Origin: Desulfobacter postgatei 2ac9
GTDB lineage: Bacteria; Desulfobacterota; Desulfobacteria; Desulfobacterales; Desulfobacteraceae
NCBI RefSeq assembly: GCF_000233695.2
Contig: NZ_CM001488.1
Location: forward strand, 2,970,279-3,034,278
Direction: 5' to 3'
Length of the DNA stretch: 64,000 nucleotides
Positions 1 to 64,000 of the stretch are shown piece after piece. Positions within the stretch are counted from its first letter, which is position 1. Each line of letters opens with the position of its first letter. Position numbers and translations under genes: made by a program. Below the pieces are notes generated by a model, which was not told where the DNA came from, searched no databases, and worked only from the letters and a program-made list of their open reading frames with translations.

Positions 1-487
1 CATACAACTACTTAGACAAATCAATTTACTATCTTAGCAAAAACGATACCGTGATGTGAAATTCATTTTTTTTCTTTTGACTGAGCCCAGAATTGCCATG
101 ATATTTCATGTTATTCAAAATAATTACCAAATTATTATCTTATCCTTTCCCGCGAAATTAATCGGAAAAAAATAGGGGTTTCCCTTAGGAAATAAAAGTG
201 ACAGTCATGACCCAGTTGTGAAAAAAAAGTGACAATGTGAAAAAAAAGTGGCATTTTTTAGGTCTTGCTAACTTTTTTAAAGACGTTTTTAGGGTTTGTG
301 AGAGGAGAGCAAAATGGTATGATTGAATACTTTTTTCAAATTATCTATCCACCACATTTATTGTGCTGTGAAACGCCAAGAATAAATTTAATTTGGAGAT
401 AAACCCTATTTTTTAATGCGATTGCCCTGCTCAAGGCGTTAAGTTCAGGTTGCATAGCTCACGCCTTCTGTGTTAATTTACCGGATT
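1..487. other. Gene-free leader region
   Basis: No convincing coding sequence is visible in the first 487 bases on either strand. The stretch is AT-rich and holds a pair of tandem 18-base repeats near 217-253, which are described separately. It may be the promoter region of the hypothetical gene and RNase J gene that follow, but I could not pick a clear -35/-10 pair. The gene that ends upstream of the window is not visible. Confidence 0.6.
193..253. repeat. Short tandem repeats resembling a transposon end
   Basis: The motif TGTGAAAAAAAAGTGACA at 217-234 is repeated with one change (GTGGCA) at 236-253, a 19-base period. A third, partial copy (AAAAGTGACA) lies at 194-203. IS21-family ends typically carry two or three short direct copies of such a motif next to the tip, so this could be a leftover element end. 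No transposase is attached, so this reading is an inference. Confidence 0.4.
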
Positions 488-820
488 ATGAAACAGTATA
501 TCATAGACGGCTTTACGCTTAAGGATTACATAGCTTTAAAACAGTATTTTGACACCTATCTTGAGGCTGCCACCGTGGGCGGGATCTATTGGCTTGAGCT
601 GGATTCGGGTGTTTTGACAGAAACCCAGGCCTCCCATAAGGCCTGCGGGCCCCATGTGTTTGCCCTGATGCTGGAAGAAAATGCCCTCTTCTGTGAGCTG
701 TTGGTAAGAATTAAAACCAATATCAGGTGTGATTGTATGGGCTACGCCACGGTTGAGCAGCGCAACTGGCTGGTTGACTGGGCAGACGCCGTTCTTGAAA
801 AGCTGTCCATTTGTGTTTGA
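488..820 (+). CDS. Hypothetical protein upstream of RNase J
   Basis: A 110-residue protein if the ATG at 488 is used; an in-frame GTG at 470 would add six residues. I do not recognise the family. It has no signal peptide or membrane segment and contains four cysteines, including a CDC pair near residue 83. The reading frame ends 21 bases before the RNase J start, in the same direction, so the two may be co-transcribed. The long antisense frame that begins inside it belongs to no recognisable family, and codon use on the plus strand matches the neighbours. No strong ribosome binding site precedes either start. Confidence 0.6.
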   Translation: MKQYIIDGFTLKDYIALKQYFDTYLEAATVGGIYWLELDSGVLTETQASHKACGPHVFALMLEENALFCELLVRIKTNIRCDCMGYATVEQRNWLVDWADAVLEKLSICV

Positions 821-841
821 TATCGGTTCCGGATAATTTAC

Positions 842-2494
842 ATGCTTAAACTCATACCCCTTGGAGGGCTTGGTGAAATCGGCCTTAACATGATGGTGGT
901 GGAGTATAATGATGTTATCTTCATCATTGACGCAGGCATCATGTTCCCTGAAGACCATATGCTGGGCGTGGATATTGTTATCCCGGCCATGGATTACCTT
1001 CGGGAGAATATGGATAAAATCGAATTCATTATCCTGACCCATGCCCATGAAGACCACATCGGGGCCTTGCCCTACCTTTTGCGCGAAATCCGTCTGCCGG
1101 TATATGGTACGGCCTTTACTCTGGAGATTGTGCGCAACAAGCTCATTGAGTTTGATCTCAACACCCATGTGGATCTTAATCTGGTCAACCCGGGAGAGGT
1201 GCTGACCATTGAACCCTTTGACATAGAGTTTATCCGGGTCAGCCATTCCACCATTGACGGTGTGGGGATGGCCATCACAACCCCTGAAGGCGTGGTGGTA
1301 CATACCGGAGATTTCCGCATCAGCCATTCCGCCGATATCATGAAAAATACCGATATCTCAAGTTTTGCCCGTTTCGGCGAAAAGGGCGTGCTGGCGCTGC
1401 TCTCCGACTCTACCAATGTGGAAGTAGAGGGGTATGCCATGTCTGAGCAGGAGGTGGCAAAAAATTTGGGAGAACTGGTTGAAGCCTCCCCCGGACGGGT
1501 GATTGTTGCGCTTTTTGCATCTAATGTGTTCCGGATTCAGCAGGTGATTGATATTGCCAGGCACAACAACCGCCGGGTCATATTCAATGGCCGCAGTATG
1601 GAGCAGATTACGGATGTGGCCATGCGCTTAGGGTATCTTGACTGTCCGCCGGGACTGGTGGTGGATATCAAACAGATTCATAAGCTTGGGGACCATGAAG
1701 TGGTGATCATCACCACAGGTACCCAGGGGGAGCCTATGTCTGCTCTGGCCCGAATGGCCTCGGGCGTTCACAAGCACATCAATGTCCGCAAAGGGGATAC
1801 CGTGATTTTGTCGAGCAAACATATCCCCGGAAACGAAAAAGCCATTGCCGGCATTATCAACAAGCTTTATCGAAGGGGCGCGGATGTAGTTTATTCCAAG
1901 ATCGCCCAGATTCATGCGTCGGGTCATGCCCACCAGGAAGAGCTTAAGATGATGATCAACCTGACAAGACCTAAATACTTTATTCCCATCCACGGCGAAT
2001 ACAGGCATCTTGTGATGCATGCAAGGCTTGCCGAAAAATTGGGAATGCCTCGAAGTAACGTGATTGTCGCTGAAAACGGTCAAGTCATCGCCTTTGATGG
2101 GGAAAACGGGGGCAGGATTGAAGACCGGGTGCAGACCGGCCGGATTCTTGTGGATGGAAAAGGTATCGGTGATGTGGGGCGCTCCGTGCTTAAAGAGCGC
2201 CGGGAACTGTCCGAAGGCGGTCTTGTGGTGGTGACCATGATTATTGACGAGGAGACAGGGGTGGTACTGTACGGACCGGAACTGATTTCCAAAGGGTTTG
2301 TATTTGATTCCGCCACAGGCTACCTTGTGGACGATGCCCAGTGCGTAATCCTGGAGATTGTTGAAGAGATTGAAGCCGGGATTGAGTGCCGGGTGGAACT
2401 GATTCGAAAAAAACTGCAGCGGGCGCTCAAACAGTATTTTGCCTTTGCCATAAATCGCAGGCCCTTGATTGTACCCATTATTATCGAAGTATGA
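842..2494 (+). CDS. rnj: Ribonuclease J
   Basis: A 550-residue metallo-beta-lactamase-fold ribonuclease of the RNase J family, which acts as an endonuclease and 5'-3' exonuclease in RNA processing and decay. The sequence opens with the family signature LIPLGGLGEIGLN and carries the zinc-binding motif THAHEDH at residues 66-72, then HTGDF near 155 and the HASGHA and PIHGEYRH motifs of the beta-CASP and C-terminal metal-binding parts. The length is normal for the family. Its TGA overlaps the ATG of ftsK in ATGA at 2491-2494, so the two are probably translationally coupled. The start at 842 agrees with the conserved N-terminus. Confidence 0.96.
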   Translation: MLKLIPLGGLGEIGLNMMVVEYNDVIFIIDAGIMFPEDHMLGVDIVIPAMDYLRENMDKIEFIILTHAHEDHIGALPYLLREIRLPVYGTAFTLEIVRNKLIEFDLNTHVDLNLVNPGEVLTIEPFDIEFIRVSHSTIDGVGMAITTPEGVVVHTGDFRISHSADIMKNTDISSFARFGEKGVLALLSDSTNVEVEGYAMSEQEVAKNLGELVEASPGRVIVALFASNVFRIQQVIDIARHNNRRVIFNGRSMEQITDVAMRLGYLDCPPGLVVDIKQIHKLGDHEVVIITTGTQGEPMSALARMASGVHKHINVRKGDTVILSSKHIPGNEKAIAGIINKLYRRGADVVYSKIAQIHASGHAHQEELKMMINLTRPKYFIPIHGEYRHLVMHARLAEKLGMPRSNVIVAENGQVIAFDGENGGRIEDRVQTGRILVDGKGIGDVGRSVLKERRELSEGGLVVVTMIIDEETGVVLYGPELISKGFVFDSATGYLVDDAQCVILEIVEEIEAGIECRVELIRKKLQRALKQYFAFAINRRPLIVPIIIEV

Positions 2495-4884
2495 AAAAAG
2501 AACTGTTCGGCGTCTTTTTAATATTTTTGATTATCCTGACATCGGTAAGTCTTTTTTCATACCATGCTGCCGATCCGTGTGTGGGTAATCATTTCTTTAC
2601 CTTCCCACACCATGTGAACAATCAGTTCGGCCTGATCGGAGCACATGTTGCCGGGTTGTTTATCTATTTGTTTGGTATTGGTTCCCTGTGGGTACCATTG
2701 ATTCTTTGTCTTTTAGGTCTGTGGCTTATCAGAAAAAAATCCCGGAAAGAGATCGGGTTGACCCTTGCAGGGGGAGTGATCCTGATAATCTCCACGGGTA
2801 GTATTCTTTTCCTGTTTAGTGAAACCTATGCGTTTTCCGACACCACGATTTCTGCCGGCGGAAAAGTGGGCGATTGGCTTGCGGGGTTTTTGCTCAAATA
2901 TGCCAATATCACCGGCTGTGTCATATTTCTATGTTTTTTTGTGCTGGTGGGCGGTATGCTGGTTACCGGCATTTCATTAAAAGCGGTGCTTGATGTTATC
3001 TGGTACTGGTTGATTCGGCTTTCCCTGACAATCAAGCAGGAGATGGCCGAAGGTGTAGGGTATTTAAGGCAAATCCTGGAAAACAAAAGAGAGCAGAGAA
3101 AAGCAGCCGGGTTTGTTTGGGCCGAAAAATTAAAAGCCTTGACTGTTCTGCCAAGATCCGATGAAAAAGATGGTGGGGATGATGTTGAGGCTGATATTCA
3201 TGTGCCCGATTTTTTTTCTGAGCCGGGAATAGACGCAAATCTGAGCCCCAAAAAGATTAATGCCCCCATGCCCCGTTCCGGCAAAGTCTCTTCACCCCCA
3301 AAAAAATCCGAGTCCGAAAAATTCGTTGGTCCCACGATTGTGGAAGTGGCAACTGATGACAAAGAGTATGTGGCGGACCCCTCCATAAACGATATCCGGG
3401 AAAAGCGCAATTTTATTCTGCCTGGTTTGTCTTTTCTGGATGAGAAACAAAAACTTCGCAGGCAGATCGACACCGATGAACTCCAGAACAAGGCAAGCAT
3501 CTTGAAGAAAAAGCTGGAGGATTTCAATGTCAAGGGCGAAGTGGTGGAAATTCTTCCTGGTCCTGTTATCACCACATTTGAATATCGTCCGGCGCCCGGC
3601 ATCAAATTGTCAAAAATTGTAGGGCTCTCCGATGATCTTGCCCTTGCCCTTGCGGCCATTTCCATCCGCATTGTCGCCCCTATTCCGGGCCGGGATGTGG
3701 TGGGCATTGAGATTCCCAATGATGAGCGTGAATTGGTAAATTTACGGGAAATGATCGCATCCAAGGAGTTTGTTCAGTCCAAATCCTTACTGACCCTTGG
3801 CCTTGGAAAGGATCTTCTTGGTCAGCCCGTGGCCACCAAGATGGATAAAATGCCCCACCTGCTCATTGCCGGGGCCACCGGTACGGGTAAAAGTGTGGGG
3901 CTCAATTCCATGATCATCAGTTTGCTGTACAAAGCCACCCCCGATGAGGTCAAACTGATTATGATTGACCCCAAACGTATTGAACTTTCGGTGTATAATG
4001 ATATTCCTCACCTGATCACCCCTGTGGTCACGGATATGAAGAAAGCCACCAATGCACTTTTCTGGGCTGTCCGGGAAATGGACCGCCGGTATGAGCTGCT
4101 GGAATTGTCGGGCTTAAGAAATATCAAGCAGTTCAATGAGATGGTTGACGAACGGCTCCGGGATATTTCACCGGACACCTCGCCCGAGGATATTGTGCTT
4201 CCCGGTGGTCTTCCCCTGGAGAAATTGCCCTTTATTGTGGTGATCGTGGACGAACTCGGGGATCTGATGATGGTGGCTTCAAAAGACGTTGAATATGCCC
4301 TGACACGCCTTGCCCAGATGGCCCGGGCCGCAGGTATCCATCTGATCATAGCCACCCAGCGTCCATCTGCCGACGTACTCACCGGCACAATCAAGGCTAA
4401 TTTTCCCACCCGGTTATCTTTTCAAACCTCTTCAAAAATTGACGGCAGGATTATCATTGACCAGGGGGGACCTGAAAGCCTGCTTGGCAACGGAGACATG
4501 TTGTTCTGCCCTCCCGGCACAGGAAAGCTCATGCGTATCCAGGGCGCCTTTATTTCCGAAAAAGAGATCGCCCGGATCACATCCTTTCTTAAAGATCAAC
4601 GCCGCCCTGATTATAACGAAGAGGTGGTTCAGGGTGATGACGACGGCCAGGAAAAAATGTTTGACGAATCCGAATATGATGAAAAATATGACGAGGCTGT
4701 GGCCTTGGTAACCAAGGATCGACAGGCCTCCATTTCCTATGTCCAGCGTCGGTTGCGAATCGGTTACAATCGGGCTGCCCGGCTCATTGAGATGATGGAA
4801 CATGAAGGCATTGTCGGACCCCAGATCGGTTCCAAGCCCCGGGAAATATTGGTGAGAAGTTATGATGAGGAAAAGATTTCATGA
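2491..4884 (+). CDS. ftsK: DNA translocase FtsK/SpoIIIE
   Basis: A 797-residue DNA translocase that pumps chromosome ends across the division septum. The start is the ATG overlapping the rnj stop; it gives MKKELFGVFLIF, and the upstream in-frame ATG lies inside rnj. The N-terminus (about residues 1-190) has four hydrophobic membrane segments, followed by a short charged linker. The motor follows, with Walker A GATGTGKS near residue 460 and Walker B VIVDELGDL near 590. The last 65 residues form the winged-helix gamma domain (DRQASISYVQRRLRIGYNRA) that reads polar KOPS-type sites. Codon use and spacing suggest an operon with rnj and the following methyltransferase. Confidence 0.96.
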   Translation: MKKELFGVFLIFLIILTSVSLFSYHAADPCVGNHFFTFPHHVNNQFGLIGAHVAGLFIYLFGIGSLWVPLILCLLGLWLIRKKSRKEIGLTLAGGVILIISTGSILFLFSETYAFSDTTISAGGKVGDWLAGFLLKYANITGCVIFLCFFVLVGGMLVTGISLKAVLDVIWYWLIRLSLTIKQEMAEGVGYLRQILENKREQRKAAGFVWAEKLKALTVLPRSDEKDGGDDVEADIHVPDFFSEPGIDANLSPKKINAPMPRSGKVSSPPKKSESEKFVGPTIVEVATDDKEYVADPSINDIREKRNFILPGLSFLDEKQKLRRQIDTDELQNKASILKKKLEDFNVKGEVVEILPGPVITTFEYRPAPGIKLSKIVGLSDDLALALAAISIRIVAPIPGRDVVGIEIPNDERELVNLREMIASKEFVQSKSLLTLGLGKDLLGQPVATKMDKMPHLLIAGATGTGKSVGLNSMIISLLYKATPDEVKLIMIDPKRIELSVYNDIPHLITPVVTDMKKATNALFWAVREMDRRYELLELSGLRNIKQFNEMVDERLRDISPDTSPEDIVLPGGLPLEKLPFIVVIVDELGDLMMVASKDVEYALTRLAQMARAAGIHLIIATQRPSADVLTGTIKANFPTRLSFQTSSKIDGRIIIDQGGPESLLGNGDMLFCPPGTGKLMRIQGAFISEKEIARITSFLKDQRRPDYNEEVVQGDDDGQEKMFDESEYDEKYDEAVALVTKDRQASISYVQRRLRIGYNRAARLIEMMEHEGIVGPQIGSKPREILVRSYDEEKIS

Positions 4885-5504
4885 CCCGCCCGCTTGATTT
4901 TGAATTTTTAAATACCATCAAGGGATTTATGGATGATGATGAGGCCCTGCGTTTATATGATCTTTCCCTGGCTGCTTCTATGATTGGTCCGGTGCTTGAA
5001 ATCGGTTCATATTGCGGGCGGTCTGCCGCCATTATCGGTTCTGCCTGCAAACAGAACAACGGCATTTTATTTTCCATAGACCATCATGCAGGTTCCGAAG
5101 AACAGCAGCCGGGCGAACAATATTTTGATCCTGACCTATACGATGCGCAAACTTTAAGCGTCAATACCTTTCCGTTGTTTCGTCAGACGCTTTTCCGTGC
5201 AGGCTTGGAAGATACGGTGGTGCCCATTGTCTGTGCCTCCAAGACAGCAGGCCGCATGTGGAAGACACCGCTTTCCATGGTGTTTATCGACGGTGGGCAC
5301 TCTTTTGAAGCAGTGCATACGGACTTTTTGACCTGGGCCCCCCATATTATCCCGGCCGGATTTCTGGTCATTCATGATATATTTTTCAATCCCGAAGAAG
5401 GGGGGCAGCCCCCACGCCAGGTGTATGAAGAGGCCCTGGCAACCGGGCATTATGAGGTGCTTGAGATGACCGGAACTTTAGGCGTATTGCGGGTGAAAGG
5501 TTAG
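4881..5504 (+). CDS. Class I SAM-dependent methyltransferase
   Basis: A 207-residue protein of the methyltransferase-24 type. Motif I is VLEIGSYCGRSA at residues 38-50, and the second acidic motif FIDGGHSFEAV lies near 134. The substrate cannot be told from the sequence; relatives modify small molecules or cell-surface sugars. The ATG overlaps the ftsK stop (ATGA at 4881-4884), so it is likely the last gene of the rnj-ftsK unit. Its stop overlaps the end of the convergent ChaN-type lipoprotein gene by four bases, so no terminator fits between them. Confidence 0.85.
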   Translation: MTRPLDFEFLNTIKGFMDDDEALRLYDLSLAASMIGPVLEIGSYCGRSAAIIGSACKQNNGILFSIDHHAGSEEQQPGEQYFDPDLYDAQTLSVNTFPLFRQTLFRAGLEDTVVPIVCASKTAGRMWKTPLSMVFIDGGHSFEAVHTDFLTWAPHIIPAGFLVIHDIFFNPEEGGQPPRQVYEEALATGHYEVLEMTGTLGVLRVKG

Positions 5505-6556
5505 AGTCCTTTTTTACGCTTTTTCATTTTTTCCAGTGTGGTTTTAAATTCTTCACACGGATCTTCATAGGAAACCCGCTGGGTGAACCACAGATAATCG
5601 GCAGGGGGCATCGGATCAAACCCTTCAAGGGACAGGGGTTTTAAATAGTGCGATAGCTCCGCAGGTTCTCTTTCTATTTCCGTTATGGCCAAATTTGTCT
5701 GGACGGCATTTGGTTTCAAGTGATGTACCCGGTCCATGAGACCTAAACCATACTCAGTATGGCCTGCACCTATGATGATGACAACAGGGCCTGTTTTTCG
5801 TCCTGCCTTATCGTGGTCTTGGGTTTGCATGGCATTGAACAGTTCAACCACGGACAAGGCCATCCGGTCATTGCGGGCTACCCAGGTATCATATAACCGG
5901 TCCGTCATTCGGCCATGGTCCATGCCGCAATGAACCGATACAAAAACCGATTTCATGTGCGATTCATATGCTGAGTTTGAAAGTCCGGTGGAAAACAGCT
6001 GCTGTAATTCAATGGGGGACAGGCCCTCAAGCCCTTTTCGGGTAATCCTGCGTTTTTGGGTGGCGGAGAGGTCAAGGCCTGCGGCTGGAAAGTCATTATC
6101 TGCCGCAAGCTTTATCAAATCCCAGTAGTATCCCCACATGGTGTCGGATTGGGTTTTCCATCCCAGTTTGTTCCTGATTCGTTGTTCAACGGCTTTTTCC
6201 ATTTTCGGTGAATGCGCTTTTTTGCCGGCATCTACCAGATTAAGCAGCAACGGGGTCTCCTGGTATGAAAAAAATTCAAAGCCAAGGATTGGCGCCTGCC
6301 CCTGGTCAATGAGGGCTTGGATAATCCGGTGCTGGATGGCATGGTGCATGGGATTATCATGCTTTTCGGACAGATAGATGAGATCACTGTGGAGCAGCGT
6401 CTCCATAAGGCCGGCAAAACGGACAGGCTCCCCGGTGTCTCCTTTGACCACGGTGCCGATTAACGGATCATCGCGCATGACGATTTTGGACGTTGTGGCA
6501 CAACCGCATAACAGACAAAGCACGGACCCAAGCACAGGGAAAATCAGACGTTGCAT
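5501..6556 (-). CDS. ChaN-family lipoprotein
   Basis: A 351-residue lipoprotein of the ChaN/Tiki-like family, some members of which bind haem and are linked to iron uptake. The N-terminus is a lipoprotein signal with lipobox LLCGC, the lipidated cysteine falling at about residue 19. Family hallmarks are LSEKHDNPMHH near residue 57 and GAGHTEYG near 265. The length is slightly above the family norm because of a charged C-terminal tail rich in lysine. It converges on the upstream methyltransferase gene with a four-base overlap. Role in haem binding is family knowledge and not shown here. Confidence 0.85.
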   Translation of the reverse strand: MQRLIFPVLGSVLCLLCGCATTSKIVMRDDPLIGTVVKGDTGEPVRFAGLMETLLHSDLIYLSEKHDNPMHHAIQHRIIQALIDQGQAPILGFEFFSYQETPLLLNLVDAGKKAHSPKMEKAVEQRIRNKLGWKTQSDTMWGYYWDLIKLAADNDFPAAGLDLSATQKRRITRKGLEGLSPIELQQLFSTGLSNSAYESHMKSVFVSVHCGMDHGRMTDRLYDTWVARNDRMALSVVELFNAMQTQDHDKAGRKTGPVVIIIGAGHTEYGLGLMDRVHHLKPNAVQTNLAITEIEREPAELSHYLKPLSLEGFDPMPPADYLWFTQRVSYEDPCEEFKTTLEKMKKRKKGL

Positions 6557-6578
6557 AATTTCCTCGTAAAAACGCTAT

Positions 6579-7030
6579 TTAATTTCCGTCCAACAGCCGT
6601 CCAAGGCCGCCTAAGACAGAACCTTCTCCTTTAGATGAACCCCCGGCGCTTGGCGCATGGCTGATGATACGGTCTGCCAGGCGGGAGAAGGGCAAGCTTT
6701 GCAAATAAACGCTGCCATGTCAACGGGAATAATTTTTCCAGGATAGGGTGCGGAAAAGGCCACTCGTTTTTTGTCATGTGCCTGGTTGGTGAAATGGGTA
6801 AGAAACAGGCTTTCACCGGTGAGCGCCCGTTTGTCTGCGCCAAAGAGTTTGCCCATAAGCCCTTTGTCCGCTTCAGAGCCGTCTCCCATTTTTGCTTCAA
6901 ATGCGATGCCCTGCTCCATCCAGTTCATGGCACCGGCCTCCGCAATCACGGTTTCGCCGGGATCCAGCCCCACCTCAACGGCCTGCATGTCATCCCCGAA
7001 AATTTGGTAATCCACTTCATGGCATTGCAT
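6579..7030 (-). pseudogene. AIM24/TIGR00266-family protein, internally deleted
   Basis: The N-terminal half reads as a TIGR00266 (AIM24-like) protein: [20 protein letters not shown], then [11 protein letters not shown] and [13 protein letters not shown]. Right after that the open frame turns into unrelated sequence and stops at 6611. The neighbouring frame at 6579-6700 encodes what looks like the normal family C-terminus ([15 protein letters not shown], then [11 protein letters not shown] and GGLGRLL). The family is usually about 230-260 residues, so roughly 100 residues between PVDMA and VYLQS have been lost in an out-of-frame deletion. I therefore call a pseudogene rather than a short 139-residue gene. 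Confidence 0.75.
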
Positions 7031-7160
7031 CGGTTAACTCCTTTAAGCCTATTATGATGAAAGATTGCGCCTTGTTGGGCAGGCAGATAATATTTTTGAT
7101 ATGGCAGGCAGTATATCAGATATATCTGTTCTTTTTCCATTAAAAAGTCATCCAAAATAT

Positions 7161-7205
7161 AATTGGGGGTCACAGTAAAATTCAATTTTACTGTGACCCC
7201 CAATT
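7161..7205. repeat. Perfect 22-base palindrome, REP-like
   Basis: Two 22-base arms (7161-7182 and 7184-7205) are perfect reverse complements separated by a single C. The arm begins AATTGGGGGTCACAG. It lies three bases from the 3' end of a tRNA-Ser gene. Similar GGGGTCAGAGT-type palindromes are scattered in many bacterial genomes and are often linked to REP-associated tyrosine transposases; this is family knowledge. It could also fold in RNA, but it lacks a terminal T-run on the tRNA side. Confidence 0.7.
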
Positions 7206-7207
7206 AT

Positions 7208-7299
7208 TGGCGGAGAAGGAGAGATTCGAACTCTCGGTACAAGTTTCCCCATACACTCGCTTAGCAGGCGAGCACCTTCGGCCACTCGGTCACTTCTCC
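7208..7299 (-). tRNA. tRNA-Ser (GCT)
   Basis: On the minus strand the sequence starts GGAGAAGTGACCGAGTGGC and ends CTTCTCCGCCA, so a seven-base acceptor stem and an encoded CCA are both present. The anticodon arm reads CTCGC-CTGCTAA-GCGAG, giving anticodon GCT. A long variable arm follows (GTATGGGGAAACTTGTAC), typical of tRNA-Ser, then the T arm with GTTCGAATC. It lies ten bases downstream of the second serine tRNA gene. Confidence 0.96.
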
Positions 7300-7309
7300 A
7301 CATTTTTTT

Positions 7310-7397
7310 TGGCGGAGGAGGTAGGATTCGAACCCACGAGGCTTTAACACCTAACGGTTTTCAAGACCGCCGCCTTCAGCCGCTCGGCCACTCCTCC
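7310..7397 (-). tRNA. tRNA-Ser (TGA)
   Basis: On the minus strand it starts GGAGGAGTGGCCGAGCGGC and ends CCTCCTCCGCCA, with acceptor pairing and an encoded CCA. The anticodon arm GCGGT-CTTGAAA-ACCGT gives anticodon TGA. The long variable arm (TAGGTGTTAAAGCCTC) and GTTCGAATC T loop confirm a serine tRNA. It is the promoter-proximal gene of a two-tRNA unit. Confidence 0.96.
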
Positions 7398-7413
7398 AAA
7401 ATTTAACCCGATT

Positions 7414-7442
7414 AATATAGCATCTTGACACGGGCGGGTCAA
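7414..7442 (-). promoter_or_regulatory. Promoter of the tRNA-Ser pair
   Basis: On the minus strand TTGACC (7437-7442) and TATATT (7414-7419) are separated by 17 bases, a near-consensus sigma-70 promoter. The -10 box lies 17 bases before the 5' end of tRNA-Ser (TGA), fitting a short leader. Confidence 0.75.
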
Positions 7443-7493
7443 TTAAAAAGTTTGTTTAATTCCGGGAGGGATTTAAGGGATAGATTTAAATTA

Positions 7494-7521
7494 TTGACAC
7501 GGGAATTGGTTGGGCTATATT
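7494..7521 (+). promoter_or_regulatory. Sigma-70 promoter before the acidic protein gene
   Basis: TTGACA (7494-7499) and TATATT (7516-7521) are separated by 16 bases. The site lies about 40 bases before the ATG at 7561 and probably drives the acidic protein and argS genes. The AGGAG at 7550-7554 supplies the ribosome binding site. Confidence 0.75.
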
Positions 7522-7560
7522 AAGAAGTTTCAAGTTAATGGATGATAACAGGAGAACCCA

Positions 7561-8013
7561 ATGAAACAGAAAATCAGGTTTGAAAAAAATATAGCGGACA
7601 ATATACTGACGGTTCTTGAATCTGCCGAGGTGGATCCCGGTGTAATTTTGCCTTTGCATGAAGAAGACTATGCCCTTGACGTCATTAGTGCGGCATGCAA
7701 AGAGGGATTTCAGGCGTTTCTTAACGTATTTCGCCGTCGCAGTTTTTTTCCCACCAGGGAGCTGTCCGAAAAGTTGTTTGAAAATGCTACTGAATTTTTT
7801 GCCGATCCTGAATCGGATAAGATGGTCATTGAGTATAATGATGTGGACACATTGCCCGGCGAAGAGGATTTTTCCCTTGAAGACGATGATGTTGAGCTGG
7901 ATGCACTGTTAGATGAAGATGGGGACACCAAGGAAGACGAGATGAAAGAAATTGATTCCGAGGACGATACCCCTAGATTCACCCCTGAAGATACCTCTGA
8001 ACACGAGAATTAA
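7561..8013 (+). CDS. Hypothetical acidic protein upstream of ArgS
   Basis: A 150-residue soluble protein that I cannot assign to a family. The first 90 residues look folded (mixed hydrophobic and charged). The last 60 are extremely acidic, with runs of D and E such as LEDDDVELDALLDEDGD, and probably disordered. It has a good promoter and ribosome binding site and ends seven bases before argS, so the two form an operon. The acidic tail could bind basic partners or metal, but nothing in the sequence decides this. Confidence 0.75.
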   Translation: MKQKIRFEKNIADNILTVLESAEVDPGVILPLHEEDYALDVISAACKEGFQAFLNVFRRRSFFPTRELSEKLFENATEFFADPESDKMVIEYNDVDTLPGEEDFSLEDDDVELDALLDEDGDTKEDEMKEIDSEDDTPRFTPEDTSEHEN

Positions 8014-8019
8014 TCCTTT

Positions 8020-9705
8020 ATGAAAACAAAAATTAGAACCATCCTCCTGGATGCGGCCCGTACAGCCTTTGAAAAGGGGTTTCTGCCTTCCAACCAGGTG
8101 CCTGAATTTGAAGTTGAAACCCCTAAACATGAAGGCCAGGGGGATTTTTCAACCAATTTTGCCATGGTGTCGGCAAAATTGCAGAAAATGGCCCCGGCAA
8201 AGATCGCCAAAAGTCTTATTGAGGCCATTTCCGACACTCCCCACACCCCTTTGGGCTCTGTACTGGAAAAAATAGAGGTGGCAGGCCCCGGATTCATTAA
8301 TTTCTTTTTATCCCCCGGGGCCTGGCACCCGGTGGTGGACCAAGTGCTGAACCAGGATGCAACCTTTGGCGCGTCTGCCCTGGGAAGGGGGAAACGTGTC
8401 CAGGTTGAATTTGTATCGGCCAATCCAACAGGTCCGCTTCATGTGGGGCACGGTCGGGGAGCTGCTGTGGGGGATGCCGTCGGCAATATCCTTTCCTTTG
8501 CAGGTTTTGATGTGCAAAAGGAATATTATATTAATGACTCCGGCCGCCAGATCAGAACCCTTGGCACATCAGTGTGGCTGCGGCTGCAACAGATGCAGGG
8601 AAAAACCGTGGATTTTCCCCAGGACTGCTACCAGGGTGACTATATCCGCGACATTGCCAAAGAGGTGCTTGATGGCCGGGGAAAAGACCTTGCTGATGCC
8701 GATGAAAAACAGGGCGTTGAGATCTGTGCCCGATTTGCCGCCGGTAAAATTCTGGCCGGTATCCGGTCCGATTTAGATGCTTTCGGTGTCCGGTTTGACA
8801 ACTGGTTCAGCGAGCAAAGCCTTTATGATTCGGGTCGGGTCCAGACAGCCATTGACAATTTTAAAGAAAAAGACCTGATCTATGAAAAGGACGGGGCTCT
8901 TTGGTTCCGTACTGAAAAATTCGGGGATGAAAAGGACCGGGTGGTGGTGCGCAACAATGGACTTACCACCTATTTTGCATCGGACATCGCCTACCATGAC
9001 GAAAAATACGAGCGCGGGTTTGATCGTGTCATTGATGTATGGGGGGCGGACCACCATGGATATATCAAGCGTATTGATGCGGCTGTGGTGGCCACGGGAC
9101 GAAAGAGCGAACAATTTGATGTAATTCTGGTCCAGTTGGTCAATTTACTGCGGGACGGAAATCCCGTGCAGATGTCCACCCGGGCCGGAGAGTTTGTGAC
9201 GCTTAAGGATATTGTGGACGAGGTGGGAAAGGATGCTGCACGGTTCATGTTTTTAAGCCGCAGTTATGATTCAGGGCTTGATTTTGATCTGGAACTGGCT
9301 AAGAAGAAAAGTGCTGATAATCCTGTTTATTATGTGCAGTACGTCCATGCCCGGATTACAGGAATTTTAAACAAGGCAAAGGATGAAGGCCTTATTGACC
9401 AGACTGACTTCAACGCCGGTAGTAACCTTGAAAAACTTGTGGCCGAAGAGGAACTCAAGCTGATTAAGCAGGTGGCCGCTTTCCGGGAACAGGTGGAAAA
9501 AAGCGCGGAAACCCTTCATCCCCATGTGGTTTTCACCTACCTGATGAGCCTTGCTTCGGCCTTTCATGCCTACTATAACCGGCATAAGGTTATCATGGAA
9601 GATAGATCGCTGTCCCTGGCCAGGCTCTCTCTGGTTCTGGCAGTTAAAAAAGTGATCCGTAACGGGTTGACCCTTTTAGGTGTCTCTGCCCCTGAAAGAA
9701 TGTAG
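8020..9705 (+). CDS. argS: Arginyl-tRNA synthetase
   Basis: A 561-residue class I aminoacyl-tRNA synthetase that charges tRNA-Arg. The N-terminal additional domain (residues 1-110) recognises the D loop of the tRNA. The active site has [14 protein letters not shown], containing the HIGH motif as HVGH, at about 132-145. The KMSK loop is replaced by [12 protein letters not shown] near 383, as in other bacterial ArgS. The C-terminal DALR-type helical domain ends with the usual LGVSAPERM. The length is typical. The gene follows the acidic protein gene by six bases and precedes the SPOR gene. Confidence 0.96.
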
Positions 9706-9716
9706 GAGAATTTAAG

Positions 9717-10520
9717 ATTCGTGGTGTTGGGACATATGGCTGGTATCTTTTAATCGGGATCTGGATGTTTGGTCTTGGCGTTTTTGTAGGCAGAGGTTCA
9801 ACTCCTGTCCTGTTTGAAACCCGACCTTTCCAGGAACGCCTTGGCCGAATGGTGAGTGAGCGTTCTGCCAAACTGCCTAAAAAGGAAAAAATAGATCTTA
9901 AATTTTATGATGTTCTTGACGAGCCGGTCTCCTATCTGATCAAAGAAAAAACAGATGATTCCGGAGAAATTGCCCCGGGCCGGGAAACCGGGAAATCAGC
10001 TTCGATAGAGTCGACACCCAATACGCCCCAGGCTGAAAAGATTCCTGTCAAGCTCAGTAAAAAACTGGCCACCTGGTATTCTGTCGGGCAGGGTGAAGAC
10101 AATGGTGATGCCCCGGCACCACTACTTAAAAAGAGTGCTTCGGTAAAAACAGATACAAAAACCAGTGAAAACCGGACTGTGATCCCGCCTGCCCCCAATG
10201 TTTTAAAATCAAAAAAACAAACAGGTAAAAAAACAGCTGCGGTCTCCAAAGAAACCAGGCCCGATAGCGGGGCGCCGGTATCGACCCATGGTGCATACAC
10301 CATTCAGGTTGCGTCATATAAGGATTTAAATGATGCCTTATCCCGGATGGCTCTTCTGAATAAAAAGGGGATTACCTCCTACCGGGTCAGTGTGACGATC
10401 AACGGGGTGACCTGGCACCGGATCAGGACCGGCTCTTTTTCCGATCAGGAAGAAGCCGGAGCCCGGCTGGCAAAGCTTGCCGGTTCAGGTGTTAACGGTA
10501 TCGTCATAAAAAAGGAATAA
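9717..10520 (+). CDS. SPOR-domain membrane protein, possible ATT start
   Basis: An inner-membrane protein with a peptidoglycan-binding SPOR domain in its last 75 residues (YTIQVASYKDLNDALSRM to the end). A membrane helix reading WYLLIGIWMFGLGVFVG precedes a long lysine- and proline-rich periplasmic linker. The first ATG in frame (9765) would cut the helix in half. A clear AGGAG at 9704-9708 sits eight bases before an in-frame ATT at 9717, which would give a whole helix, and no ATG, GTG or TTG exists in frame there. I therefore favour ATT initiation, giving 267 residues. SPOR proteins usually locate to the division septum. Confidence 0.75.
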   Translation: MRGVGTYGWYLLIGIWMFGLGVFVGRGSTPVLFETRPFQERLGRMVSERSAKLPKKEKIDLKFYDVLDEPVSYLIKEKTDDSGEIAPGRETGKSASIESTPNTPQAEKIPVKLSKKLATWYSVGQGEDNGDAPAPLLKKSASVKTDTKTSENRTVIPPAPNVLKSKKQTGKKTAAVSKETRPDSGAPVSTHGAYTIQVASYKDLNDALSRMALLNKKGITSYRVSVTINGVTWHRIRTGSFSDQEEAGARLAKLAGSGVNGIVIKKE

Positions 10521-10522
10521 AA

Positions 10523-10810
10523 ATGAAAATATCACAGCAGGAAGTGGAGAAAATAGCCCATCTGGCCCGGCTGGATGTGGATGATGAACTCAAGGAGACC
10601 CTGGCAGAACAGCTCAGTGATATCCTTGATTATATTGATGCTCTCAAGGATGTGGATGTTGACGGGGTGACACCGGTATCAGGGGCGGCATTCATGAATA
10701 ATGTGCTCCGAGAAGACGAGGAAAAACCGTCCCCGGGCCCGGATGTGACCCTGGCCAATGCACCGGAACGTGACCAGGACTTTTATGTGGTGCCAAGAGT
10801 GGTGAAGTAG
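10523..10810 (+). CDS. gatC: Glutamyl-tRNA(Gln)/aspartyl-tRNA(Asn) amidotransferase subunit C
   Basis: A 95-residue GatC, the small subunit that clamps GatA and GatB in the transamidation complex making Gln-tRNA(Gln) or Asn-tRNA(Asn). The family pattern is clear: VEKIAHLARLDVDD at the N-terminus, LSDILDYIDALKDVDVDGV in the middle and FYVVPRVVK at the end. It starts two bases after the SPOR gene and is followed by gatA 27 bases later. gatB is not in the window. Confidence 0.95.
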   Translation: MKISQQEVEKIAHLARLDVDDELKETLAEQLSDILDYIDALKDVDVDGVTPVSGAAFMNNVLREDEEKPSPGPDVTLANAPERDQDFYVVPRVVK

Positions 10811-10837
10811 CCCCCAAAAAAAGCGTAAGGAACTAAA

Positions 10838-12310
10838 ATGAATCTGCATACCCTGACCATTGCCCAGGCCAAAGATCTTCTGGACAAAAAGGAAATATCT
10901 TCCGTTGAATTGACACGGGCCTTCCTTGACCGTATTGATAAATATGACAACACGATTTCAGCATTTATTACTGTTGATCGGGATCTTGCCCTGGAACAGG
11001 CTCAACAGGCGGACCGGATTATTGCCAAAGGGGAGAACCAGGCTTTTACCGGGATACCCGTGGCCTTAAAAGATGTTTTATGTACAAAGGGGGTGAAGAC
11101 CACCTGTGCATCTAAAATTCTTGAAAATTTTGTGCCCCAATACGATGCCACGGTGGTGGAAAAATTTAAAGCCCAGGATGCCGTGCTGATCGGCAAGGCC
11201 AATATGGATGAATTTGCCATGGGTTCTTCCACCGAAAATTCAGCCTTTTTTGTTACCCGCAATCCCTGGAACACGGACTATGTCCCTGGCGGCTCATCCG
11301 GCGGATCTGCCGCTGCTGTGGCGGCCCGGTTCTGTTCCGGGGCCGTGGGCACGGACACGGGCGGTTCCATCCGCCAGCCCGCCTCCCATTGTGGTGTGGT
11401 AGGCCTGAAACCCACCTATGGCCGGGTATCACGGTTTGGTGTGGTGGCCTATGCGTCATCTTTGGATCAGGTGGGGCCCATCACCCGGGATGTGACGGAC
11501 ACGGCCATGATGCTCAATCTCATGGGGGGTCATGATCCCAAAGATTCCACCAGTGCACCTGAACCGATGCCGGATTTTTTAAAGGGCATTGCCCTGTTCA
11601 AGGAGCAAGGTCTTTCCGGAATGACCGCAGGCATCCCCAAGGAATTTTTAAGCCTCGAAGGCATTGATCCCGAAGTCAAAACAATGTTTGAAAACGCCCG
11701 GAAAACCCTGGAGGGGTTGGGTGTTGACATTAAAGAGATCTCCCTGCCCCATACCAATTATGCGGTGGCTGCCTATTATATCATTGCCCCTTGTGAAGCC
11801 AGTGCCAATCTGGCCCGGTTCGACGGGGTGAGATACGGGGTCAGGGATATGGATGCCAACGATATTATGGAGATGTACAAGAAAACCAAGTCCAAAGGAT
11901 TTGGACTGGAGGTCCAGCGCCGGATTATTATCGGCACCTATTCTCTGTCTTCAGGGTATTATGATGCCTATTACGGTCGTGCCTCACAGGTTCGGGCTTT
12001 GATCATGGATGATTTTAAACGCGCCTTTGAGTCGTGCGACATTATTTTGTCTCCTGTGGCACCGACACCTGCGTTTAAAATCGGTGAGAAGATCGAAGAT
12101 CCTTTGACCATGTATTTAAGCGATATTTTTACCCTCTCCTGCAATCTGGCAGGTGTTCCCGGGATTTCAGTGCCCGCGGGTATTTCCTCCACCGGACTTC
12201 CCATGGGTCTTCAGATGATGGCCCGGCATTTTGATGAAATGTCACTGATCCGGGCAGGATATGGATTTGAGCAGGCTGTGGGTAAACATCCAGACCCCCC
12301 TGAGTTATAA
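10838..12310 (+). CDS. gatA: Aspartyl/glutamyl-tRNA amidotransferase subunit A
   Basis: A 490-residue amidase-signature enzyme that releases ammonia from glutamine for tRNA-dependent amide formation. The Lys-Ser-Ser catalytic set is visible: lysine in [11 protein letters not shown] (about residue 78), and serines in [15 protein letters not shown] and [12 protein letters not shown] at about 150-180. The C-terminus carries the usual GISVPAGIS and [10 protein letters not shown] motifs. The length fits the family. It follows gatC in an operon. A GxxExxY cassette lies immediately downstream, between gatA and the next operon gene. Confidence 0.97.
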
Positions 12311-12751
12311 ACCACTGAATACACGGAAAAACACGGAAAATGAGTTTGATTTTTGAAGAAGAAACTTATTTGATTCGTGGTGCTGTTTTTGAGGTTTACA
12401 AAGAGATGGGATGTGGTTTTCTGGAAGCGGTTTATCAGGAGTGTCTGGAGGTGGAGTTAAGCAAACGGGGCATCCCATTTGTTGCTCAGAAGGAGATCCC
12501 GTTGATGTACAAAGGAGAACCGCTTCATCAAATATACAAGCCCGATTTGATCTGTTACAACAAAATCATATTGGAGTTAAAAGCGGTTAAGGATATCTCT
12601 CCCGAACATAAAGCACAGGTTATCAATTACTTGAAAGCAACGAACTTGAAATTAGGATTACTGATTAACTTTGGCAGTCACCCAAAAGTACAGATTGAGC
12701 GCTTAGCGCTCTAACTTTCAGTGCTTTCCGTGTCTTCCGTGGTTATCATAA
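12311..12751. mobile_element. GxxExxY cassette with CACGGAA-type inverted ends
   Basis: The GxxExxY gene is bracketed by related inverted sequences. On the left, ACCACTGAATACACGGAAA starts at 12311. On the right, TTTCCGTGTCTTCCGTGGTT ends at about 12747. Reverse-complementing the right side gives the same AACCAC-GAA-ACACGGAAA theme. The cassette separates gatA from a small gene that otherwise forms an operon with mutL. A gene-less version of the same ends occurs at 19048-19122. That it is mobile is an inference from this pair. Confidence 0.6.
12340..12714 (+). CDS. GxxExxY protein
   Basis: A 124-residue protein named for its signature, here GFLEAVY at residues 29-35. It also has the conserved IYKPDLICYNKIILELKAV segment, in which D, E and K are laid out as in PD-(D/E)XK nuclease-like folds. 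The function of the family is not established. The gene lies entirely inside a cassette with inverted ends and interrupts the gatA-to-mutL gene order. Start ATG at 12340 follows the left repeat directly and has no strong ribosome binding site. Confidence 0.85.
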   Translation: MSLIFEEETYLIRGAVFEVYKEMGCGFLEAVYQECLEVELSKRGIPFVAQKEIPLMYKGEPLHQIYKPDLICYNKIILELKAVKDISPEHKAQVINYLKATNLKLGLLINFGSHPKVQIERLAL

Positions 12752-12763
12752 AGGAATGTCAAT

Positions 12764-12955
12764 ATGTCCACTGTCATACCCCAGGGGAATGCCCTGAAAA
12801 AAGCCATTGCATGGGTGTCTGAAAAAAGAACGGCCCAGCCCGACCAGAATGTGAAAAAACTGGTTAATGATGCCTGTCTGCAGTTTGATTTAAGTCCAAA
12901 AGACAGCGAATTTCTACTGCGTTTTGTAAAGGAAAGCCTGAATACGCCTTCATGA
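12764..12955 (+). CDS. Small conserved-looking protein before MutL
   Basis: A 63-residue soluble protein, mostly helical by composition (KKAIAWVSEKR, NVKKLVNDACLQFDLSPKDS, EFLLRFVKESL). I do not recognise a named family. An AAAGGA sequence lies ten bases before the ATG, and the stop overlaps the mutL start in ATGA at 12952-12955, which supports real expression and coupling to mutL. Confidence 0.7.
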   Translation: MSTVIPQGNALKKAIAWVSEKRTAQPDQNVKKLVNDACLQFDLSPKDSEFLLRFVKESLNTPS

Positions 12956-14883
12956 GCAGAATCCGGATTCTTCCTGATATCCTGTCCAACCAGATCGCTG
13001 CCGGTGAAGTTGTTCAAAGGCCGGTTTCCGTGGTTAAGGAGTTGGTGGAAAACGCCATGGATGCGGGGGCTGACAGGATTATCGTTGAGATTGAAAACGG
13101 CGGGAAAACCTTAATCCGTGTTTCAGACAACGGGTGCGGGCTTTCCCGGGATGAGGCGGTGCTGTCAATAGAGCGGTATGCCACATCCAAGATCTACACC
13201 AAGGAAGACCTGTTTTCCATTTCCACATTCGGGTTCAGGGGCGAGGCGCTGCCATCCATTGCGTCCGTATCAACGTTCAGTCTTGTCTCCCGTACAGCGG
13301 ATAACGCCATCGGTACCCGGGTCGATATGAATGGAGGCAAGCTTTCCGGTGTAACGGATACCGGCGCGCCTGTCGGTACGATGGTGGAAGTTAGGCGGTT
13401 GTTTTTCAACACACCTGCCCGAAGAAAATTTTTAAAAAGCGAAAACACCGAGTCCGGTCATATTGCCGATGCCCTGGCAGGACTTGCCATGGGCAATCCC
13501 GGGGTGGGATTCCGCCTTGTTGTCAACCACAGATCCGTTAAAAGTTATCCCCCGGGCCAGACCCTTTTTCAGCGGGCCCAGATGGTGCTGGGTAAAGAGG
13601 CGGCAGATTCTCTGTACGAAATGCAGTGGCCGGAAACCGATGACGGCACGGATCGTGGCCTGGCCGGGCTATGTATCCGCGGGGTGTGTGCCAATCCCGG
13701 TATTACACGCAGTACCGCCAACCGGATTTTTCTGTTCGTCAACCGGCGTCTTGTGTATGACCGGGGGCTTATCTCCGCCATGTTTCAAGGGTATCGGGGC
13801 AGGATCATGAAGGGACGCTATCCTGTGGGGGCGGTGTGTGTGGAACTGCCCTGTGACCAGGTGGATGTAAACGTGCACCCGACTAAACGTGAAATTAAAT
13901 TTATTACACCCGGTCCGGTATACCAAGCCTTGTCCCTTGCCGTGGCAAAAGCCTTGTCCCGTGGTCAGGAGAACAAATGGTCCTATGCCAGGGCCGTGAT
14001 GACTGAGAAAAAGGAGTCCCCAACGCCTGTTCAGGCCGCACTGAAATCGGCATCCCTGTTAGAAAAAAGATTGACGCCCGACTTGTTTGAAAGCGTTTCT
14101 GCTTCCCAGTTGCCGTCTGTGTATAAATTTTTTGATGCACCCCCTGAATCCTTTGAGGCTGCGGAATCCCCGGAAAAATCCTGGGTACCGGAGCCGGAAA
14201 CAACCCTGCACAATCAGCCGCCTTTGGTGAGCCATGCAAATCAACCTTCAAGTCCGGATATCACAACGCCTTTTTCGAAAATTGAACCGTTTCGGGCAAC
14301 TCAGTCGGATTTAAGGGTGATAGGTCAGGTACTCAATGTTTATATTGTAGTGGAAAAGGAGAACCACCTGATACTGGTTGACCAGCATGCTGCCCATGAA
14401 CGTATTGTTTTTGAAGCGCTTTTAAAGCGTTACAAGCGTATGGATGTTCAAAGCCAGTCCCTGGCGGTTCCCGAGGTCCTGGAACTGAGCCACAAGGAAG
14501 CGTTGGTCCTTGAATCCATCATGACGGATCTGGCTGATCTGGGCATTCGGGTTGAACCCTTTGGCGGGACATCGTTTGTAATAAAAGCCGTGCCTGTGCT
14601 GGTGGCGCAAAAGCATGTGGGGCCCATGGTGGTGGAAATGGTTGAGAAAATCAGCCATGCCAACGGCACGGGTCTTAAAGATGACTGGCTTGAAGATGCC
14701 CTGGCCACCATGGCCTGCCACAGGTCTTTGCGGGGTGGACAGTCCATGTCACTGAAGGAGATGACAGCGCTTGTGGCGCAGTTGTTTACCTGTGAAAATC
14801 CCATGCACTGTCCCCATGGACGCCCTGTTTTTGTCTCTTTTGATGCCCGCAGTCTTGAAAAGCTGTTCAAAAGACTTGTGTGA
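12952..14883 (+). CDS. mutL: DNA mismatch repair protein MutL
   Basis: A 643-residue MutL, the coordinating ATPase of mismatch repair. The N-terminal GHKL ATPase has ELVENAMDAGAD, VSDNGCGL and TFGFRGEALPSI within the first 110 residues. A variable proline-rich linker spans about 340-440. The C-terminal dimerisation domain carries the endonuclease motif DQHAAHERIVFE near residue 470, plus CPHGRPV near the end, so this MutL is predicted to nick DNA itself, as in bacteria lacking MutH. It is coupled to the upstream 63-residue gene. Confidence 0.96.
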   Translation: MSRIRILPDILSNQIAAGEVVQRPVSVVKELVENAMDAGADRIIVEIENGGKTLIRVSDNGCGLSRDEAVLSIERYATSKIYTKEDLFSISTFGFRGEALPSIASVSTFSLVSRTADNAIGTRVDMNGGKLSGVTDTGAPVGTMVEVRRLFFNTPARRKFLKSENTESGHIADALAGLAMGNPGVGFRLVVNHRSVKSYPPGQTLFQRAQMVLGKEAADSLYEMQWPETDDGTDRGLAGLCIRGVCANPGITRSTANRIFLFVNRRLVYDRGLISAMFQGYRGRIMKGRYPVGAVCVELPCDQVDVNVHPTKREIKFITPGPVYQALSLAVAKALSRGQENKWSYARAVMTEKKESPTPVQAALKSASLLEKRLTPDLFESVSASQLPSVYKFFDAPPESFEAAESPEKSWVPEPETTLHNQPPLVSHANQPSSPDITTPFSKIEPFRATQSDLRVIGQVLNVYIVVEKENHLILVDQHAAHERIVFEALLKRYKRMDVQSQSLAVPEVLELSHKEALVLESIMTDLADLGIRVEPFGGTSFVIKAVPVLVAQKHVGPMVVEMVEKISHANGTGLKDDWLEDALATMACHRSLRGGQSMSLKEMTALVAQLFTCENPMHCPHGRPVFVSFDARSLEKLFKRLV

Positions 14884-14955
14884 GTCCGGGGGATGGGATA
14901 TAAACCTTGGGAATCTCGATTTTGTTCAATTTTAACAGGAGTGTAAGGAAAACCC

Positions 14956-16596
14956 ATGCGAAAATTTATGCAAATATTTTTTGCTTTCAAAACAATGGTT
15001 GCTGTTTTGACTTTTTTTGCTTTCTGGGCAGCTATCGGTACGGGATTGTGCGGTGACGCCAAAACCGTAGCTGTCTTCCCCTTTGAAATGAATTCGTCCC
15101 AGGATCTTGGTTTCCTGCAAAACGGATTGTTCTCAATGCTTTCCTCAAGGCTTTCCGATGCCGGGAAAGTGGATGTCCTGGATCGGGAAACCGTTGACAA
15201 CGCCCTGGCCAAGGCAAAGGCCGGCGGGCTTGTTAAAGGACCTCTGAATGAGGGCTTAGCCCGGGATATAGGCGCGCAGATGGGGGTGGATTACATCCTT
15301 TTCGGCAGTCTTACCCATTATGGTGAAAGTATCAGTTTAGATGCCTCTATGGTCGATGTTTCAGGAAAAAAGCAAACCCTTGCCTTTTTCGAGCAGAGCA
15401 ATTCCATGGGCGATGTCATCCCCCTGGTGAACTCCTTTGCCGGTGATATCAATATGAAGGTGTTCAACCGCAATATAGATAACAAGCTGTATGCCCGGCC
15501 CCAGGAAGAGAATCCGACCCTTGGCGGGCTTCAGTATGCCGGCGGTGGCGACAGTTATGGCGGCGGTATGATGGCCATGCAGGCAAGCCAGGGATTCACC
15601 ACCCATCTTAAGGTGGAGGAAGTGATCCGTGCCATGGCCACCGGCGACTTGAATAAAGATGGTCGACTTCAGGTGGTTACCGCAACGGATTCGGCACTTC
15701 AGATATACCATCTTGAGGGGACTCTGCTCACCGAAGAGATCAGTCTGGATTATGCATCCTATCTGAGAATTATCGGACTGGATGTGGCAGATATTAACGG
15801 TAACGGGTATCCGGAAATTTTTGTCACGGCCATGACAATAAACAGGGAAACCCTTTCCTCGTTTGTGGTGGAATATAATGGGTCATCGTATACAACGCTC
15901 CAGGACGGCCTTTCCTACTATTTTCGTGTAATTGATTCTGTGGACGGCAATCCTGTGCTCTATGCCCAGGATAAAGGCAGAGGTCCATATGCCGGAAAAA
16001 TATATATCATGAGTGCGGCCAATGACACCTACCTGGAGGAAAAGCCCATTCGTGTGCCCAAGGGGACATCTGTGCTTTCCCTGGCCAGGGGACCGGTTCG
16101 GGAGGACGGTGGCAATGAATTTTTAAACATTAACCAGCATCATCGATTGGTACTCATCAACGATGCCGGGTCAAATGAATGGGAGAGTACGGAAAAATAC
16201 GGGAAGACCAATAATTATTGGATTACAGGGGAACCGGCTGCAGATCAAACTGTCCGGGAACGCGACTATTTTAATCCCAGAATCAAATTTCATCCCGTGG
16301 GAGAGGATCAGAAAAATAAGGTTTTTCTGATTACAAATAGTGAGTTTGGTGCCGGCTCCATTGGGCGGATTAAACGGTTTAAAGATGGGCGGGTTGAAAT
16401 CATGTCCTGGAACGGTATTGCCCTTGCGCCGGTATTTCAGACCGTACCGTTGCAGGGCTGGGTCTCTGATTTTGATATTGCGGATATAGACAATGACGGG
16501 ATTGAAGAGCTGGTGATTTCCGTTGTGACCCGGTCCAAGATAGCCATCCTTACCCAGGATAAAACGTCGAACATTATTTCTTATAAATTGAAATAA
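14956..16596 (+). CDS. Secreted FG-GAP/VCBS-like protein with FlgO-type N-domain
   Basis: A 546-residue exported protein. Residues 1-33 form a signal peptide. Residues 35-170 resemble the FlgO/CsgG-like TolB-N fold (VAVFPFEMN, then GLFSMLSSRLSDAGKVDVLDRE and GVDYILFGSLTHY). The rest contains FG-GAP-type repeats with calcium-loop-like motifs: DLNKDGRLQVV, DINGNGYPEIF and DIDNDGIEELV, consistent with a beta-propeller. It could be a periplasmic or outer-membrane scaffold. It stands between mutL and the porin gene and is separated from the latter by a large inverted repeat. No exact function can be assigned. Confidence 0.75.
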   Translation: MRKFMQIFFAFKTMVAVLTFFAFWAAIGTGLCGDAKTVAVFPFEMNSSQDLGFLQNGLFSMLSSRLSDAGKVDVLDRETVDNALAKAKAGGLVKGPLNEGLARDIGAQMGVDYILFGSLTHYGESISLDASMVDVSGKKQTLAFFEQSNSMGDVIPLVNSFAGDINMKVFNRNIDNKLYARPQEENPTLGGLQYAGGGDSYGGGMMAMQASQGFTTHLKVEEVIRAMATGDLNKDGRLQVVTATDSALQIYHLEGTLLTEEISLDYASYLRIIGLDVADINGNGYPEIFVTAMTINRETLSSFVVEYNGSSYTTLQDGLSYYFRVIDSVDGNPVLYAQDKGRGPYAGKIYIMSAANDTYLEEKPIRVPKGTSVLSLARGPVREDGGNEFLNINQHHRLVLINDAGSNEWESTEKYGKTNNYWITGEPAADQTVRERDYFNPRIKFHPVGEDQKNKVFLITNSEFGAGSIGRIKRFKDGRVEIMSWNGIALAPVFQTVPLQGWVSDFDIADIDNDGIEELVISVVTRSKIAILTQDKTSNIISYKLK

Positions 16597-16620
16597 AATA
16601 ATACGTGGCACATTGAAAAA

Positions 16621-16695
16621 CTCTCACAAAGCCACAAAGTCACAAAGGACAACAAAGGACCATAAAATCTTTGTGACTTTGTGGCTTTGTGAGAG
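16621..16695. repeat. Perfect 27-base inverted repeat (CACAAAG type)
   Basis: Arms at 16621-16647 and 16669-16695 are exact reverse complements, with a 21-base loop. The arm is built of a repeated CACAAAG unit (CTCTCACAAAGCCACAAAG). It follows the FG-GAP gene by about 25 bases and could act as a transcript end or barrier. It has no following T-run. It resembles in style the CACGGAA repeats bracketing the GxxExxY gene, although the sequence differs. Confidence 0.75.
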
Positions 16696-16838
16696 AATAA
16701 AATTAGAATTATCGGAAAAAATAATTGACAAACGCATTAAAATAGAATTAAAAGAGAAACTAATTTGGTATCCTGTTTTTAAAAGGAAGGCAGGGTGCTG
16801 AAATTTCAGGCAGTAAATAATTCTAAAAGGAGAAAAAG

Positions 16839-17921
16839 ATGAAAAAAATTATTGTAGCTGTTGCAGCACTTGCTCTGATGGCAGGCTCGGCGTATGCAGC
16901 TGAGTGGAATTTCTATGGTTCTGCTCGTGTTTCTACTTTCTGGTCTGATACCGATGCTGATGGTGTTGAGCTTGATGAATTTGACGATTATTTGGAAGAC
17001 GTTCAGTTTACAGAAGAGCTTCAAAGCAACGCCCGTATTGGCGCCAATGTTAAAGTTTCCGATGAACTGACCGGCCGTTTTGAATACGGCGCTTCCGGTG
17101 GGGTTGCCAACGTCCGTCTGCTTTACGGCGAATGGGACTTTGGCGCGGGCAAACTGCTCGTTGGTAAAGATTATGTACCCATGTATCTGACTGGTTCAAA
17201 TCAGGTAGTTGGTAATGATGCCGCACTTTCCGGATGGGGCGAAGTTGACGGTAGTCGTCGTGCTCAGATTAAGATGACTTTCGGCGATTTCCAGGTTGCT
17301 TTTGTTGAAAATAACACTGATTATTATGGTGCTGCTTTTGGCGACACAACCGATGCTTTTGTTGATGTTGTTATTCCTATGATTCAGCTCCAGTATGCTC
17401 TTACTTTTGACAACTTTGTCATTACCATGGCCGGTGGTTATCAGACTTTTGATGTTGATGACGGAATCGCTGATGATGATGTAACTTCCTGGGGTCTTGG
17501 TCTTGATGTTGCTGCTACCTTCGGTGCTTTCAGCTTTACCGCTCAGGTTAACGGCGGTACCAACGTTGGCAACATTTACAATATTGAGGTAAGTGATCTT
17601 GTTGTTGGGTCAGGTTACGCTGCTGTTGTTGGTAATGAGGTCATTGATAACGACGCCATGGGCGGGCGTATTGCCGTTGCTTATACCATTAATGAAATGC
17701 TTGGTGTAGAAGTTGGTTATGGTTACCAGCAGACTGAATTTGATGTGTCCGATTCTCAAGAAGACGAAGTGCAATCTTATTACATTCAGTTGCCCATCAC
17801 CCTGGCTCCAGGTGTGCATATAGTTCCTGAAGTAGGTGTTGTTGATTACATGGACAACGCGGCTGGTAATGATGAGAATGAAGTCACCTATTTCGGCGCC
17901 AAATGGCAGATCAACTTCTAA
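16839..17921 (+). CDS. Outer-membrane porin
   Basis: A 360-residue beta-barrel porin, probably abundant. Residues 1-20 are a signal peptide (MKKIIVAVAALALMAGSAYA). The mature protein alternates polar and aromatic residues in short strands, has acidic loops, and ends in aromatic phenylalanine (FGAKWQINF), the usual sorting signal for the BAM machinery. An AAAAGGAG ribosome binding site lies before the ATG. Codon use is unusually uniform (GTT, GCT, GGT), as in highly expressed genes. A TTGACA at 16725-16730 may be part of its promoter, though the -10 box is poor. A strong terminator follows. Confidence 0.88.
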   Translation: MKKIIVAVAALALMAGSAYAAEWNFYGSARVSTFWSDTDADGVELDEFDDYLEDVQFTEELQSNARIGANVKVSDELTGRFEYGASGGVANVRLLYGEWDFGAGKLLVGKDYVPMYLTGSNQVVGNDAALSGWGEVDGSRRAQIKMTFGDFQVAFVENNTDYYGAAFGDTTDAFVDVVIPMIQLQYALTFDNFVITMAGGYQTFDVDDGIADDDVTSWGLGLDVAATFGAFSFTAQVNGGTNVGNIYNIEVSDLVVGSGYAAVVGNEVIDNDAMGGRIAVAYTINEMLGVEVGYGYQQTEFDVSDSQEDEVQSYYIQLPITLAPGVHIVPEVGVVDYMDNAAGNDENEVTYFGAKWQINF

Positions 17922-17966
17922 TTTAGTTTTATCAAATTTAATTTAGTCAATACTGCCTGATTTTAT

Positions 17967-17999
17967 AAAGCGGGCCGGTGAAAACCGGTCCGCTTTTTA
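17967..17999 (+). terminator. Rho-independent terminator after the porin gene
   Basis: A 13-base stem (AAAGCGGGCCGGT with ACCGGTCCGCTTT, one G-T pair) closes a GAAA loop and runs into a T-rich tail, 46 bases past the porin stop. Confidence 0.9.
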
Positions 18000-18082
18000 T
18001 TTGCCCGGCATGACAGGTAAACCCAGTCTGCGGATATGGGTTTCTTTCCGATTCAAATCCATAGGAAAACAGGACCGGGTGA

Positions 18083-19024
18083 TCAGGAAATAATAAGATT
18101 GGGTTTGTGTTTAAAACTGTTTGGAAAATCCGTGTAGTGCGCTTCCATAGCCTGGTAGGGTGTTTTTTGCTTTAAAAAGCCAAGGGGCAGTTCAAAGTTG
18201 TAATGGCATATCTGTTTGGTCAATGTTTCGTTTGTTTCCCAGGTGGTTGTATCTATTTCAGGGTCAGATGTGTTAATAATTTTTTTCACCTGCAAGTTTA
18301 ATTCGTTGATGGTATCCGTATGCAGATCATCCATCTGAAAGAATGAAATGCCCAAGTCCTTGCATAAAAACTCAATGTCACTGTCAGGATTTTTCTTGGG
18401 TATCTTTTTACTGTCTATGGTTTCACCACAAAGCCTTACCGGATTATTGTAGATAACGCCTAAAACTCTTAAAGGGAAATTCTGGATATGATCTGAAATA
18501 AATGTGTTCGCCATTGTGGCGTACTGGGCATGAAAGGTCCTGAATGAGCAGTCAAGAAGGGTTTGCAGTACCACGGGCTCTTTATCTTTGAGAAAAGAGG
18601 GTAGATGAAAACAATTGTAATAAAGATATGTGCCTGTGTAATCTTTAAGGTTAAATGGTACGGATCGCTTAAGTTTGGGCATCCGGGATATTTGATACCG
18701 CTTGAGGCATCTGTTCAGGCTGGCCCTGGAACAACTGATCTTAAAAAAAGATTCCGCAATTTGTTGCAGATCATCAAGGCCTGCCCTGAATGCCATCCGG
18801 CAGATAATAATTTTAATCTCTTCAATGGGTGTCAGCGCGGTTTTTATGCGTTTGGGTGTATGGGGGCGGTCATATACGTCCATTCGTTTTTGCCATCTGC
18901 GTATTGTGGTTTTACTGACCCCGGTTTTTTTTGCCAGCGTGGCAACGGAGAGATGGGGATTGTTTTGAATATATGCCCGCTGGGCAGGGGTTGTCGTGGC
19001 ATTTTTATGAAGGCGTATTTTCAT
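18083..19024 (-). CDS. IS481-type transposase-like protein, catalytic residues apparently lost
   Basis: A 313-residue open frame with an N-terminal helix-turn-helix (SVATLAKKTGVSKTTIRRWQ, residues 26-45) and a second helical region, followed by an integrase-like fold laid out as in IS481 transposases. Where the family has its first catalytic aspartate I see YLYYNCFHL. Where TDNG is expected I see IYNNP. In the last motif I see HTDTINELN. The frame is nevertheless open over its whole length. No inverted ends or target duplication were found. It may be a decayed or domesticated transposase, perhaps kept for DNA binding; this is an inference. Confidence 0.6.
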   Translation of the reverse strand: MKIRLHKNATTTPAQRAYIQNNPHLSVATLAKKTGVSKTTIRRWQKRMDVYDRPHTPKRIKTALTPIEEIKIIICRMAFRAGLDDLQQIAESFFKISCSRASLNRCLKRYQISRMPKLKRSVPFNLKDYTGTYLYYNCFHLPSFLKDKEPVVLQTLLDCSFRTFHAQYATMANTFISDHIQNFPLRVLGVIYNNPVRLCGETIDSKKIPKKNPDSDIEFLCKDLGISFFQMDDLHTDTINELNLQVKKIINTSDPEIDTTTWETNETLTKQICHYNFELPLGFLKQKTPYQAMEAHYTDFPNSFKHKPNLIIS

Positions 19025-19047
19025 GGTTACCCCTCTTTGTTTTTATA

Positions 19048-19122
19048 ACCACGGAATACACGGAAAACACAGAAAAAAACAGCTTCATTTCCGTGTCTTT
19101 CCGTGTATTCAGTGGTTTGATT
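19048..19122. repeat. Gene-less copy of the GxxExxY cassette ends
   Basis: This intergenic stretch reads AACCACGGAATACACGGAAA on one side and TTTCCGTGTATTCAGTGGTT on the other, joined by about 25 bases. Its reverse complement matches the left end of the GxxExxY cassette (ACCACTGAATACACGGAAA at 12311) and, at the other side, the right end (TTTCCGTG then TTCCGTGGTTAT). It therefore looks like a non-autonomous or internally deleted derivative. It lies between the transposase-like gene and the sigma-54 activator gene. Confidence 0.65.
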
Positions 19123-19124
19123 TG

Positions 19125-20537
19125 TTATTCGGGCTGCATGGGAATATCCCATTTTTTCATGTATTTCCAGATGGCTGCCCGGCTGAAGCCGGTCTGCCTG
19201 GCCGCTTCGGCTTTGTTCCATCCTGACTCACGGAGGATAGCCAGTAATCGCTTCCGATCCAGAGACGGCCGCTGCTTTTTACGAGGATGGGGCGGCTCCG
19301 GGTAAGATAAGGGAGGGGCTGCATAGGTGGTATGCTCTCCGCCGGTGATTTCAACGGGAAGGTCTTCCTGTTCAATCTGGCGGCCGGAACAGAGCACGAA
19401 TGCATGTTCAATGGCATTGGCCAGCTCCCGGATATTTCCGGGCCAATCATATTCCATGAAGGTTTTCAGGGCCGGTGTTGCCATGCCGGTAACGGTTCCG
19501 CCGGATATCTTGTTATTGTGCTTAATAAAGTGGTTGACTAGCAGCGGGATGTCTTCTTTGCGATGTCTCAGGGGGGGCAGGTAAATGGGAAAGACCTTGA
19601 GCCGGTAATACAGATCTTCCCTGAAAAGGCCCTCATCAACGAGTGATTTCAGATCTTTATTGGTGGCGGTAATGATCCGGATATCCACCTTGCGTTTTCG
19701 GGAATCCCCGACGCGTTCTATCTCTTTTTCCTGAAGTACGCGCAGGAGTTTTACCTGAATATAGGGTGAGATTTCACTGATTTCATCTAAAAATATAGTG
19801 CCCTGATCAGCCTGTTCAAATCGCCCGATCCGCTCCCGGCTAGCCCCGGTAAATGCACCTTTAACATGTCCGAACAATTCGCTTTCCAGTAATGATTCGG
19901 ATAAAGCGCTGCAGTTGACCGTAATCATGGGATTGCTCCTTCTTTCACCAATGGAATGAATGGCCTTGGCCACAAGTTCCTTTCCCGTTCCGCTCTCACC
20001 CTGGATGAGAATGGACGTTTCGGTGGCTGCTGACGCTTTTATGAAAGAGAATACATTCTGCATTACCTGACTTTTGGCGATAATGCCACCCAGCCGATTT
20101 AATTCGCTCAGGCGGCGGGTGGCTTTTTCCATCTTCAGTCGGGCATTTTTAAGTTTAGTCAGATCCGTGACGCTTTCGATCACCCCTATGGTCTGTCCGC
20201 GGTCGTTTCTAATGGCCCTGGCATTTTTGCTCACTGAAAGGGTATGCCCGTCCCGGTGGCTGATTACGCATTCAGTGGGTGTCATTTTTCCAGTTTCAAG
20301 TATCCTGCAGACATTGATCCCGGAAGGGCACTCCTTGCCGAAACATTGGCTGAACTTCAATATCCGGCAGTTTTTTCCTTTAATTTCCTGGAATGAATAC
20401 CCACTGATAGCTTCCATGGCTGGATTCCATACCACGATTTTTCCGGTGGTATCCAACACAAACACGCCGTCACCGATGGCTTCCAGCAACCGCTTGAGCA
20501 GTTCGTTTTTCTCAATCGCTTCTTGAATGTTTTCCAT
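19125..20537 (-). CDS. PAS-domain sigma-54-dependent transcriptional activator
   Basis: A 470-residue enhancer-binding protein from the ATG at 20537; an upstream in-frame start is less likely because it would run through the palindrome. A PAS sensor (residues 12-130) contains a cysteine cluster ([18 protein letters not shown], then NVC), which suggests redox or metal sensing. The AAA+ domain has Walker A GESGTGKE, the sigma-54 contact GAFTGA and Walker B GTIFLDEI. The C-terminus is a Fis-type helix-turn-helix ([20 protein letters not shown]). It is divergent from a DUF4242-like gene preceded by a sigma-54-type promoter. Confidence 0.93.
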
Positions 20538-20562
20538 TGTTGGATTTTTTATTTTAGAGTGG

Positions 20563-20592
20563 TTTAGTGGCGCTACTTGTAGCGCCACTAAA
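20563..20592. promoter_or_regulatory. Palindromic enhancer site for the sigma-54 activator
   Basis: Arms TTTAGTGGCGCTAC (20563-20576) and GTAGCGCCACTAAA (20579-20592) are perfect reverse complements around TT. It lies 26 bases upstream of the activator gene and about 135 bases upstream of the candidate sigma-54 promoter. Two further GTGGCG half-sites follow at about 20612 and 20637. Placement and symmetry suit an upstream activating sequence and autoregulation. That the adjacent activator binds it is an inference. Confidence 0.65.
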
Positions 20593-20726
20593 GCTGTTTG
20601 TATCATAAGTGGCGGACAGGAGATTGTCAATCTTTTGTGGCGTTGGAATGTGTAAGGGGGAAAATACTTTAGGTTTATTAATATATACGTATGGTTATCT
20701 AAGATTTGAAGTATAGAAACAATCTT

Positions 20727-20742
20727 TGGTATGATTATTGAG
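20727..20742 (+). promoter_or_regulatory. Candidate sigma-54 promoter
   Basis: TGGTATG, four bases, then TTGAG matches the sigma-54 layout (TGGCACG-N4-TTGCW) in spacing and in both key GG and TTG parts, with TTGA in place of TTGC. It sits 77 bases before the ATG of the DUF4242-like gene and downstream of the palindromic enhancer. Confidence 0.55.
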
Positions 20743-20818
20743 TTAGTTGTATTTAACCGGACAGTCCATGGCTGAAGGGTAAATCAACTTAACCTAATAA
20801 AATATAAGGAGATTAGCC

Positions 20819-21127
20819 ATGAGTAAAACGAATAAATATATGATGATTCATAACTCCCCTGAAGTCGACTGGGAAGTCGTAAAGGAAAACTGGCGTAAGC
20901 TGGCAGGTGTTGAAGCGGCTACCTGGATCAAAACTTACTATAACAAAGATAAAGGCATGCGCTTCTGCATCTGGCTGGCCCCCACTGAAGAAATCCTCAA
21001 GGATATTTTTACTGAAATCGGCATCAGCTGGGAAAGCATCACCTTGGTAGAAGAGACCGTTCCCGATGTTTGGAACGGAAACTGGGCGGATGATCTTGCT
21101 GAAGCCTATGATAGAAGTGAAATGTGA
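20819..21127 (+). CDS. Small DUF4242-like protein, probable sigma-54 target
   Basis: A 102-residue soluble protein that resembles the ferredoxin-fold DUF4242 (SCO4226-like) family in its FCIWLAPTEEILKDIF and ITLVEETVPDVW segments. That family is small and poorly characterised; one member binds nickel. The ribosome binding site AAGGAG is strong. Expression is probably controlled by the divergent sigma-54 activator through the palindrome and -24/-12 site described here. Two hairpins follow the stop. The family match is tentative. Confidence 0.6.
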   Translation: MSKTNKYMMIHNSPEVDWEVVKENWRKLAGVEAATWIKTYYNKDKGMRFCIWLAPTEEILKDIFTEIGISWESITLVEETVPDVWNGNWADDLAEAYDRSEM

Positions 21128-21143
21128 AACGAAACATATAAAA

Positions 21144-21209
21144 GTTCCCACATTCAATGTGGGAACAAAAAAAAGGTATTCGCTTTTAAATAAAGCTGAA
21201 TACCTTTTT
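21144..21209 (+). terminator. Double hairpin terminator region
   Basis: The first inverted repeat is GTTCCCACATT/AATGTGGGAAC (21144-21166), followed by eight A residues. The second pairs AAAAGGTATTCGCTTT with AAAGCTGAATACCTTTTT (21171-21209, one bulge) and ends in T residues. It lies between the DUF4242-like gene and tRNA-Pro, which face each other, so the second hairpin can serve either strand. Confidence 0.7.
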
Positions 21210-21216
21210 AAATCGT

Positions 21217-21293
21217 TGGTCGGGATGAGAGGATTTGAACCTCCGACCCCCTCGTCCCGAACGAGGTGCTCTACCAGGCTGAGCCACATCCCG
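21217..21293 (-). tRNA. tRNA-Pro (CGG)
   Basis: On the minus strand the gene runs from CGGGATGTGGCTCAGCCTGG to CATCCCGACCA. The acceptor stem pairs and CCA is encoded. The anticodon arm CCTCG-TTCGGGA-CGAGG gives anticodon CGG. The T arm carries GTTCAAATC. Confidence 0.96.
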
Positions 21294-21339
21294 ACGCATA
21301 AGACGTCATTTAATATACCATAATTGAGAGAATGTCAAT

Positions 21340-23080
<1,741 letters not shown>

Positions 23081-23167
23081 AATCCAACCCTAACTTATAT
23101 AAGGCTTTTTCCATGAGGTCAAATGTTAAGGGGCACTATTTTATATGCCGGGTAAAAATCAAAGCAG

Positions 23168-23197
23168 TTGACCCCTTTGAACTCAGTTTGGTATATT
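23168..23197 (+). promoter_or_regulatory. Sigma-70 promoter of the hemL unit
   Basis: TTGACC (23168-23173) and TATATT (23192-23197) with an 18-base spacer lie about 64 bases before the hemL start. An AAGGA ribosome binding site follows at 23249. Confidence 0.6.
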
Positions 23198-23260
23198 CCA
23201 TTTTCCAAGATTAATTAATGTTAACTGTGACACTACCTGTAAATATATTAAGGATTAGAT

Positions 23261-24547
23261 ATGGAACTTACTAAATCAGCCGCTTTATTTTCATCGGCCA
23301 GAAATTTGATTCCGGGCGGGGTTAATTCTCCGGTAAGGGCCTGCGGTTCAGTGGGCGGAGAACCCGTTTTTATCGAAAAAGGAGAGGGTGCCAGGATTTT
23401 CGATGCTGACGGGAACACTTATATTGATTATGTCCTCTCCTGGGGGCCGCTTATCCTTGGCCATCGTCCGGCTCCTGTGGTTGAGGCTTTAAAAAAAGTG
23501 CTGGAGTCAGGCACAAGCTTTGGTGCGCCCACGGCGCTTGAAAATAAACTGGCCCAGCTTGTTGTGGATTCAGTGGCTTCCGTGGATATGATCAGGATGG
23601 TTAACTCAGGCACCGAGGCGACCATGAGTGCCATTCGTCTGGCAAGGGGCGTGACGGGCCGGGATCTGATTGTCAAGTTTGACGGATGTTACCATGGCCA
23701 TGCAGATACCTTGCTTGTGGCCGCAGGATCCGGTGTCGCCACCCTTGGCATTCCCGGAAGCCCGGGGGTTCCTGCTGATGTGATCCGCAATACATTGTCT
23801 TTGCCATACAATGATATTCAAAGTTTTGAACGGCTTATGGCTGACAGAGGCAAGGAGATTGCCTGCGTGATTCTTGAGCCTGTGGCAGGGAATATGGGTA
23901 TGGTAGCTCCTGATCCGCTGTTTTTAAAGGTATTGCGGCAACAGACTGCTGCCTATGGCAGCTTGCTTATTTTTGATGAAGTCATGACCGGATTCCGGGT
24001 CGGGGGCAGGGCGTGCGCCCAGGGCTATTTTGATATTGACCCGGATTTGACCTGTTTTGGTAAGGTTATCGGTGGCGGACTGCCCGTGGGTGCATATGGC
24101 GGAAAACGGGAAATAATGCAGCAGATTGCCCCCGGGGGATCTATTTATCAGGCCGGGACCTTGTCAGGCAACCCCCTGGCCATGGCCGCGGGAATCGCTA
24201 CGTTAAAAACCCTTGAGAATGATCAGCTTTACGCTGACATGGACCGGCGGGCGGATATGCTGATCAAAGGACTCCAGGCCGCAGCCGATGAAGCGAATAT
24301 CCCTTTTTCTGCCGGGCATTTCGGCTCCATGGCCGGATTCTTTTTTACAGGGCGGAAGGTGCGCAATTTCAATGATGCCAAGACCTGTGATTTGGATCGG
24401 TTCGCAAAATTCTACCGGGGCATGCTGGCCAAAGGTATTTATCTTGCGCCATCCCAGTTTGAGGCCTGTTTTATCTCTGCTGCCCACACGGACGAGGATA
24501 TTGAAACTACCCTGGACGCCGCACGGAAGGTTATGACGGAAATTTAA
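23261..24547 (+). CDS. hemL: Glutamate-1-semialdehyde 2,1-aminomutase
   Basis: A 428-residue PLP enzyme making 5-aminolaevulinate from glutamate-1-semialdehyde in the C5 pathway to tetrapyrroles. The PLP lysine is in [16 protein letters not shown] near residue 266, and the family signature [12 protein letters not shown] lies near 236. The opening [12 protein letters not shown] is diagnostic. Its last base is the first base of the mpl start codon (AATTTAATGG), so the two genes overlap by one base and are coupled. Tetrapyrrole demand fits the cytochrome genes further along. Confidence 0.96.
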
Positions 24548-25980
24548 TGGCTGATTCAATCAAGCGGATTCATCTGGTTGCAGCCTGTGGTACGGGCATG
24601 GGCACGTTGGCCTGTATCTTAAAGAAAATGGGTTATATTATCACCGGATCAGACCGGAATGTCTATCCGCCCATGAGCGATTTTCTTGAAGATAACGGGA
24701 TTACGCTTTTTTCCGGATTCGACCCGGCCAATATCAGTGACGATCCAAATCGGGTTCCGGACCTTGTTATTATCGGTAATGCCGTGACACGTGATAATCC
24801 GGAAGCGGTTGCCGTAATGGAAAGGGGGCTTGCCTATATCTCTATGCCCCAGGCTGTGAACCGGTTTATTGCCAATAACAAGAAAATCATTCTTGTCACC
24901 GGTACCCACGGTAAAACAACCACCTCTTCAATCATGGCACATTTGCTGGAAACTGCCGGTCTTTCTCCTTCATTTATGATCGGGGGGATTTTAAAGGATT
25001 ATAATTCATCATTTAAAATTGGTGACGGGGAATACATGGTGATAGAGGGGGATGAGTATGATACGGCTTTTTTTGATAAAGGCCCCAAGTTCATGCATTA
25101 TGATCCCTTTATAACCATTATGACCGGTATTGAATTTGACCATGCAGATATCTTTGACGATCTGGATCATATTTGCCGCACTTTTGGTGCCCTGGCTTCA
25201 AAGATCAGGGATAAAAGCCGTATTATTGCCTGCAAGGAAAATTTTAATCTGATGCAGGTCCTGGAACAGGCGGGTGTTGTTGATCTTCAGACATACGGCC
25301 CCGGCGCCATGTGGCAGGTGCATGACCATCGCCTGAGCAGTGAGCCGGATCCTGGTACAGGCCGTTTGCACACCCTTGCCCGCATCACAGGCCCTGGTAC
25401 GGATATCAATATTCAAACGGATCTGCCCGGACGGCACAATCTTCTCAACGCAACGGCCTGCATTGCCGCAGCCCGCAGCATGGGGATAACGCAGGCCGAT
25501 ATTGCCCGTGGCCTTTCAAGCTTCAGCGGTGTTAAAAGGCGCCAGGAAATAAGGGGGCAGGTTGGCGGTATCACAGTGATGGATGATTTTGCCCATCATC
25601 CGACAGCGGTTAAAGAAACCATTGCCGCAGTCAAACCGTTTTATCCCCGGGGCCGTCTGGTTGCCGTGTTTGAACCTAGAACCAATACCAGCATGAGAAA
25701 TATTTTCCAAGCCACCTATCCGGAATGCTTTGACCTGGCAGATTTGGTGTGCATCTGTTCTCCCGGGGTTAAAAAGAATATTCCTGAAGAAGAACGGTTT
25801 TCACCCGAACGTCTGGCCGAAGATATTTGTAAAAGGGGCAGAGCTGCCCACCATTTCGATGACCCTGGCCAGGTGATTGATTTTCTTGCCTTGGAACTTA
25901 AACCCAAAGATGTTGTCTTGGTCATGTCCAATGGCGGGTTTGGAAATATTCACCAGCGGCTTTTGGAGCGATTGGGGTGA
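24547..25980 (+). CDS. mpl: UDP-N-acetylmuramate:tripeptide ligase Mpl
   Basis: A 477-residue Mur-ligase-family enzyme that recycles the cell-wall tripeptide L-Ala-gamma-D-Glu-meso-DAP onto UDP-MurNAc. The N-terminal Rossmann part has ACGTGMGTLACILKKMG, and the ATP loop GTHGKTTTSSIMAHL lies near residue 118. The segments IEGDEYDTAFFDKGPKF and MDDFAHHPTAVKET are those that distinguish Mpl from MurC. The length fits. It forms an operon with hemL upstream and a small membrane protein gene downstream, overlapping the latter by four bases. Confidence 0.93.
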   Translation: MADSIKRIHLVAACGTGMGTLACILKKMGYIITGSDRNVYPPMSDFLEDNGITLFSGFDPANISDDPNRVPDLVIIGNAVTRDNPEAVAVMERGLAYISMPQAVNRFIANNKKIILVTGTHGKTTTSSIMAHLLETAGLSPSFMIGGILKDYNSSFKIGDGEYMVIEGDEYDTAFFDKGPKFMHYDPFITIMTGIEFDHADIFDDLDHICRTFGALASKIRDKSRIIACKENFNLMQVLEQAGVVDLQTYGPGAMWQVHDHRLSSEPDPGTGRLHTLARITGPGTDINIQTDLPGRHNLLNATACIAAARSMGITQADIARGLSSFSGVKRRQEIRGQVGGITVMDDFAHHPTAVKETIAAVKPFYPRGRLVAVFEPRTNTSMRNIFQATYPECFDLADLVCICSPGVKKNIPEEERFSPERLAEDICKRGRAAHHFDDPGQVIDFLALELKPKDVVLVMSNGGFGNIHQRLLERLG

Positions 25981-26183
25981 CAAAAATTGCAATCAGAATT
26001 GTTGGCATCGGACTGCTGCATTCATTTTTGTACGGCTATCTGGTTCCTTTTGTCATTTACCCGCGGTTCGGCCAGCATGGAATTTCCTTTGCCGTAATTT
26101 TTGCCATACTGATATCCATCGGTATAATTGGTACCTTGTGGCTGGGGAAGGGGAAAAATAGAACAACGAATAAAGGAGAGTGA
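25977..26183 (+). CDS. Small two-helix membrane protein
   Basis: A 68-residue protein with two hydrophobic helices (IAIRIVGIGLLHSFLYGYLV and ISFAVIFAILISIGIIGTLW) and a short basic tail. The start is a GTG that overlaps the mpl stop, GTGA at 25977-25980. It ends four bases before the hemerythrin-like gene. I do not recognise a named family, and the operon position between cell-wall recycling and a hemerythrin-like protein does not define a role. Confidence 0.7.
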   Translation: MTKIAIRIVGIGLLHSFLYGYLVPFVIYPRFGQHGISFAVIFAILISIGIIGTLWLGKGKNRTTNKGE

Positions 26184-26186
26184 CCC

Positions 26187-26618
26187 ATGACCAATATTAT
26201 TGAATGGGATAAAAAATACAGCGTGGATGTGCCTGAACTTGATGAATGTCAGAAACAGCTTATGGATATGTTTAACACCCTTATTGAAATGAAGACGAGC
26301 AAGGCCGACGCCAAGGATGTGGCCAATTTGATTACCGAGATCAATGAATTCAGCAAAATTTTTTTCTCAAAAGAGGAAAAACTTCTTGGCAGCAAAGGAT
26401 ATCCCGATCTTGACATCCATTCAAAGGCCCATCGCCGCTTTATCAAAAAAGCCCTTGGCCTTCGTCGTGAAATTGCAGAAGACGTTGATAATTTGGCAAT
26501 TGAAGATATTGTGGAATTGCAGAACTGGCTTATTACGCATTTTGAATCCACAGACATTATGTTCATTCCGTTTTTAAGACTCCACAGGTATGTGGATGAG
26601 TGTGAAAATAAGAAATAG
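26187..26618 (+). CDS. Hemerythrin-like protein with two metal histidines replaced
   Basis: A 143-residue four-helix protein of the bacteriohemerythrin type, which normally binds oxygen at a di-iron site. The frame WDKKYSVDVPELDE, EINEFSKIFFSKEEKLL, HSKAHRRF and LQNWLITHFESTD matches the family. The first iron-ligand histidine (QHK motif) is Cys21, and the second (HF motif) is Phe59. Glu63, His78, His82, His118 and Asp123 remain. It is therefore likely not a normal oxygen carrier. It sits at the end of the hemL-mpl unit. Confidence 0.8.
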   Translation: MTNIIEWDKKYSVDVPELDECQKQLMDMFNTLIEMKTSKADAKDVANLITEINEFSKIFFSKEEKLLGSKGYPDLDIHSKAHRRFIKKALGLRREIAEDVDNLAIEDIVELQNWLITHFESTDIMFIPFLRLHRYVDECENKK

Positions 26619-26770
26619 GTCATAGAAACCCGCTCCGGGGAAATTTCCCTGTGAATATATTTTTAATAAAGATTGAGATGGGTTTATGCTTTAAATATTA
26701 AAGAAGTTTATCGTTATTAACGATATGTTTATTAAGAGGTTAGGAATAACTTTCAAAATATATTTAAAGA

Positions 26771-27052
26771 GTGGTGACTATTGTGGTTGCAGAAAATGAA
26801 ATAATACCAATCGCCAATAAGGTTATAGAGATCGGAGACAGAGAACCTGGTTATCATCCCGTTGTTCGCGGCCACAAAAAAGAGCGGCGCAAGAGGATGT
26901 ATGACCGCAGGAAAAGTGTCAGAGAGGGTGTCATTGTCACGTTGTCGTTTAAGAAAGATCGCAGGAAAAACCCTGACCGTCGTTTTCGGACATCAGGCGG
27001 ACTTGTGCCTAAAGATCATTCCAAAGGATTGGGTTGTGATATTATTGCATAA
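26771..27052 (+). CDS. Small basic hypothetical protein
   Basis: A 93-residue protein beginning at GTG 26771 or the next GTG. The centre is very basic, with repeated RRK/DRR motifs (KKERRKRMYDRRK and KKDRRKNPDRRF). I do not recognise it; it may bind nucleic acid or acidic surfaces. A good terminator follows 31 bases after the stop, which supports a real transcript. A shadow reading frame overlaps it and was discarded. Confidence 0.5.
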   Translation: MVTIVVAENEIIPIANKVIEIGDREPGYHPVVRGHKKERRKRMYDRRKSVREGVIVTLSFKKDRRKNPDRRFRTSGGLVPKDHSKGLGCDIIA

Positions 27053-27083
27053 TTAAGTTTCAGGTTTTATAAATCATTGTATG

Positions 27084-27118
27084 AATCCGCCTCTTACGGG
27101 CGGATTTTATATTTTTTG
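27084..27118 (+). terminator. Rho-independent terminator
   Basis: Arms AATCCGCC (27084-27091) and GGCGGATT (27099-27106) close a short loop and run into TTATATTTTTT. It separates the small basic gene from recD. Confidence 0.85.
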
Positions 27119-27159
27119 CCCATGCTTTTCTTTTTTATTTTCTGCTGGTAAATAAGGGT

Positions 27160-28920
27160 ATGAATAACCTTTCCTTCAATGCGCTTGGTATTCTCCATGA
27201 TTCGGGGGTTTTTTCCCATCTGGATTACTATTTTTCCACAACCATGGCCAATGTTTTTAAAGATGCAGGGCCGTTGGAGATTCTTTCGGCAGCATTGACC
27301 TGCAGGGCACTTTCCAAAGGATCCATTTGTCTGGATCTTACAGGCACTGCCGGCAACGTTCTGAAAACGGCCGAGGGGAAAGAACTCATCCGGCTTCCTG
27401 AACTCGAATTCTGGTGCAATGCGCTAAAAAATTCTACCATGGTGGGCATGGAAGTCTCACAGTGCGGGAAAAAGGAAAATGACATGGCGTCCTGGATTGG
27501 TAAATATCCTCTGATCCTTGACCGGGACAACAATCTTTATCTTTCCAGATACTATGATTTTCAATGCCGGCTTTCAGATAATATCCGGGCACGGATTCAA
27601 AGGCAGATGCCAGGACCTGATGATGAATTTGTGGACAAAAGGCCGACTGCTTATTTTAACAGCCGGGATACCCACAGGACTTTTGGACAGCAGCAGGCTG
27701 TCAAAAAGGCCCTTTGTTCCGGTTTCATCATTGTGTCCGGGGGGCCGGGTACCGGAAAAACGTATATTACAGATATAATACAGACGCTTTTGACAACCTG
27801 GGCCTATGAAAACGACCTCAAGCCCCCTAGGGTGATGTGTCTGGCACCCACCGGCAAGGCCGCAGCCCGGTTGAAAGATGGGGCTACCATCCACAGTGCG
27901 CTTAAACCTGTGAAAAACAGAGCCGGGTTCCGGCACAATGCAGCCAATCCTCTGGCCGCAGACCTGGTGATTATTGATGAAGCGTCCATGATTGATATGG
28001 CGCTTATGACAAGACTCTTTGAAGCCATCCGCCCTGATGCGCGTATTGTGATACTCGGTGATGTGAATCAACTCTCTCCGGTTCAGGCCGGTGCCGTGTT
28101 TTTTGACCTGTGTCATGCCGATGTTTTGTCTGATTTCCGGGTGCTTCTGGATGTTAATTTCAGATCCGGGGGAAAAGTCGGCATTGAAAAGCTTGCAAAG
28201 GCCGTTAATATCAGTGATGCGGATGCTGTGGCAGGTATCCTTAAGGCGGATTATCCTGATATTCTATTTGTGGATACCGCCGAAGACAAAGGATATCAGG
28301 CCCGTCTTGAATCCTGTATCCTGGAAGGCTATAGACCGCTTTGGAATGCAACGACTTCTGAGCAGGCCATGGGCCTCCTTGATGGCTTTCGTGTGCTGTG
28401 CGCGCACAATTCAGGAAACAGCGGAACATTACAAATTAATCATCTATGTGAAAAAATATTACGATCTAAATCGAAAGATGGTATAAATCAGCCTGTTTTT
28501 AAAATGCTTTTAATGGTCCGTCGCAATGATTACAAAAGGTTGCTGTTTAATGGTGATACCTGTGTGGTCCTTGAAGAAAGCGGGGTGCCCACGGCCTGGT
28601 TTGCCCTGGGACAGTCGGAATCGGGACAGTCAAAATCCGGGCAATCAGATGCAAGGCATTTCAGATTGTCTGATCTGCCCGAATGTGAGCCTGCCTTTGC
28701 GGTCACCGTCCATAAAAGCCAGGGATCGGAATTTGACACTGTGCTGATCCTTATCCCTGAACAGGTCTCACCGGTTGTTACCCGACAGCTGCTTTATACG
28801 GGTATCACGCGGTCCCGAAAAAAAGTGGTTATTTTCGGCAGTATGCCCATGATCCGGCAGGCCGTAAAGACCTCGGTTGAACGTAGGTCCAACCTGCAGG
28901 CAGTACTAGATCGAGAATAG
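27160..28920 (+). CDS. recD: Exodeoxyribonuclease V subunit alpha (RecD)
   Basis: A 586-residue superfamily 1B helicase of the RecD type, the 5'-3' motor of RecBCD. Walker A is SGGPGTGKTYI near residue 195, motif II VIIDEASMID near 270, and a C-terminal UvrD-like segment AVTVHKSQGSEFDTV with TGITRSRKKVV completes the helicase. A three-copy GQS(E/K/D)S repeat is inserted near residue 485. recB and recC are not in the window. The gene stands alone between two intergenic gaps. Confidence 0.9.
   Translation: MNNLSFNALGILHDSGVFSHLDYYFSTTMANVFKDAGPLEILSAALTCRALSKGSICLDLTGTAGNVLKTAEGKELIRLPELEFWCNALKNSTMVGMEVSQCGKKENDMASWIGKYPLILDRDNNLYLSRYYDFQCRLSDNIRARIQRQMPGPDDEFVDKRPTAYFNSRDTHRTFGQQQAVKKALCSGFIIVSGGPGTGKTYITDIIQTLLTTWAYENDLKPPRVMCLAPTGKAAARLKDGATIHSALKPVKNRAGFRHNAANPLAADLVIIDEASMIDMALMTRLFEAIRPDARIVILGDVNQLSPVQAGAVFFDLCHADVLSDFRVLLDVNFRSGGKVGIEKLAKAVNISDADAVAGILKADYPDILFVDTAEDKGYQARLESCILEGYRPLWNATTSEQAMGLLDGFRVLCAHNSGNSGTLQINHLCEKILRSKSKDGINQPVFKMLLMVRRNDYKRLLFNGDTCVVLEESGVPTAWFALGQSESGQSKSGQSDARHFRLSDLPECEPAFAVTVHKSQGSEFDTVLILIPEQVSPVVTRQLLYTGITRSRKKVVIFGSMPMIRQAVKTSVERRSNLQAVLDRE
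28609..28650 (+). repeat. 15-base tandem repeat inside recD
   Basis: Codons for G-Q-S-x-S occur three times in a row (GGACAGTCGGAATCG, GGACAGTCAAAATCC, GGGCAATCAGAT). The peptide sits just before the conserved FRLSDLPECEPAF helicase segment and keeps frame, so it looks like a replication-slippage expansion in a surface loop. Confidence 0.75.
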
Positions 28921-29058
28921 ACCTGGAAAAACGGTGGGCGGATATCTTGGCCGGCATGAAGTCCTCTGGTAAGCGCTGCCGGTGATGGCATACATTGAAC
29001 ATGAAAGTCGCTTGAGCAGCGCTTGGACTTTCCTACAACATTTAGTGAAAGAATTGTT

Positions 29059-30426
29059 TTGAAACAAAAAGACAGCTTTGCCGATCAGCTCTGGATGTTT
29101 TTTGCCTCGGTGAAACTCACGGTTTATACCCTGGTGCTTTTAGCCTTAACTTCCATCATTGGAACTGTGGTTTTGCAGAACGGAACTCCCGAAGCCTATA
29201 TGAGGCTTTACGGCCCAGGATTATATAATATGATCCAGGTGCTTGATCTGGACAGGATGTATCAAGCCTGGTGGTATCTGCTGCTCATGGTGGTGTTATG
29301 CGTTAATATTGTTGTCTGTTCCGTTGACCGGCTTTCGGTTACCTGGAAAATTATTTTTCCTAAAAATATTTCAGTTAATCCCGAGCGGTTTGAAAAAACT
29401 AAAAACAGACAGCAGTTTGAGTGTCAGCTTTCCATGGACCGTTTTGCGCGCGAGGCAAAACAAATGCTTGCCGCACGCGCCGGTAAAGTAATTGAAAAGA
29501 CGAGTGAAACGGGTCTGATTTTGTATGCTGAAAAAGGCCGGTGGTCCCGCCTCGGGGTTTACGTGGTCCATTCAAGCGTGCTGATGCTCCTTGCCGGAGC
29601 CCTGATCGGCTCTGCATTGGGGTTTAAGGCAAACTTGCGTCTGGACGAGGGGCAGACCGCAGATACCGTGTTTGATACCCATACGCGCTTGCCCATAAAG
29701 CTGCCGTTCACGGTCCGGTGCAATTCTTTTCAGGTTAAGTTTTACGATACGGGGGCGCCGGATGAATTTAAGTCCAGCTTGACCATCCTTGAAAACAACC
29801 AGGAAAGTTTTACGGAAGATATTTTGGTCAACCATCCGTTAAGGTACAAGGGTATCAATATCTTCCAGGCGTCCTACGGTGCAACCACACCTGATGAAGC
29901 CCGGTTTGAGATCACTGACAGTGAAACCGGGACGGTTGAGATACACACCATAAAAAACGGCGGTGTCGTGTCACTGCCGGCGGGTGCCGGCAATTTTATA
30001 TTTGAAGGGTTTGTACCCCATTATGACTTCAATGGTCATAACCTTGGTGAGGCGTTTATCGGGCGCCTTGATACAATCGACGGGAGGAATGTTCAAATTG
30101 TTTTGCCCACCAAGTTTCCCACCTTTGATAAAATGCGCAAGGGTAGATTCACAGTTGAGGTTAAATCCTGGGATCAGGCCTATTACACCGGCCTTCAGGT
30201 GACAAAGGACCCGGGCGTTCCCTTTGTGTACACAGGCTTTCTTCTTATGATTATCGGTTGCTGGGTCACTTTCTTTGTTTCCCACCAGTCCGTGTGTATC
30301 GGCCTTGAACAAACCGGATCCGGCAGCACCCGGGTATGGGTCGCCGGTCGGGCCAACCGTAACGCCCAGAGCACGAATTTGACCGTTAAAAAACTTGTAA
30401 AGGAATTAAAGGAAGTATCAGGCTAA
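29059..30426 (+). CDS. resB: Cytochrome c biogenesis protein ResB (Ccs1)
   Basis: A System II cytochrome c synthase subunit, which with CcsA carries haem across the membrane and attaches it to CxxCH motifs. Using the TTG at 29059 gives MKQKDSFADQLWMFFASVKL and a product of 455 residues; a TTG at 29023 adds 12. Membrane segments lie at about 17-40, 75-95, 165-190 and near the C-terminus (FVYTGFLLMIIGCWVTFFV). A large outside domain lies between the third and fourth. The stop overlaps the ccsA start (TAATG at 30424-30428). Confidence 0.88.
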   Translation: MKQKDSFADQLWMFFASVKLTVYTLVLLALTSIIGTVVLQNGTPEAYMRLYGPGLYNMIQVLDLDRMYQAWWYLLLMVVLCVNIVVCSVDRLSVTWKIIFPKNISVNPERFEKTKNRQQFECQLSMDRFAREAKQMLAARAGKVIEKTSETGLILYAEKGRWSRLGVYVVHSSVLMLLAGALIGSALGFKANLRLDEGQTADTVFDTHTRLPIKLPFTVRCNSFQVKFYDTGAPDEFKSSLTILENNQESFTEDILVNHPLRYKGINIFQASYGATTPDEARFEITDSETGTVEIHTIKNGGVVSLPAGAGNFIFEGFVPHYDFNGHNLGEAFIGRLDTIDGRNVQIVLPTKFPTFDKMRKGRFTVEVKSWDQAYYTGLQVTKDPGVPFVYTGFLLMIIGCWVTFFVSHQSVCIGLEQTGSGSTRVWVAGRANRNAQSTNLTVKKLVKELKEVSG

Positions 30427-31259
30427 TGAACTCATCCCTGCTTTTATCGGCTGCAACATTTATCTATGCTTTGGCATCGGTATTTTATATTGGATCTTTT
30501 TCTTTCAAAAAACCTGCGTTTGCCCGGCTTGGGTTCTGGGTGATTGTCATCGGGCTGGTGGCCAATACCGGCGGAATTCTGCTGCGGTGGATGGAGTCCT
30601 ATCAGATGGGATACGGGCATGCCCCCTTTTCCAATATGTATGAATCCCTGGTCTTTTTTTCATGGACTGCGGCCGCCCTTTATGTGTTTGTGGAATTTAA
30701 ATATAAGGAAAGCATCATCGGCGTATTTGTTTCTCCCTTGATTTTCCTGGGTATTGCCTATGCCAGTTTTGATCCGTCCATTACTTCAAAAATCACCCCG
30801 TTGATCCCTGCACTTAAGTCCAACTGGCTCATTTCCCATGTAATTACCTGCTTTCTTGGGTATGCAGGCTTTGCCCTTGCCTTTGGATTCAGCTTTATGT
30901 ACTTCATCAAACCCAAAGATCCCGGGGCGAGTTCGTTTTTTGCAAAACTGCCGGACTGGGACACCATTGATGAACTGACCTACCAGATGATCGTTTTCGG
31001 GTTCCTCTTTCTGACCATCGGGATTATCACAGGCTCTGTCTGGGCAAATTCCGCCTGGGGCAAATATTGGTCCTGGGATCCTAAAGAGACCTGGTCTTTG
31101 ATTACCTGGTTTATTTACGCCATTTTTCTGCATTTGCGCCTGATGCGCGGATGGTACGGAAAAAATCTTGCCATTGTTTCCATCATCGGATTTATAGGGG
31201 TTTTGTTCACCTACTTCGGCGTGAATTTCTTTTTATCCGGCCTTCACAGTTACGGCTAA
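30426..31259 (+). CDS. ccsA: Cytochrome c biogenesis protein CcsA (ResC)
   Basis: A 277-residue polytopic membrane protein of the CcsA/CcmF haem-handling family, with about eight membrane helices. The tryptophan-rich haem-handling motif WANSAWGKYWSWDPKETWSL is at about 200-220, and conserved histidines lie outside it. It overlaps resB and is followed after 336 bases by the Qrc operon, whose first gene needs several c-type haems. The two genes are probably a dedicated maturation pair, though they could serve all cytochromes of the cell. Confidence 0.93.
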   Translation: MNSSLLLSAATFIYALASVFYIGSFSFKKPAFARLGFWVIVIGLVANTGGILLRWMESYQMGYGHAPFSNMYESLVFFSWTAAALYVFVEFKYKESIIGVFVSPLIFLGIAYASFDPSITSKITPLIPALKSNWLISHVITCFLGYAGFALAFGFSFMYFIKPKDPGASSFFAKLPDWDTIDELTYQMIVFGFLFLTIGIITGSVWANSAWGKYWSWDPKETWSLITWFIYAIFLHLRLMRGWYGKNLAIVSIIGFIGVLFTYFGVNFFLSGLHSYG

Positions 31260-31428
31260 ATAAATCCAAGTTACCTTATCTCTCTATAAATCAGAATTTT
31301 TTCGAAAAATTACATTTTGTCGGGTTATTTTTTTTAAGCTATTGTATAAAAGCCAAAATAGCTGAAGAAAATAATTTTGAATCCATTTCTGTTCGGGACG
31401 TTCCAGAGCAAGGGTTTCCCAATTAAAC

Positions 31429-31457
31429 TTGACAAGGGAAACATATATTAATATAGA
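31429..31457 (+). promoter_or_regulatory. Promoter of the qrc operon
   Basis: TTGACA (31429-31434) and TATAGA (31452-31457) are separated by 17 bases. The rest of the 336-base gap between ccsA and qrcA (31260-31595) holds no gene; a CATCAA-N10-TTGATG hairpin lies next to the qrcA ribosome binding site at about 31565-31586. This leaves a leader of about 130 bases. Confidence 0.65.
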
Positions 31458-31595
31458 TTGACCGAATTTGTATTTTCTGGACGTATTGCAGAAACAGGCA
31501 CGGCAATGCTGTTCTGCGAAAAATATTGGCCCGGGGGTTATCCTGTGGCCGTAAAGGTATGGTAACATCAACATTTTAACATTGATGGGGTTTTC

Positions 31596-32267
31596 ATGAG
31601 CGAGTTAGAAAACAAAGCAAACGATGGTCCTGAGGATGGTGCGCACCACGGCACCGACAACGGTCCAAAAGATGACAAAGGGTTAGGCCTTGGTGTCATC
31701 TTTTTTATGGGGGCATTTTTGGTATGCTTCCTGTCGGGCTGGCTGCTGTTTCCAAAATTGCTTTATTCAAAAAAGGAGCAGCCTTTTAATTTCGATCACA
31801 AGCTTCATGCCGAAGAAACAGGTGATTGTGAAACCTGCCATTTCTTCAGAGAAGACGGAACCTTCTCCGGAATCCCGGGTCTGCAAGCCTGTATGGAATG
31901 CCATACGGATGAACCCATGGGAGAGACCGAGGACGAAGCCGTGTTTGTAGAGGAGTATGTGGCCAAGGGGAAAGAAGTGCCCTGGCTGATTTATGCCAAA
32001 CAACCTGATTGCGTGTTTTTCTCCCATGCAGCTCATACAGTTGCAGGCGGCATGGATTGTAAGACCTGCCATGGTCACATTGGGGAGTCCTCATCTTCGC
32101 GGCCCTATGAAGAAAACAGAATCACCGGTTACAGCCGTGATATCTGGGGCAAGAATATCTGGGGGATCAAAAAGAATTCCTGGGATCGTATGAAGATGGA
32201 TGACTGTGCGGAATGCCATCTGGAAAAAATGGGTCATAAGGGCTACTGCTTCCAGTGCCACAAGTAA
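31596..32267 (+). CDS. qrcA: Qrc complex multihaem cytochrome c subunit
   Basis: A 223-residue membrane-anchored multihaem cytochrome. A polar N-terminus precedes one membrane helix (VIFFMGAFLVCFLSGWLLF, residues 34-52), and the rest faces the periplasm. Five CxxCH motifs are visible: CETCH, CMECH, CKTCH, CAECH and CFQCH. The described Desulfovibrio QrcA is reported to hold six haems, so either one site is non-canonical (a lone cysteine sits in DCVFFSHAAH) or this form has five. It receives electrons from periplasmic type I cytochrome c3 in sulfate reducers. It leads the qrcABCD operon. Confidence 0.9.
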   Translation: MSELENKANDGPEDGAHHGTDNGPKDDKGLGLGVIFFMGAFLVCFLSGWLLFPKLLYSKKEQPFNFDHKLHAEETGDCETCHFFREDGTFSGIPGLQACMECHTDEPMGETEDEAVFVEEYVAKGKEVPWLIYAKQPDCVFFSHAAHTVAGGMDCKTCHGHIGESSSSRPYEENRITGYSRDIWGKNIWGIKKNSWDRMKMDDCAECHLEKMGHKGYCFQCHK

Positions 32268-32311
32268 GATACCTCAAGGACAAGAATTTCAAAGTTTATA
32301 AAGGATGACTT

Positions 32312-34417
32312 ATGAAAATTGACAGACGAAGCTTCTTGGGATTGGGACTTGGTGCGGCAGCCGGCGTCGCGCTTTCCCCTGTGGGTGTCAAGCTGACAGA
32401 TGATTCTTCCATCTGGACCCAGAATTGGCCCTGGACCCCTGTCCCTGAAGACGGTAAAATAACCTATGACCGATCCGTATGCAGCCTGTGTCCAGGTGCC
32501 TGCGGCATCAGCGTCAAAAAAATAAACGGACGGCCTGTTAAGATCGAAGGCCTTGACGATTACCCTATTAATAACGGTGGTGCTTGCCCCCACGGGATTT
32601 CCGGCCTGCAGTATCTGTATGATCCTGCCAGGATAAAAACCCCGTTAAAGAAAAACGGTAATAAATTTGAAAAGATTTCCTGGGATGAGGCGATTTCACT
32701 TGTGGCCCAAAAATTGGGTGAAATTCGTAAAAGCGGAACACCTGAATCCCTCGGTCTGATCACTGGTGCCGACAGCGGTTCCATGGCCCAGCTTTTTGAA
32801 CGGTTTATGGCTGCTTTCGGCTCTCCCAATACATATAACATGCCAAGCCTTGAATCCAATCTCGCGCTGACGGCTGCTGCCCTTCACGGTGCAGATCGAA
32901 GCCTTGGGTTTGATCTTGATCATTCCGATTTCATTTTAAGTTTCGGTGCGGCAATTATTGAAGGCTGGGGTTCCCCTGTTGCCTGTATCCAGGCCAATGC
33001 ATCAAGACGTGAGCGCAAGGCCAAGCTTGTACAGGTTGATTACAGACTGTCCAATACGGCCAATGCTGCGGATAAGATCATTGCTGTAAAGCCCGGCACT
33101 GAAGCAGACCTGGCATTGGGGCTTTGTGGCGTGCTGCTCGCAAAGAACTTGATTGCCGGGGACGTAAACACGTCCGCTTTTGCTGCTATGCTGGCAAAAG
33201 AGTATACACCGGACAAGGTAGAAGCGATCACCGGTGTCAAAGCTGCGGATATGGAGGCCCTTGCCATGGAATTCATCAAGGCCAAGGCTCCTGTGGCCGT
33301 GCCGGGAAAGGGCAGGGGAGACGTTGGTCAAAGCCTTCGTGAATTCGCTGCCGTCCAGGCCCTGAATGCACTGGCAGACCGCCTGAATAAAAAAGGTGGT
33401 GTGTTTGTCATGTACCCGGCCGATTATTTAAGCTTTCCCGAAAATGTAATGGATGATGCTGCAAAACAAGGCGCAAGCAAGGCCAAACTTGCCGGTTCCG
33501 TTAATGAACTGGTTGACAAGCTTGAAAAGGATGGGGGGCTTTCCGCCCTGTTTATTTATAATGCCAATCCCTGCTACGCTTTGAACAATCCTGAAAAGGT
33601 CAAGGTTGCCATGGATAAGGTTGGATTCAAGGTCAGCTTCAGTTCTTTCATGGATGAAACTGCTCTTAGATCAGATGTGATCCTGCCGGCATCCATTTTT
33701 CTTGAACGCCTGGAAGATGTGGTTTCCGGTGGTGGTCTTGCTAAAACAGTCGTAGGGCTGTGCCGGCCCATGGTTAAACCCATATTTGACACCAAACACC
33801 CGGCAGATGCGCTGATCCTTCTTGCCCAGGCCATGGGCGACAGCATTGCACAAAGTTTCTCCTGGAACTCTTATGATGCCTGCCTTGAACAAGTGACGGG
33901 AAAAATCTGGCATACCCTGTCCGGCGACGGATATGTCGTCATTGATGACAAGCCGCCTGTGGGGACACCTGCAACGGATTTTACCTTCCTTGTTTCCGCT
34001 CCCAAAGCTGCTGTGCCCATGGGTGAAGGCGATTACACCCTTGTGCCTGTTGATAAGATGCGGCTTGCCGTCGGTTCAATGATATCTTCTCCCTTTGCTG
34101 TTAAAATCATTTCCGACAAGGTTCTTTCAGGAAAATACAGTGTTGTTGAGATTAATCCAGCCACTGCAGGCATCCTGAAAGACGGTGATATTGCTGTCCT
34201 TAAAACCGCCATGGGGAAGGCAAAGGTTAAAATCGGCTTTAATGAAGGTATTCTACCCGGCGTGATCGGTATGCCAAGGGGGCTTGGACATGCCTTCAAC
34301 AATCCTTACGTGGCCGGTAAAGGTGTCAATGTCAATGATCTGATCGGCCCGGTCATCGAGCCTGGTTCAGGACTGGATGCTGCCTTTGGAATTAAAGCCA
34401 CTCTTTCCAAGGCGTAA
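32312..34417 (+). CDS. qrcB: Qrc complex molybdopterin-oxidoreductase-like subunit
   Basis: A 701-residue periplasmic protein of the molybdopterin-oxidoreductase fold that in Qrc complexes lacks the cofactor and works as a structural electron-transfer subunit. The N-terminus has a twin-arginine signal (DRRSFLGLGLGAAAG). A cubane motif follows, CSLCPGACGI with the fourth cysteine in NNGGACPHG. The C-terminal part has the usual molydopterin-dinucleotide-binding fold region. It is shorter than active family members. It is 44 bases after qrcA and 31 bases before qrcC. Confidence 0.9.
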   Translation: MKIDRRSFLGLGLGAAAGVALSPVGVKLTDDSSIWTQNWPWTPVPEDGKITYDRSVCSLCPGACGISVKKINGRPVKIEGLDDYPINNGGACPHGISGLQYLYDPARIKTPLKKNGNKFEKISWDEAISLVAQKLGEIRKSGTPESLGLITGADSGSMAQLFERFMAAFGSPNTYNMPSLESNLALTAAALHGADRSLGFDLDHSDFILSFGAAIIEGWGSPVACIQANASRRERKAKLVQVDYRLSNTANAADKIIAVKPGTEADLALGLCGVLLAKNLIAGDVNTSAFAAMLAKEYTPDKVEAITGVKAADMEALAMEFIKAKAPVAVPGKGRGDVGQSLREFAAVQALNALADRLNKKGGVFVMYPADYLSFPENVMDDAAKQGASKAKLAGSVNELVDKLEKDGGLSALFIYNANPCYALNNPEKVKVAMDKVGFKVSFSSFMDETALRSDVILPASIFLERLEDVVSGGGLAKTVVGLCRPMVKPIFDTKHPADALILLAQAMGDSIAQSFSWNSYDACLEQVTGKIWHTLSGDGYVVIDDKPPVGTPATDFTFLVSAPKAAVPMGEGDYTLVPVDKMRLAVGSMISSPFAVKIISDKVLSGKYSVVEINPATAGILKDGDIAVLKTAMGKAKVKIGFNEGILPGVIGMPRGLGHAFNNPYVAGKGVNVNDLIGPVIEPGSGLDAAFGIKATLSKA

Positions 34418-34448
34418 ACTGTTTACGAAATCTTTTTAAGAGGTTCTG

Positions 34449-35306
34449 ATGATAGAAAATAAAAAAGCCCATAAGTTCGGGATGGTTATCGATCTGGACA
34501 AATGCACGGGATGCGGTGCCTGCATGGTCTCGTGCATGTCTGAGAATAACGTTCCGTTTAAGGAGGATGAATCCGACAAAAAGCTCAGTATCACCTGGAT
34601 GCGGGTGTACAAACTGACCAATGGAAAATCCTTTCCCGAAACTGAAATTGCTTATCTGCCCCGTCCCTGCCAGCACTGCGGCGGAATCGGTGACCATGGT
34701 CATTCTCCCTGCGTATCCGTATGTCCTGCCACGGCAACCGACTACGGTTATGATACAGGTATTGTCAGCCAGATTTATACCCGCTGCTTTGGCTGCCGGT
34801 ACTGCATGGGGGCATGCCCGTACCATGCCAGGCACTTTAACTGGTGGGATCCCAAATGGCCCGAGGGTATGGAAAATTACTTAAGCCCCAATGTCTCCCC
34901 GCGTATGCGCGGTGTGGTCGAGAAATGCTCCTTTTGTTACCACCGGTATCAGTTGGCCCGGGAACAGGCCATTGTTGAAGACCGTGAAATAGAAGAGATG
35001 GAGTACCAGACCGCATGCACCACCGCCTGCCCGGCAGGTGCCATTGTGTTTGGCGACCTGAATAATCCTGCCCACAAGGTCCATCAGATTGTTAAACCGG
35101 ATCCCCATCCTGATCCCATGAACCACAAGGTTGTGGGAAAATCCAGAAACCCGAAAGTTTTCAGGCTGCTTGAGCGTCTTGGTACCAACCCCAAGGTCTA
35201 TTACATGTCTGATCGGGAATGGGTCAGAAAGGCCGGGGACAACTACCTTAAAGGTGAGTGGGAAAATGTTAAAACCCATCATGGGGCGTCTTCATCCCAT
35301 GGTTAA
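34449..35306 (+). CDS. qrcC: Qrc complex iron-sulfur subunit
   Basis: A 285-residue ferredoxin-like electron-transfer subunit. Cysteine clusters are CTGCGACMVSC (residues 18-28), CQHCGG with CVSVCPATA, CFGCRYCMGACPYHA and CSFCYHRYQ with CTTACPAGA, consistent with several cubane or [3Fe-4S] clusters, as in DmsB/NrfC relatives. No signal peptide is visible, so export probably rides on the twin-arginine signal of QrcB. It lies between qrcB and qrcD. Confidence 0.92.
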   Translation: MIENKKAHKFGMVIDLDKCTGCGACMVSCMSENNVPFKEDESDKKLSITWMRVYKLTNGKSFPETEIAYLPRPCQHCGGIGDHGHSPCVSVCPATATDYGYDTGIVSQIYTRCFGCRYCMGACPYHARHFNWWDPKWPEGMENYLSPNVSPRMRGVVEKCSFCYHRYQLAREQAIVEDREIEEMEYQTACTTACPAGAIVFGDLNNPAHKVHQIVKPDPHPDPMNHKVVGKSRNPKVFRLLERLGTNPKVYYMSDREWVRKAGDNYLKGEWENVKTHHGASSSHG

Positions 35307-35337
35307 CTTGCATAAAACTATTTAGGAGTAATTAGAT

Positions 35338-36597
35338 ATGTTAGATGATGCATTAATACCCGAAGGCGCCAAGCGGTGCGCGTTCCCGATATTCATCATT
35401 GGGATCATCATTGTGGGTGCTGTTCTGCTCTGGGGCGTTTATGCCATGTTCCTGTGCTGGTTCAAAGGTCTGAACCAGACCAACATGAACGACTACTACG
35501 GATTTGCCCTGTGGATCTGGGCTGACCTGGCCGTCATCGCCGTTGGCGGCGGTGCTTTTTTTACAGGTCTTTTGAAATACATTTTCAAGGTTGATGATTT
35601 GAAAAATATTATCAACTTTGCCGTGATCATTGGTTTTATCTGTTACAGTTCCGCCCTGCTGATCCTGGCCATAGATATCGGACAGCCCCTGCGTGGATGG
35701 TTTATTTTCTGGCATGCCAATGTCCATTCCATGCTCACAGAAGTGGCCTATTGTCTCTCCTGTTATTTTGCAGTGCTGACCATTGAATTCATTCCCAATA
35801 TCCTGGAAAACCGCCAGGTCAATAAGGTGCCGTTCTTTCACCACCTGGGCCACAACATGCACGAGGTGATGGCCGTTTTTGCCGCCACCGGCGCTTTTTT
35901 GAGTTTTTTCCACCAGGGCTCGTTAGGCGGTGTGGCCGGCGTTATGTTTGGCCGTCCTTTTGCTTACCGCGAAGGCCTTTTGATCTGGCCCTGGACCTTT
36001 TTCCTGTTTACCTGGTCTGCCGCAGCGTTTGGTCCCTGTTTTACCTTGATGGTTACCAAGATTACGGAAATAATTACGGGTAAAAAATTGGTCGGAGATA
36101 AAACCGTCAATCTGCTGGCAAAAATTTCCGGGTGGATGATTACCACCTATATTATCGCCAAGATTATTGATACCGTTTACTGGGTATTCGTCACCGTGCC
36201 GTCCATGGGATTCGAACTGGGACATTTTTACAGCAACAACGGGTTCTATGGATACTGGATTTTGATTACCGAAGTGATCTTATGCGGTGTTGTGCCTGGG
36301 CTGCTTCTGATTAATAAAAGTACCCGTGAAAATCCCACCACCCGCACCATTGCGATTATTCTTGGCGTTATTGGTGTATGTCTGAACCGGTGGGTTATGG
36401 TGCTTCAGATCATGGCCGTGCCTGTGATGTCTTTTGACTCCTGGGCATTGTATATCCCAAGCTGGCAGGAAGTGGCGACCACCATTTTACCTGTTGCCTA
36501 CGGAATTATCCTGATTGCCGTTGCATATCGCTATCTGCCGGTATTCCCCCAGGAACTGGAACTTAACGAACCTGCCGACGCGGCAGCTCAAAACTGA
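35338..36597 (+). CDS. qrcD: Qrc complex NrfD-like quinone-interacting subunit
   Basis: A 419-residue integral membrane protein of the NrfD/PsrC family, with about ten helices, that binds menaquinone and closes the electron path from periplasmic cytochrome to the quinone pool. Family features include GLLKYIF, DIGQPLRGWFIFWHANVHSM and the GFYGYW motif. The ribosome binding site AGGAG is present. In sulfate reducers Qrc links periplasmic hydrogen or formate oxidation to menaquinone. A 52-residue gene follows 14 bases downstream. Confidence 0.93.
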   Translation: MLDDALIPEGAKRCAFPIFIIGIIIVGAVLLWGVYAMFLCWFKGLNQTNMNDYYGFALWIWADLAVIAVGGGAFFTGLLKYIFKVDDLKNIINFAVIIGFICYSSALLILAIDIGQPLRGWFIFWHANVHSMLTEVAYCLSCYFAVLTIEFIPNILENRQVNKVPFFHHLGHNMHEVMAVFAATGAFLSFFHQGSLGGVAGVMFGRPFAYREGLLIWPWTFFLFTWSAAAFGPCFTLMVTKITEIITGKKLVGDKTVNLLAKISGWMITTYIIAKIIDTVYWVFVTVPSMGFELGHFYSNNGFYGYWILITEVILCGVVPGLLLINKSTRENPTTRTIAIILGVIGVCLNRWVMVLQIMAVPVMSFDSWALYIPSWQEVATTILPVAYGIILIAVAYRYLPVFPQELELNEPADAAAQN

Positions 36598-36611
36598 TAA
36601 AGGAGGTTTTA

Positions 36612-36770
36612 ATGTTTCCCTTTTGTTTTGAATGGGTCTGGGACATCGGCCATGCAATTTTTTTCGGTGGGTTCTGGTATGCCATCTCCATTTTAGGGGC
36701 AGGTATGACCTATTGCCTTCTTAAGGCGGCCTATGACACGGTTAATGATAAAGGTGATTCACATCACTGA
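36612..36770 (+). CDS. Small single-helix membrane protein after qrcD
   Basis: A 52-residue protein reading MFPFCFEWVWDIGHAIFFGG, then FWYAISILGAGMTYCLLKAA and a short polar tail with two terminal histidines. A perfect AGGAGG stands before the ATG at eight-base spacing, and the gene lies between qrcD and a strong terminator, so it is very probably expressed with the complex. It is hydrophobic over about 30 residues, one membrane helix with aromatic belt. I know no described fifth Qrc subunit; it may be an accessory or assembly protein. Too short for most gene callers. Confidence 0.75.
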   Translation: MFPFCFEWVWDIGHAIFFGGFWYAISILGAGMTYCLLKAAYDTVNDKGDSHH

Positions 36771-36791
36771 TATTTAACCTGCGTAAAAATG

Positions 36792-36833
36792 AAAACGCCT
36801 GCTTGACTCTTTGAGTGAAGCAGGCGTTTTTTT
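36792..36833 (+). terminator. Bidirectional terminator after the qrc operon
   Basis: A 13-base perfect stem (AAAACGCCTGCTT at 36792-36804 with AAGCAGGCGTTTT at 36818-36830) and a T-run end the qrc transcript. The A-run on the other side means it can also stop the convergent hicB transcript. Confidence 0.9.
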
Positions 36834-36843
36834 GTATTCAGGT

Positions 36844-37245
36844 TTACCCTAAAACCCGCTCAACCGCTCCACAGATAAAGCGGGATCTATCAAGCCCTTC
36901 CTGGGTTTTAACATATTCGTTCACCCGCTCCAGCAAATCCACGGGTATCATGACGTTAATTCTTTTTTTAGGGCGGTATTCGTCCATTGCTTTTTCAGAT
37001 GGCAACACAGGGAAAATAAGCTCCCCCTGCTTTGCTTCTTTTCTGATTTCAACATAAGGCCTGGGGGCTTCATATTCCCGGCCTTTGCGGCCCAGAACCA
37101 TTATTGCGCTTAATGCATCTACAGCCATTTCAAGAGATTTCTCAACAGTCTCCCCGCAGGTGTTCACGGATAGGGCATCTGGGAATCGGACAGACCATCC
37201 GTCGTCATCAGGTGAAAAGATTGCATAATAAATATCCATTGGCAC
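36844..37245 (-). CDS. hicB: HicB-family antitoxin (orphan)
   Basis: A 133-residue protein with a HicB-like RNase H-type fold at residues 5-65 (DDGWSVRFPDALSVNTCGET) and a ribbon-helix-helix DNA-binding C-terminus (RINVMIPVDLLERVNEYVKT). HicB neutralises the HicA mRNA interferase and represses its own promoter. No HicA gene is present on either side: 37246-37470 holds nothing resembling one. A palindrome 63 bases upstream may be its operator. The ribosome binding site AAAGGAGG is strong. Confidence 0.85.
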   Translation of the reverse strand: MPMDIYYAIFSPDDDGWSVRFPDALSVNTCGETVEKSLEMAVDALSAIMVLGRKGREYEAPRPYVEIRKEAKQGELIFPVLPSEKAMDEYRPKKRINVMIPVDLLERVNEYVKTQEGLDRSRFICGAVERVLG

Positions 37246-37307
37246 CTCCTTTACTTGTCTGCCTGCTTGTGATCATCTTCATTTATTTTCACCCCTTTGT
37301 CTGATTT

Positions 37308-37331
37308 ATATTTACATCTATGTGTAAATAT
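37308..37331. promoter_or_regulatory. Palindromic operator upstream of hicB
   Basis: ATATTTACA (37308-37316) and TGTAAATAT (37323-37331) are perfect 9-base reverse complements around six bases. Such sites near the promoter are typical of ribbon-helix-helix repressors, so autoregulation by the HicB protein is likely, though not shown. Confidence 0.5.
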
Positions 37332-37417
37332 CATCAAGGGGTTTTTAACATTCTTGGAATTACCTGGGGCAGTTAACTGCCCCTCCCCGACTACCCGATC
37401 AGTGAAACTGTAGCAAG

Positions 37418-37483
37418 TCAAAAGTTTTTTACGATCTTTTTAAAACAGACCCGTTCAAACCCCAGGGCCACCCGATCAACGAT
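37418..37483 (-). pseudogene. Orphan 3' tail of an AAA-ATPase/nuclease gene
   Basis: On the minus strand this fragment reads IVDRVALGFERVCFKKIVKN and then a stop. The 12 residues VALGFERVCFKK are identical to the last residues of the AAA-ATPase-like protein at 38470-40248. It is joined out of frame to a broken parE gene and has no upstream part, so it is a leftover from a lost second copy. Confidence 0.6.
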
Positions 37484-37638
37484 ACGGCGATATGATTACT
37501 TCTCGGTAAGGGAGTTCTGGAAATTCAGTTACAATTCTCCCGGATTCAGGAAAAATCCTCAAGTGTTCGGAATATTTTCTCAGCCCGATTACGAAAATTG
37601 ATAGCTGCCGAAGGTTTATCCTTTCGAATGTATGATAA
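37476..37638 (-). pseudogene. Frameshifted ParE/RelE-type toxin remnant
   Basis: Two overlapping frames together give a ParE-like C-terminal half: DKPSAAINFRNRAEKIFRTL, then EDF, then after a shift PESGRIVTEFPELPYREVII and SPYR. A single extra T in the GATTTTTCCT run (about 37555) breaks the frame. The N-terminal part of the family is missing. It lies just downstream of the vapC-like gene. No antitoxin partner is visible. Confidence 0.6.
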
Positions 37639-37670
37639 AGAATTCCGACCTGACTCCGGGTATACAAAAA

Positions 37671-38087
37671 TTAAAGAATCAAAGGATTTTCTACTTTTAC
37701 GCCCTGAAAAATCTGGCCGGGATTCAAATCCTCGGTCCAGATTTTTCCACAACGGGCACTTTGCGCCGCCGATACAATGAGAGCGTCCCAGAAGGAAATT
37801 TTATTCAGGACTTGGCAGTCAATGGCCCGGTCAATGATTTCAGGCAAAATCAATACAACCTCAAAATGGGAAAACGAGTGTAAGATATCTTTGACGATCA
37901 GGGCATCAACCTCAAGCTTTTTTGTGGCTGTAACGTAAAATTCCTGCATGACCTGGGTGGAAATGACGCCTCCGGGCCCTTGGGCCACTTGACGGAGAAT
38001 CGTCCGACTTTTATGTTGCTTTTCAGGATCATATTGATCCAGAGCATAGACAAGGATGTTGGTGTCGATAAAGATTTTAGCGGTCAT
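37671..38087 (-). CDS. vapC: PIN-domain toxin (VapC-like)
   Basis: A 138-residue PIN-domain ribonuclease. From the ATG at 38087 it begins MTAKIFIDTNILVYALDQYD, containing the first acidic metal ligand, with a further acidic residue in MQEFYV and SFWDALIV at the C-terminal side. An upstream in-frame extension overlaps the antitoxin more and has no family match. Its start overlaps the end of the antitoxin gene by 11 bases, the usual vapBC order. Confidence 0.85.
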   Translation of the reverse strand: MTAKIFIDTNILVYALDQYDPEKQHKSRTILRQVAQGPGGVISTQVMQEFYVTATKKLEVDALIVKDILHSFSHFEVVLILPEIIDRAIDCQVLNKISFWDALIVSAAQSARCGKIWTEDLNPGQIFQGVKVENPLIL

Positions 38088-38301
38088 ATAAATCGTCCCT
38101 GTTCCAGGTCCGGCCATTGGAATCCGCCTTTGCCCGATCCATGAGTTCGAAACATGAATCAATCCACTCAATTGACTGGGGCACGACGGTTTGCTCCAAC
38201 AATTTTCTGATCAGTGCATTCAGGGAAGTCTGGTGCTGCTTTGCGTATTCGCGTCCTGAATGCAGCAGTTCAGTATCTAATGAAATGGTGATATTGGGCA
38301 T
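38077..38301 (-). CDS. vapB: Ribbon-helix-helix antitoxin (VapB-like)
   Basis: A 74-residue antitoxin with an N-terminal ribbon-helix-helix (PNITISLDTELLHSGREYAK) and a C-terminal toxin-binding tail (WNRDDLYDR). It precedes and overlaps the PIN toxin gene. A strong AGGAGG lies before the ATG. A fragment of a closely related antitoxin gene occurs at 46494-46530. Confidence 0.85.
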   Translation of the reverse strand: MPNITISLDTELLHSGREYAKQHQTSLNALIRKLLEQTVVPQSIEWIDSCFELMDRAKADSNGRTWNRDDLYDR

Positions 38302-38469
38302 TGTAAACCTCCTTGTTTCTTTTTATATGAAAGTCCCAATTGAGCCTATGTGTTTATAGACCAGACCACATGGTTGTTATTTAAATACACTATAAATGGA
38401 CACTGATTGTGTGTCAATGTTGGAACTTCCATTTGAAGCCTGTTTTAATGTACAATTACTGAAGCCATA

Positions 38470-40248
38470 TCAACTCAATTTTTTAAAACATACCCTTTCA
38501 AATCCCAAAGCAACCACCACAAATTTTTTCAGACGCAGATTCCCATACCGTTGTTCAAGCTCATGTCCGTATGCACACACCTGTTTTTCACCGTTCTCCA
38601 TCTGCCTTACAATTTCAGGAAGTTTTGCTAATTCATCCCCGGACAAGTCCCGTGCCTTTTCAGCACAGATTCCGGCATGTTTGAGCCTTACAAACTTGAA
38701 CTCAATCAATACATCAAATATTCTACCATGTCGCTTATCCGGCCGGATGATCATGGTAAGATCGGCATATCTGCGGTTAATTTCAGTTTCAGAATCCATG
38801 ATATAGAGGATATCATTGTAGAGCAGAGTTAAAAACGCGGTCTTTATGGTCAATTCATTGGCCCACCGATAGTCCCTGTTATGAAACACCTTGAAATATT
38901 TGTTTTTCATAAAAGCGCACAACGGCGCCATATCTCCTTTTTGATACACCTGTTCGGCCGCATTCGAACCCTCATCCCTGTCTCCGGGATCGGGCAGCAG
39001 CATTTTTTGAATTCGATCCACATACAGGCTTTTAATGACAAGATTGGGAACTTTTAACCGCACCTTTAAGTCCGGTGTATCACCGGCCAGGGTCAACACG
39101 CCGAAATAATAAAGAAAAGATGCCAGAAACATATTGTCCTTGGATTGATCAGACAGCATCTCTTTAATGCCGAAACGGTCTTCAATATCAGAGACAATAA
39201 GCTCATGATTTTTCTGGACCAGGTTCATCAAAAGATCTCTTCCCATGGGCATCCGGGCCATATATTCAAGTTTTGATTCATCCACTGCAAGATTTGAATC
39301 CAGCATTTTCCTTGGATAGGTGCAGGTTTTTTCAAACTGTTTCAAAAAATATAAACACAGGGTTGGGTTATACACATATTCATCAATGGCATGGGAAAAA
39401 TTATATCCATTATAATAGACTTTCGTCAAATTAACGGCTTCCTGAATTTTTTCCTTTTCAAATCCACATTGATCAACAATTTCTTTGAGCACCGCTTCAA
39501 TTTCTTGCTGCCTGAAGCCGCACAGATCATTAAATTCAGGTTCAAAGTAAATATTTTCGGCAATATTATATCCGCTTGTGATATCGCTCATCACAACCGG
39601 AGAAACCCCGGTGATAAACACACGATCAATCATGGAACCGGACGTGGCGGATTTTACTGCCTTGAAAAAAGTCTTTAAAGGGCCTTCATCATGCACAATG
39701 GCCTTATATCTGTCTTCTTCGCTGTGTATGCCCATCATGATGGTATTGGCAAAATTATCATATTCATCAATGAGAAGGTATACCGGATATGGGGTCATGC
39801 GCACCGAGCTTACCAGCGATTTAACAGAACTTATGGCATTTTTGGGGTTTATTTCAATCCCGGGAAGATCATACTCCCCGTAATAGAGCAAAAATCCTTT
39901 AATGCAGTCGTTAATATGATCAAAAAGAGCTTCCTTCACTTCCTTTGCACTGCCGGTGCAATCAACACATGAAAAATCAAATTTCAAAATAAAATATGAA
40001 TTGTGCAGAGCCGTTGGGGTTTTTCCGATTTTCAACTTCCCGAAAATCGAATCGAATTCATCCTTTTTTGCCACATCATAATAGTTTTCCAACATTGAAA
40101 GAAGCAGGCTTTTGCCGAACCGCCTGGGCCGGATAAACAGCTGGGATTTTGTATTTTCAAGCAAAGGTATCTTATCGGTCCTGTCACAATAGAAATACCC
40201 CTCACCGGCAACGGTTTTAAAATCAGATATGCCATATGGAAATTTCAT
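38470..40248 (-). CDS. AAA-ATPase-like / PD-(D/E)XK nuclease-family protein
   Basis: A 592-residue protein of a family common in Bacteroidetes, Clostridia and Desulfobacterota (AAA-ATPase-like domain with a C-terminal PD-(D/E)XK nuclease-like domain). It begins KFPYGISDFKTV, and the ATPase loop region is LFIRPRRFGKSLLLSML near residue 50. The C-terminal part has the nuclease-like D-x-E-F-K element (GRIFDVLIEFKFVRL). The biological role of the family is not established; a defence role has been suggested by others for some. The start at 40248 fits a GGGAG ribosome binding site. A tail fragment of a related gene lies at 37418. Confidence 0.85.
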   Translation of the reverse strand: MKFPYGISDFKTVAGEGYFYCDRTDKIPLLENTKSQLFIRPRRFGKSLLLSMLENYYDVAKKDEFDSIFGKLKIGKTPTALHNSYFILKFDFSCVDCTGSAKEVKEALFDHINDCIKGFLLYYGEYDLPGIEINPKNAISSVKSLVSSVRMTPYPVYLLIDEYDNFANTIMMGIHSEEDRYKAIVHDEGPLKTFFKAVKSATSGSMIDRVFITGVSPVVMSDITSGYNIAENIYFEPEFNDLCGFRQQEIEAVLKEIVDQCGFEKEKIQEAVNLTKVYYNGYNFSHAIDEYVYNPTLCLYFLKQFEKTCTYPRKMLDSNLAVDESKLEYMARMPMGRDLLMNLVQKNHELIVSDIEDRFGIKEMLSDQSKDNMFLASFLYYFGVLTLAGDTPDLKVRLKVPNLVIKSLYVDRIQKMLLPDPGDRDEGSNAAEQVYQKGDMAPLCAFMKNKYFKVFHNRDYRWANELTIKTAFLTLLYNDILYIMDSETEINRRYADLTMIIRPDKRHGRIFDVLIEFKFVRLKHAGICAEKARDLSGDELAKLPEIVRQMENGEKQVCAYGHELEQRYGNLRLKKFVVVALGFERVCFKKLS

Positions 40249-40329
40249 GATTTTGTGTCTCCCCTGCACACACTTCAATACTCGTTAGACAGCAAATGGA
40301 AAGCGAAAGGGTTGACAGTAAACTCTTCC

Positions 40330-40731
40330 TCAAATAAACACCACCGGCGAAACCCCGAAGCGTTTTCCTAGTGCCTTCACCTGCCGGGTATTAAGCCTGC
40401 GCTTTCCGCTCAAAATTTCAGATACAACCCCTTGACTGCCGATCTCCGGCAGATCTCCCTGCCTGACACCGTGTTCCTGCATTAAACAATTCAGGATGTC
40501 AGCAGGTGCGCCTTCATGTTCCGGCAAGTGGGCGGTTTCATACGTTTCAACAAGACTGCCGACGGTCTCGACCAGAGACGCCAGCGGGTGTCCTTCGTCC
40601 TCTCCGATTTCATCCAAAAGGCTGTCAAGAAAAGATACCTGCCGGTCATATTCTGCTTTTGAATGGGCCACGGAGAAGATGCTTTTAATATCCGGCCAGA
40701 TCCGGATAATGTCGTTTGCCTCCTGTAACAT
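40330..40731 (-). CDS. higA: HigA-type antitoxin
   Basis: A 133-residue antitoxin with a helix-turn-helix (GVRQGDLPEIGSQGVVSEIL) of the XRE type in its C-terminal half. The start ATG at 40731 gives MLQEANDIIRIWPDIKSIFS, the expected family N-terminus. It lies downstream of higB, the higBA order. A second, broken copy occurs at 46080-46481 with about 90 percent identity by eye. Confidence 0.85.
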   Translation of the reverse strand: MLQEANDIIRIWPDIKSIFSVAHSKAEYDRQVSFLDSLLDEIGEDEGHPLASLVETVGSLVETYETAHLPEHEGAPADILNCLMQEHGVRQGDLPEIGSQGVVSEILSGKRRLNTRQVKALGKRFGVSPVVFI

Positions 40732-41020
40732 CAGCCTTCCCTCCATTTTTTTTGTCATATTCGTTATGCGTGAGGACATGCCGGATATACAGCCGCTGTG
40801 TGTTGTAATGGACAGCTGCAATAAGCCGGACCTTGTTCCCGCCGATATTAAACACGGTAAACCCGCCCACCTGGTCTGCATTTGGAAAAACACCTCTCAG
40901 TTCAGCGAAGTTGCCAAACCCTGTATGCTTCACAATTCGGTACCAGGCATCCAGGGCGGTTGAACATTCCGGGTATCGTTCAGCAAAATCCAATATTTTT
41001 TTCCGTGTTATGATGTGCAT
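40685..41020 (-). CDS. higB: HigB-type mRNA interferase toxin, C-terminus frameshift-extended
   Basis: A 111-residue toxin with the family pattern MHIITRKKILDFAERYPEC, AWYRIVKHTGFGNFAEL and FNIGGNKVRLIAAVHY. Toxins of this family usually end shortly after RHVLTHNEYDKK. Here, an eight-A run is followed by TGG so that the frame runs on for about 20 residues into the higA start. Adding one A would give KKKWREG and a stop overlapping the higA ATG. The likely cause is a one-base deletion or slippage in the A-run; the catalytic part is intact. Confidence 0.8.
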   Translation of the reverse strand: MHIITRKKILDFAERYPECSTALDAWYRIVKHTGFGNFAELRGVFPNADQVGGFTVFNIGGNKVRLIAAVHYNTQRLYIRHVLTHNEYDKKNGGKADVTGGKRHYPDLAGY

Positions 41021-41059
41021 ATCTTTACATATCTCAGTTTGAGATATGTATCAAGTATT

Positions 41060-41179
41060 TTAAAGAAGAGTCTCTTTAGTATGCGCTTTTTCATGTGATC
41101 CAATGTAGGTTACCTCCACCAGTTTGATTTCTTTTTCTGTTACCTTTCAGACAGTGATATAGTTTGGTTTCCCCTTTTT
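41060..41179 (-). pseudogene. Short decayed coding fragment
   Basis: On the minus strand KKGKPNYITV, one stop, then KVTEKEIKLVEVTYIGSHEK and AHTKETLL form a coding-like stretch broken by an in-frame TGA. The pattern of charges looks like real protein, but I cannot name the family with confidence. It lies just upstream of higB on the same strand. Confidence 0.3.
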
Positions 41180-41397
41180 CAAGACTGGATAAATTTAAAC
41201 GTTGATACTATAATCACAAAATTGAGAAGCAATATTCTATGTTCTGTTGACATTTAGCGTAGCCATATTCTTCTGTCGGGTGGCAATAATCTCCACTATG
41301 CACCGCTGCGAAGTTTCCAAAGTACGAAAAACAGAAATAAGAAACTAACTGCCCACGAACAACAGGGATAAGAGCATCCCTGTAAGGAGAAGGAAAC

Positions 41398-41889
41398 ATG
41401 AGCACAGAACCGCAGGAAAAAAACATAATGACACCGGGGGAGTATCTTGCCCTTGAAAGAGCTTCGCTGGATATCAGACATGAATTTTATGCTGGTGAAA
41501 TCTTCGCTATGGTTGGGGCAAGCAGGCACCACAACCGTATCAATATGAATCTTGCTAGGGAATTAGGGATTAAATTCAAAGCAGATAATTTCCGTTGCGA
41601 AGCGTTCTCCAATGACATGCGTGTAAAAATTGAAAACGGCTATGTGTACCCGGACATTGTTATTACTTGTGGTGATGCAGAGTTTGAAGATAATGAGTTT
41701 GACACCCTGACAAACCCAGTTGTCATAATGGAAATTCTTTCAGATTCAACAGAGCTATTTGACAGGACGAAAAAGTTTTTTCATTACAGAAAAATCCCGA
41801 CACTTCAAGAGTATATCTTAGTCTCTCAACATGTGATCAGCGTCAATTATAATTCCCGCCGAACGACAATTAAAATTCCCGAAATTTAA
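41398..41889 (+). pseudogene. Uma2-family endonuclease-like gene truncated by IS21 insertion
   Basis: The gene starts with a normal Uma2 (DUF820) N-terminus: MTPGEYLALERASLDIRHEF, then YAGEIFAMVGASRHHNRI. The DPDI-type element reads YVYPDIVIT, and PVVIMEILSDSTELFDRTKK with EYILVSQ follows, a PD-(D/E)XK-type nuclease fold. The expected last 25-40 residues are missing. The frame runs into the inverted repeat of the IS21 element at about 41834 and stops at 41889 inside it. Confidence 0.75.
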
Positions 41890-41941
41890 AGAATCAAAAA
41901 AATGGTAAAAGCATCCAAATTTTACTGAAGGAGTGATTTGG

Positions 41942-43419
41942 ATGGTAACAAACCAACAAGTGAGGAGGTTGTTCAAGTTGATTCAATCTGAGAAGGATTT
42001 CGGGATCGCAGCAATGAAAGCAGGTATGGATGAGAAGACGGCTCGAAAGTACCGTGAAATTGGTAAATTACCAAGCGAGCTTCAACAGGAGCACGACTGG
42101 CGTACACGTAAAGATCCGTTTGAAGAGGCATGGGATAGTATCAAAGAAATGTTATCAATAAATCCGGGGTTGGAAGCCAAAACCATTTTTGAGGATATGC
42201 AGCGCAAACAGCCCGGCCGATTTGCCGATGGTCAATTAAGGACCCTGCAGCGACGGATCAAGCATTGGCGGCCACAGAAGGTCCAGGCAAAGAAATATTC
42301 TTTGCACAAATACATAAACCAGGCGAACTATGCCAGTCTGACTTCACGCATATGGATAAGCTGGGTGTCACCATAGGCGGCGTTCCCTTTGATCACATGA
42401 TCTATCATTTTGTTTTAACCTTTTCTAACTGGGAAACCGGGAGCATATGTTTTTCTGAAAGTTTTGAAAGCCTGAGCCATGGCCTGCAAAATGCCTTATG
42501 GAACCTGGGCGGTGTTCCCCATCGTCACCGTACAGATTGTTTGGCGACGGCTGTTAACAAGGAGACCCATCCGGAAGAGTTCACCCGCAGGTATCAGGAT
42601 CTTATGGACCATTACGGTCTGACACCTTGCAAAACGAACCCATCCAGTCCCAATGAAAATGGTGATGTGGAGCAGCGCAATTATCGATTTAAAAAGGCTG
42701 TTGACCAGTCCCTTCTGTTAAAAGGCCACCGGAATTTTAAAGACCGGGAGGAATATGAGTGTTTTCTGTCCAAACTGTTTTGCCAACTGAATGCCGGGCG
42801 AAAAGACCGCCTATCAAAAGAACTTGAAATTTTGCATCGGCTACCCAAAACCCGAATCGACTCATGTAAAAAACTGGATCTCAAAGTCGGTCCCGGCTGT
42901 ACCATACGAGTTAATCACAACGTATACTCAGTGAACAGCAGGCTTATAGGAGAAAAAATACAGGTCCGCCTTTACATGGAATACCTGGAAATCTGGTACG
43001 GGCAAAAAAAGGTCGATACCTTGCCACGGTTACGGGGGGAAGGGAAGTACAAAATCAATTACCGGCATATCATTGACAGTTTGGTCAGAAAACCGGGGGC
43101 GTTTGAAAATTATCGATATCGTAATGACATGTTCCCCACCAGCCGTTTTCGGATCGCGTATGATTACTTAAAAGAGCGCTATACCGTTCAAAGCGCTGCG
43201 TCAAGATATCTGAAGATTCTATACCTTGCCGCAAAAGACAGTGAAGTGGCTGTAGACAATGCCTTGACGATTTTAATTAATGAAGGCCATGAGATCAGCA
43301 AAGATGCGGTCCAGCGGCTTATGAAATCTAATGCCCCTGTTGCCGGGCCGGATGATATCCATATCCCGGCCATTGATTTAAGCAGTTATGACCAACTTCT
43401 CAAAATGGTGGAGGCATGA
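41942..43419 (+). pseudogene. istA: IS21 transposase IstA, single-base frameshift
   Basis: The first part (from ATG 41942) begins VTNQQVRRLFKLIQSEKDFG and ends in a helix-turn-helix plus LRTLQRRIKHWRP. The second part, from about 42268, reads ATEGPGKEIFFAQIHKPGEL, then DFTHMDKLGV and the DDE-type domain (PHRHRTDCLATAV, NPSSPNENGDVEQRNYRFKK) to the end. Intact family members run straight through, as HWRATEGPGKE. A G seems to be missing from a GGG run in TGGCGG/CCACA at about 42268. No convincing programmed slippery site was seen, so the gene is probably inactive. Confidence 0.8.
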
Positions 43420-44171
43420 TGAGCGACAGAGACCAGATTGGAAACCATCTTAAAAGTCTGCACATGCCGACCATGCGCCGCAGCTATGAAGAAATGGCAG
43501 ATCAGGCCCGGGCTGAGTCATGGGGGTATGAGCACTATCTTTTGCAGTTGCTGAATCTTGAATGTGAAGGGCGCTGGCAAAACCGGATAGCACGGAACCT
43601 GAGGGCATCCAGGCTGCCACCCTCGAAAACCTTTGAGAATTTTGATAAAAAGCGTCTTCCCATAAAGGTCGCTAATCATTTGAATGTACTGATCGACGGC
43701 TCTTTTTTAAATCAATCTGAAAACATTTTGGCCTTTGGAAATCCTGGAAGCGGGAAAACCCATCTGTTATGTGCCATTGGTCATGAATTGATTGCACAAG
43801 GAAAACAGGTCCTTTTCATCCCATGCAGCCATCTTGTCCAGGATCTGCTGATCGCCAAAAGGGAACTTGAGTTGACAAAAAAGCTCAAAAGTCTTTCCAG
43901 ATTTGATGCCGTGATTATCGATGATATCGGATATGTCCAGCAAAGCCGGGAAGAGATGGAAGTTCTGTTCACCTTCCTGGCAGATCGGTATGAACAAGGC
44001 AGCCTGATGATCACCAGCAATCTTCCCTTTTCTAAATGGGAACAGATTTTTAAGGACCCTATGACAACTGCTGCGGCTATTGACCGGCTTGTTCACCACA
44101 GCATTATCTTCGAATTGAATGTTGAAAGCTATCGTATGGAGCAGGCCAAAAAGGAGGCAGAATCATGTTAG
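43416..44171 (+). CDS. istB: IS21 helper ATPase IstB
   Basis: A 251-residue AAA+ ATPase that assists IS21 transposition. Walker A is GNPGSGKTH near residue 107, Walker B VIIDDIGYVQQS near 166, and the family tail ends MEQAKKEAES. The ATGATGA start overlaps the istA stop and the ATG at 44165 of the next gene overlaps its stop, so three genes are coupled. Confidence 0.92.
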   Translation: MMSDRDQIGNHLKSLHMPTMRRSYEEMADQARAESWGYEHYLLQLLNLECEGRWQNRIARNLRASRLPPSKTFENFDKKRLPIKVANHLNVLIDGSFLNQSENILAFGNPGSGKTHLLCAIGHELIAQGKQVLFIPCSHLVQDLLIAKRELELTKKLKSLSRFDAVIIDDIGYVQQSREEMEVLFTFLADRYEQGSLMITSNLPFSKWEQIFKDPMTTAAAIDRLVHHSIIFELNVESYRMEQAKKEAESC

Positions 44172-44398
44172 TGCATGAAATGAATACTCCGTATACCCGG
44201 GAAGAGATCGTAGAAATTGTCAAAATGATACGGCTACATTTATACAATAATGGGCTTCATTGTGGTGCCCGTGTTATCAGGGAGGACATGGAAGATGAGA
44301 ATGTCCAGCCATTACCTTCTTTAAGCACTATTGGGCGTATCTTGTCACGCCATGGCTTAACACATGGCAGAACCGGAGTTTATAACAATCCCGTTTAA
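44165..44398 (+). CDS. Small helix-turn-helix protein in the IS21 element
   Basis: A 77-residue protein reading EEIVEIVKMIRLHLYNNGLH and STIGRILSRHGLTHGRTG, which looks like the DNA-binding N-terminus of IS481- or IS30-type transposases. Its start overlaps the istB stop, so it belongs to the element's operon. Most IS21 elements have only istA and istB. It may be a regulator or end-binding helper. Confidence 0.55.
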   Translation: MLVHEMNTPYTREEIVEIVKMIRLHLYNNGLHCGARVIREDMEDENVQPLPSLSTIGRILSRHGLTHGRTGVYNNPV

Positions 44399-44524
44399 AA
44401 ATAGGCGGATAATAAATAGTCATTTTTTTTATGCGAAAATCACCTGTATTTTTTGTAAAGCGTAATACATTTATCTATGGTTCTTTCATAGCAGAGCTTT
44501 CGGGTGTTTTTCAAAGGAGACGGT

Positions 44525-44704
44525 ATGCGTGGTGGATATAGAGGAAAACCAAAACCCAAATTGCCGACACATCTAAAGCGGGTTCCTGTAAATGCACGAA
44601 TCCAGCAGTGGATGCTTCATGAACTCAAAAGAAGAGGTGAGGTTGGGATAGTTTTGGAATATATACTGATTGAAGCGGGTTTTAAGTACCAACCAGAAAA
44701 ATGA
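44525..44704 (+). CDS. Small basic protein at the end of the IS21 element
   Basis: A 59-residue basic protein (MRGGYRGKPKPKLPTHLKRV, then a helical RIQQWMLHELKRRGEVG). AAAGGAG precedes the ATG at a good distance. I do not recognise it. It lies inside the IS21 boundaries, 127 bases after the helix-turn-helix gene. Confidence 0.45.
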   Translation: MRGGYRGKPKPKLPTHLKRVPVNARIQQWMLHELKRRGEVGIVLEYILIEAGFKYQPEK

Positions 44705-45025
44705 AGAAAGGCCCAATGCCTCCGGCGGCCCTACGGAGTATTTGTTTCGCGCTATGGCGCGAGGATTTTACGCATTAAAGACAAAAACATGGGGGAAGGA
44801 CAGCATACAGTAAAGTGCATACTGCCCCCCATGTCTTCGTCACCAGTCACGGCGCTCGGGGTGCTTCCCAGCAGTTGCCCTATCCTCCGGGCTGGGGTGG
44901 GGGATATTATCAATGTTACAAAAAATAGCAAGGGAATAATGGAAAACAAATACAAAATAAACAGGTTATAAAGAATGGGGAACGGGAATTTTAATTGTCG
45001 TTGAGGGGAAAAAATAATTGTCGTT
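44705..45025. other. Non-coding right part of the IS21 element
   Basis: No gene is supported here. The stretch from 44789 to 44834 holds an imperfect inverted repeat with outer arms CATGGGGG and CCCCCATG. The rest leads into the right inverted end at about 44983-45030. Confidence 0.5.
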
Positions 45026-45225
45026 GATCATATCGGGGTGTTGTATAGTTTTCCAGCAAGTTTTTATCCACGTTTTGTGGCATCAAAGCTTTAAATTCGT
45101 ATTCCGTCATGGTTTTCGGTAAATTTTCAAAAAGAAATTTGAGGTACCAATAAGGTTCAAGTCCATTGGCCTTGGCGGTTTCGATTAGGCTGTAAATGCA
45201 GGCACTGGCCCTGGCGCCTTCGGAT
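45026..45225 (-). pseudogene. C-terminal remnant of an IS66 transposase
   Basis: On the minus strand, EGARASACIYSLIETAKANG, then LEPYWYLKFLFENLPKTMTE and FKALMPQNVDKNLLENY match the C-terminal segment of IS66 TnpC transposases (usual form: ERAACIYSLIETAKLNGL). The N-terminal 400 residues are missing. Its end is fused with the right end of the IS21 element. It is a different IS66 lineage from the complete copy at 47580-49268, which ends differently. Confidence 0.75.
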
Positions 45226-45321
45226 GTTCGGATAACTTATATTTGAAAAGCCCTGTACTGCTGAAAAAATTAAAGAGATCTTACAAAATGTCGATCTAAG
45301 AGATATTCTGAAGAAAGAATT

Positions 45322-45669
45322 TTATTCTCCGTACATGTCAGTTATCAGCTTACGTAGCTGAGCGGCCTTATTGTCGGGTAACTGATCAATCTTTGTTTTT
45401 AATCGTTGTTTACTGATAGCCCGAATTTGATCAACAGCGATTTCAGCATTTTTGTTCATACATTTGATTTGAAGGCGTGTTCGCCATTGTGGATGCAATT
45501 TTGATGTTAATGGACAAATAACAATTGTTTCCAGGTATTTATTCATTTCATCCTGACTTACTATGACAACTGGGCGGATTTTTTGTATTTCACTACCTAT
45601 AGTTGTATTGAGGTCAGCGAAATATATTTCATATCTTTTAATATTCAAAGTTTTCGTCTTCCAAGCCAT
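45322..45669 (-). CDS. mazF: MazF/PemK-type mRNA interferase toxin
   Basis: A 115-residue toxin from the ATG at 45669, beginning MAWKTKTLNIKRYEIYFADL. The core RPVVIVSQDEMNKYLETIVI and the C-terminal helix DNKAAQLRKLITDMYGE fit the PemK/MazF fold. The start overlaps the antitoxin gene by 32 bases, the usual mazEF order. A longer upstream start exists but lies in the antitoxin frame region. Confidence 0.85.
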   Translation of the reverse strand: MAWKTKTLNIKRYEIYFADLNTTIGSEIQKIRPVVIVSQDEMNKYLETIVICPLTSKLHPQWRTRLQIKCMNKNAEIAVDQIRAISKQRLKTKIDQLPDNKAAQLRKLITDMYGE

Positions 45670-45910
45670 CAAGTAGCGTTGTGTCAAAATCGTCCCATTT
45701 TTCTTTTTCATCAGCCATGGCTTTAAACGTTTCTATCCAGGAAAGCTTAGATTCTTCTTTATTACGAAGAAGCAGCCCTTTATCTGTTTCTTCAATTAGA
45801 AGAGTATGTTTCAGACCATATTTTTGAAGGAGTACTTTAGGAATGCGAATACCTTTAGAATTGCCGATAGGAACTATTTTGGCGTCTCTTGTTCGTAGAT
45901 TATTATCCAT
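45638..45910 (-). CDS. mazE: MazE/AbrB-type antitoxin
   Basis: A 90-residue antitoxin with the swapped-hairpin AbrB-like N-terminus (AKIVPIGNSKGIRIPKVLLQ, residues 10-29) and an acidic toxin-binding tail (WDDFDTTLLDGLEDENFEY). It precedes and overlaps the toxin gene. Its promoter is probably in the AT-rich stretch 45911-46000. Confidence 0.85.
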   Translation of the reverse strand: MDNNLRTRDAKIVPIGNSKGIRIPKVLLQKYGLKHTLLIEETDKGLLLRNKEESKLSWIETFKAMADEKEKWDDFDTTLLDGLEDENFEY

Positions 45911-46079
45911 AAATATCTCCTGAACTATAAAAAATAATATTGTAATTACAATAATTACTTAAAATTATATTGTCAAGTTCTAAAAAAAATTGCTGATAAA
46001 TCTTCTTCTGTTTTATTTATAGATAGTTATCCCATTAAACAGCAAATGGAAAGCGAATAGGTTGACAGTAAACTCTTCC

Positions 46080-46481
46080 TCAAATAAACACCACAGGCGA
46101 AACCCCGAACCGTTTTCCTAGTGCCTTCACCTGCCGGGTGTTAAGCCTGCGCTTTCCGCTCAAAATTTCAGATACAAGCCCTTGGCTGACGATCTCCGGC
46201 AGATCTCCCTGCCTGACACCGTGTTCCTGCATTAAACACTTCAAGATGTCAACTGGTGCTCCCTCATGTTCCGGCAAGTGGGCGGTTTCATACGTTTCCA
46301 CCAAACTGCCGATGGTCTCGACCAGAGACGCCAGCGGGTGATTTTCGTCCTCTCCGACTTCATCCAAAATGCTGTCAAGAAAAGATACCTGCCGGTCATA
46401 TTCTGCTTTTGAATGGGCCACGGAAAAGATGCGTTTAATATCCGGCCAGATCCGGATAATGTCGTTTTTTTCTTGTAACCG
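46080..46481 (-). pseudogene. Second higA copy with lost start
   Basis: The open frame from ATG 46421 encodes 113 residues nearly identical to HigA at 40330, but the sequence homologous to its first 20 residues continues upstream to 46481 (LQEKNDIIRIWPDIKRIFSV), where similarity stops exactly at the lost ATG. Similarity on the other side extends through the noncoding sequence to about 46035. The fragment is fused to a piece of vapB. There is no higB. It could still make the 113-residue C-terminal helix-turn-helix part. Confidence 0.7.
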
Positions 46482-46493
46482 GCGCCGTGAGTT

Positions 46494-46530
46494 CTGAATG
46501 CAGCAGTTCCCTATCTAATGAAATGGTGAT
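46494..46530 (-). pseudogene. vapB N-terminal fragment
   Basis: On the minus strand ITISLDRELLHSE matches residues 4-16 of the VapB-like antitoxin at 38077-38301 with one change, and the DNA is correspondingly close. It is joined, one base out of frame, to the broken second higA copy. Both ends are lost. Confidence 0.6.
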
Positions 46531-46716
46531 CAGGCACTGGAAGAAAAAATGATTTTTCTGTAATCTATACTCGATGATCCAGTTTTTCGTCAAATCGCAT
46601 AACTATAGGAGGCTAAATTTCATGATTTGGAACCAGATCTCCCACGGCGATTCGATAACAAATTGATATTATTGAATTTTAAAAATCGTGCCAGTAAATA
46701 TTCGGGTTAGTCATTT

Positions 46717-47583
46717 TTAAGTTGATTTGAGTAACGTCCTAAAATTCTGGTCCAGAGGATAAACCCAAACATCTTTGATGGGAACAATCACCGTCCCTTT
46801 CTTTGGGTTAGCACCTAATTTACCCCGCCCTTTAGTTTCTCCAACAATTTGCCAGTTTGCGGCTTTATAACAGGTCCCTGCGAAACGATCTTTTTGAACA
46901 AACGTCTCAAGCAGGACAGGCCGGATATTATACTTGTTGTGCCAATCATCCGGGAGTCGGTGTGTGATTAATGAGAGAACTTTGGATGCCAAATTTTTTG
47001 ATTGAATCCATGGCAAAATAAGGAATCTGGCATTATTCACAATCAAATGCAAATTTGCCTTTCTTTGATCATGAGTCCATCCAATAAACTGATCTCTTGG
47101 TGCGGTTTGCCATGCCGCTGCACCGAACCCTGCCAGGGCAACGATCTGTTCGCCGGCAGTAATGAAATATCGAAGTTGGGCACCTGGCAACGGCTTATGC
47201 CCAAGATAATGATACCTTTCGATGTATTCATTCCACAAACCAGATGTCGCTTTGGTAACGATCTGCAAATTAAGTTCCGGCAAACGATGAACCGGACAGA
47301 CAACCCGGCTTTGCGGATCCGTAGCTGACGTTAATTTAATGCGTCGGTCACGCTTTGTTTTTTGAGTAGAGGGCGGCAGGCATATCACCCCATCCTTTTC
47401 CATCTTCAGCATAGCAACACGGCACGACATATCTTTGGTTTTTCCATCCGGTTTGAACCATTGGAGAATCCGGCACACCTCTATTGAAAGTCGCGTTCGG
47501 TTGAACTGGGGATTGTTTTTTATGAGAGCCTTGATCTGTGTTATTTCTGTTCGGGTAAAATCCCGGCCACAGTATCGGATCAT
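46717..47583 (-). CDS. DUF4338 (DruA-like) protein inside an IS66 element
   Basis: A 288-residue DUF4338 protein. The N-terminus has helical DNA-binding character (FTRTEITQIKALIKNNPQFN). The core runs through LWNEYIERYHYLGHKPLPGA, IVALAGFGAAAW and FLILPWIQSKNLASKVLSLI to the tail KDVWVYPLDQNFRTLL. DUF4338 is the domain of DruA in the Druantia defence system, but many DUF4338 genes live in transposable elements. Here it overlaps the transposase stop (ATGA at 47580-47583), so it belongs to the element. A defence role is not supported, since no DruE-type helicase is present. Confidence 0.85.
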   Translation of the reverse strand: MIRYCGRDFTRTEITQIKALIKNNPQFNRTRLSIEVCRILQWFKPDGKTKDMSCRVAMLKMEKDGVICLPPSTQKTKRDRRIKLTSATDPQSRVVCPVHRLPELNLQIVTKATSGLWNEYIERYHYLGHKPLPGAQLRYFITAGEQIVALAGFGAAAWQTAPRDQFIGWTHDQRKANLHLIVNNARFLILPWIQSKNLASKVLSLITHRLPDDWHNKYNIRPVLLETFVQKDRFAGTCYKAANWQIVGETKGRGKLGANPKKGTVIVPIKDVWVYPLDQNFRTLLKST

Positions 47584-49268
47584 GAGGTATCTATCGGTTT
47601 TGACAATTTCTCCAGGCGGGCCTTATCCATTTCCCAGGGAAGAAACCGTGATAATTGTTCAGGCGCTTTCCCATGGTTTAGAGCGCAGGCATTAAGGTAC
47701 GAATTTAACCAGTGGTGACAGTTCAGTCCCCACAACTCCAAGGTTTTAAAAAGTGAAAACATCATTGCTGCCAGTTGAGCGCTCCATACACTTGCTGAAC
47801 CATAAAAATTTCTACGACCTGTTACTGGATTCCGAATGGCATTTTCACCTTTATTATTATCCATGGGGACTTCCGGGTGTTCAACAAACACACTCAATCC
47901 GTCCCAATGGTTTTTCAGGCTTTTCAAAATTTTGTATTTAGCATTGGATAACAGGGTGGAATTAGGGTCATCGGGATTGTGTGATTCTATAAATGCATCT
48001 CGGTCCTGCGTCATTTCATTCATCTTGTTAATCACAGATTCATGTCGCTTTTTGAATGATTCCGACTGCCATTGCACAGGTAATGCTTTATCAAAGGCTG
48101 CACAACGAAGGTTGTTTATATGATACAGCTGTGCGATTTTCTCAATCCAGCAAAACGCCCATTCTTCCAATTCCGGATACTTCCTGGCTGCATCCAGGAA
48201 ATCACGGCGGACGTGTGCCCAACAAAAGGCCAGAATAATGAAAGGCATTTTGTTAGCCAGTGATTTATAGGCGCTGTATCGGTCGCAGACAACAATGATT
48301 TTACCTTTCCGGGTATTTTTAAAATATGATATCGGAATATCTGCACCTCGTCCCGGCGCAATCAGGAAATAGACAACGGATTCAGAACGACTGACCCATA
48401 ACCACCATTTATTTCCGATTTTACCTTCAATTTCTTCAAAAACCTTCCAGCTGCTTTCATCTTGATGGAATCTGTCTTCGGTCATTTGTTGAAGGTAAAG
48501 CCTGTTGCAGATGGGTTCAAATAATTCTTTGAGATTGTTCAAGCCGCCTGAAATTGTACCGGCTGAAATGGGTAAACCAAGCTCCTCATAATGATTTAAA
48601 AGACGATTGGTCGGCTGGCAATAACGAAATTTGTTCAACAAAACGTCTGCCCAGATTGAAATTCCGTATGGGCTTTTGGGCATCAGCTTTGGAGGCATTG
48701 GCGCAGTAATCGTTTGAGGCACCCCTTTGCACGAGCATATTTTTGTTCCTGTCTGACGGACAATTCTCCTTGTGTAGGCTTTGACGTCAACCTCAATAAT
48801 TTGGGTTTCAGGTCCTGAACTCCCATCAAGTGTATAGGGCAACCCGCAACAAGGGCATACTGGATTTTGCGGAAAACAAGCTTGTTCGTATACTACAGGA
48901 AGATCAGGACGCTCTGTCAGGCCGTGACCTTCACTTCCAGGTTGTTGACCAGGAGGCCTTTTGTTTTCATTTGATTTTGGATTGGCTTTTTCTGTTTTTG
49001 AAGGTCTCTTTTCGGTTTTTTTCCCAAATAATCGGTTTTTCAGATCCCGGATTTGGCCATCTTTTTCTTTTATTTCTTGCTTGAGCCCTTCTTCCCGCAA
49101 AAGAGCTTTTTGGTGCATGGCTTTCCAATACCCCACCTGGTTTCTTAATTCCAGATATTCGCTCTCTGGGATTGAAATATATGGCTGTGAATCAGCCTGC
49201 AGATCAATAGTCTGACCATCAATTTGATGCATGCACACTGCTGATATTTTTTGACAAGAAGATACCAT
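47580..49268 (-). CDS. IS66-family transposase TnpC
   Basis: A 562-residue DDE transposase. A coiled-coil leucine-zipper segment lies at about 45-85, a zinc-binding part with CPCCG and CSC motifs at 138-180, and the catalytic core has acid residues in FHQDESSWKVF (D270) and VVCDRYSAY (D329), with the final glutamate in NNKGENAIRN. The frame is open and the C-terminus has no IS66 tail like that of the remnant at 45026. A second start (about 49232) is possible. It is followed by the coupled DUF4338 gene. Confidence 0.93.
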   Translation of the reverse strand: MVSSCQKISAVCMHQIDGQTIDLQADSQPYISIPESEYLELRNQVGYWKAMHQKALLREEGLKQEIKEKDGQIRDLKNRLFGKKTEKRPSKTEKANPKSNENKRPPGQQPGSEGHGLTERPDLPVVYEQACFPQNPVCPCCGLPYTLDGSSGPETQIIEVDVKAYTRRIVRQTGTKICSCKGVPQTITAPMPPKLMPKSPYGISIWADVLLNKFRYCQPTNRLLNHYEELGLPISAGTISGGLNNLKELFEPICNRLYLQQMTEDRFHQDESSWKVFEEIEGKIGNKWWLWVSRSESVVYFLIAPGRGADIPISYFKNTRKGKIIVVCDRYSAYKSLANKMPFIILAFCWAHVRRDFLDAARKYPELEEWAFCWIEKIAQLYHINNLRCAAFDKALPVQWQSESFKKRHESVINKMNEMTQDRDAFIESHNPDDPNSTLLSNAKYKILKSLKNHWDGLSVFVEHPEVPMDNNKGENAIRNPVTGRRNFYGSASVWSAQLAAMMFSLFKTLELWGLNCHHWLNSYLNACALNHGKAPEQLSRFLPWEMDKARLEKLSKPIDTS

Positions 49269-49516
49269 GCTTCTTCTTGTATCAATATTTTATGATAGTG
49301 TCCCGCTTTTTTTGAGATGGGAGAAAAAATTATTACTAACCCGAATATTTACTCGTGCCACAAAATTTATCCTTTTTGACAAATACAATGATATCAGTCC
49401 GTTATAAAAAACTGGATCATCGAGTATAGTTAAAAAAAATTTAAAGCGCTTGCCTGCCCGGCAAACCCGGAATATAAAAATCATACATAAATTTCGGAAA
49501 ACAGGCCTTTGGAGAT

Positions 49517-52396
49517 ATGAAAATGAATCAGGAATATACCGACTACTACGAGTCAAACCTTAAATTACTAAAAAAGAATCAGCCGTCAGTATGGAAACAA
49601 ATTACAGAAGATCAAACAGAAGCTCTCGGTGAAATTTCTTTTGCTCCTAACGGCAAACCCAATCTTACAGTCACCAATGGCCGGGGAAATTCAATTCTTC
49701 TTCACAATGAAGGGAATCCGGGAAAGGAAAGTTCAGATTTTATCGAAAAAATTCCTGCAGACCATAAAGGGTTTGTCGCCATCCTCGGCATGGGTCTTTT
49801 TTACTCGGCTCTCAACATATTAAAACAACGACCTCATCTTCAAAATCTGGCACTTTTTGAACTGGAGACCGGAATTTTCATCCAGGCACTTCGATATATT
49901 GATCTTTCTCCCATACTGGAAGACCATCGGCTTATTTTGGGCATCGGAGCAAAAGCGGATATTGCTGAAACACTGGCTGCAGCGTCCAGAACCTTGCAGC
50001 TTGAAGATTCAAACATATTACATCATCTGCCTTCGTTCAGCTTTAACCCGGACGGATATAACCGGCTTAAGGATGATCTTTTTGCCCATATCAACAGTCT
50101 TAACATTGGCGGAACAACCACAAGACTACTGGGTAAAGATTTTCTAACCAACCGCTTCAAGCATATCTGCACCATACATCATCATCTGCTATTGGAACAT
50201 ATACAAAATAAATTTGATGGCGTTCCTGCCATTCTGGTTGCTGGGGGACCGTCTTTAGATAAAAATATCCATCTGCTTAAACAGGCCCAGGAGAAAGCGG
50301 TCATTATTGCCGTTGATACGGTTTTACCTGCTCTGTTGAAAAACGGTGTACATCCCCACTTTCTCACTTGTATTGACCCGAACAACCTTACGTTTGAAAA
50401 ATTTGCCGATGTAATACCACAGGTTAAAGATATTGCCCTGATCTGCTCATCCTGGGTAAACCCCAAAACCCCTAAAGTATTTCCGGCCGAACAGATCTTC
50501 TGGACATTTACGGGCAAGCCGATCGAAGCGTGGCTCAATTCACTGCTTGGCGGAGAACTCCTGACCGGCGGTGCCAGCACTGTAGCGCACTTAAACCTTA
50601 TTGCCGCACACATGCTGGGGTGTGATCCAATCATCTTTATTGGTCAGGATCTTGCTTATCCCGGTTCTGCTTCTGCTTCCCACGCAAAGGGAACCGTCCT
50701 TCAGGGGGCTGCCCCGACAAAGATAATAACAAATCATGTCCAGGGAGAAACTGTTACCGGTATCAACGGAGAAATTTTACAAACAAACCGTTCATTTTTA
50801 AGCATGAAAGAATTTTTTGAATCTGCCATTGCCAAATCCGATAAAACCCACATAAATGCAACGGAAGGGGGTGCAAACATTGAAGGTACCAAAATTCTGA
50901 CACTACAGGAAGCCATGGATAACCATTGCAACAGACTTATCAGTACAACCCAACGCCTCAAAGAGTTTTATTCAGCTTCAATACCAATCGCCTCTGACAA
51001 AATGCTTGTTGAGTTCAACAGAATACTCAGCAAAACAAAAAAATTACAAAAATTCATTAAATCTTCGGATGAAATCGCAAGGTCTTTATTAAAAGAACTT
51101 ACACAAGCGAAAAGAAATAGCAAGTTTCTTAAATCTTTTGATATGCTTACCCTGCCACAAAAAAAACGAATAAATAAAATTGATAAATTTCATAAAGACC
51201 TGGATGATACCCTGGAAGTCTGGAAAATCTTAGAAGAGATAACCATGGAAGGATTAAAAGAAAGTCAACGCCAAAAACAGGATATCTCAATACTCGAAAA
51301 TGATCCCGACAGATATATTGAATGGCTGATAAAAAATTTAAACAGGTTGCTCGGCATCAATAAAATCCGAAAAGAGACTCTGACAGTCCTCTCAGACAAT
51401 TTAAACATGGTCGCATCATTTCACCAAAAAGAAAGCAACTATCTGGAAAAAATCAATAAAGGCTCCCAAACCGAACAAAACAAACTTAAACTTGCCGGTC
51501 TCTATATCAACTCAAAAAATTATTATCTGGCCACCTATCTGCTGGAAGACCTTTGCAAGGTAATGCCTGAATCCGGTGAGGTTCATTTTTATCTTGGCTG
51601 TTCAGTTGCTCAGTCTAATATGCTTGAAAAAGCAGATCATTATTTTCAAACAGCAATAGAATGCGATCCAAAGCTCAGCTGTCAGATTGACGCATACTTA
51701 CACGAGATGGGGGATGATTTCCTGAAGTTTGCCCGGTATTTTAAAACCCAGCCGGGACGTGAATTAAGCGTTAAATACATGGTACAAAAAGGACTCAGGT
51801 ATCATCCAGACAACAGCGAACTTCAAAAAGAACTGGAAACCATCCTAAGACAGGACTTGAAACAAATAAAATCAGATGTTGATACCGATAATTATCAGAA
51901 TTCAGCTGAATTAATAAACGAATGGTACCGGAATGCAATGGATCAGAAAAATTTGTGTGACACTCTTCCGTCAGATCTGGCAAGCAATATTTTTCTATAC
52001 AAAGGCAAACTGTGCTTGTCGCAAAAAGAGTATCAAAACGCCATTGAAAGCCTTAAATCAGCCATGGAATACTCACCCGATAACCATGAGATTCATTCTG
52101 CCACCATTGACACCCTGTTTATCATTGGTGATTTTAATGGCGCCATCAAGGCATTGAACAAAGCAATCAAACTGGATACTAAATTTGCAGCTTACTGGGA
52201 AACCATAGGGGACAGCCTCCGAGACAGTGGCCAAAATGAAGATGCAATCATCGCCTATGAAAACTGTTTTCTGCATCTGCCCGACAACATAAATCTACTC
52301 AAAAAAATGGGCGACTGTTACATGGCCACAGACCAGTTGGAGGCAGCCAGAGCCGCCTATCAACAGTTAAAATTAAAAATTGAAGCTTCAAATTAA
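49517..52396 (+). CDS. Maf/DUF115-type flagellin glycosyltransferase candidate with TPR tail
   Basis: A 959-residue protein. Residues 20-480 are the MptE-like/DUF115 domain typical of motility accessory factors, with the signature LVAGGPSLDKNI near residue 237 and FIGQDLAYPGSASASHAKGT near 375. From about 655 to the end it has tetratricopeptide repeats (YLGCSVAQSNMLEKADHYF, YKGKLCLSQKEYQNAIESLK). Maf proteins attach nonulosonic acids to flagellin Ser/Thr in several bacteria. The neighbouring neuA, neuB and flagellin genes fit that role. The ATG follows GGAG. Confidence 0.85.
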   Translation: MKMNQEYTDYYESNLKLLKKNQPSVWKQITEDQTEALGEISFAPNGKPNLTVTNGRGNSILLHNEGNPGKESSDFIEKIPADHKGFVAILGMGLFYSALNILKQRPHLQNLALFELETGIFIQALRYIDLSPILEDHRLILGIGAKADIAETLAAASRTLQLEDSNILHHLPSFSFNPDGYNRLKDDLFAHINSLNIGGTTTRLLGKDFLTNRFKHICTIHHHLLLEHIQNKFDGVPAILVAGGPSLDKNIHLLKQAQEKAVIIAVDTVLPALLKNGVHPHFLTCIDPNNLTFEKFADVIPQVKDIALICSSWVNPKTPKVFPAEQIFWTFTGKPIEAWLNSLLGGELLTGGASTVAHLNLIAAHMLGCDPIIFIGQDLAYPGSASASHAKGTVLQGAAPTKIITNHVQGETVTGINGEILQTNRSFLSMKEFFESAIAKSDKTHINATEGGANIEGTKILTLQEAMDNHCNRLISTTQRLKEFYSASIPIASDKMLVEFNRILSKTKKLQKFIKSSDEIARSLLKELTQAKRNSKFLKSFDMLTLPQKKRINKIDKFHKDLDDTLEVWKILEEITMEGLKESQRQKQDISILENDPDRYIEWLIKNLNRLLGINKIRKETLTVLSDNLNMVASFHQKESNYLEKINKGSQTEQNKLKLAGLYINSKNYYLATYLLEDLCKVMPESGEVHFYLGCSVAQSNMLEKADHYFQTAIECDPKLSCQIDAYLHEMGDDFLKFARYFKTQPGRELSVKYMVQKGLRYHPDNSELQKELETILRQDLKQIKSDVDTDNYQNSAELINEWYRNAMDQKNLCDTLPSDLASNIFLYKGKLCLSQKEYQNAIESLKSAMEYSPDNHEIHSATIDTLFIIGDFNGAIKALNKAIKLDTKFAAYWETIGDSLRDSGQNEDAIIAYENCFLHLPDNINLLKKMGDCYMATDQLEAARAAYQQLKLKIEASN

Positions 52397-52433
52397 TCAA
52401 ATTACGATCGAAAAGATGCAGTTTATAAATCGT

Positions 52434-53924
52434 CTACAATAATGTATCACATCTATCATTAGCTATGGACTTTTGAATTTTTTTTATCTCCCAGGCAATC
52501 CTGTGAATCTCATTTTTCCTGATATTAGCTGAAGAAGGCAGACTCAGCCCGGATTTTGATATTTTTTCACAAACAGGCAATATCTGTTTTGTATCATAAA
52601 TAGGCTGCTGATGAATAGGGGGGAATAATGGCCGCGTTTCTATGGATTTTATTTTTAATCTTTCCCCCAATTCAACCGCAGATATCCCGAATTCTTTCTC
52701 ATCAACCAATATGGAATAAAGCCAGTAAATATTTCTAGCCCATTTCGCATTCGGCGGAAGGGTTAAGCCTGGTATATTTTTAAGTTCCTCAGTATAAAAG
52801 AAAGCATTGGTGCATTTTTGTTCTATGATCTGATCAATACGCTCCATTTGACCGACTCCCAAAGCCGCCTGGATATTAGTCATACGATAATTATAACCAA
52901 GAACTGAATGGTGGTATCTTTTTTGCGGGTCCATGCCATGATCTCTTAGAATACGAATCTTGTCAGCCAGCTCTTTATTATCAGTCACCACCATTCCGCC
53001 TTCACCGGTGGTTATTATTTTGTTTCCATAAAAGCTGAAAATTCCCATATCCCCTAATGATCCTGTCTTCCTGCCTTCATATAGAGCGCCATGGGCCTCT
53101 GCCGCATCTTCGATAACTGCAAGATTGTACTTATCGGCAATTTCAAGGATAGGAAACATTTCCGCTGGATGTCCATAAATGTGAACGGGTATGATGGCTT
53201 TTGTTCTGCTTGTAATGGCTTGTTCTATCTTTTGGGGGTCAATATTCCATGTAGTCGACTCGCTATCAACAAAAACAGGGGTCGCACCTGTATAAACTAC
53301 AGCATTAGCGGTTGAAATAAACGTAAAAGAAGGTACGATAACCTCATCCCCCGGCCCGATGCCCAGTGCAAGCAAAGAAAGATGCAAGGCGGTGGTTCCA
53401 CTGCTTGACGATATGCCGAATTCTGTTCCGCAGAATTCAGCAAACATTTGTTCAAAACGGGTTACATATTTTCCTGCGGAAGATACCCACCCTGTAAGGA
53501 TACACTCACTGACATATTTTAATTCTTTATCACCCAAATTCGGCTCTGATACCGGCAGATAAATCCGGGTGTCAAAAAGTGCTAAATCGACCACCCTGTT
53601 GTTAGAATCAAGCAAGGGAATAATGCGTACAGCTTCTCCAAACAGTTTGGAAAGTTTTTCAGGCGGTGTCTCAATCGAAGCTGTTATGGATTTAGGACGC
53701 GTAACATTTGACACGGCAGAATCAAGATCCACTCCCCGAATTAATGCTCTTCTCACATCTCCATCCGTTAGAATACTTTTGAAAATACCGGTATCCGGTT
53801 CCACAAGCAGGGCAATGCCAAGTGCCCCTTTATCAATTTGTTTTAACACCTCACGTATTGATTTGTCTTCTCCAGCACTGATATCTTCAATCCGTTCTTT
53901 TAGATAAGTAAAATGATTTTGCAT
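52434..53924 (-). CDS. CBS-domain and DegT/DnrJ aminotransferase fusion
   Basis: A 496-residue protein. Residues 1-120 look like a CBS pair (SIREVLKQIDKGALGIALLV, ILTDGDVRRALIRG, then RIIPLLDSNNRVV). Residues 125-490 are a sugar aminotransferase of the DegT/DnrJ/EryC1 type, with VPSFTFISTANAVVYTGATP and the PLP lysine in FSFYGNKIITTGEGG. Such aminotransferases make UDP- or GDP-linked amino sugars, fitting nonulosonic acid biosynthesis (LegC- or PseC-like step). CBS pairs normally bind adenosine nucleotides, so it may be nucleotide-regulated. It is the last gene of the minus-strand cluster. Confidence 0.85.
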   Translation of the reverse strand: MQNHFTYLKERIEDISAGEDKSIREVLKQIDKGALGIALLVEPDTGIFKSILTDGDVRRALIRGVDLDSAVSNVTRPKSITASIETPPEKLSKLFGEAVRIIPLLDSNNRVVDLALFDTRIYLPVSEPNLGDKELKYVSECILTGWVSSAGKYVTRFEQMFAEFCGTEFGISSSSGTTALHLSLLALGIGPGDEVIVPSFTFISTANAVVYTGATPVFVDSESTTWNIDPQKIEQAITSRTKAIIPVHIYGHPAEMFPILEIADKYNLAVIEDAAEAHGALYEGRKTGSLGDMGIFSFYGNKIITTGEGGMVVTDNKELADKIRILRDHGMDPQKRYHHSVLGYNYRMTNIQAALGVGQMERIDQIIEQKCTNAFFYTEELKNIPGLTLPPNAKWARNIYWLYSILVDEKEFGISAVELGERLKIKSIETRPLFPPIHQQPIYDTKQILPVCEKISKSGLSLPSSANIRKNEIHRIAWEIKKIQKSIANDRCDTLL

Positions 53925-54091
53925 AATGAAACCTTTTCCAGATCAAATTCCATCATAATTCCAACCAATTGTTTAAATCCTACATTCAAAGACCAATTGA
54001 ATTTTTTTTTTGCAAAGGACGGATCACTTAAAAGAAGGTCTACCTCAGTGGGCTGGTAAAAATATGGGTCAATACTCACTCGTTTTCCCAT
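53900..54091 (-). pseudogene. C-terminal fragment of a GDP-mannose 4,6-dehydratase-type gene
   Basis: The 63-residue frame reads [20 protein letters not shown], then SFAKKKFNWSLNVGFKQLVG and MEFDLEKV, which is the conserved end of GDP-sugar 4,6-dehydratases ([21 protein letters not shown]). The first 270 or so residues are missing. It overlaps both neighbours by 16 and 25 bases, so it keeps its place in a coupled operon. A LegB-like dehydratase would fit nonulosonic acid making, but this piece cannot be active. Confidence 0.7.
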
Positions 54092-54936
54092 TTAAGTGCG
54101 GATACAATTTCATAGGTATTGTTTAAAGCCTTAAAGCCGTCATAAATTTCCAGAGTAACCGTTTTATTTTTCCATTGATAATTATTTAAAATTCTAAACA
54201 ACTTACTTTGATCCGTCAGGCCGATATTTTGATCATGTCTTCGGTCATTGTTACTGATATGAATATAATCGGAAGCTTCAAACATATCCTGAAATTCTTT
54301 CTTGAAATCAAGATGAAATGTATTGGCACTTACCATCAAATGGCCTATATCCATAAGCAAAGTGAAGTCTATTCTTTTTCGCAGCTCAGTAAAATCATGA
54401 AATGTTAAAAGCATGAACGGGGCATTATTTCCATAAACCATATAATTTGATTCAGAATAACAATTATTTTCAATATACAAATTTATGTCATGGAATTCAT
54501 TTTTAAGAATATGAAAAGCATCTATAAAATTTTCTAATGCTTTTTCCTTATCATATAAATTCGATTTACCGAATTTTCTGCCGATTTCATCAACAGGGCG
54601 ATCTATAAAAAAACCGGCATGGAATCCAAATTGTTTCCCTCCAAACAACCGGGTCATCCTGAGAGCTTTTTTCAGATGATTTAAACTTGCTTCATAAATA
54701 TCCGTGTTAAGCGAGGCTAAATTCAAGATAAAAGGATCTTTCGGCGGTGGGAAATAATTATGAACTAAAAAGTTAAGATTATAGCCTTTTTTAAGTTCAA
54801 GAAGCTCCGATTCACAGCCATCATAATATTCAGTCCCACCGGTCAATTCAATATTTCTAAACCCCTGATCAACCAGTTCTTTTACCGCCGGACCAATCAA
54901 TATTTGTTTAGAGCATGCTGAAGATATATAAATCAT
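54076..54936 (-). CDS. Sugar isomerase/endonuclease-like TIM-barrel protein
   Basis: A 286-residue protein of the xylose-isomerase-like (AP endonuclease 2) TIM-barrel family. Metal-binding positions are suggested by FGFHAGFF, LYIENNCY, LLMDIGHLM, DYIHISNNDRRHD and VTLEIYDGF, in the usual order. Its substrate is unknown; the place next to neuB and a GNAT gene suggests sugar epimerisation or isomerisation in the nonulosonic acid or surface glycan pathway. It follows the GNAT gene by six bases. Confidence 0.75.
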   Translation of the reverse strand: MIYISSACSKQILIGPAVKELVDQGFRNIELTGGTEYYDGCESELLELKKGYNLNFLVHNYFPPPKDPFILNLASLNTDIYEASLNHLKKALRMTRLFGGKQFGFHAGFFIDRPVDEIGRKFGKSNLYDKEKALENFIDAFHILKNEFHDINLYIENNCYSESNYMVYGNNAPFMLLTFHDFTELRKRIDFTLLMDIGHLMVSANTFHLDFKKEFQDMFEASDYIHISNNDRRHDQNIGLTDQSKLFRILNNYQWKNKTVTLEIYDGFKALNNTYEIVSALKWENE

Positions 54937-54942
54937 AATTCC

Positions 54943-55401
54943 CTACAATTCCACAAAAGCCAACAACTGCCCTTTTTCTTTTCCCAAAAAAGAATAATTT
55001 AATTTTCTATATAAATGAATTGCTCTTGAATTTTGAGGGTATACTTTCAATTTTATTTTTTTCGCACCTTTTTTTCTAGCCCGTTCATGGAGGAACACCA
55101 TGAACTTTTCCCCCAATCCTTTACGCCTGTAATCCGGATGAATAATAATCCCCAGACTGGGGATTTTGTATCCTTCATCCCACCCCCTGAGCATTCCGTA
55201 ACCGCAAATCTTTTTTTCCATTGTTTGGATGAAATAAAGATCCCCGCCGTTGTAATGACAAATCTCATGCGCTTTTTTTTTATTAAACGGATGGGGATGA
55301 AAATATTTATCCCAGCCGTTGCTATGAATACTTTCAAAAAATGAGGTCAGTTTATCTGTGAAAGAGGCATCAACCTGAGAATATTGGATTTTACTATGCA
55401 C
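54943..55401 (-). CDS. GNAT-family N-acetyltransferase
   Basis: A 152-residue acetyltransferase. The acetyl-CoA loop is DYRRKGLGEKFMVFLHERAR and the C-terminal signature is NSRAIHLYRKLNYSFLG. The start is a GTG whose G overlaps the neuB TAG. In the cluster it may N-acetylate an amino sugar before nonulosonic acid formation (compare PseH or LegH), which is an inference from position. Confidence 0.85.
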   Translation of the reverse strand: MHSKIQYSQVDASFTDKLTSFFESIHSNGWDKYFHPHPFNKKKAHEICHYNGGDLYFIQTMEKKICGYGMLRGWDEGYKIPSLGIIIHPDYRRKGLGEKFMVFLHERARKKGAKKIKLKVYPQNSRAIHLYRKLNYSFLGKEKGQLLAFVEL

Positions 55402-56468
55402 TATTCCGACTTCCAGGCTATTGCGTCAAGCGTTAAAACATCATCTTTTTTAATCGTCTTCACCACCTGTTTTCCGATCACCTTATCAAACCAGTTGGGC
55501 GGCAAACCCGTACCCGGTCGTTTGCAGGTTACATCCTCCGGTTTAATCATCCGGCCAGCAGATATGTCACGGGTTGCAACCAAGCTTTTTTGCATTTTTG
55601 ATTTATTTTTACGCTCACTTGGCATGATTCTCTTGATACCATCACCAAGGGCCAATTCCACATTTCGAATCGTCCTGACCATCTGACCGATCTCTTGCGG
55701 TTCAAGAGACGCATTATGATCTGGACCTTCCATACACCTGTCAAGGGTAAAATGTTTCTCAATCACACAGGCACCGGCTGCAACAGCCCAGGGACTTGCA
55801 CCAATCCCAGACGTATGATCTGAAAATCCAACGGGACAGCCAAATGCAATTTCCATTGTTTTCATTGCTCGAAGGTTAATATCCTCCAACGGGGCAGGAT
55901 ATTCAGAGGTACATTGTAGAATGATAATCTTTCCGTCAAGTCCATTTTTTTTCAGTTCATCGACAGACTCTTCCACATCTCCAAGGTTCGACATCCCCGT
56001 CGATAAAATTACCGGAATATTTTTTTTGGCCAGATAGCGAAGAAACGGGATATTTGAGGTATCCGTGGATGCAATTTTATATGCATCCACGCCGATAGTT
56101 TCAAGCAGATCAGCACTATTTTGCTCGTATGGTGTACAAAGATACAATATTCCTTCATCTTCACAATGTTTTTTTAATTGCGCCTGTTCCCGGTCCGATA
56201 ACTCAAGCTGTTTAAGCATGGAAAATTGAGAATCGTCACCAGAGGTTGTTTTAAGCTGATAATCAGCCTTTTCGCTATTCCGAGTTACAAGCGACTCTGC
56301 TTTAAAACATTGAAATTTAACGGCATCAGCACCGGCAGCCTTTGCTGATTCAATCAACTTGTGGGCAATATCGATATTCCCGTTATGATTAACCCCGGCT
56401 TCAGCAATGATAAAACACGGGTGTTTTTTTCCGATTTTAAAATCTTTAATTCTGACAAAATTATTCAT
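55401..56468 (-). CDS. neuB: NeuB-family nonulosonic acid synthase
   Basis: A 355-residue synthase that condenses phosphoenolpyruvate with an N-acylated hexosamine to give sialic, legionaminic or pseudaminic acid. The NeuB barrel has FIIAEAGVNHNGNIDIAHKL, AVKFQCFKAES, STGMSNLGDVEES and EKHFTLDR. The C-terminal SAF domain (residues 295-352) includes RDISAGRMIKPEDV and RPGTGLPPNWFDKVIGK. The exact product cannot be told apart by eye. It overlaps neuA by eight bases and the GNAT gene by one base. Confidence 0.92.
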   Translation of the reverse strand: MNNFVRIKDFKIGKKHPCFIIAEAGVNHNGNIDIAHKLIESAKAAGADAVKFQCFKAESLVTRNSEKADYQLKTTSGDDSQFSMLKQLELSDREQAQLKKHCEDEGILYLCTPYEQNSADLLETIGVDAYKIASTDTSNIPFLRYLAKKNIPVILSTGMSNLGDVEESVDELKKNGLDGKIIILQCTSEYPAPLEDINLRAMKTMEIAFGCPVGFSDHTSGIGASPWAVAAGACVIEKHFTLDRCMEGPDHNASLEPQEIGQMVRTIRNVELALGDGIKRIMPSERKNKSKMQKSLVATRDISAGRMIKPEDVTCKRPGTGLPPNWFDKVIGKQVVKTIKKDDVLTLDAIAWKSE

Positions 56469-57186
56469 TTTCTTTCAATTTCATATAGGTTTCCGCCAAT
56501 CTGAAATCCATTTCACTGTCAATATCAATACTTCTGTCTGGGGGCATTATATATGCTTCAATCACACCGGAATATAAAAGTTTTTTTTCAAGAATAGTGG
56601 ATCTCCAGGTAACCTCTACTGCTCCATTAAGCCTGTATGCCGGGGGAAGTAATTGCCGTCTCATGTAATGTTCGATTTGTATTCCAGCAACAAAGGCTTC
56701 CATCCTTCCGTCATTGAGTTTATACATCCAATAAGGGTGGTGATCTACCTCACAAACAGAACGGACCCAGTCCGGTTTTTTTTTGATCAAAATATCCAGT
56801 GCTTGGTTAATATCCTGAGCAATTCTTAATGGTGCCGTAGGCCTAAGCCACACAATTATATCCGGGCAAAAATTTTCATTGTCTTTCAACCAGGCTAACG
56901 CATGTTCATACACCGGCATATCCAGGGTATCATCTGCAGCAATATTTTCAGGCCTTAAAAAAGGGACATCAGCCCCGTATTGTTTGCCTATTTCAGAGAT
57001 TTGCCTATCATCCGTGGAAAGAATAACCCTGTCAAGACATTGCACCGACAATGCCGTTTCAATGGTCCAAGCTAAGAGAGGCTTTCCGGCAAGCATTTTG
57101 ATGTTTTTTCTTGGAACGCCTTTTGACCCGCCCCGTGCAGGTATTATCGCCAGAATTTTTTTATTACCCTTCATTATTCCTGCCAT
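56461..57186 (-). CDS. neuA: Nonulosonic acid cytidylyltransferase (NeuA-type)
   Basis: A 241-residue enzyme that activates sialic-type acids as CMP-sugars. The CTP-binding N-terminus is IIPARGGSKGVPRKNIKMLA (residues 13-32), then DDRQISEIGKQYGADVPFLR and WLRPTAPLR. The ATG at 57186 has AGGA upstream at the right distance; an ATG four codons later is also possible. It overlaps the upstream methyltransferase gene and neuB, so three genes are coupled. Confidence 0.93.
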   Translation of the reverse strand: MAGIMKGNKKILAIIPARGGSKGVPRKNIKMLAGKPLLAWTIETALSVQCLDRVILSTDDRQISEIGKQYGADVPFLRPENIAADDTLDMPVYEHALAWLKDNENFCPDIIVWLRPTAPLRIAQDINQALDILIKKKPDWVRSVCEVDHHPYWMYKLNDGRMEAFVAGIQIEHYMRRQLLPPAYRLNGAVEVTWRSTILEKKLLYSGVIEAYIMPPDRSIDIDSEMDFRLAETYMKLKENE

Positions 57187-58066
57187 TTTTTCCTGCGATA
57201 TAAATTATCGTATCTGTTTTTTGAGCCCTTTCCAATACCCGGCAGTATTCATTGCAACTTCCAAACAGCTTTTTAAACTTTAAATCTCCACCCGGTTTTC
57301 CTTTTTTCAGCCAGGCCAAGTGATTATCAAGACCATATCGCTGATAAAACATAATCTTTTTTTCATAAAAGCCCTCTGATTCAAACACGCATCTTAATCC
57401 ATTTGCAGAATAAATATAATGATGCATGGGTTGAAAATAAAAATCTTTATAGGCATCCAAATCATAAATTGATAGCAAAGGATCTTCAATATGCGGCACT
57501 TCTATGATAATGCTGCCACCTGTATTTAATAACGGCTTGCATTTCTTTAAAAAGTCGAACGGATCCCTTATATGCTCAAACACATGAAACAAACAGATAA
57601 GATCAAATTTTTCCCCATCAGGAATATCTTCCAAATATTCATATTGATCCACACTAAAACGTGAAACAAACGCCCTGTTCGTGGAATCGGGTTCAACGCA
57701 AACACACTCACACTTTTGGGAACATTTTTCAAGGAATGCGCCGGTTGAGCTTCCTATTTCAAGGATTCTTCCATCCTGTATGAAAAAATCCTCCAGCTGT
57801 TCCCACCGTTTTGAGGCATCCTTCATACTTTTTTCATGAAGTTCCAAAGGATCCGTTGTCAGAGTCACGCCGCGTTTCTTTGTATGTTCATTGTAGGCGG
57901 CATAAAAATTTTTTTCTTCCGGTTCGTTCATTATGGGATATAAAAATCCTGTCAAACAATAATTACAACGAAATACCTTTGTGTTTTGAGCAGACCAGAC
58001 CTTGTTATGTATCTGTTTGAGATTCGAAGAGTTACAGATGGGACATTCCATATTTTTATCATTCAT
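57164..58066 (-). CDS. Zinc-ribbon methyltransferase
   Basis: A 300-residue protein with an N-terminal four-cysteine ribbon (CPICNSSN at residues 5-12 and RCNYCLTGFLYP near 33) and a class I methyltransferase core (RILEIGSSTGAFLEKC near 100, DLICLFHVFEHIRDPFDF near 155). This type is frequent in surface-glycan clusters and probably methylates a sugar. It overlaps neuA. Confidence 0.85.
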   Translation of the reverse strand: MNDKNMECPICNSSNLKQIHNKVWSAQNTKVFRCNYCLTGFLYPIMNEPEEKNFYAAYNEHTKKRGVTLTTDPLELHEKSMKDASKRWEQLEDFFIQDGRILEIGSSTGAFLEKCSQKCECVCVEPDSTNRAFVSRFSVDQYEYLEDIPDGEKFDLICLFHVFEHIRDPFDFLKKCKPLLNTGGSIIIEVPHIEDPLLSIYDLDAYKDFYFQPMHHYIYSANGLRCVFESEGFYEKKIMFYQRYGLDNHLAWLKKGKPGGDLKFKKLFGSCNEYCRVLERAQKTDTIIYIAGKNGRNNEG

Positions 58067-58133
58067 AATGAAACCATATTCATTAAAATATATTCAATTA
58101 TCAAGGACCATTCAATTCGGACAGCTTATATTT

Positions 58134-59525
58134 TTATGTTTGCCGAAATCCCCTGAAGGAAGCATCCCGGCTGTAATATAAATCCTTGATTTGTGAAACC
58201 ATCAGTTTCTTTTTATTTTCAAAATAATTTTCAACAAGCATGATATTGGCATTCGCCAGTTCCGAATAAAGTTCTTTTTCAGACAATTTTGTAAAATTAA
58301 CAGCAAAAAGGTCTGCATTCAAATGCTTGTTTTCATAAAAGTCCTCAATGTCTTTAATCAGACCCTTTTCAATTGCATAATTATATAAGGGAGAACCGGG
58401 GTATGGGGTAACAGGCCGAATGGTTCTCATCTGGGCCCCATCATCATGCTTGATTAAAAAATTTACAGCAGCGGTTAACGTTTCCTTATTGTCGCCGATA
58501 TGGCCGAACAGCATATTCAGACCGGGACTGATTCCGGCAGCCAATGTGGATTCGATACCTTGGTCGATCTGTTTGATTGAGAGGGCCTTGTTCATTTTTT
58601 TCAGCACATCATCGTCATAGGCTTCAATGCCGTAATTGATAAAAACGCATCCTGCCCGTTTCATTAACGCTAGCACTTTCGGTGTTGCATAGTTGAGCCT
58701 GCCGTTGCAGTCCCATTTTATATTCAAATCGGCCTTTAAAAAAGATTCGCAGATTTCCATGGTACGTTGTCCGGATGACATGAGAAGTTCGTCTGAAAAA
58801 GCGATATAAGATATGCCGAACTCTTTTTTCAGATATTGAATCTCTTCGATAATGGCCTCGGCGCTTCGGGGACGAAATCCCTTGTCCATCCTGTAGCAGA
58901 AATTACATTTAAACGTACATCCCCGGCCGGAGAGCAGCGGCATGACAAAATCGCCGTGGGTGCAATGGGGCATTCTCAACAATCTGTAATATTCAATGGG
59001 AAAAAGCTCGTATGCCGGCCACGGGATGCTGTCAATATCCTTTATCAGTTCCCGCCTGGGGTTAACCACAACTTTCCCGCCGTTGCGGTATGCAATTCCA
59101 TTGATGCGGTCCAGGGGCTTATGGGTGGCAAAGGCATCAAAAAGTTCCAAAACCGTTTCCTCACCTTCACCGATCACGGCGACATCAGCACCGGTTTTTT
59201 CAAGAAAATATTCCGGCTCCGGGGACGGCCCGTGCCCTCCGATGATGAACTGTTCAGGTCTTTGTTTTGACTTTTCAATGGCCAGGGAAATATTGAGCAG
59301 TTTTTTATATTGATAATACCCGGCAATGATGTTGACGCCGATAATATCGAATTTGTTCCGGTCCAGATAAGCGGTCAGGTGCTCATCCGGGTAATGATGG
59401 AGATCCTGGTTATAAATTTCAACATCATAGCCGTCTTTTTTGAGGACTGCCGCAATATAGGCCAATCCCTGGGGAAACCAGTGGATATACGAATCGTTAT
59501 CATAGACAACCAATAGAATCCTCAA
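58134..59525 (-). CDS. B12-binding-domain radical SAM protein
   Basis: A 463-residue enzyme with an N-terminal cobalamin-binding fold (residues 1-150) and a radical SAM domain with the cluster motif C203, C207, C210 (RGCTFKCNFCY). The C-terminus has the family's extended helices. B12 radical SAM enzymes often methylate unreactive carbons, but many glycan-cluster members have unknown substrates. It is the first gene of the minus-strand cluster and the next one, the methyltransferase gene, begins 67 bases downstream. Confidence 0.9.
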   Translation of the reverse strand: MRILLVVYDNDSYIHWFPQGLAYIAAVLKKDGYDVEIYNQDLHHYPDEHLTAYLDRNKFDIIGVNIIAGYYQYKKLLNISLAIEKSKQRPEQFIIGGHGPSPEPEYFLEKTGADVAVIGEGEETVLELFDAFATHKPLDRINGIAYRNGGKVVVNPRRELIKDIDSIPWPAYELFPIEYYRLLRMPHCTHGDFVMPLLSGRGCTFKCNFCYRMDKGFRPRSAEAIIEEIQYLKKEFGISYIAFSDELLMSSGQRTMEICESFLKADLNIKWDCNGRLNYATPKVLALMKRAGCVFINYGIEAYDDDVLKKMNKALSIKQIDQGIESTLAAGISPGLNMLFGHIGDNKETLTAAVNFLIKHDDGAQMRTIRPVTPYPGSPLYNYAIEKGLIKDIEDFYENKHLNADLFAVNFTKLSEKELYSELANANIMLVENYFENKKKLMVSQIKDLYYSRDASFRGFRQT

Positions 59526-59602
59526 AACGTACCTCCTTCTTCCTTAATGACCGGTCTTCTGAACGAATAAAAATTACTACCGTTATTTTTATCAAGCAAA
59601 GA

Positions 59603-59639
59603 AAAACCGGGGCGACAGCTTTTGCAGCTGCCGCCCCGA
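59603..59639 (-). terminator. Terminator after the flagellin gene
   Basis: On the minus strand a 12-base stem (CGGGGCGGCAGC with GCTGTCGCCCCG) closes around TGCAAAA and runs into GGTTTTTCTTT, 37 bases after the flagellin stop. Confidence 0.85.
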
Positions 59640-59675
59640 TTCTAACAAATATCGCTTGGTTTTATGCGATAAAAC

Positions 59676-62126
59676 TTACTGGAGCAGGCTCAAGACATTC
59701 TGCGAACTGGCATTGGCCTGGGACATGGCAAATGTGCCGGCCTGGCTCAGGATCTGCATCTTTGTAAAGTTTGCCGACTCTTCGGCAAAGTCAACGTCAC
59801 GGATGCTGGATTCCGCAGCTTCAACATTTACCTTGGTTGTTGAAATATTGGCAATGGTGGAGGTCAACTGGTTCTGCACGGAACCCAGGTCGGACCGGAC
59901 CTTATCCAGGGATTTCAACGCGGCATCCGCCACTGCAATACCGATCTGGGCACCTTCCTGGGTGGTCACATCCACATCGGAAAGGCGATAGGCAGAGGCA
60001 TCGGACATAAAAGAATCCACTGTACTGTCCGAAGCTACATCATTAACCGCCAGAGTTGTACCCGATTTCAGTATGGAACCGCCGTTAATGACCATATCTT
60101 CCGTCAGTTTATTAGTGGCTGCAGTACCGGTGATTATATCATATTCAAGGGTGGTGCCCTTGGCATATGTGGTTCCGTCGGAAGCCAGGATATCATTGGT
60201 CAACACCGTACCAGCAGTGATAGTCGAATCCTTTGCAATTATCGAACCTTTGGTCAGCAGCATATCTTTATCCACAGCCACTTTTTCATCCTCACCCGTT
60301 GTCGTCGCTAATCCAAGGGACGATCCATTGGCCAGAATGGAGTTGGCTCCTATACTAGAACCAGCCTTCAAGTTTACGGAACCGCCGAATATTGCACCAG
60401 AACCTTCCAATGCGTCGGTGGCAAAGGTTGTTCCACTCTTAAGGACGGAGCCGATATCAAGGGTTGAACCGGATCCCTTTAGCGCCATATCCGCTGTGAG
60501 AGTCACATCTTGTTGAATCGTATAATTATGCCCGGTAGTGCTGCCGGCAGTCAAAATAGAACCACTTTCCAGAATAGACCCGGCCGCTAAGGTTGCCTCT
60601 CCGGTCAGGATTAAACCGGTGGTTTTAATAGCAGTGTTACCCTTGATATAGGTATTCCCCCCGCTAACAACTACATTACCTGAAGTCGCACCGGAAAGGC
60701 TTTCACTCACATCGCCCTTAAACACTGTACCCGTTTTTAAAAGAGTATCTGCACCACCTTTTAATTCCGTCCCAGCGCCCAAGCTACTTTTGATAACTGT
60801 TGCAGTATTCTGAGCTATTTCAAAATTCCCTTGAAGGGTGGTTCCTGCACCAATGATTGATCCGCTATCAAGAACTGATCCTGCTCCAATAACGTTTTCA
60901 TCATTTAACAGGCCTGTTACTTGGGCTGTGGTTGTAAAGGTGCCTTGAAGCACCGCCCCAGATGCCAAGACTGATGCGGTAAGAGAAGAACCGGATGTAA
61001 GCACCATTTCCTGGGTGGTGGAGGCCATAGCCCCTACTTTCATGAAGCCATCCTCGGTGGAAACCGCAATACCAGCCTGGGCAGAAGCATCGGTAATGGC
61101 AATCTGGCTGGTGCCTTCCTGGCGTACTTCAATCGTGCCCAAAGTCGACAGCTCTTCCGTTCCACCCATTACGGCCTGGGTAGCCGCTCCCATGGTAACT
61201 TTAATGGCCCGGTTGTCCGTAGAATTGAGAGTAAGTACTCCGTCTTGATCCACGGAAGCCGTAACCCCGTGCTCACTGGTCTTGTTGTTGATCGCCGACA
61301 CCAGGGCACCGTCGGAATCATTTTCCTTCACATCCAAGGCACCAATGGTAACGCCGTTGATGGAAAAACTGCTGTCCGTTGTACCGGCGGTGATATTATC
61401 ATCCGTAGAGGAAGAAACCGATGCCGTGGCTGAGATACCCAGCACATCACTGAGTTTATTAATGGCATCGGCCACAGCGCCCACGCCGTGCTCCGCACTG
61501 TTATCATAGGCCAGCTCAATGGAATTCAGTGAATAGGTCTTGTCCTGCAGATTACTGTAAACATTGAGTTGGGTCGTCCCTTCACCGGCAAAGGTTAGAT
61601 CAGAGGTAGTGATATGACCGATCTTATTTGCTTCCGTTGACTGGATGGAAATGTCCACGGTCTCACCGGCATAGGCCCCGATCTGAAATTTCTTGTCGGT
61701 AAAATTACCGGAAAGAAGTTTCTGGTTGTTGAATGAGGTGGTTTTGGCAATGTTGTCCAGCTCTTCCCTGAGCTTTGTAATATCCGCCTGGATGGCCTTG
61801 CGGGAGTCCGTAGTCTGTCCGTCCTGGGCCGCCTGGATGGATTTGGTTTTAATGGTGTTGACGATGTTGATGGATTCTTCCAGAGCCGCGTCTGCTGTCT
61901 GAACAATCGAAATCGCATCGTTACCATTCCGGATGGCCTGTCCCAGGCCCAGGGACTGAGACTTGAGAGAGTCGGCAATGGACATGCCGGAAGCGTCATC
62001 CGCTGCTTTGTTGATCCGAAGGCCGGAAGACAGTTTTTCAAGTGCTGACGACAGGTTGTTATCATTCTTGACCAAATTTTTGTGCGCGTTTAACGCTGCA
62101 ACGTTGGTGTTGATTCTTAATGCCAT
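59676..62126 (-). CDS. fliC: Flagellin with a long repetitive central insertion
   Basis: An 816-residue flagellin, far longer than the common 270-500. Residues 1-165 are the conserved N-terminal D0/D1 part (MALRINTNVAALNAHKNLVK) and about 715-816 the C-terminal part (SSIRDVDFAEESANFTKMQI ending NVLSLLQ). Residues 170-350 include flagellin insertion motifs. Residues about 370-700 hold six-residue repeats (GSILESGSILTAGS, DIGSVLKSGTTF, LKAGSSIGANSILANGSSLG) predicted to form a beta-solenoid. A sigma-28-type promoter and AAGGAGG lie upstream. Nonulosonic acid genes lie just behind it, so it is probably glycosylated. Confidence 0.95.
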   Translation of the reverse strand: MALRINTNVAALNAHKNLVKNDNNLSSALEKLSSGLRINKAADDASGMSIADSLKSQSLGLGQAIRNGNDAISIVQTADAALEESINIVNTIKTKSIQAAQDGQTTDSRKAIQADITKLREELDNIAKTTSFNNQKLLSGNFTDKKFQIGAYAGETVDISIQSTEANKIGHITTSDLTFAGEGTTQLNVYSNLQDKTYSLNSIELAYDNSAEHGVGAVADAINKLSDVLGISATASVSSSTDDNITAGTTDSSFSINGVTIGALDVKENDSDGALVSAINNKTSEHGVTASVDQDGVLTLNSTDNRAIKVTMGAATQAVMGGTEELSTLGTIEVRQEGTSQIAITDASAQAGIAVSTEDGFMKVGAMASTTQEMVLTSGSSLTASVLASGAVLQGTFTTTAQVTGLLNDENVIGAGSVLDSGSIIGAGTTLQGNFEIAQNTATVIKSSLGAGTELKGGADTLLKTGTVFKGDVSESLSGATSGNVVVSGGNTYIKGNTAIKTTGLILTGEATLAAGSILESGSILTAGSTTGHNYTIQQDVTLTADMALKGSGSTLDIGSVLKSGTTFATDALEGSGAIFGGSVNLKAGSSIGANSILANGSSLGLATTTGEDEKVAVDKDMLLTKGSIIAKDSTITAGTVLTNDILASDGTTYAKGTTLEYDIITGTAATNKLTEDMVINGGSILKSGTTLAVNDVASDSTVDSFMSDASAYRLSDVDVTTQEGAQIGIAVADAALKSLDKVRSDLGSVQNQLTSTIANISTTKVNVEAAESSIRDVDFAEESANFTKMQILSQAGTFAMSQANASSQNVLSLLQ
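60027..61019 (-). repeat. Hexapeptide-repeat region of flagellin
   Basis: Codons for residues about 370-700 encode a degenerate six-residue pattern G-S/T-x-[ILVF]-x-x, repeated in blocks, for example GSTLDI-GSVLKS-GTT. The pattern resembles the [STAV]-x-[LIV] hexapeptides of left-handed beta helices. DNA repeats are weak, so the region has diverged. Confidence 0.8.
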
Positions 62127-62227
62127 AATTTATTCCTCCTTGAGAGTTAATGAATCAGGGATTCCGTTCCCTTTTTTTTTATATTTCCACCGTACCGTAC
62201 CTGGTTTACTATGGAATCTGAAATAGC

Positions 62228-62254
62228 TTATCGACGGCTGGAAAAATAACTTAA
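62228..62254 (-). promoter_or_regulatory. Sigma-28 promoter of fliC
   Basis: On the minus strand TTAAGTTA, 11 bases, then GTCGATAA matches the FliA consensus (TAAAGTTT-N11-GCCGATAA) with few changes. It lies about 100 bases before the flagellin ATG. Confidence 0.75.
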
Positions 62255-62262
62255 AAAAAAAT

Positions 62263-62289
62263 TATGTTTTTTATGCGATTACCCGATAA
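62263..62289 (+). promoter_or_regulatory. Sigma-28-like promoter of fliD
   Basis: TATGTTTT, 11 bases, then CCCGATAA fits the FliA spacing with a good -10 and a weak -35. It is divergent from the fliC promoter nine bases away and lies 54 bases before fliD. Confidence 0.55.
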
Positions 62290-62343
62290 GAGTATCAATA
62301 TAACAGCAAGTAAAATGCACATTTAATTTTATGGAGAAGCACC

Positions 62344-64000
62344 ATGGCAACAGGATCGATTACATCATTGGGAATAGGGTCCGGCCTTGACCTTCAGGAT
62401 ATTATTGATCAGCTCAAGGGGGTGGATGAAGCCGTTATCACCGCCAAGGAGGCGGAACAGACCGAGCTCCAGACCCAGGTGGACGCCTATAATACCGTTA
62501 ATGCCAAACTTTTTTCCATCAAATCGGATGCCCTGAACCTATCCCTGGCATCCAATTTTTTGGGCAACCGTGTTTCCATATCGGATGAAGATATCCTCTC
62601 TGCTACAGTGGGGGATGGGTATGAAGCCTCTTCCTACAGCCTTGAAGTCACCCAGAAAGCCCAGAAAAATTCCTGGGCGTCCACTGCTGCGGCCGGCAAA
62701 ACAGATGCCCTGTTCAACGAACCCGAATCCGGGATATCGGATATAGATACCACCGCGGTCACAATTTTGGGGGCTGGTGTCGCCTTGACAGAGGAGGTGA
62801 CATTAAGTGCCGACACGTTGGTTGGCGCAGGAGCCACAATTGCTTCCGGATCGACACTTTCAGCAGGAACTGTTTTAACGACTGATATTATTAATAATTC
62901 CGGTACGACTATTGTAGCAGGAACGACCCTGTCAGTGGATACTGTTATACAGGGTGATACTCTGTTACAAGAGGATATGACCATTAGGTCCGGCTCTATA
63001 CTGGAAGCTGATTCGATGTCCCCACCCCTTTCCATTTATTATGGTGTCGACGGCGATCAGGAGCAGATCGACATCAGCCTGGAAGCAGGCATGACGTTTG
63101 AAGAAATCGTCGATGCCATCAATAACTCTGCCGACAACACCGATACAGATGGAAACCAGCTGGTCACGGCCGCCATTGCCAGTAATGACAACGGCGAGTA
63201 CTATATCCGGCTTTCAGCCACTTCAGGAGAAAACACGGAAGATTCGCAGATCAGCGTTTCCGGATTTGACTGGGTGGCGGCGGATACCACTGTGGGCATC
63301 ACCCAGGGAGACAGCACCATGTACTTAACCGTTGCTCCCGGCACCACCTACCAGGGGATGGCGAAACTTATCAACGAGGCTGAAAACAACCCCGGCATCA
63401 CCGCAGCCATTATCAATAACGGAGACACTGACAACCCGTATCAGCTGACCCTTACCGCCGACGAAACCGGCGAGGACGCCAGAATCACCCTGAGTAATTT
63501 TGATGAATTAACGGAAGTGAACGGGGCCGGAGGGGAATCTTTGAATGCCGAATTTGCCGTGGACGGCATTTCTTATTCCCGCCAATCCAACAGCGGGATT
63601 GACGACGTCATTGACGGCGTCACATTTGAGCTGAAAAGTGTCGGGGAAACAACACTGGACATTGAAGTCAGTCACGATACCGTTAAAGAAGATCTTTTAT
63701 CTATGATCGAGGGGTTCAATGACCTTGTCTCCTATATTACCGGCACCGGCGCAGACTCTTCGAACACGGAAAGCGAAACCGAGGACGATGCGGACAATCC
63801 CTTTGAAAGCTCAAGCAGCGCCAGGCGGATTGTTGCTCAGCTCAAATCCCTTTTAACCACAAACATTGATCTGGATAGTGCTTACACGAGCCTGATCGAC
63901 CTGGGGCTTGACATCGCCAAGGACGGCACGATCAGCATTGACGAAGATACCCTTGACGAAGCCATCGCCAACGATCCAGATGCGCTGAGAATGCTGTTTT
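62344..64000 (+). CDS. fliD: Flagellar cap protein FliD (3' end outside window)
   Basis: The first 552 codons of the hook-associated protein 2, which caps the filament and helps flagellin fold at the tip. MATGSITSLGIGSGLDLQDI at the N-terminus and the FliD domains (SYSLEVTQKAQKNSW, ISVSGFDWVAADTT, TVAPGTTYQGMAKLINEAEN, EFAVDGISYSRQSNSGIDDV) are clear. Residues about 138-225 are an insertion of six-residue repeats (GAGATIASGSTLSAGTVL) of the same type as in flagellin. A GGAG ribosome binding site precedes the ATG. The frame is open to base 64000, so the stop is not seen. Confidence 0.93.
   Translation, partial: MATGSITSLGIGSGLDLQDIIDQLKGVDEAVITAKEAEQTELQTQVDAYNTVNAKLFSIKSDALNLSLASNFLGNRVSISDEDILSATVGDGYEASSYSLEVTQKAQKNSWASTAAAGKTDALFNEPESGISDIDTTAVTILGAGVALTEEVTLSADTLVGAGATIASGSTLSAGTVLTTDIINNSGTTIVAGTTLSVDTVIQGDTLLQEDMTIRSGSILEADSMSPPLSIYYGVDGDQEQIDISLEAGMTFEEIVDAINNSADNTDTDGNQLVTAAIASNDNGEYYIRLSATSGENTEDSQISVSGFDWVAADTTVGITQGDSTMYLTVAPGTTYQGMAKLINEAENNPGITAAIINNGDTDNPYQLTLTADETGEDARITLSNFDELTEVNGAGGESLNAEFAVDGISYSRQSNSGIDDVIDGVTFELKSVGETTLDIEVSHDTVKEDLLSMIEGFNDLVSYITGTGADSSNTESETEDDADNPFESSSSARRIVAQLKSLLTTNIDLDSAYTSLIDLGLDIAKDGTISIDEDTLDEAIANDPDALRMLF
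62755..63019 (+). repeat. Hexapeptide-repeat insertion in FliD
   Basis: Residues about 138-225 have a six-residue period (AGATIA-SGSTLS-AGTVLT, SGTTIV-AGTTLS-VDTVIQ). One part, STLSAGTVLTTDII, parallels STITAGTVLTNDIL in flagellin. The two 30-residue segments are about 60 percent identical when aligned by eye. Confidence 0.8.

Follow-up and report, generated by a model that had tools for sequence, protein, structure and literature searches.

Flagellin-type surface modules within one stretch of the FliD head in Desulfobacter postgatei and its relatives

The analysed window, a stretch of 64,000 nucleotides from Desulfobacter postgatei 2ac9, ends with two divergently oriented flagellar genes. 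The first (59676-62126, minus strand) encodes a protein of 816 residues in which both Flagellin_N (1.5e-45) and Flagellin_C (5.9e-29) exceed the Pfam cut-offs, identifying it as a flagellin. The second, on the plus strand, is fliD, coding for the cap protein of 647 residues; it occupies 62344-64000 and ends 287 bases past the window. Within the window part of this protein, FliD_N (1.3e-19) and FliD_C (5.5e-27) both lie above their Pfam cut-offs, and the full-length protein was read from ORF L003:4623-6566. The two genes diverge across an intergenic region of 217 bp (62127-62343) with one weak sigma-28-like site carrying 2 mismatches (62228-62254, minus strand), which leaves the adjacent promoters assumed in an earlier sequence-only reading of this DNA hypothetical. 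A likely nonulosonic acid gene set adjoins the flagellin gene.

Both proteins carry a block of six-residue repeats (hexads). In the flagellin, the repeat forms an outer block at about residues 369-704 (60015-61022, minus strand), which at ~336 residues is close to the ~330 proposed earlier and can be read as 52 hexads under a permissive parse. In FliD, the insert comprises 14 unbroken hexads at residues 142-225 (62767-63018, plus strand), in good agreement with the proposed ~90 residues. It is flanked by TTAVT and LSIYYG and placed between FliD_N and FliD_C, that is, in the head region. Glycine and aspartate residues recur with periods 6, 12 and 18 in the flagellin and FliD blocks (z 2.1 to 7.2), and hydrophobic residues are likewise periodic (z 3.3 to 5.8), with the exception of period 12 in FliD (z 1.8). 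Three control stretches display no peaks at these periods for either residue class. The flagellin additionally holds a Flagellin_IN-type block at residues 242-334 (61125-61403, minus strand; Pfam Flagellin_IN 8.2e-12).

Direct comparison of the two repeat blocks offers a greater level of detail. The ungapped identity of 18 in 30 positions noted before is exact, pairing FliD 170-199 with flagellin 634-663, one residue off the position first given (635-664). The wider match joins FliD 150-222 to the last flagellin module, residues 614-688 (60063-60287, minus strand), with 47% identity over 76 residues. A blastp comparison of the full-length proteins gives no other match at E 1e-3, and the E value of this one varies from 3e-9 to 4e-12 with the set searched. 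When the own genome was searched with the flagellin block at E ≤ 1, the only matches were the block itself and FliD (E 7e-8). Since a hexapeptide rule forces similar composition, and other flagellin modules give numerous weak cross-matches as well, two independent low-complexity solenoids might merely have come to look alike. We compared the observed scores with 1000 phase-preserving shuffles, in which residues were swapped among hexads while each hexad position kept its own composition. The score of the FliD insert against the whole own flagellin (150, shuffle mean 107) was reached by 1 of 1000 shuffles, and those against the own flagellin repeat block, the Desulfamplus flagellin and the flagellin of genome G008 by none of 1000 each; against the flagellins, scores of 150, 185 and 221 compare with shuffle means of 107, 105 and 123. 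These shuffles reject low complexity as the explanation of the similarity and render convergence very improbable. Because the similarity exceeds the hexad pattern in this control, the two blocks are homologous beyond common pattern and composition.

The proposal that the blocks form a left-handed beta helix (LbH) found support in the sequence searches and structure models, but not in the Pfam cut-off or in structure comparison. LbH proteins are built of unbroken tandem hexads with an aliphatic residue at position 1 and S, T, A or V at position 5. In FliD 142-225, position 1 is aliphatic in 13 of 14 hexads, and position 5 is S or T in 9 of 14 and A or V in 3 more. Three hexads, or 18 residues, make up one LbH coil; the period-18 peaks seen in both blocks and in none of the controls are consistent with such a coil, without being proof of it. 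Sequence searches with the hexad blocks lead to hexapeptide/LbH proteins, and Pfam Hexapep (PF00132) matches 17 of the 19 flagellins of one alignment at E ≤ 0.1 (best 7e-18), but the two window proteins score 18.6 (flagellin) and 13.3 bits (FliD), both below the cut-off of 27 bits. In the own genome, the Hexapep profile at E ≤ 1 picks out nine frames including FliC and FliD, these two below cut-off, and at least four of the seven others are confirmed Hexapep proteins. Profile comparison of the hexad modules with four Hexapep proteins of this genome gave a probability of 69%.

The models of the flagellin and of the FliD insert both display one short strand per hexad. For the flagellin, pLDDT is 73-86 at residues 621-690 and 31-57 in 351-600. 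The AF2 model of FliD, whose query was a shortened sequence with the insert, the surrounding cap head lying outside it, gave block means of 85-98 for residues 148-227 and 61 for 138-147. Foldseek searches of the PDB with the FliD insert gave no match below E 0.001, the best being a cupin at E 0.43, and no LbH is named among the best 50 of 236 matches. The flagellin model retrieved flagellins and flagellar complexes among the 50 matches listed, which is uninformative on the hexad block. A Foldseek search of viral models yielded nothing at E 0.001. Taken together, sequence and models make a left-handed beta helix the likely fold of the hexad blocks. In known LbH proteins, position 5 of the hexad is directed towards the core, and 9 of the 24 S/T residues of the FliD insert occupy this position; for this reason, we set aside S/T richness as evidence of glycans.

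The distribution of the module in relatives is uneven. In a profile survey, the hexad module was found in 42 of 48 related flagellins and in 1 of 61 distinct FliDs, that of D. postgatei itself (next best E 0.018); the profiles were built from the FliD inserts themselves and 11 surveyed flagellin modules, so that hits of those entries arise by construction, whereas absences do not. The co-occurrence and co-variation in both genes that the sequence-only reading had put up for comparison are thus not seen. No more than 13 candidates were scored in each genome of the order-wide search, which may for that reason miss cases. The sister of the D. postgatei FliD is that of genome G065, 73% identical and placed in this position with support 93/97; it lacks the hexad insert and reads DHDTTQVTTQSETLSIFYG. 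Both FliDs of genome G058 lack the insert as well. We infer that FliD acquired its hexad copy, because the sister protein is without it. Presence of other outer modules (Flagellin_IN) in both proteins would fit a hexad block that is ancestral to FliD and was lost elsewhere, but such an origin requires many losses, given one carrier among 61 FliDs and absence from the sister and both G058 proteins, and is hardly credible.

A second kind of flagellin block is present in the same stretch of other FliDs. The profile survey detected an IN block of flagellin type, the kind seen at residues 242-334 of the window flagellin by its matches to the relatives' FliDs and by the IN tree, in 5 of 61 FliDs, all from a neighbouring clade (next best 1.3e-4). 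Its site lies ~10 residues from that of the hexad insert. In one of these FliDs (L057, genome G034), Flagellin_IN scores 40.1 bits against a cut-off of 22.7, with the best stretch at 170-221, within the insert. In a set of 48 FliD entries that holds the D. postgatei protein twice, matches to flagellin at 1e-6 with low-complexity masking were confined to this protein and three IN-bearing FliDs. In the IN tree, the five blocks from FliD fall into a single clade (100/98), next to the IN blocks of flagellins from the same species group (fork 93/85). Transfer from flagellin to FliD is the favoured, though not proven, direction, as the tree was rooted at its midpoint and its bootstrap is unsettled. 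On the FliD tree, sampled with 20 of the 61 FliDs and the partial G065 protein, two changes are needed, a single gain each of the hexad insert and the IN block, and by parsimony these sequences show two separate gains. The real finding here is this pair of separate grafts from flagellin into a single FliD stretch.

Exchange between the two genes had been suggested from the shared module. At the protein level, however, the insert is 57% identical to a Desulfamplus flagellin over 83 residues and 47% identical to the neighbouring flagellin over 76, and a second alignment gave 56% to the Desulfamplus-type module and 50% to the own flagellin. In the module tree, the insert joins residues ~430-535 of five g2 (Desulfamplus-type) flagellins with SH-aLRT 82 and 90, apart from the C-terminal module of the own flagellin; this tree covers ~80 columns, and no starred fork in it holds the insert. 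By protein sequence and with modest support, the insert thus appears to have its nearest kin in the middle modules of flagellins of Desulfamplus type, and not in the neighbouring flagellin, which argues against exchange between the adjacent genes. A Desulfamplus-like middle module is the favoured donor, although not a proven one. At the DNA level, identity to the Desulfamplus module (0.527) and to the own flagellin module (0.532) do not separate the two, and the nine candidate modules compared range from 0.46 to 0.53, with no favour for the Desulfamplus one, suggesting either an old transfer or a donor outside the sample.

An origin by direct recombination or gene conversion of the adjacent, divergent flagellin and fliD genes draws on more than this equal DNA identity. 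The insert is truly homologous to the own flagellin, its third-position GC (0.414) lies near the value for the repeats of that flagellin (0.420) and differs from the value for the remaining FliD (0.594), and the five FliD IN blocks group with flagellins of their own species group. Protein identity and the modestly supported placement of the insert in another module class nevertheless disfavour a simple conversion by the adjacent gene. DNA identity does not, and we regard this origin as unlikely.

The observations are probably best explained by the copying of a flagellin hexad module, likely Desulfamplus-like, into the FliD head, and by a separate grafting of an IN block in the neighbouring clade. 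Related flagellins would carry a long hexapeptide-repeat solenoid outside the conserved core, built of ~80-residue modules. In the D. postgatei lineage, one such module would have been copied into the FliD head, replacing ~5 residues, its donor probably being a Desulfamplus-like middle module, either acquired horizontally or taken from a flagellin copy that has later disappeared or been altered. In the neighbouring clade, an IN-type flagellin block would have been copied into the same FliD stretch, ~10 residues off, and then inherited vertically. The FliD head may accordingly be a permissive graft site receiving filament surface modules, in line with the passages on head exchange of a Pseudomonas study (PMC8533109). 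The insert could also be selectively neutral, the head tolerating additions from which nothing functional is gained; its occurrence in a single species would agree with this, while 14 hexads kept unbroken and two separate flagellin-type grafts in the same stretch do not, and we consider neutrality a serious possibility, though less likely than not.

At a guess, the grafts would give the cap a filament-like surface, so that phages, surfaces or glycosylation enzymes meet the same kind on both; the contact of cap with filament and the common glycan-bearing surface proposed in the sequence-only reading are likewise conjectural. A broader reading, which we take seriously but hold tentatively, is that one common pool of modules supplies the outer domains of flagellar axial proteins in these sulfate reducers: flagellin to FliD twice (hexad solenoid and IN block, in one head stretch), another block in FlgL and FliD, and a further one in FlgE, FlgK and FlgL. 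Such a pool would leave the cap dressed like the filament, possibly with one surface along the whole appendage. If true, repeated natural transfer of filament surface modules to the cap head would mean that outer domains can pass from one axial protein to another, and the repeated grafts would offer a natural experiment on the role of the FliD head. The analysis further singles out a flagellin type whose probable hexapeptide solenoid could be imaged directly.

In the titles and abstract openings listed by literature searches, with few subscription papers covered, we met no report of a hexad module common to FliD and flagellin. The blocks resemble LbH hexapeptide proteins (PF00132; LpxA, LpxD, GlmU, gamma-carbonic anhydrase) in their aliphatic first and S/T/A/V fifth positions, their period of 18 and the one short strand per hexad in models, but differ in that the window proteins stay under the curated cut-off and give no significant Foldseek match. 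Flagellin_IN (PF07196) is likewise a module present in both flagellin and FliD, with an extra flagellin-type copy in five FliD relatives; the hexad block is another kind of module, seen in FliD of D. postgatei only. Outer domains of flagellin vary between bacteria, and Fields et al. (2024) are reported to have treated this diversity.

The insert is best read as a variant, apparently new, of the known FliD domain insertion. In Campylobacter jejuni, FliD likewise holds an extra domain, the D4 insertion; the same study notes that such insertions occur in further FliDs as well as in flagellins and hook proteins, and postulates that they are linked to heparin binding (PMC7316729). D4 sits within the D1 helix bundle, whereas the D. 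postgatei insert is placed in the head region, between FliD_N and FliD_C. The D4 passages of that paper (PMC7316729) make no mention of flagellin homology, whereas the present insert is homologous to flagellin outer modules. Head domains of Pseudomonas FliD are, according to the passages on this subject, exchangeable in experiments, indicating that there too the head tolerates foreign domains, a tolerance that would explain the survival of the grafts. Those exchanges are laboratory chimeras of FliD with FliD (PMC8533109), whereas D. postgatei and its relatives display natural grafts of flagellin type.

The flagellin gene (816 aa, minus strand, window 59676-62126) and the fliD gene (647 aa, plus strand) lie divergently, separated by a gap of 217 bp, in a genome that is a single contig of 3,974,658 bases. 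Beyond its core and a Flagellin_IN-type (IN) motif, flagellin displays about 336 residues of six-residue repeats (hexads), and FliD carries 14 unbroken hexads, or 84 residues (142-225). Both blocks repeat with periods of 6 and 18 residues, and less evenly with one of 12; none of these was found in three control stretches. The 18 of 30 identical positions noted between the two proteins in the sequence-only reading proved exact on recheck. In 1000 shuffles that permuted residues among hexads while preserving the composition at every one of the six hexad positions, the score of the FliD insert against its own flagellin (150, shuffle mean 107) was reached once, and the score against the repeat block of that flagellin alone was never reached. 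Likewise, none of 1000 shuffles reached the scores against the Desulfamplus flagellin (221, shuffle mean 123) or the flagellin of genome G008 (185, shuffle mean 105). Because such shuffles almost never attain the observed scores, the similarity is beyond chance, and the insert and the flagellin modules have a common origin.

The two proteins differ in how often they carry the module. It is present in 42 of the 48 flagellins read; among the six lacking it are the flagellins of Pantoea and Rhabdochromatium, two short ones, and two of the three from Desulfamplus. After removal of partial and duplicate sequences, 61 distinct FliDs complete at both ends remained, and the module was found in one, that of D. 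postgatei (E 1.1e-30, a value given by construction, as the profile included this insert; next best E 0.018). Hence, the co-variation that had been raised as a check was not seen. An order-wide search with the insert, scoring at most 13 candidates per genome, gave matches in 40 of 389 genomes; apart from the D. postgatei FliD, all matches listed are in frames of 438-2028 aa, known by frame length alone. One 2011-aa flagellin (L059:1020-7052, in genome G044) harbors seven module-length hexad matches.

In the FliD tree, the FliD of relative G065 is sister to that of D. postgatei (support 93/97), and the insert is absent from it and from both FliDs of relative G058. The site reads DTTQVTTQSETLSIFYG in G065 vs DTTAVT[insert]LSIYYG in D. 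postgatei, with little left flank readable, as the G065 contig starts eight residues before the site. This contig (L173, 4056 bases) breaks inside fliD and bears a second, different FliD end. The closest protein relative of the insert is flagellin 453-533 of Desulfamplus magnetovallimortis (57% over 83 aa, E 4e-22); the flagellin of D. postgatei itself reaches 47% over 76 aa. A second alignment gives 56% vs 50%. In a tree of 121 modules, from which 126 of 246 domain matches were excluded as too short, the insert groups with the middle module of five Desulfamplus-type flagellins (SH-aLRT 82 and 90) and falls in no starred fork. DNA identity to the nine modules compared is just 0.46-0.53, which leaves donors indistinguishable and indicates that the insert is no recent copy of any of them.

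Five other FliDs (G010, G019, G025, G030 and G034) instead carry an IN-type block (PF07196) of ~90 residues about ten residues downstream of the hexad site, with best flagellin matches 54-69% identical. A tree of 46 IN blocks gathers these five into a single clade (100/98), next to blocks from flagellins of that species group (fork 93/85; the tree is rooted at its midpoint and the bootstrap had not converged). Since IN blocks are common among these flagellins and the copies in FliD occupy one corner of the tree, transfer from flagellin to FliD is likely. On the FliD tree, one hexad gain and one IN gain amount to two changes. We favor, with reasonable but not high confidence, the copying of a flagellin hexad module into the FliD head, probably from a Desulfamplus-like donor, with a separate IN graft in the neighboring clade; our confidence is slightly reduced because DNA identities do not favor that donor.

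Other axial proteins display similar sharing. FlgL of D. postgatei (L003:15480-17447) has a ~90-aa block without Pfam match in common with FliDs of three loci, L102, L103 and L106 (best E 1e-11; z 15.5 for L102), present twice in FlgL (~185-280 and ~427-550) and twice in the FliD head of a Desulfamplus-type species (L102:10001-12121). A ~85-aa block is common to FlgE (from 408), FlgK (from 858) and FlgL (from 294) of locus L003 (z 5.8-7.8; reached by 0 or 1 of 500 shuffles). Taken together with the flagellin-FliD blocks, whose cases are the ones covered by trees, they suggest that the axial proteins share a pool of outer modules.

The predicted beta-helix fold finds partial support. A Hexapep (PF00132) search of the genome returned nine frames at E<=1, flagellin and FliD among them, both below cut-off. 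Hexapep is matched at E<=0.1 by 17 of 19 group flagellins (best 7e-18), and the left-handed beta-helix (LbH) domain of eIF2B by 15 (best 7.7e-15). When the FliD insert was compared with PDB sequences, 31 weak matches emerged (best E 0.0046), of which at least 27 bear the names of LbH proteins; the module profile drew 27 (best E 0.014; 24 LbH by name) and the flagellin block 8 (best E 0.022; 6 LbH by name). AlphaFold2 models FliD 148-227 with pLDDT block means of 85-98, each hexad forming one short strand, and flagellin 621-690 at 73-86, whereas flagellin 351-600 reaches only 31-57. Foldseek gave the insert no significant PDB match and no LbH protein among the best 50 matches listed, so we do not assign it to the LbH family; the repeat is probably an LbH-like hexapeptide solenoid.

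Adjoining flagellin is a likely nonulosonic acid (flagellar glycan) gene set (window 54076-59525), with a NeuB-type nonulosonate synthase above cut-off and PseF-like cytidylyltransferase, GNAT, methyltransferase-like and B12 radical SAM-like proteins below cut-offs. This proximity makes glycosylation plausible. With the insert, cap and filament might present the same surface, a conjecture that we prefer to its main rival, a selectively neutral insert. By analogy, the FliD head tolerates a graft: the Pseudomonas FliD head (D2/D3) is swappable for that of Salmonella (PMC8533109), and the FliD of C. jejuni contains an extra domain, a type of insertion termed not unusual (PMC7316729).
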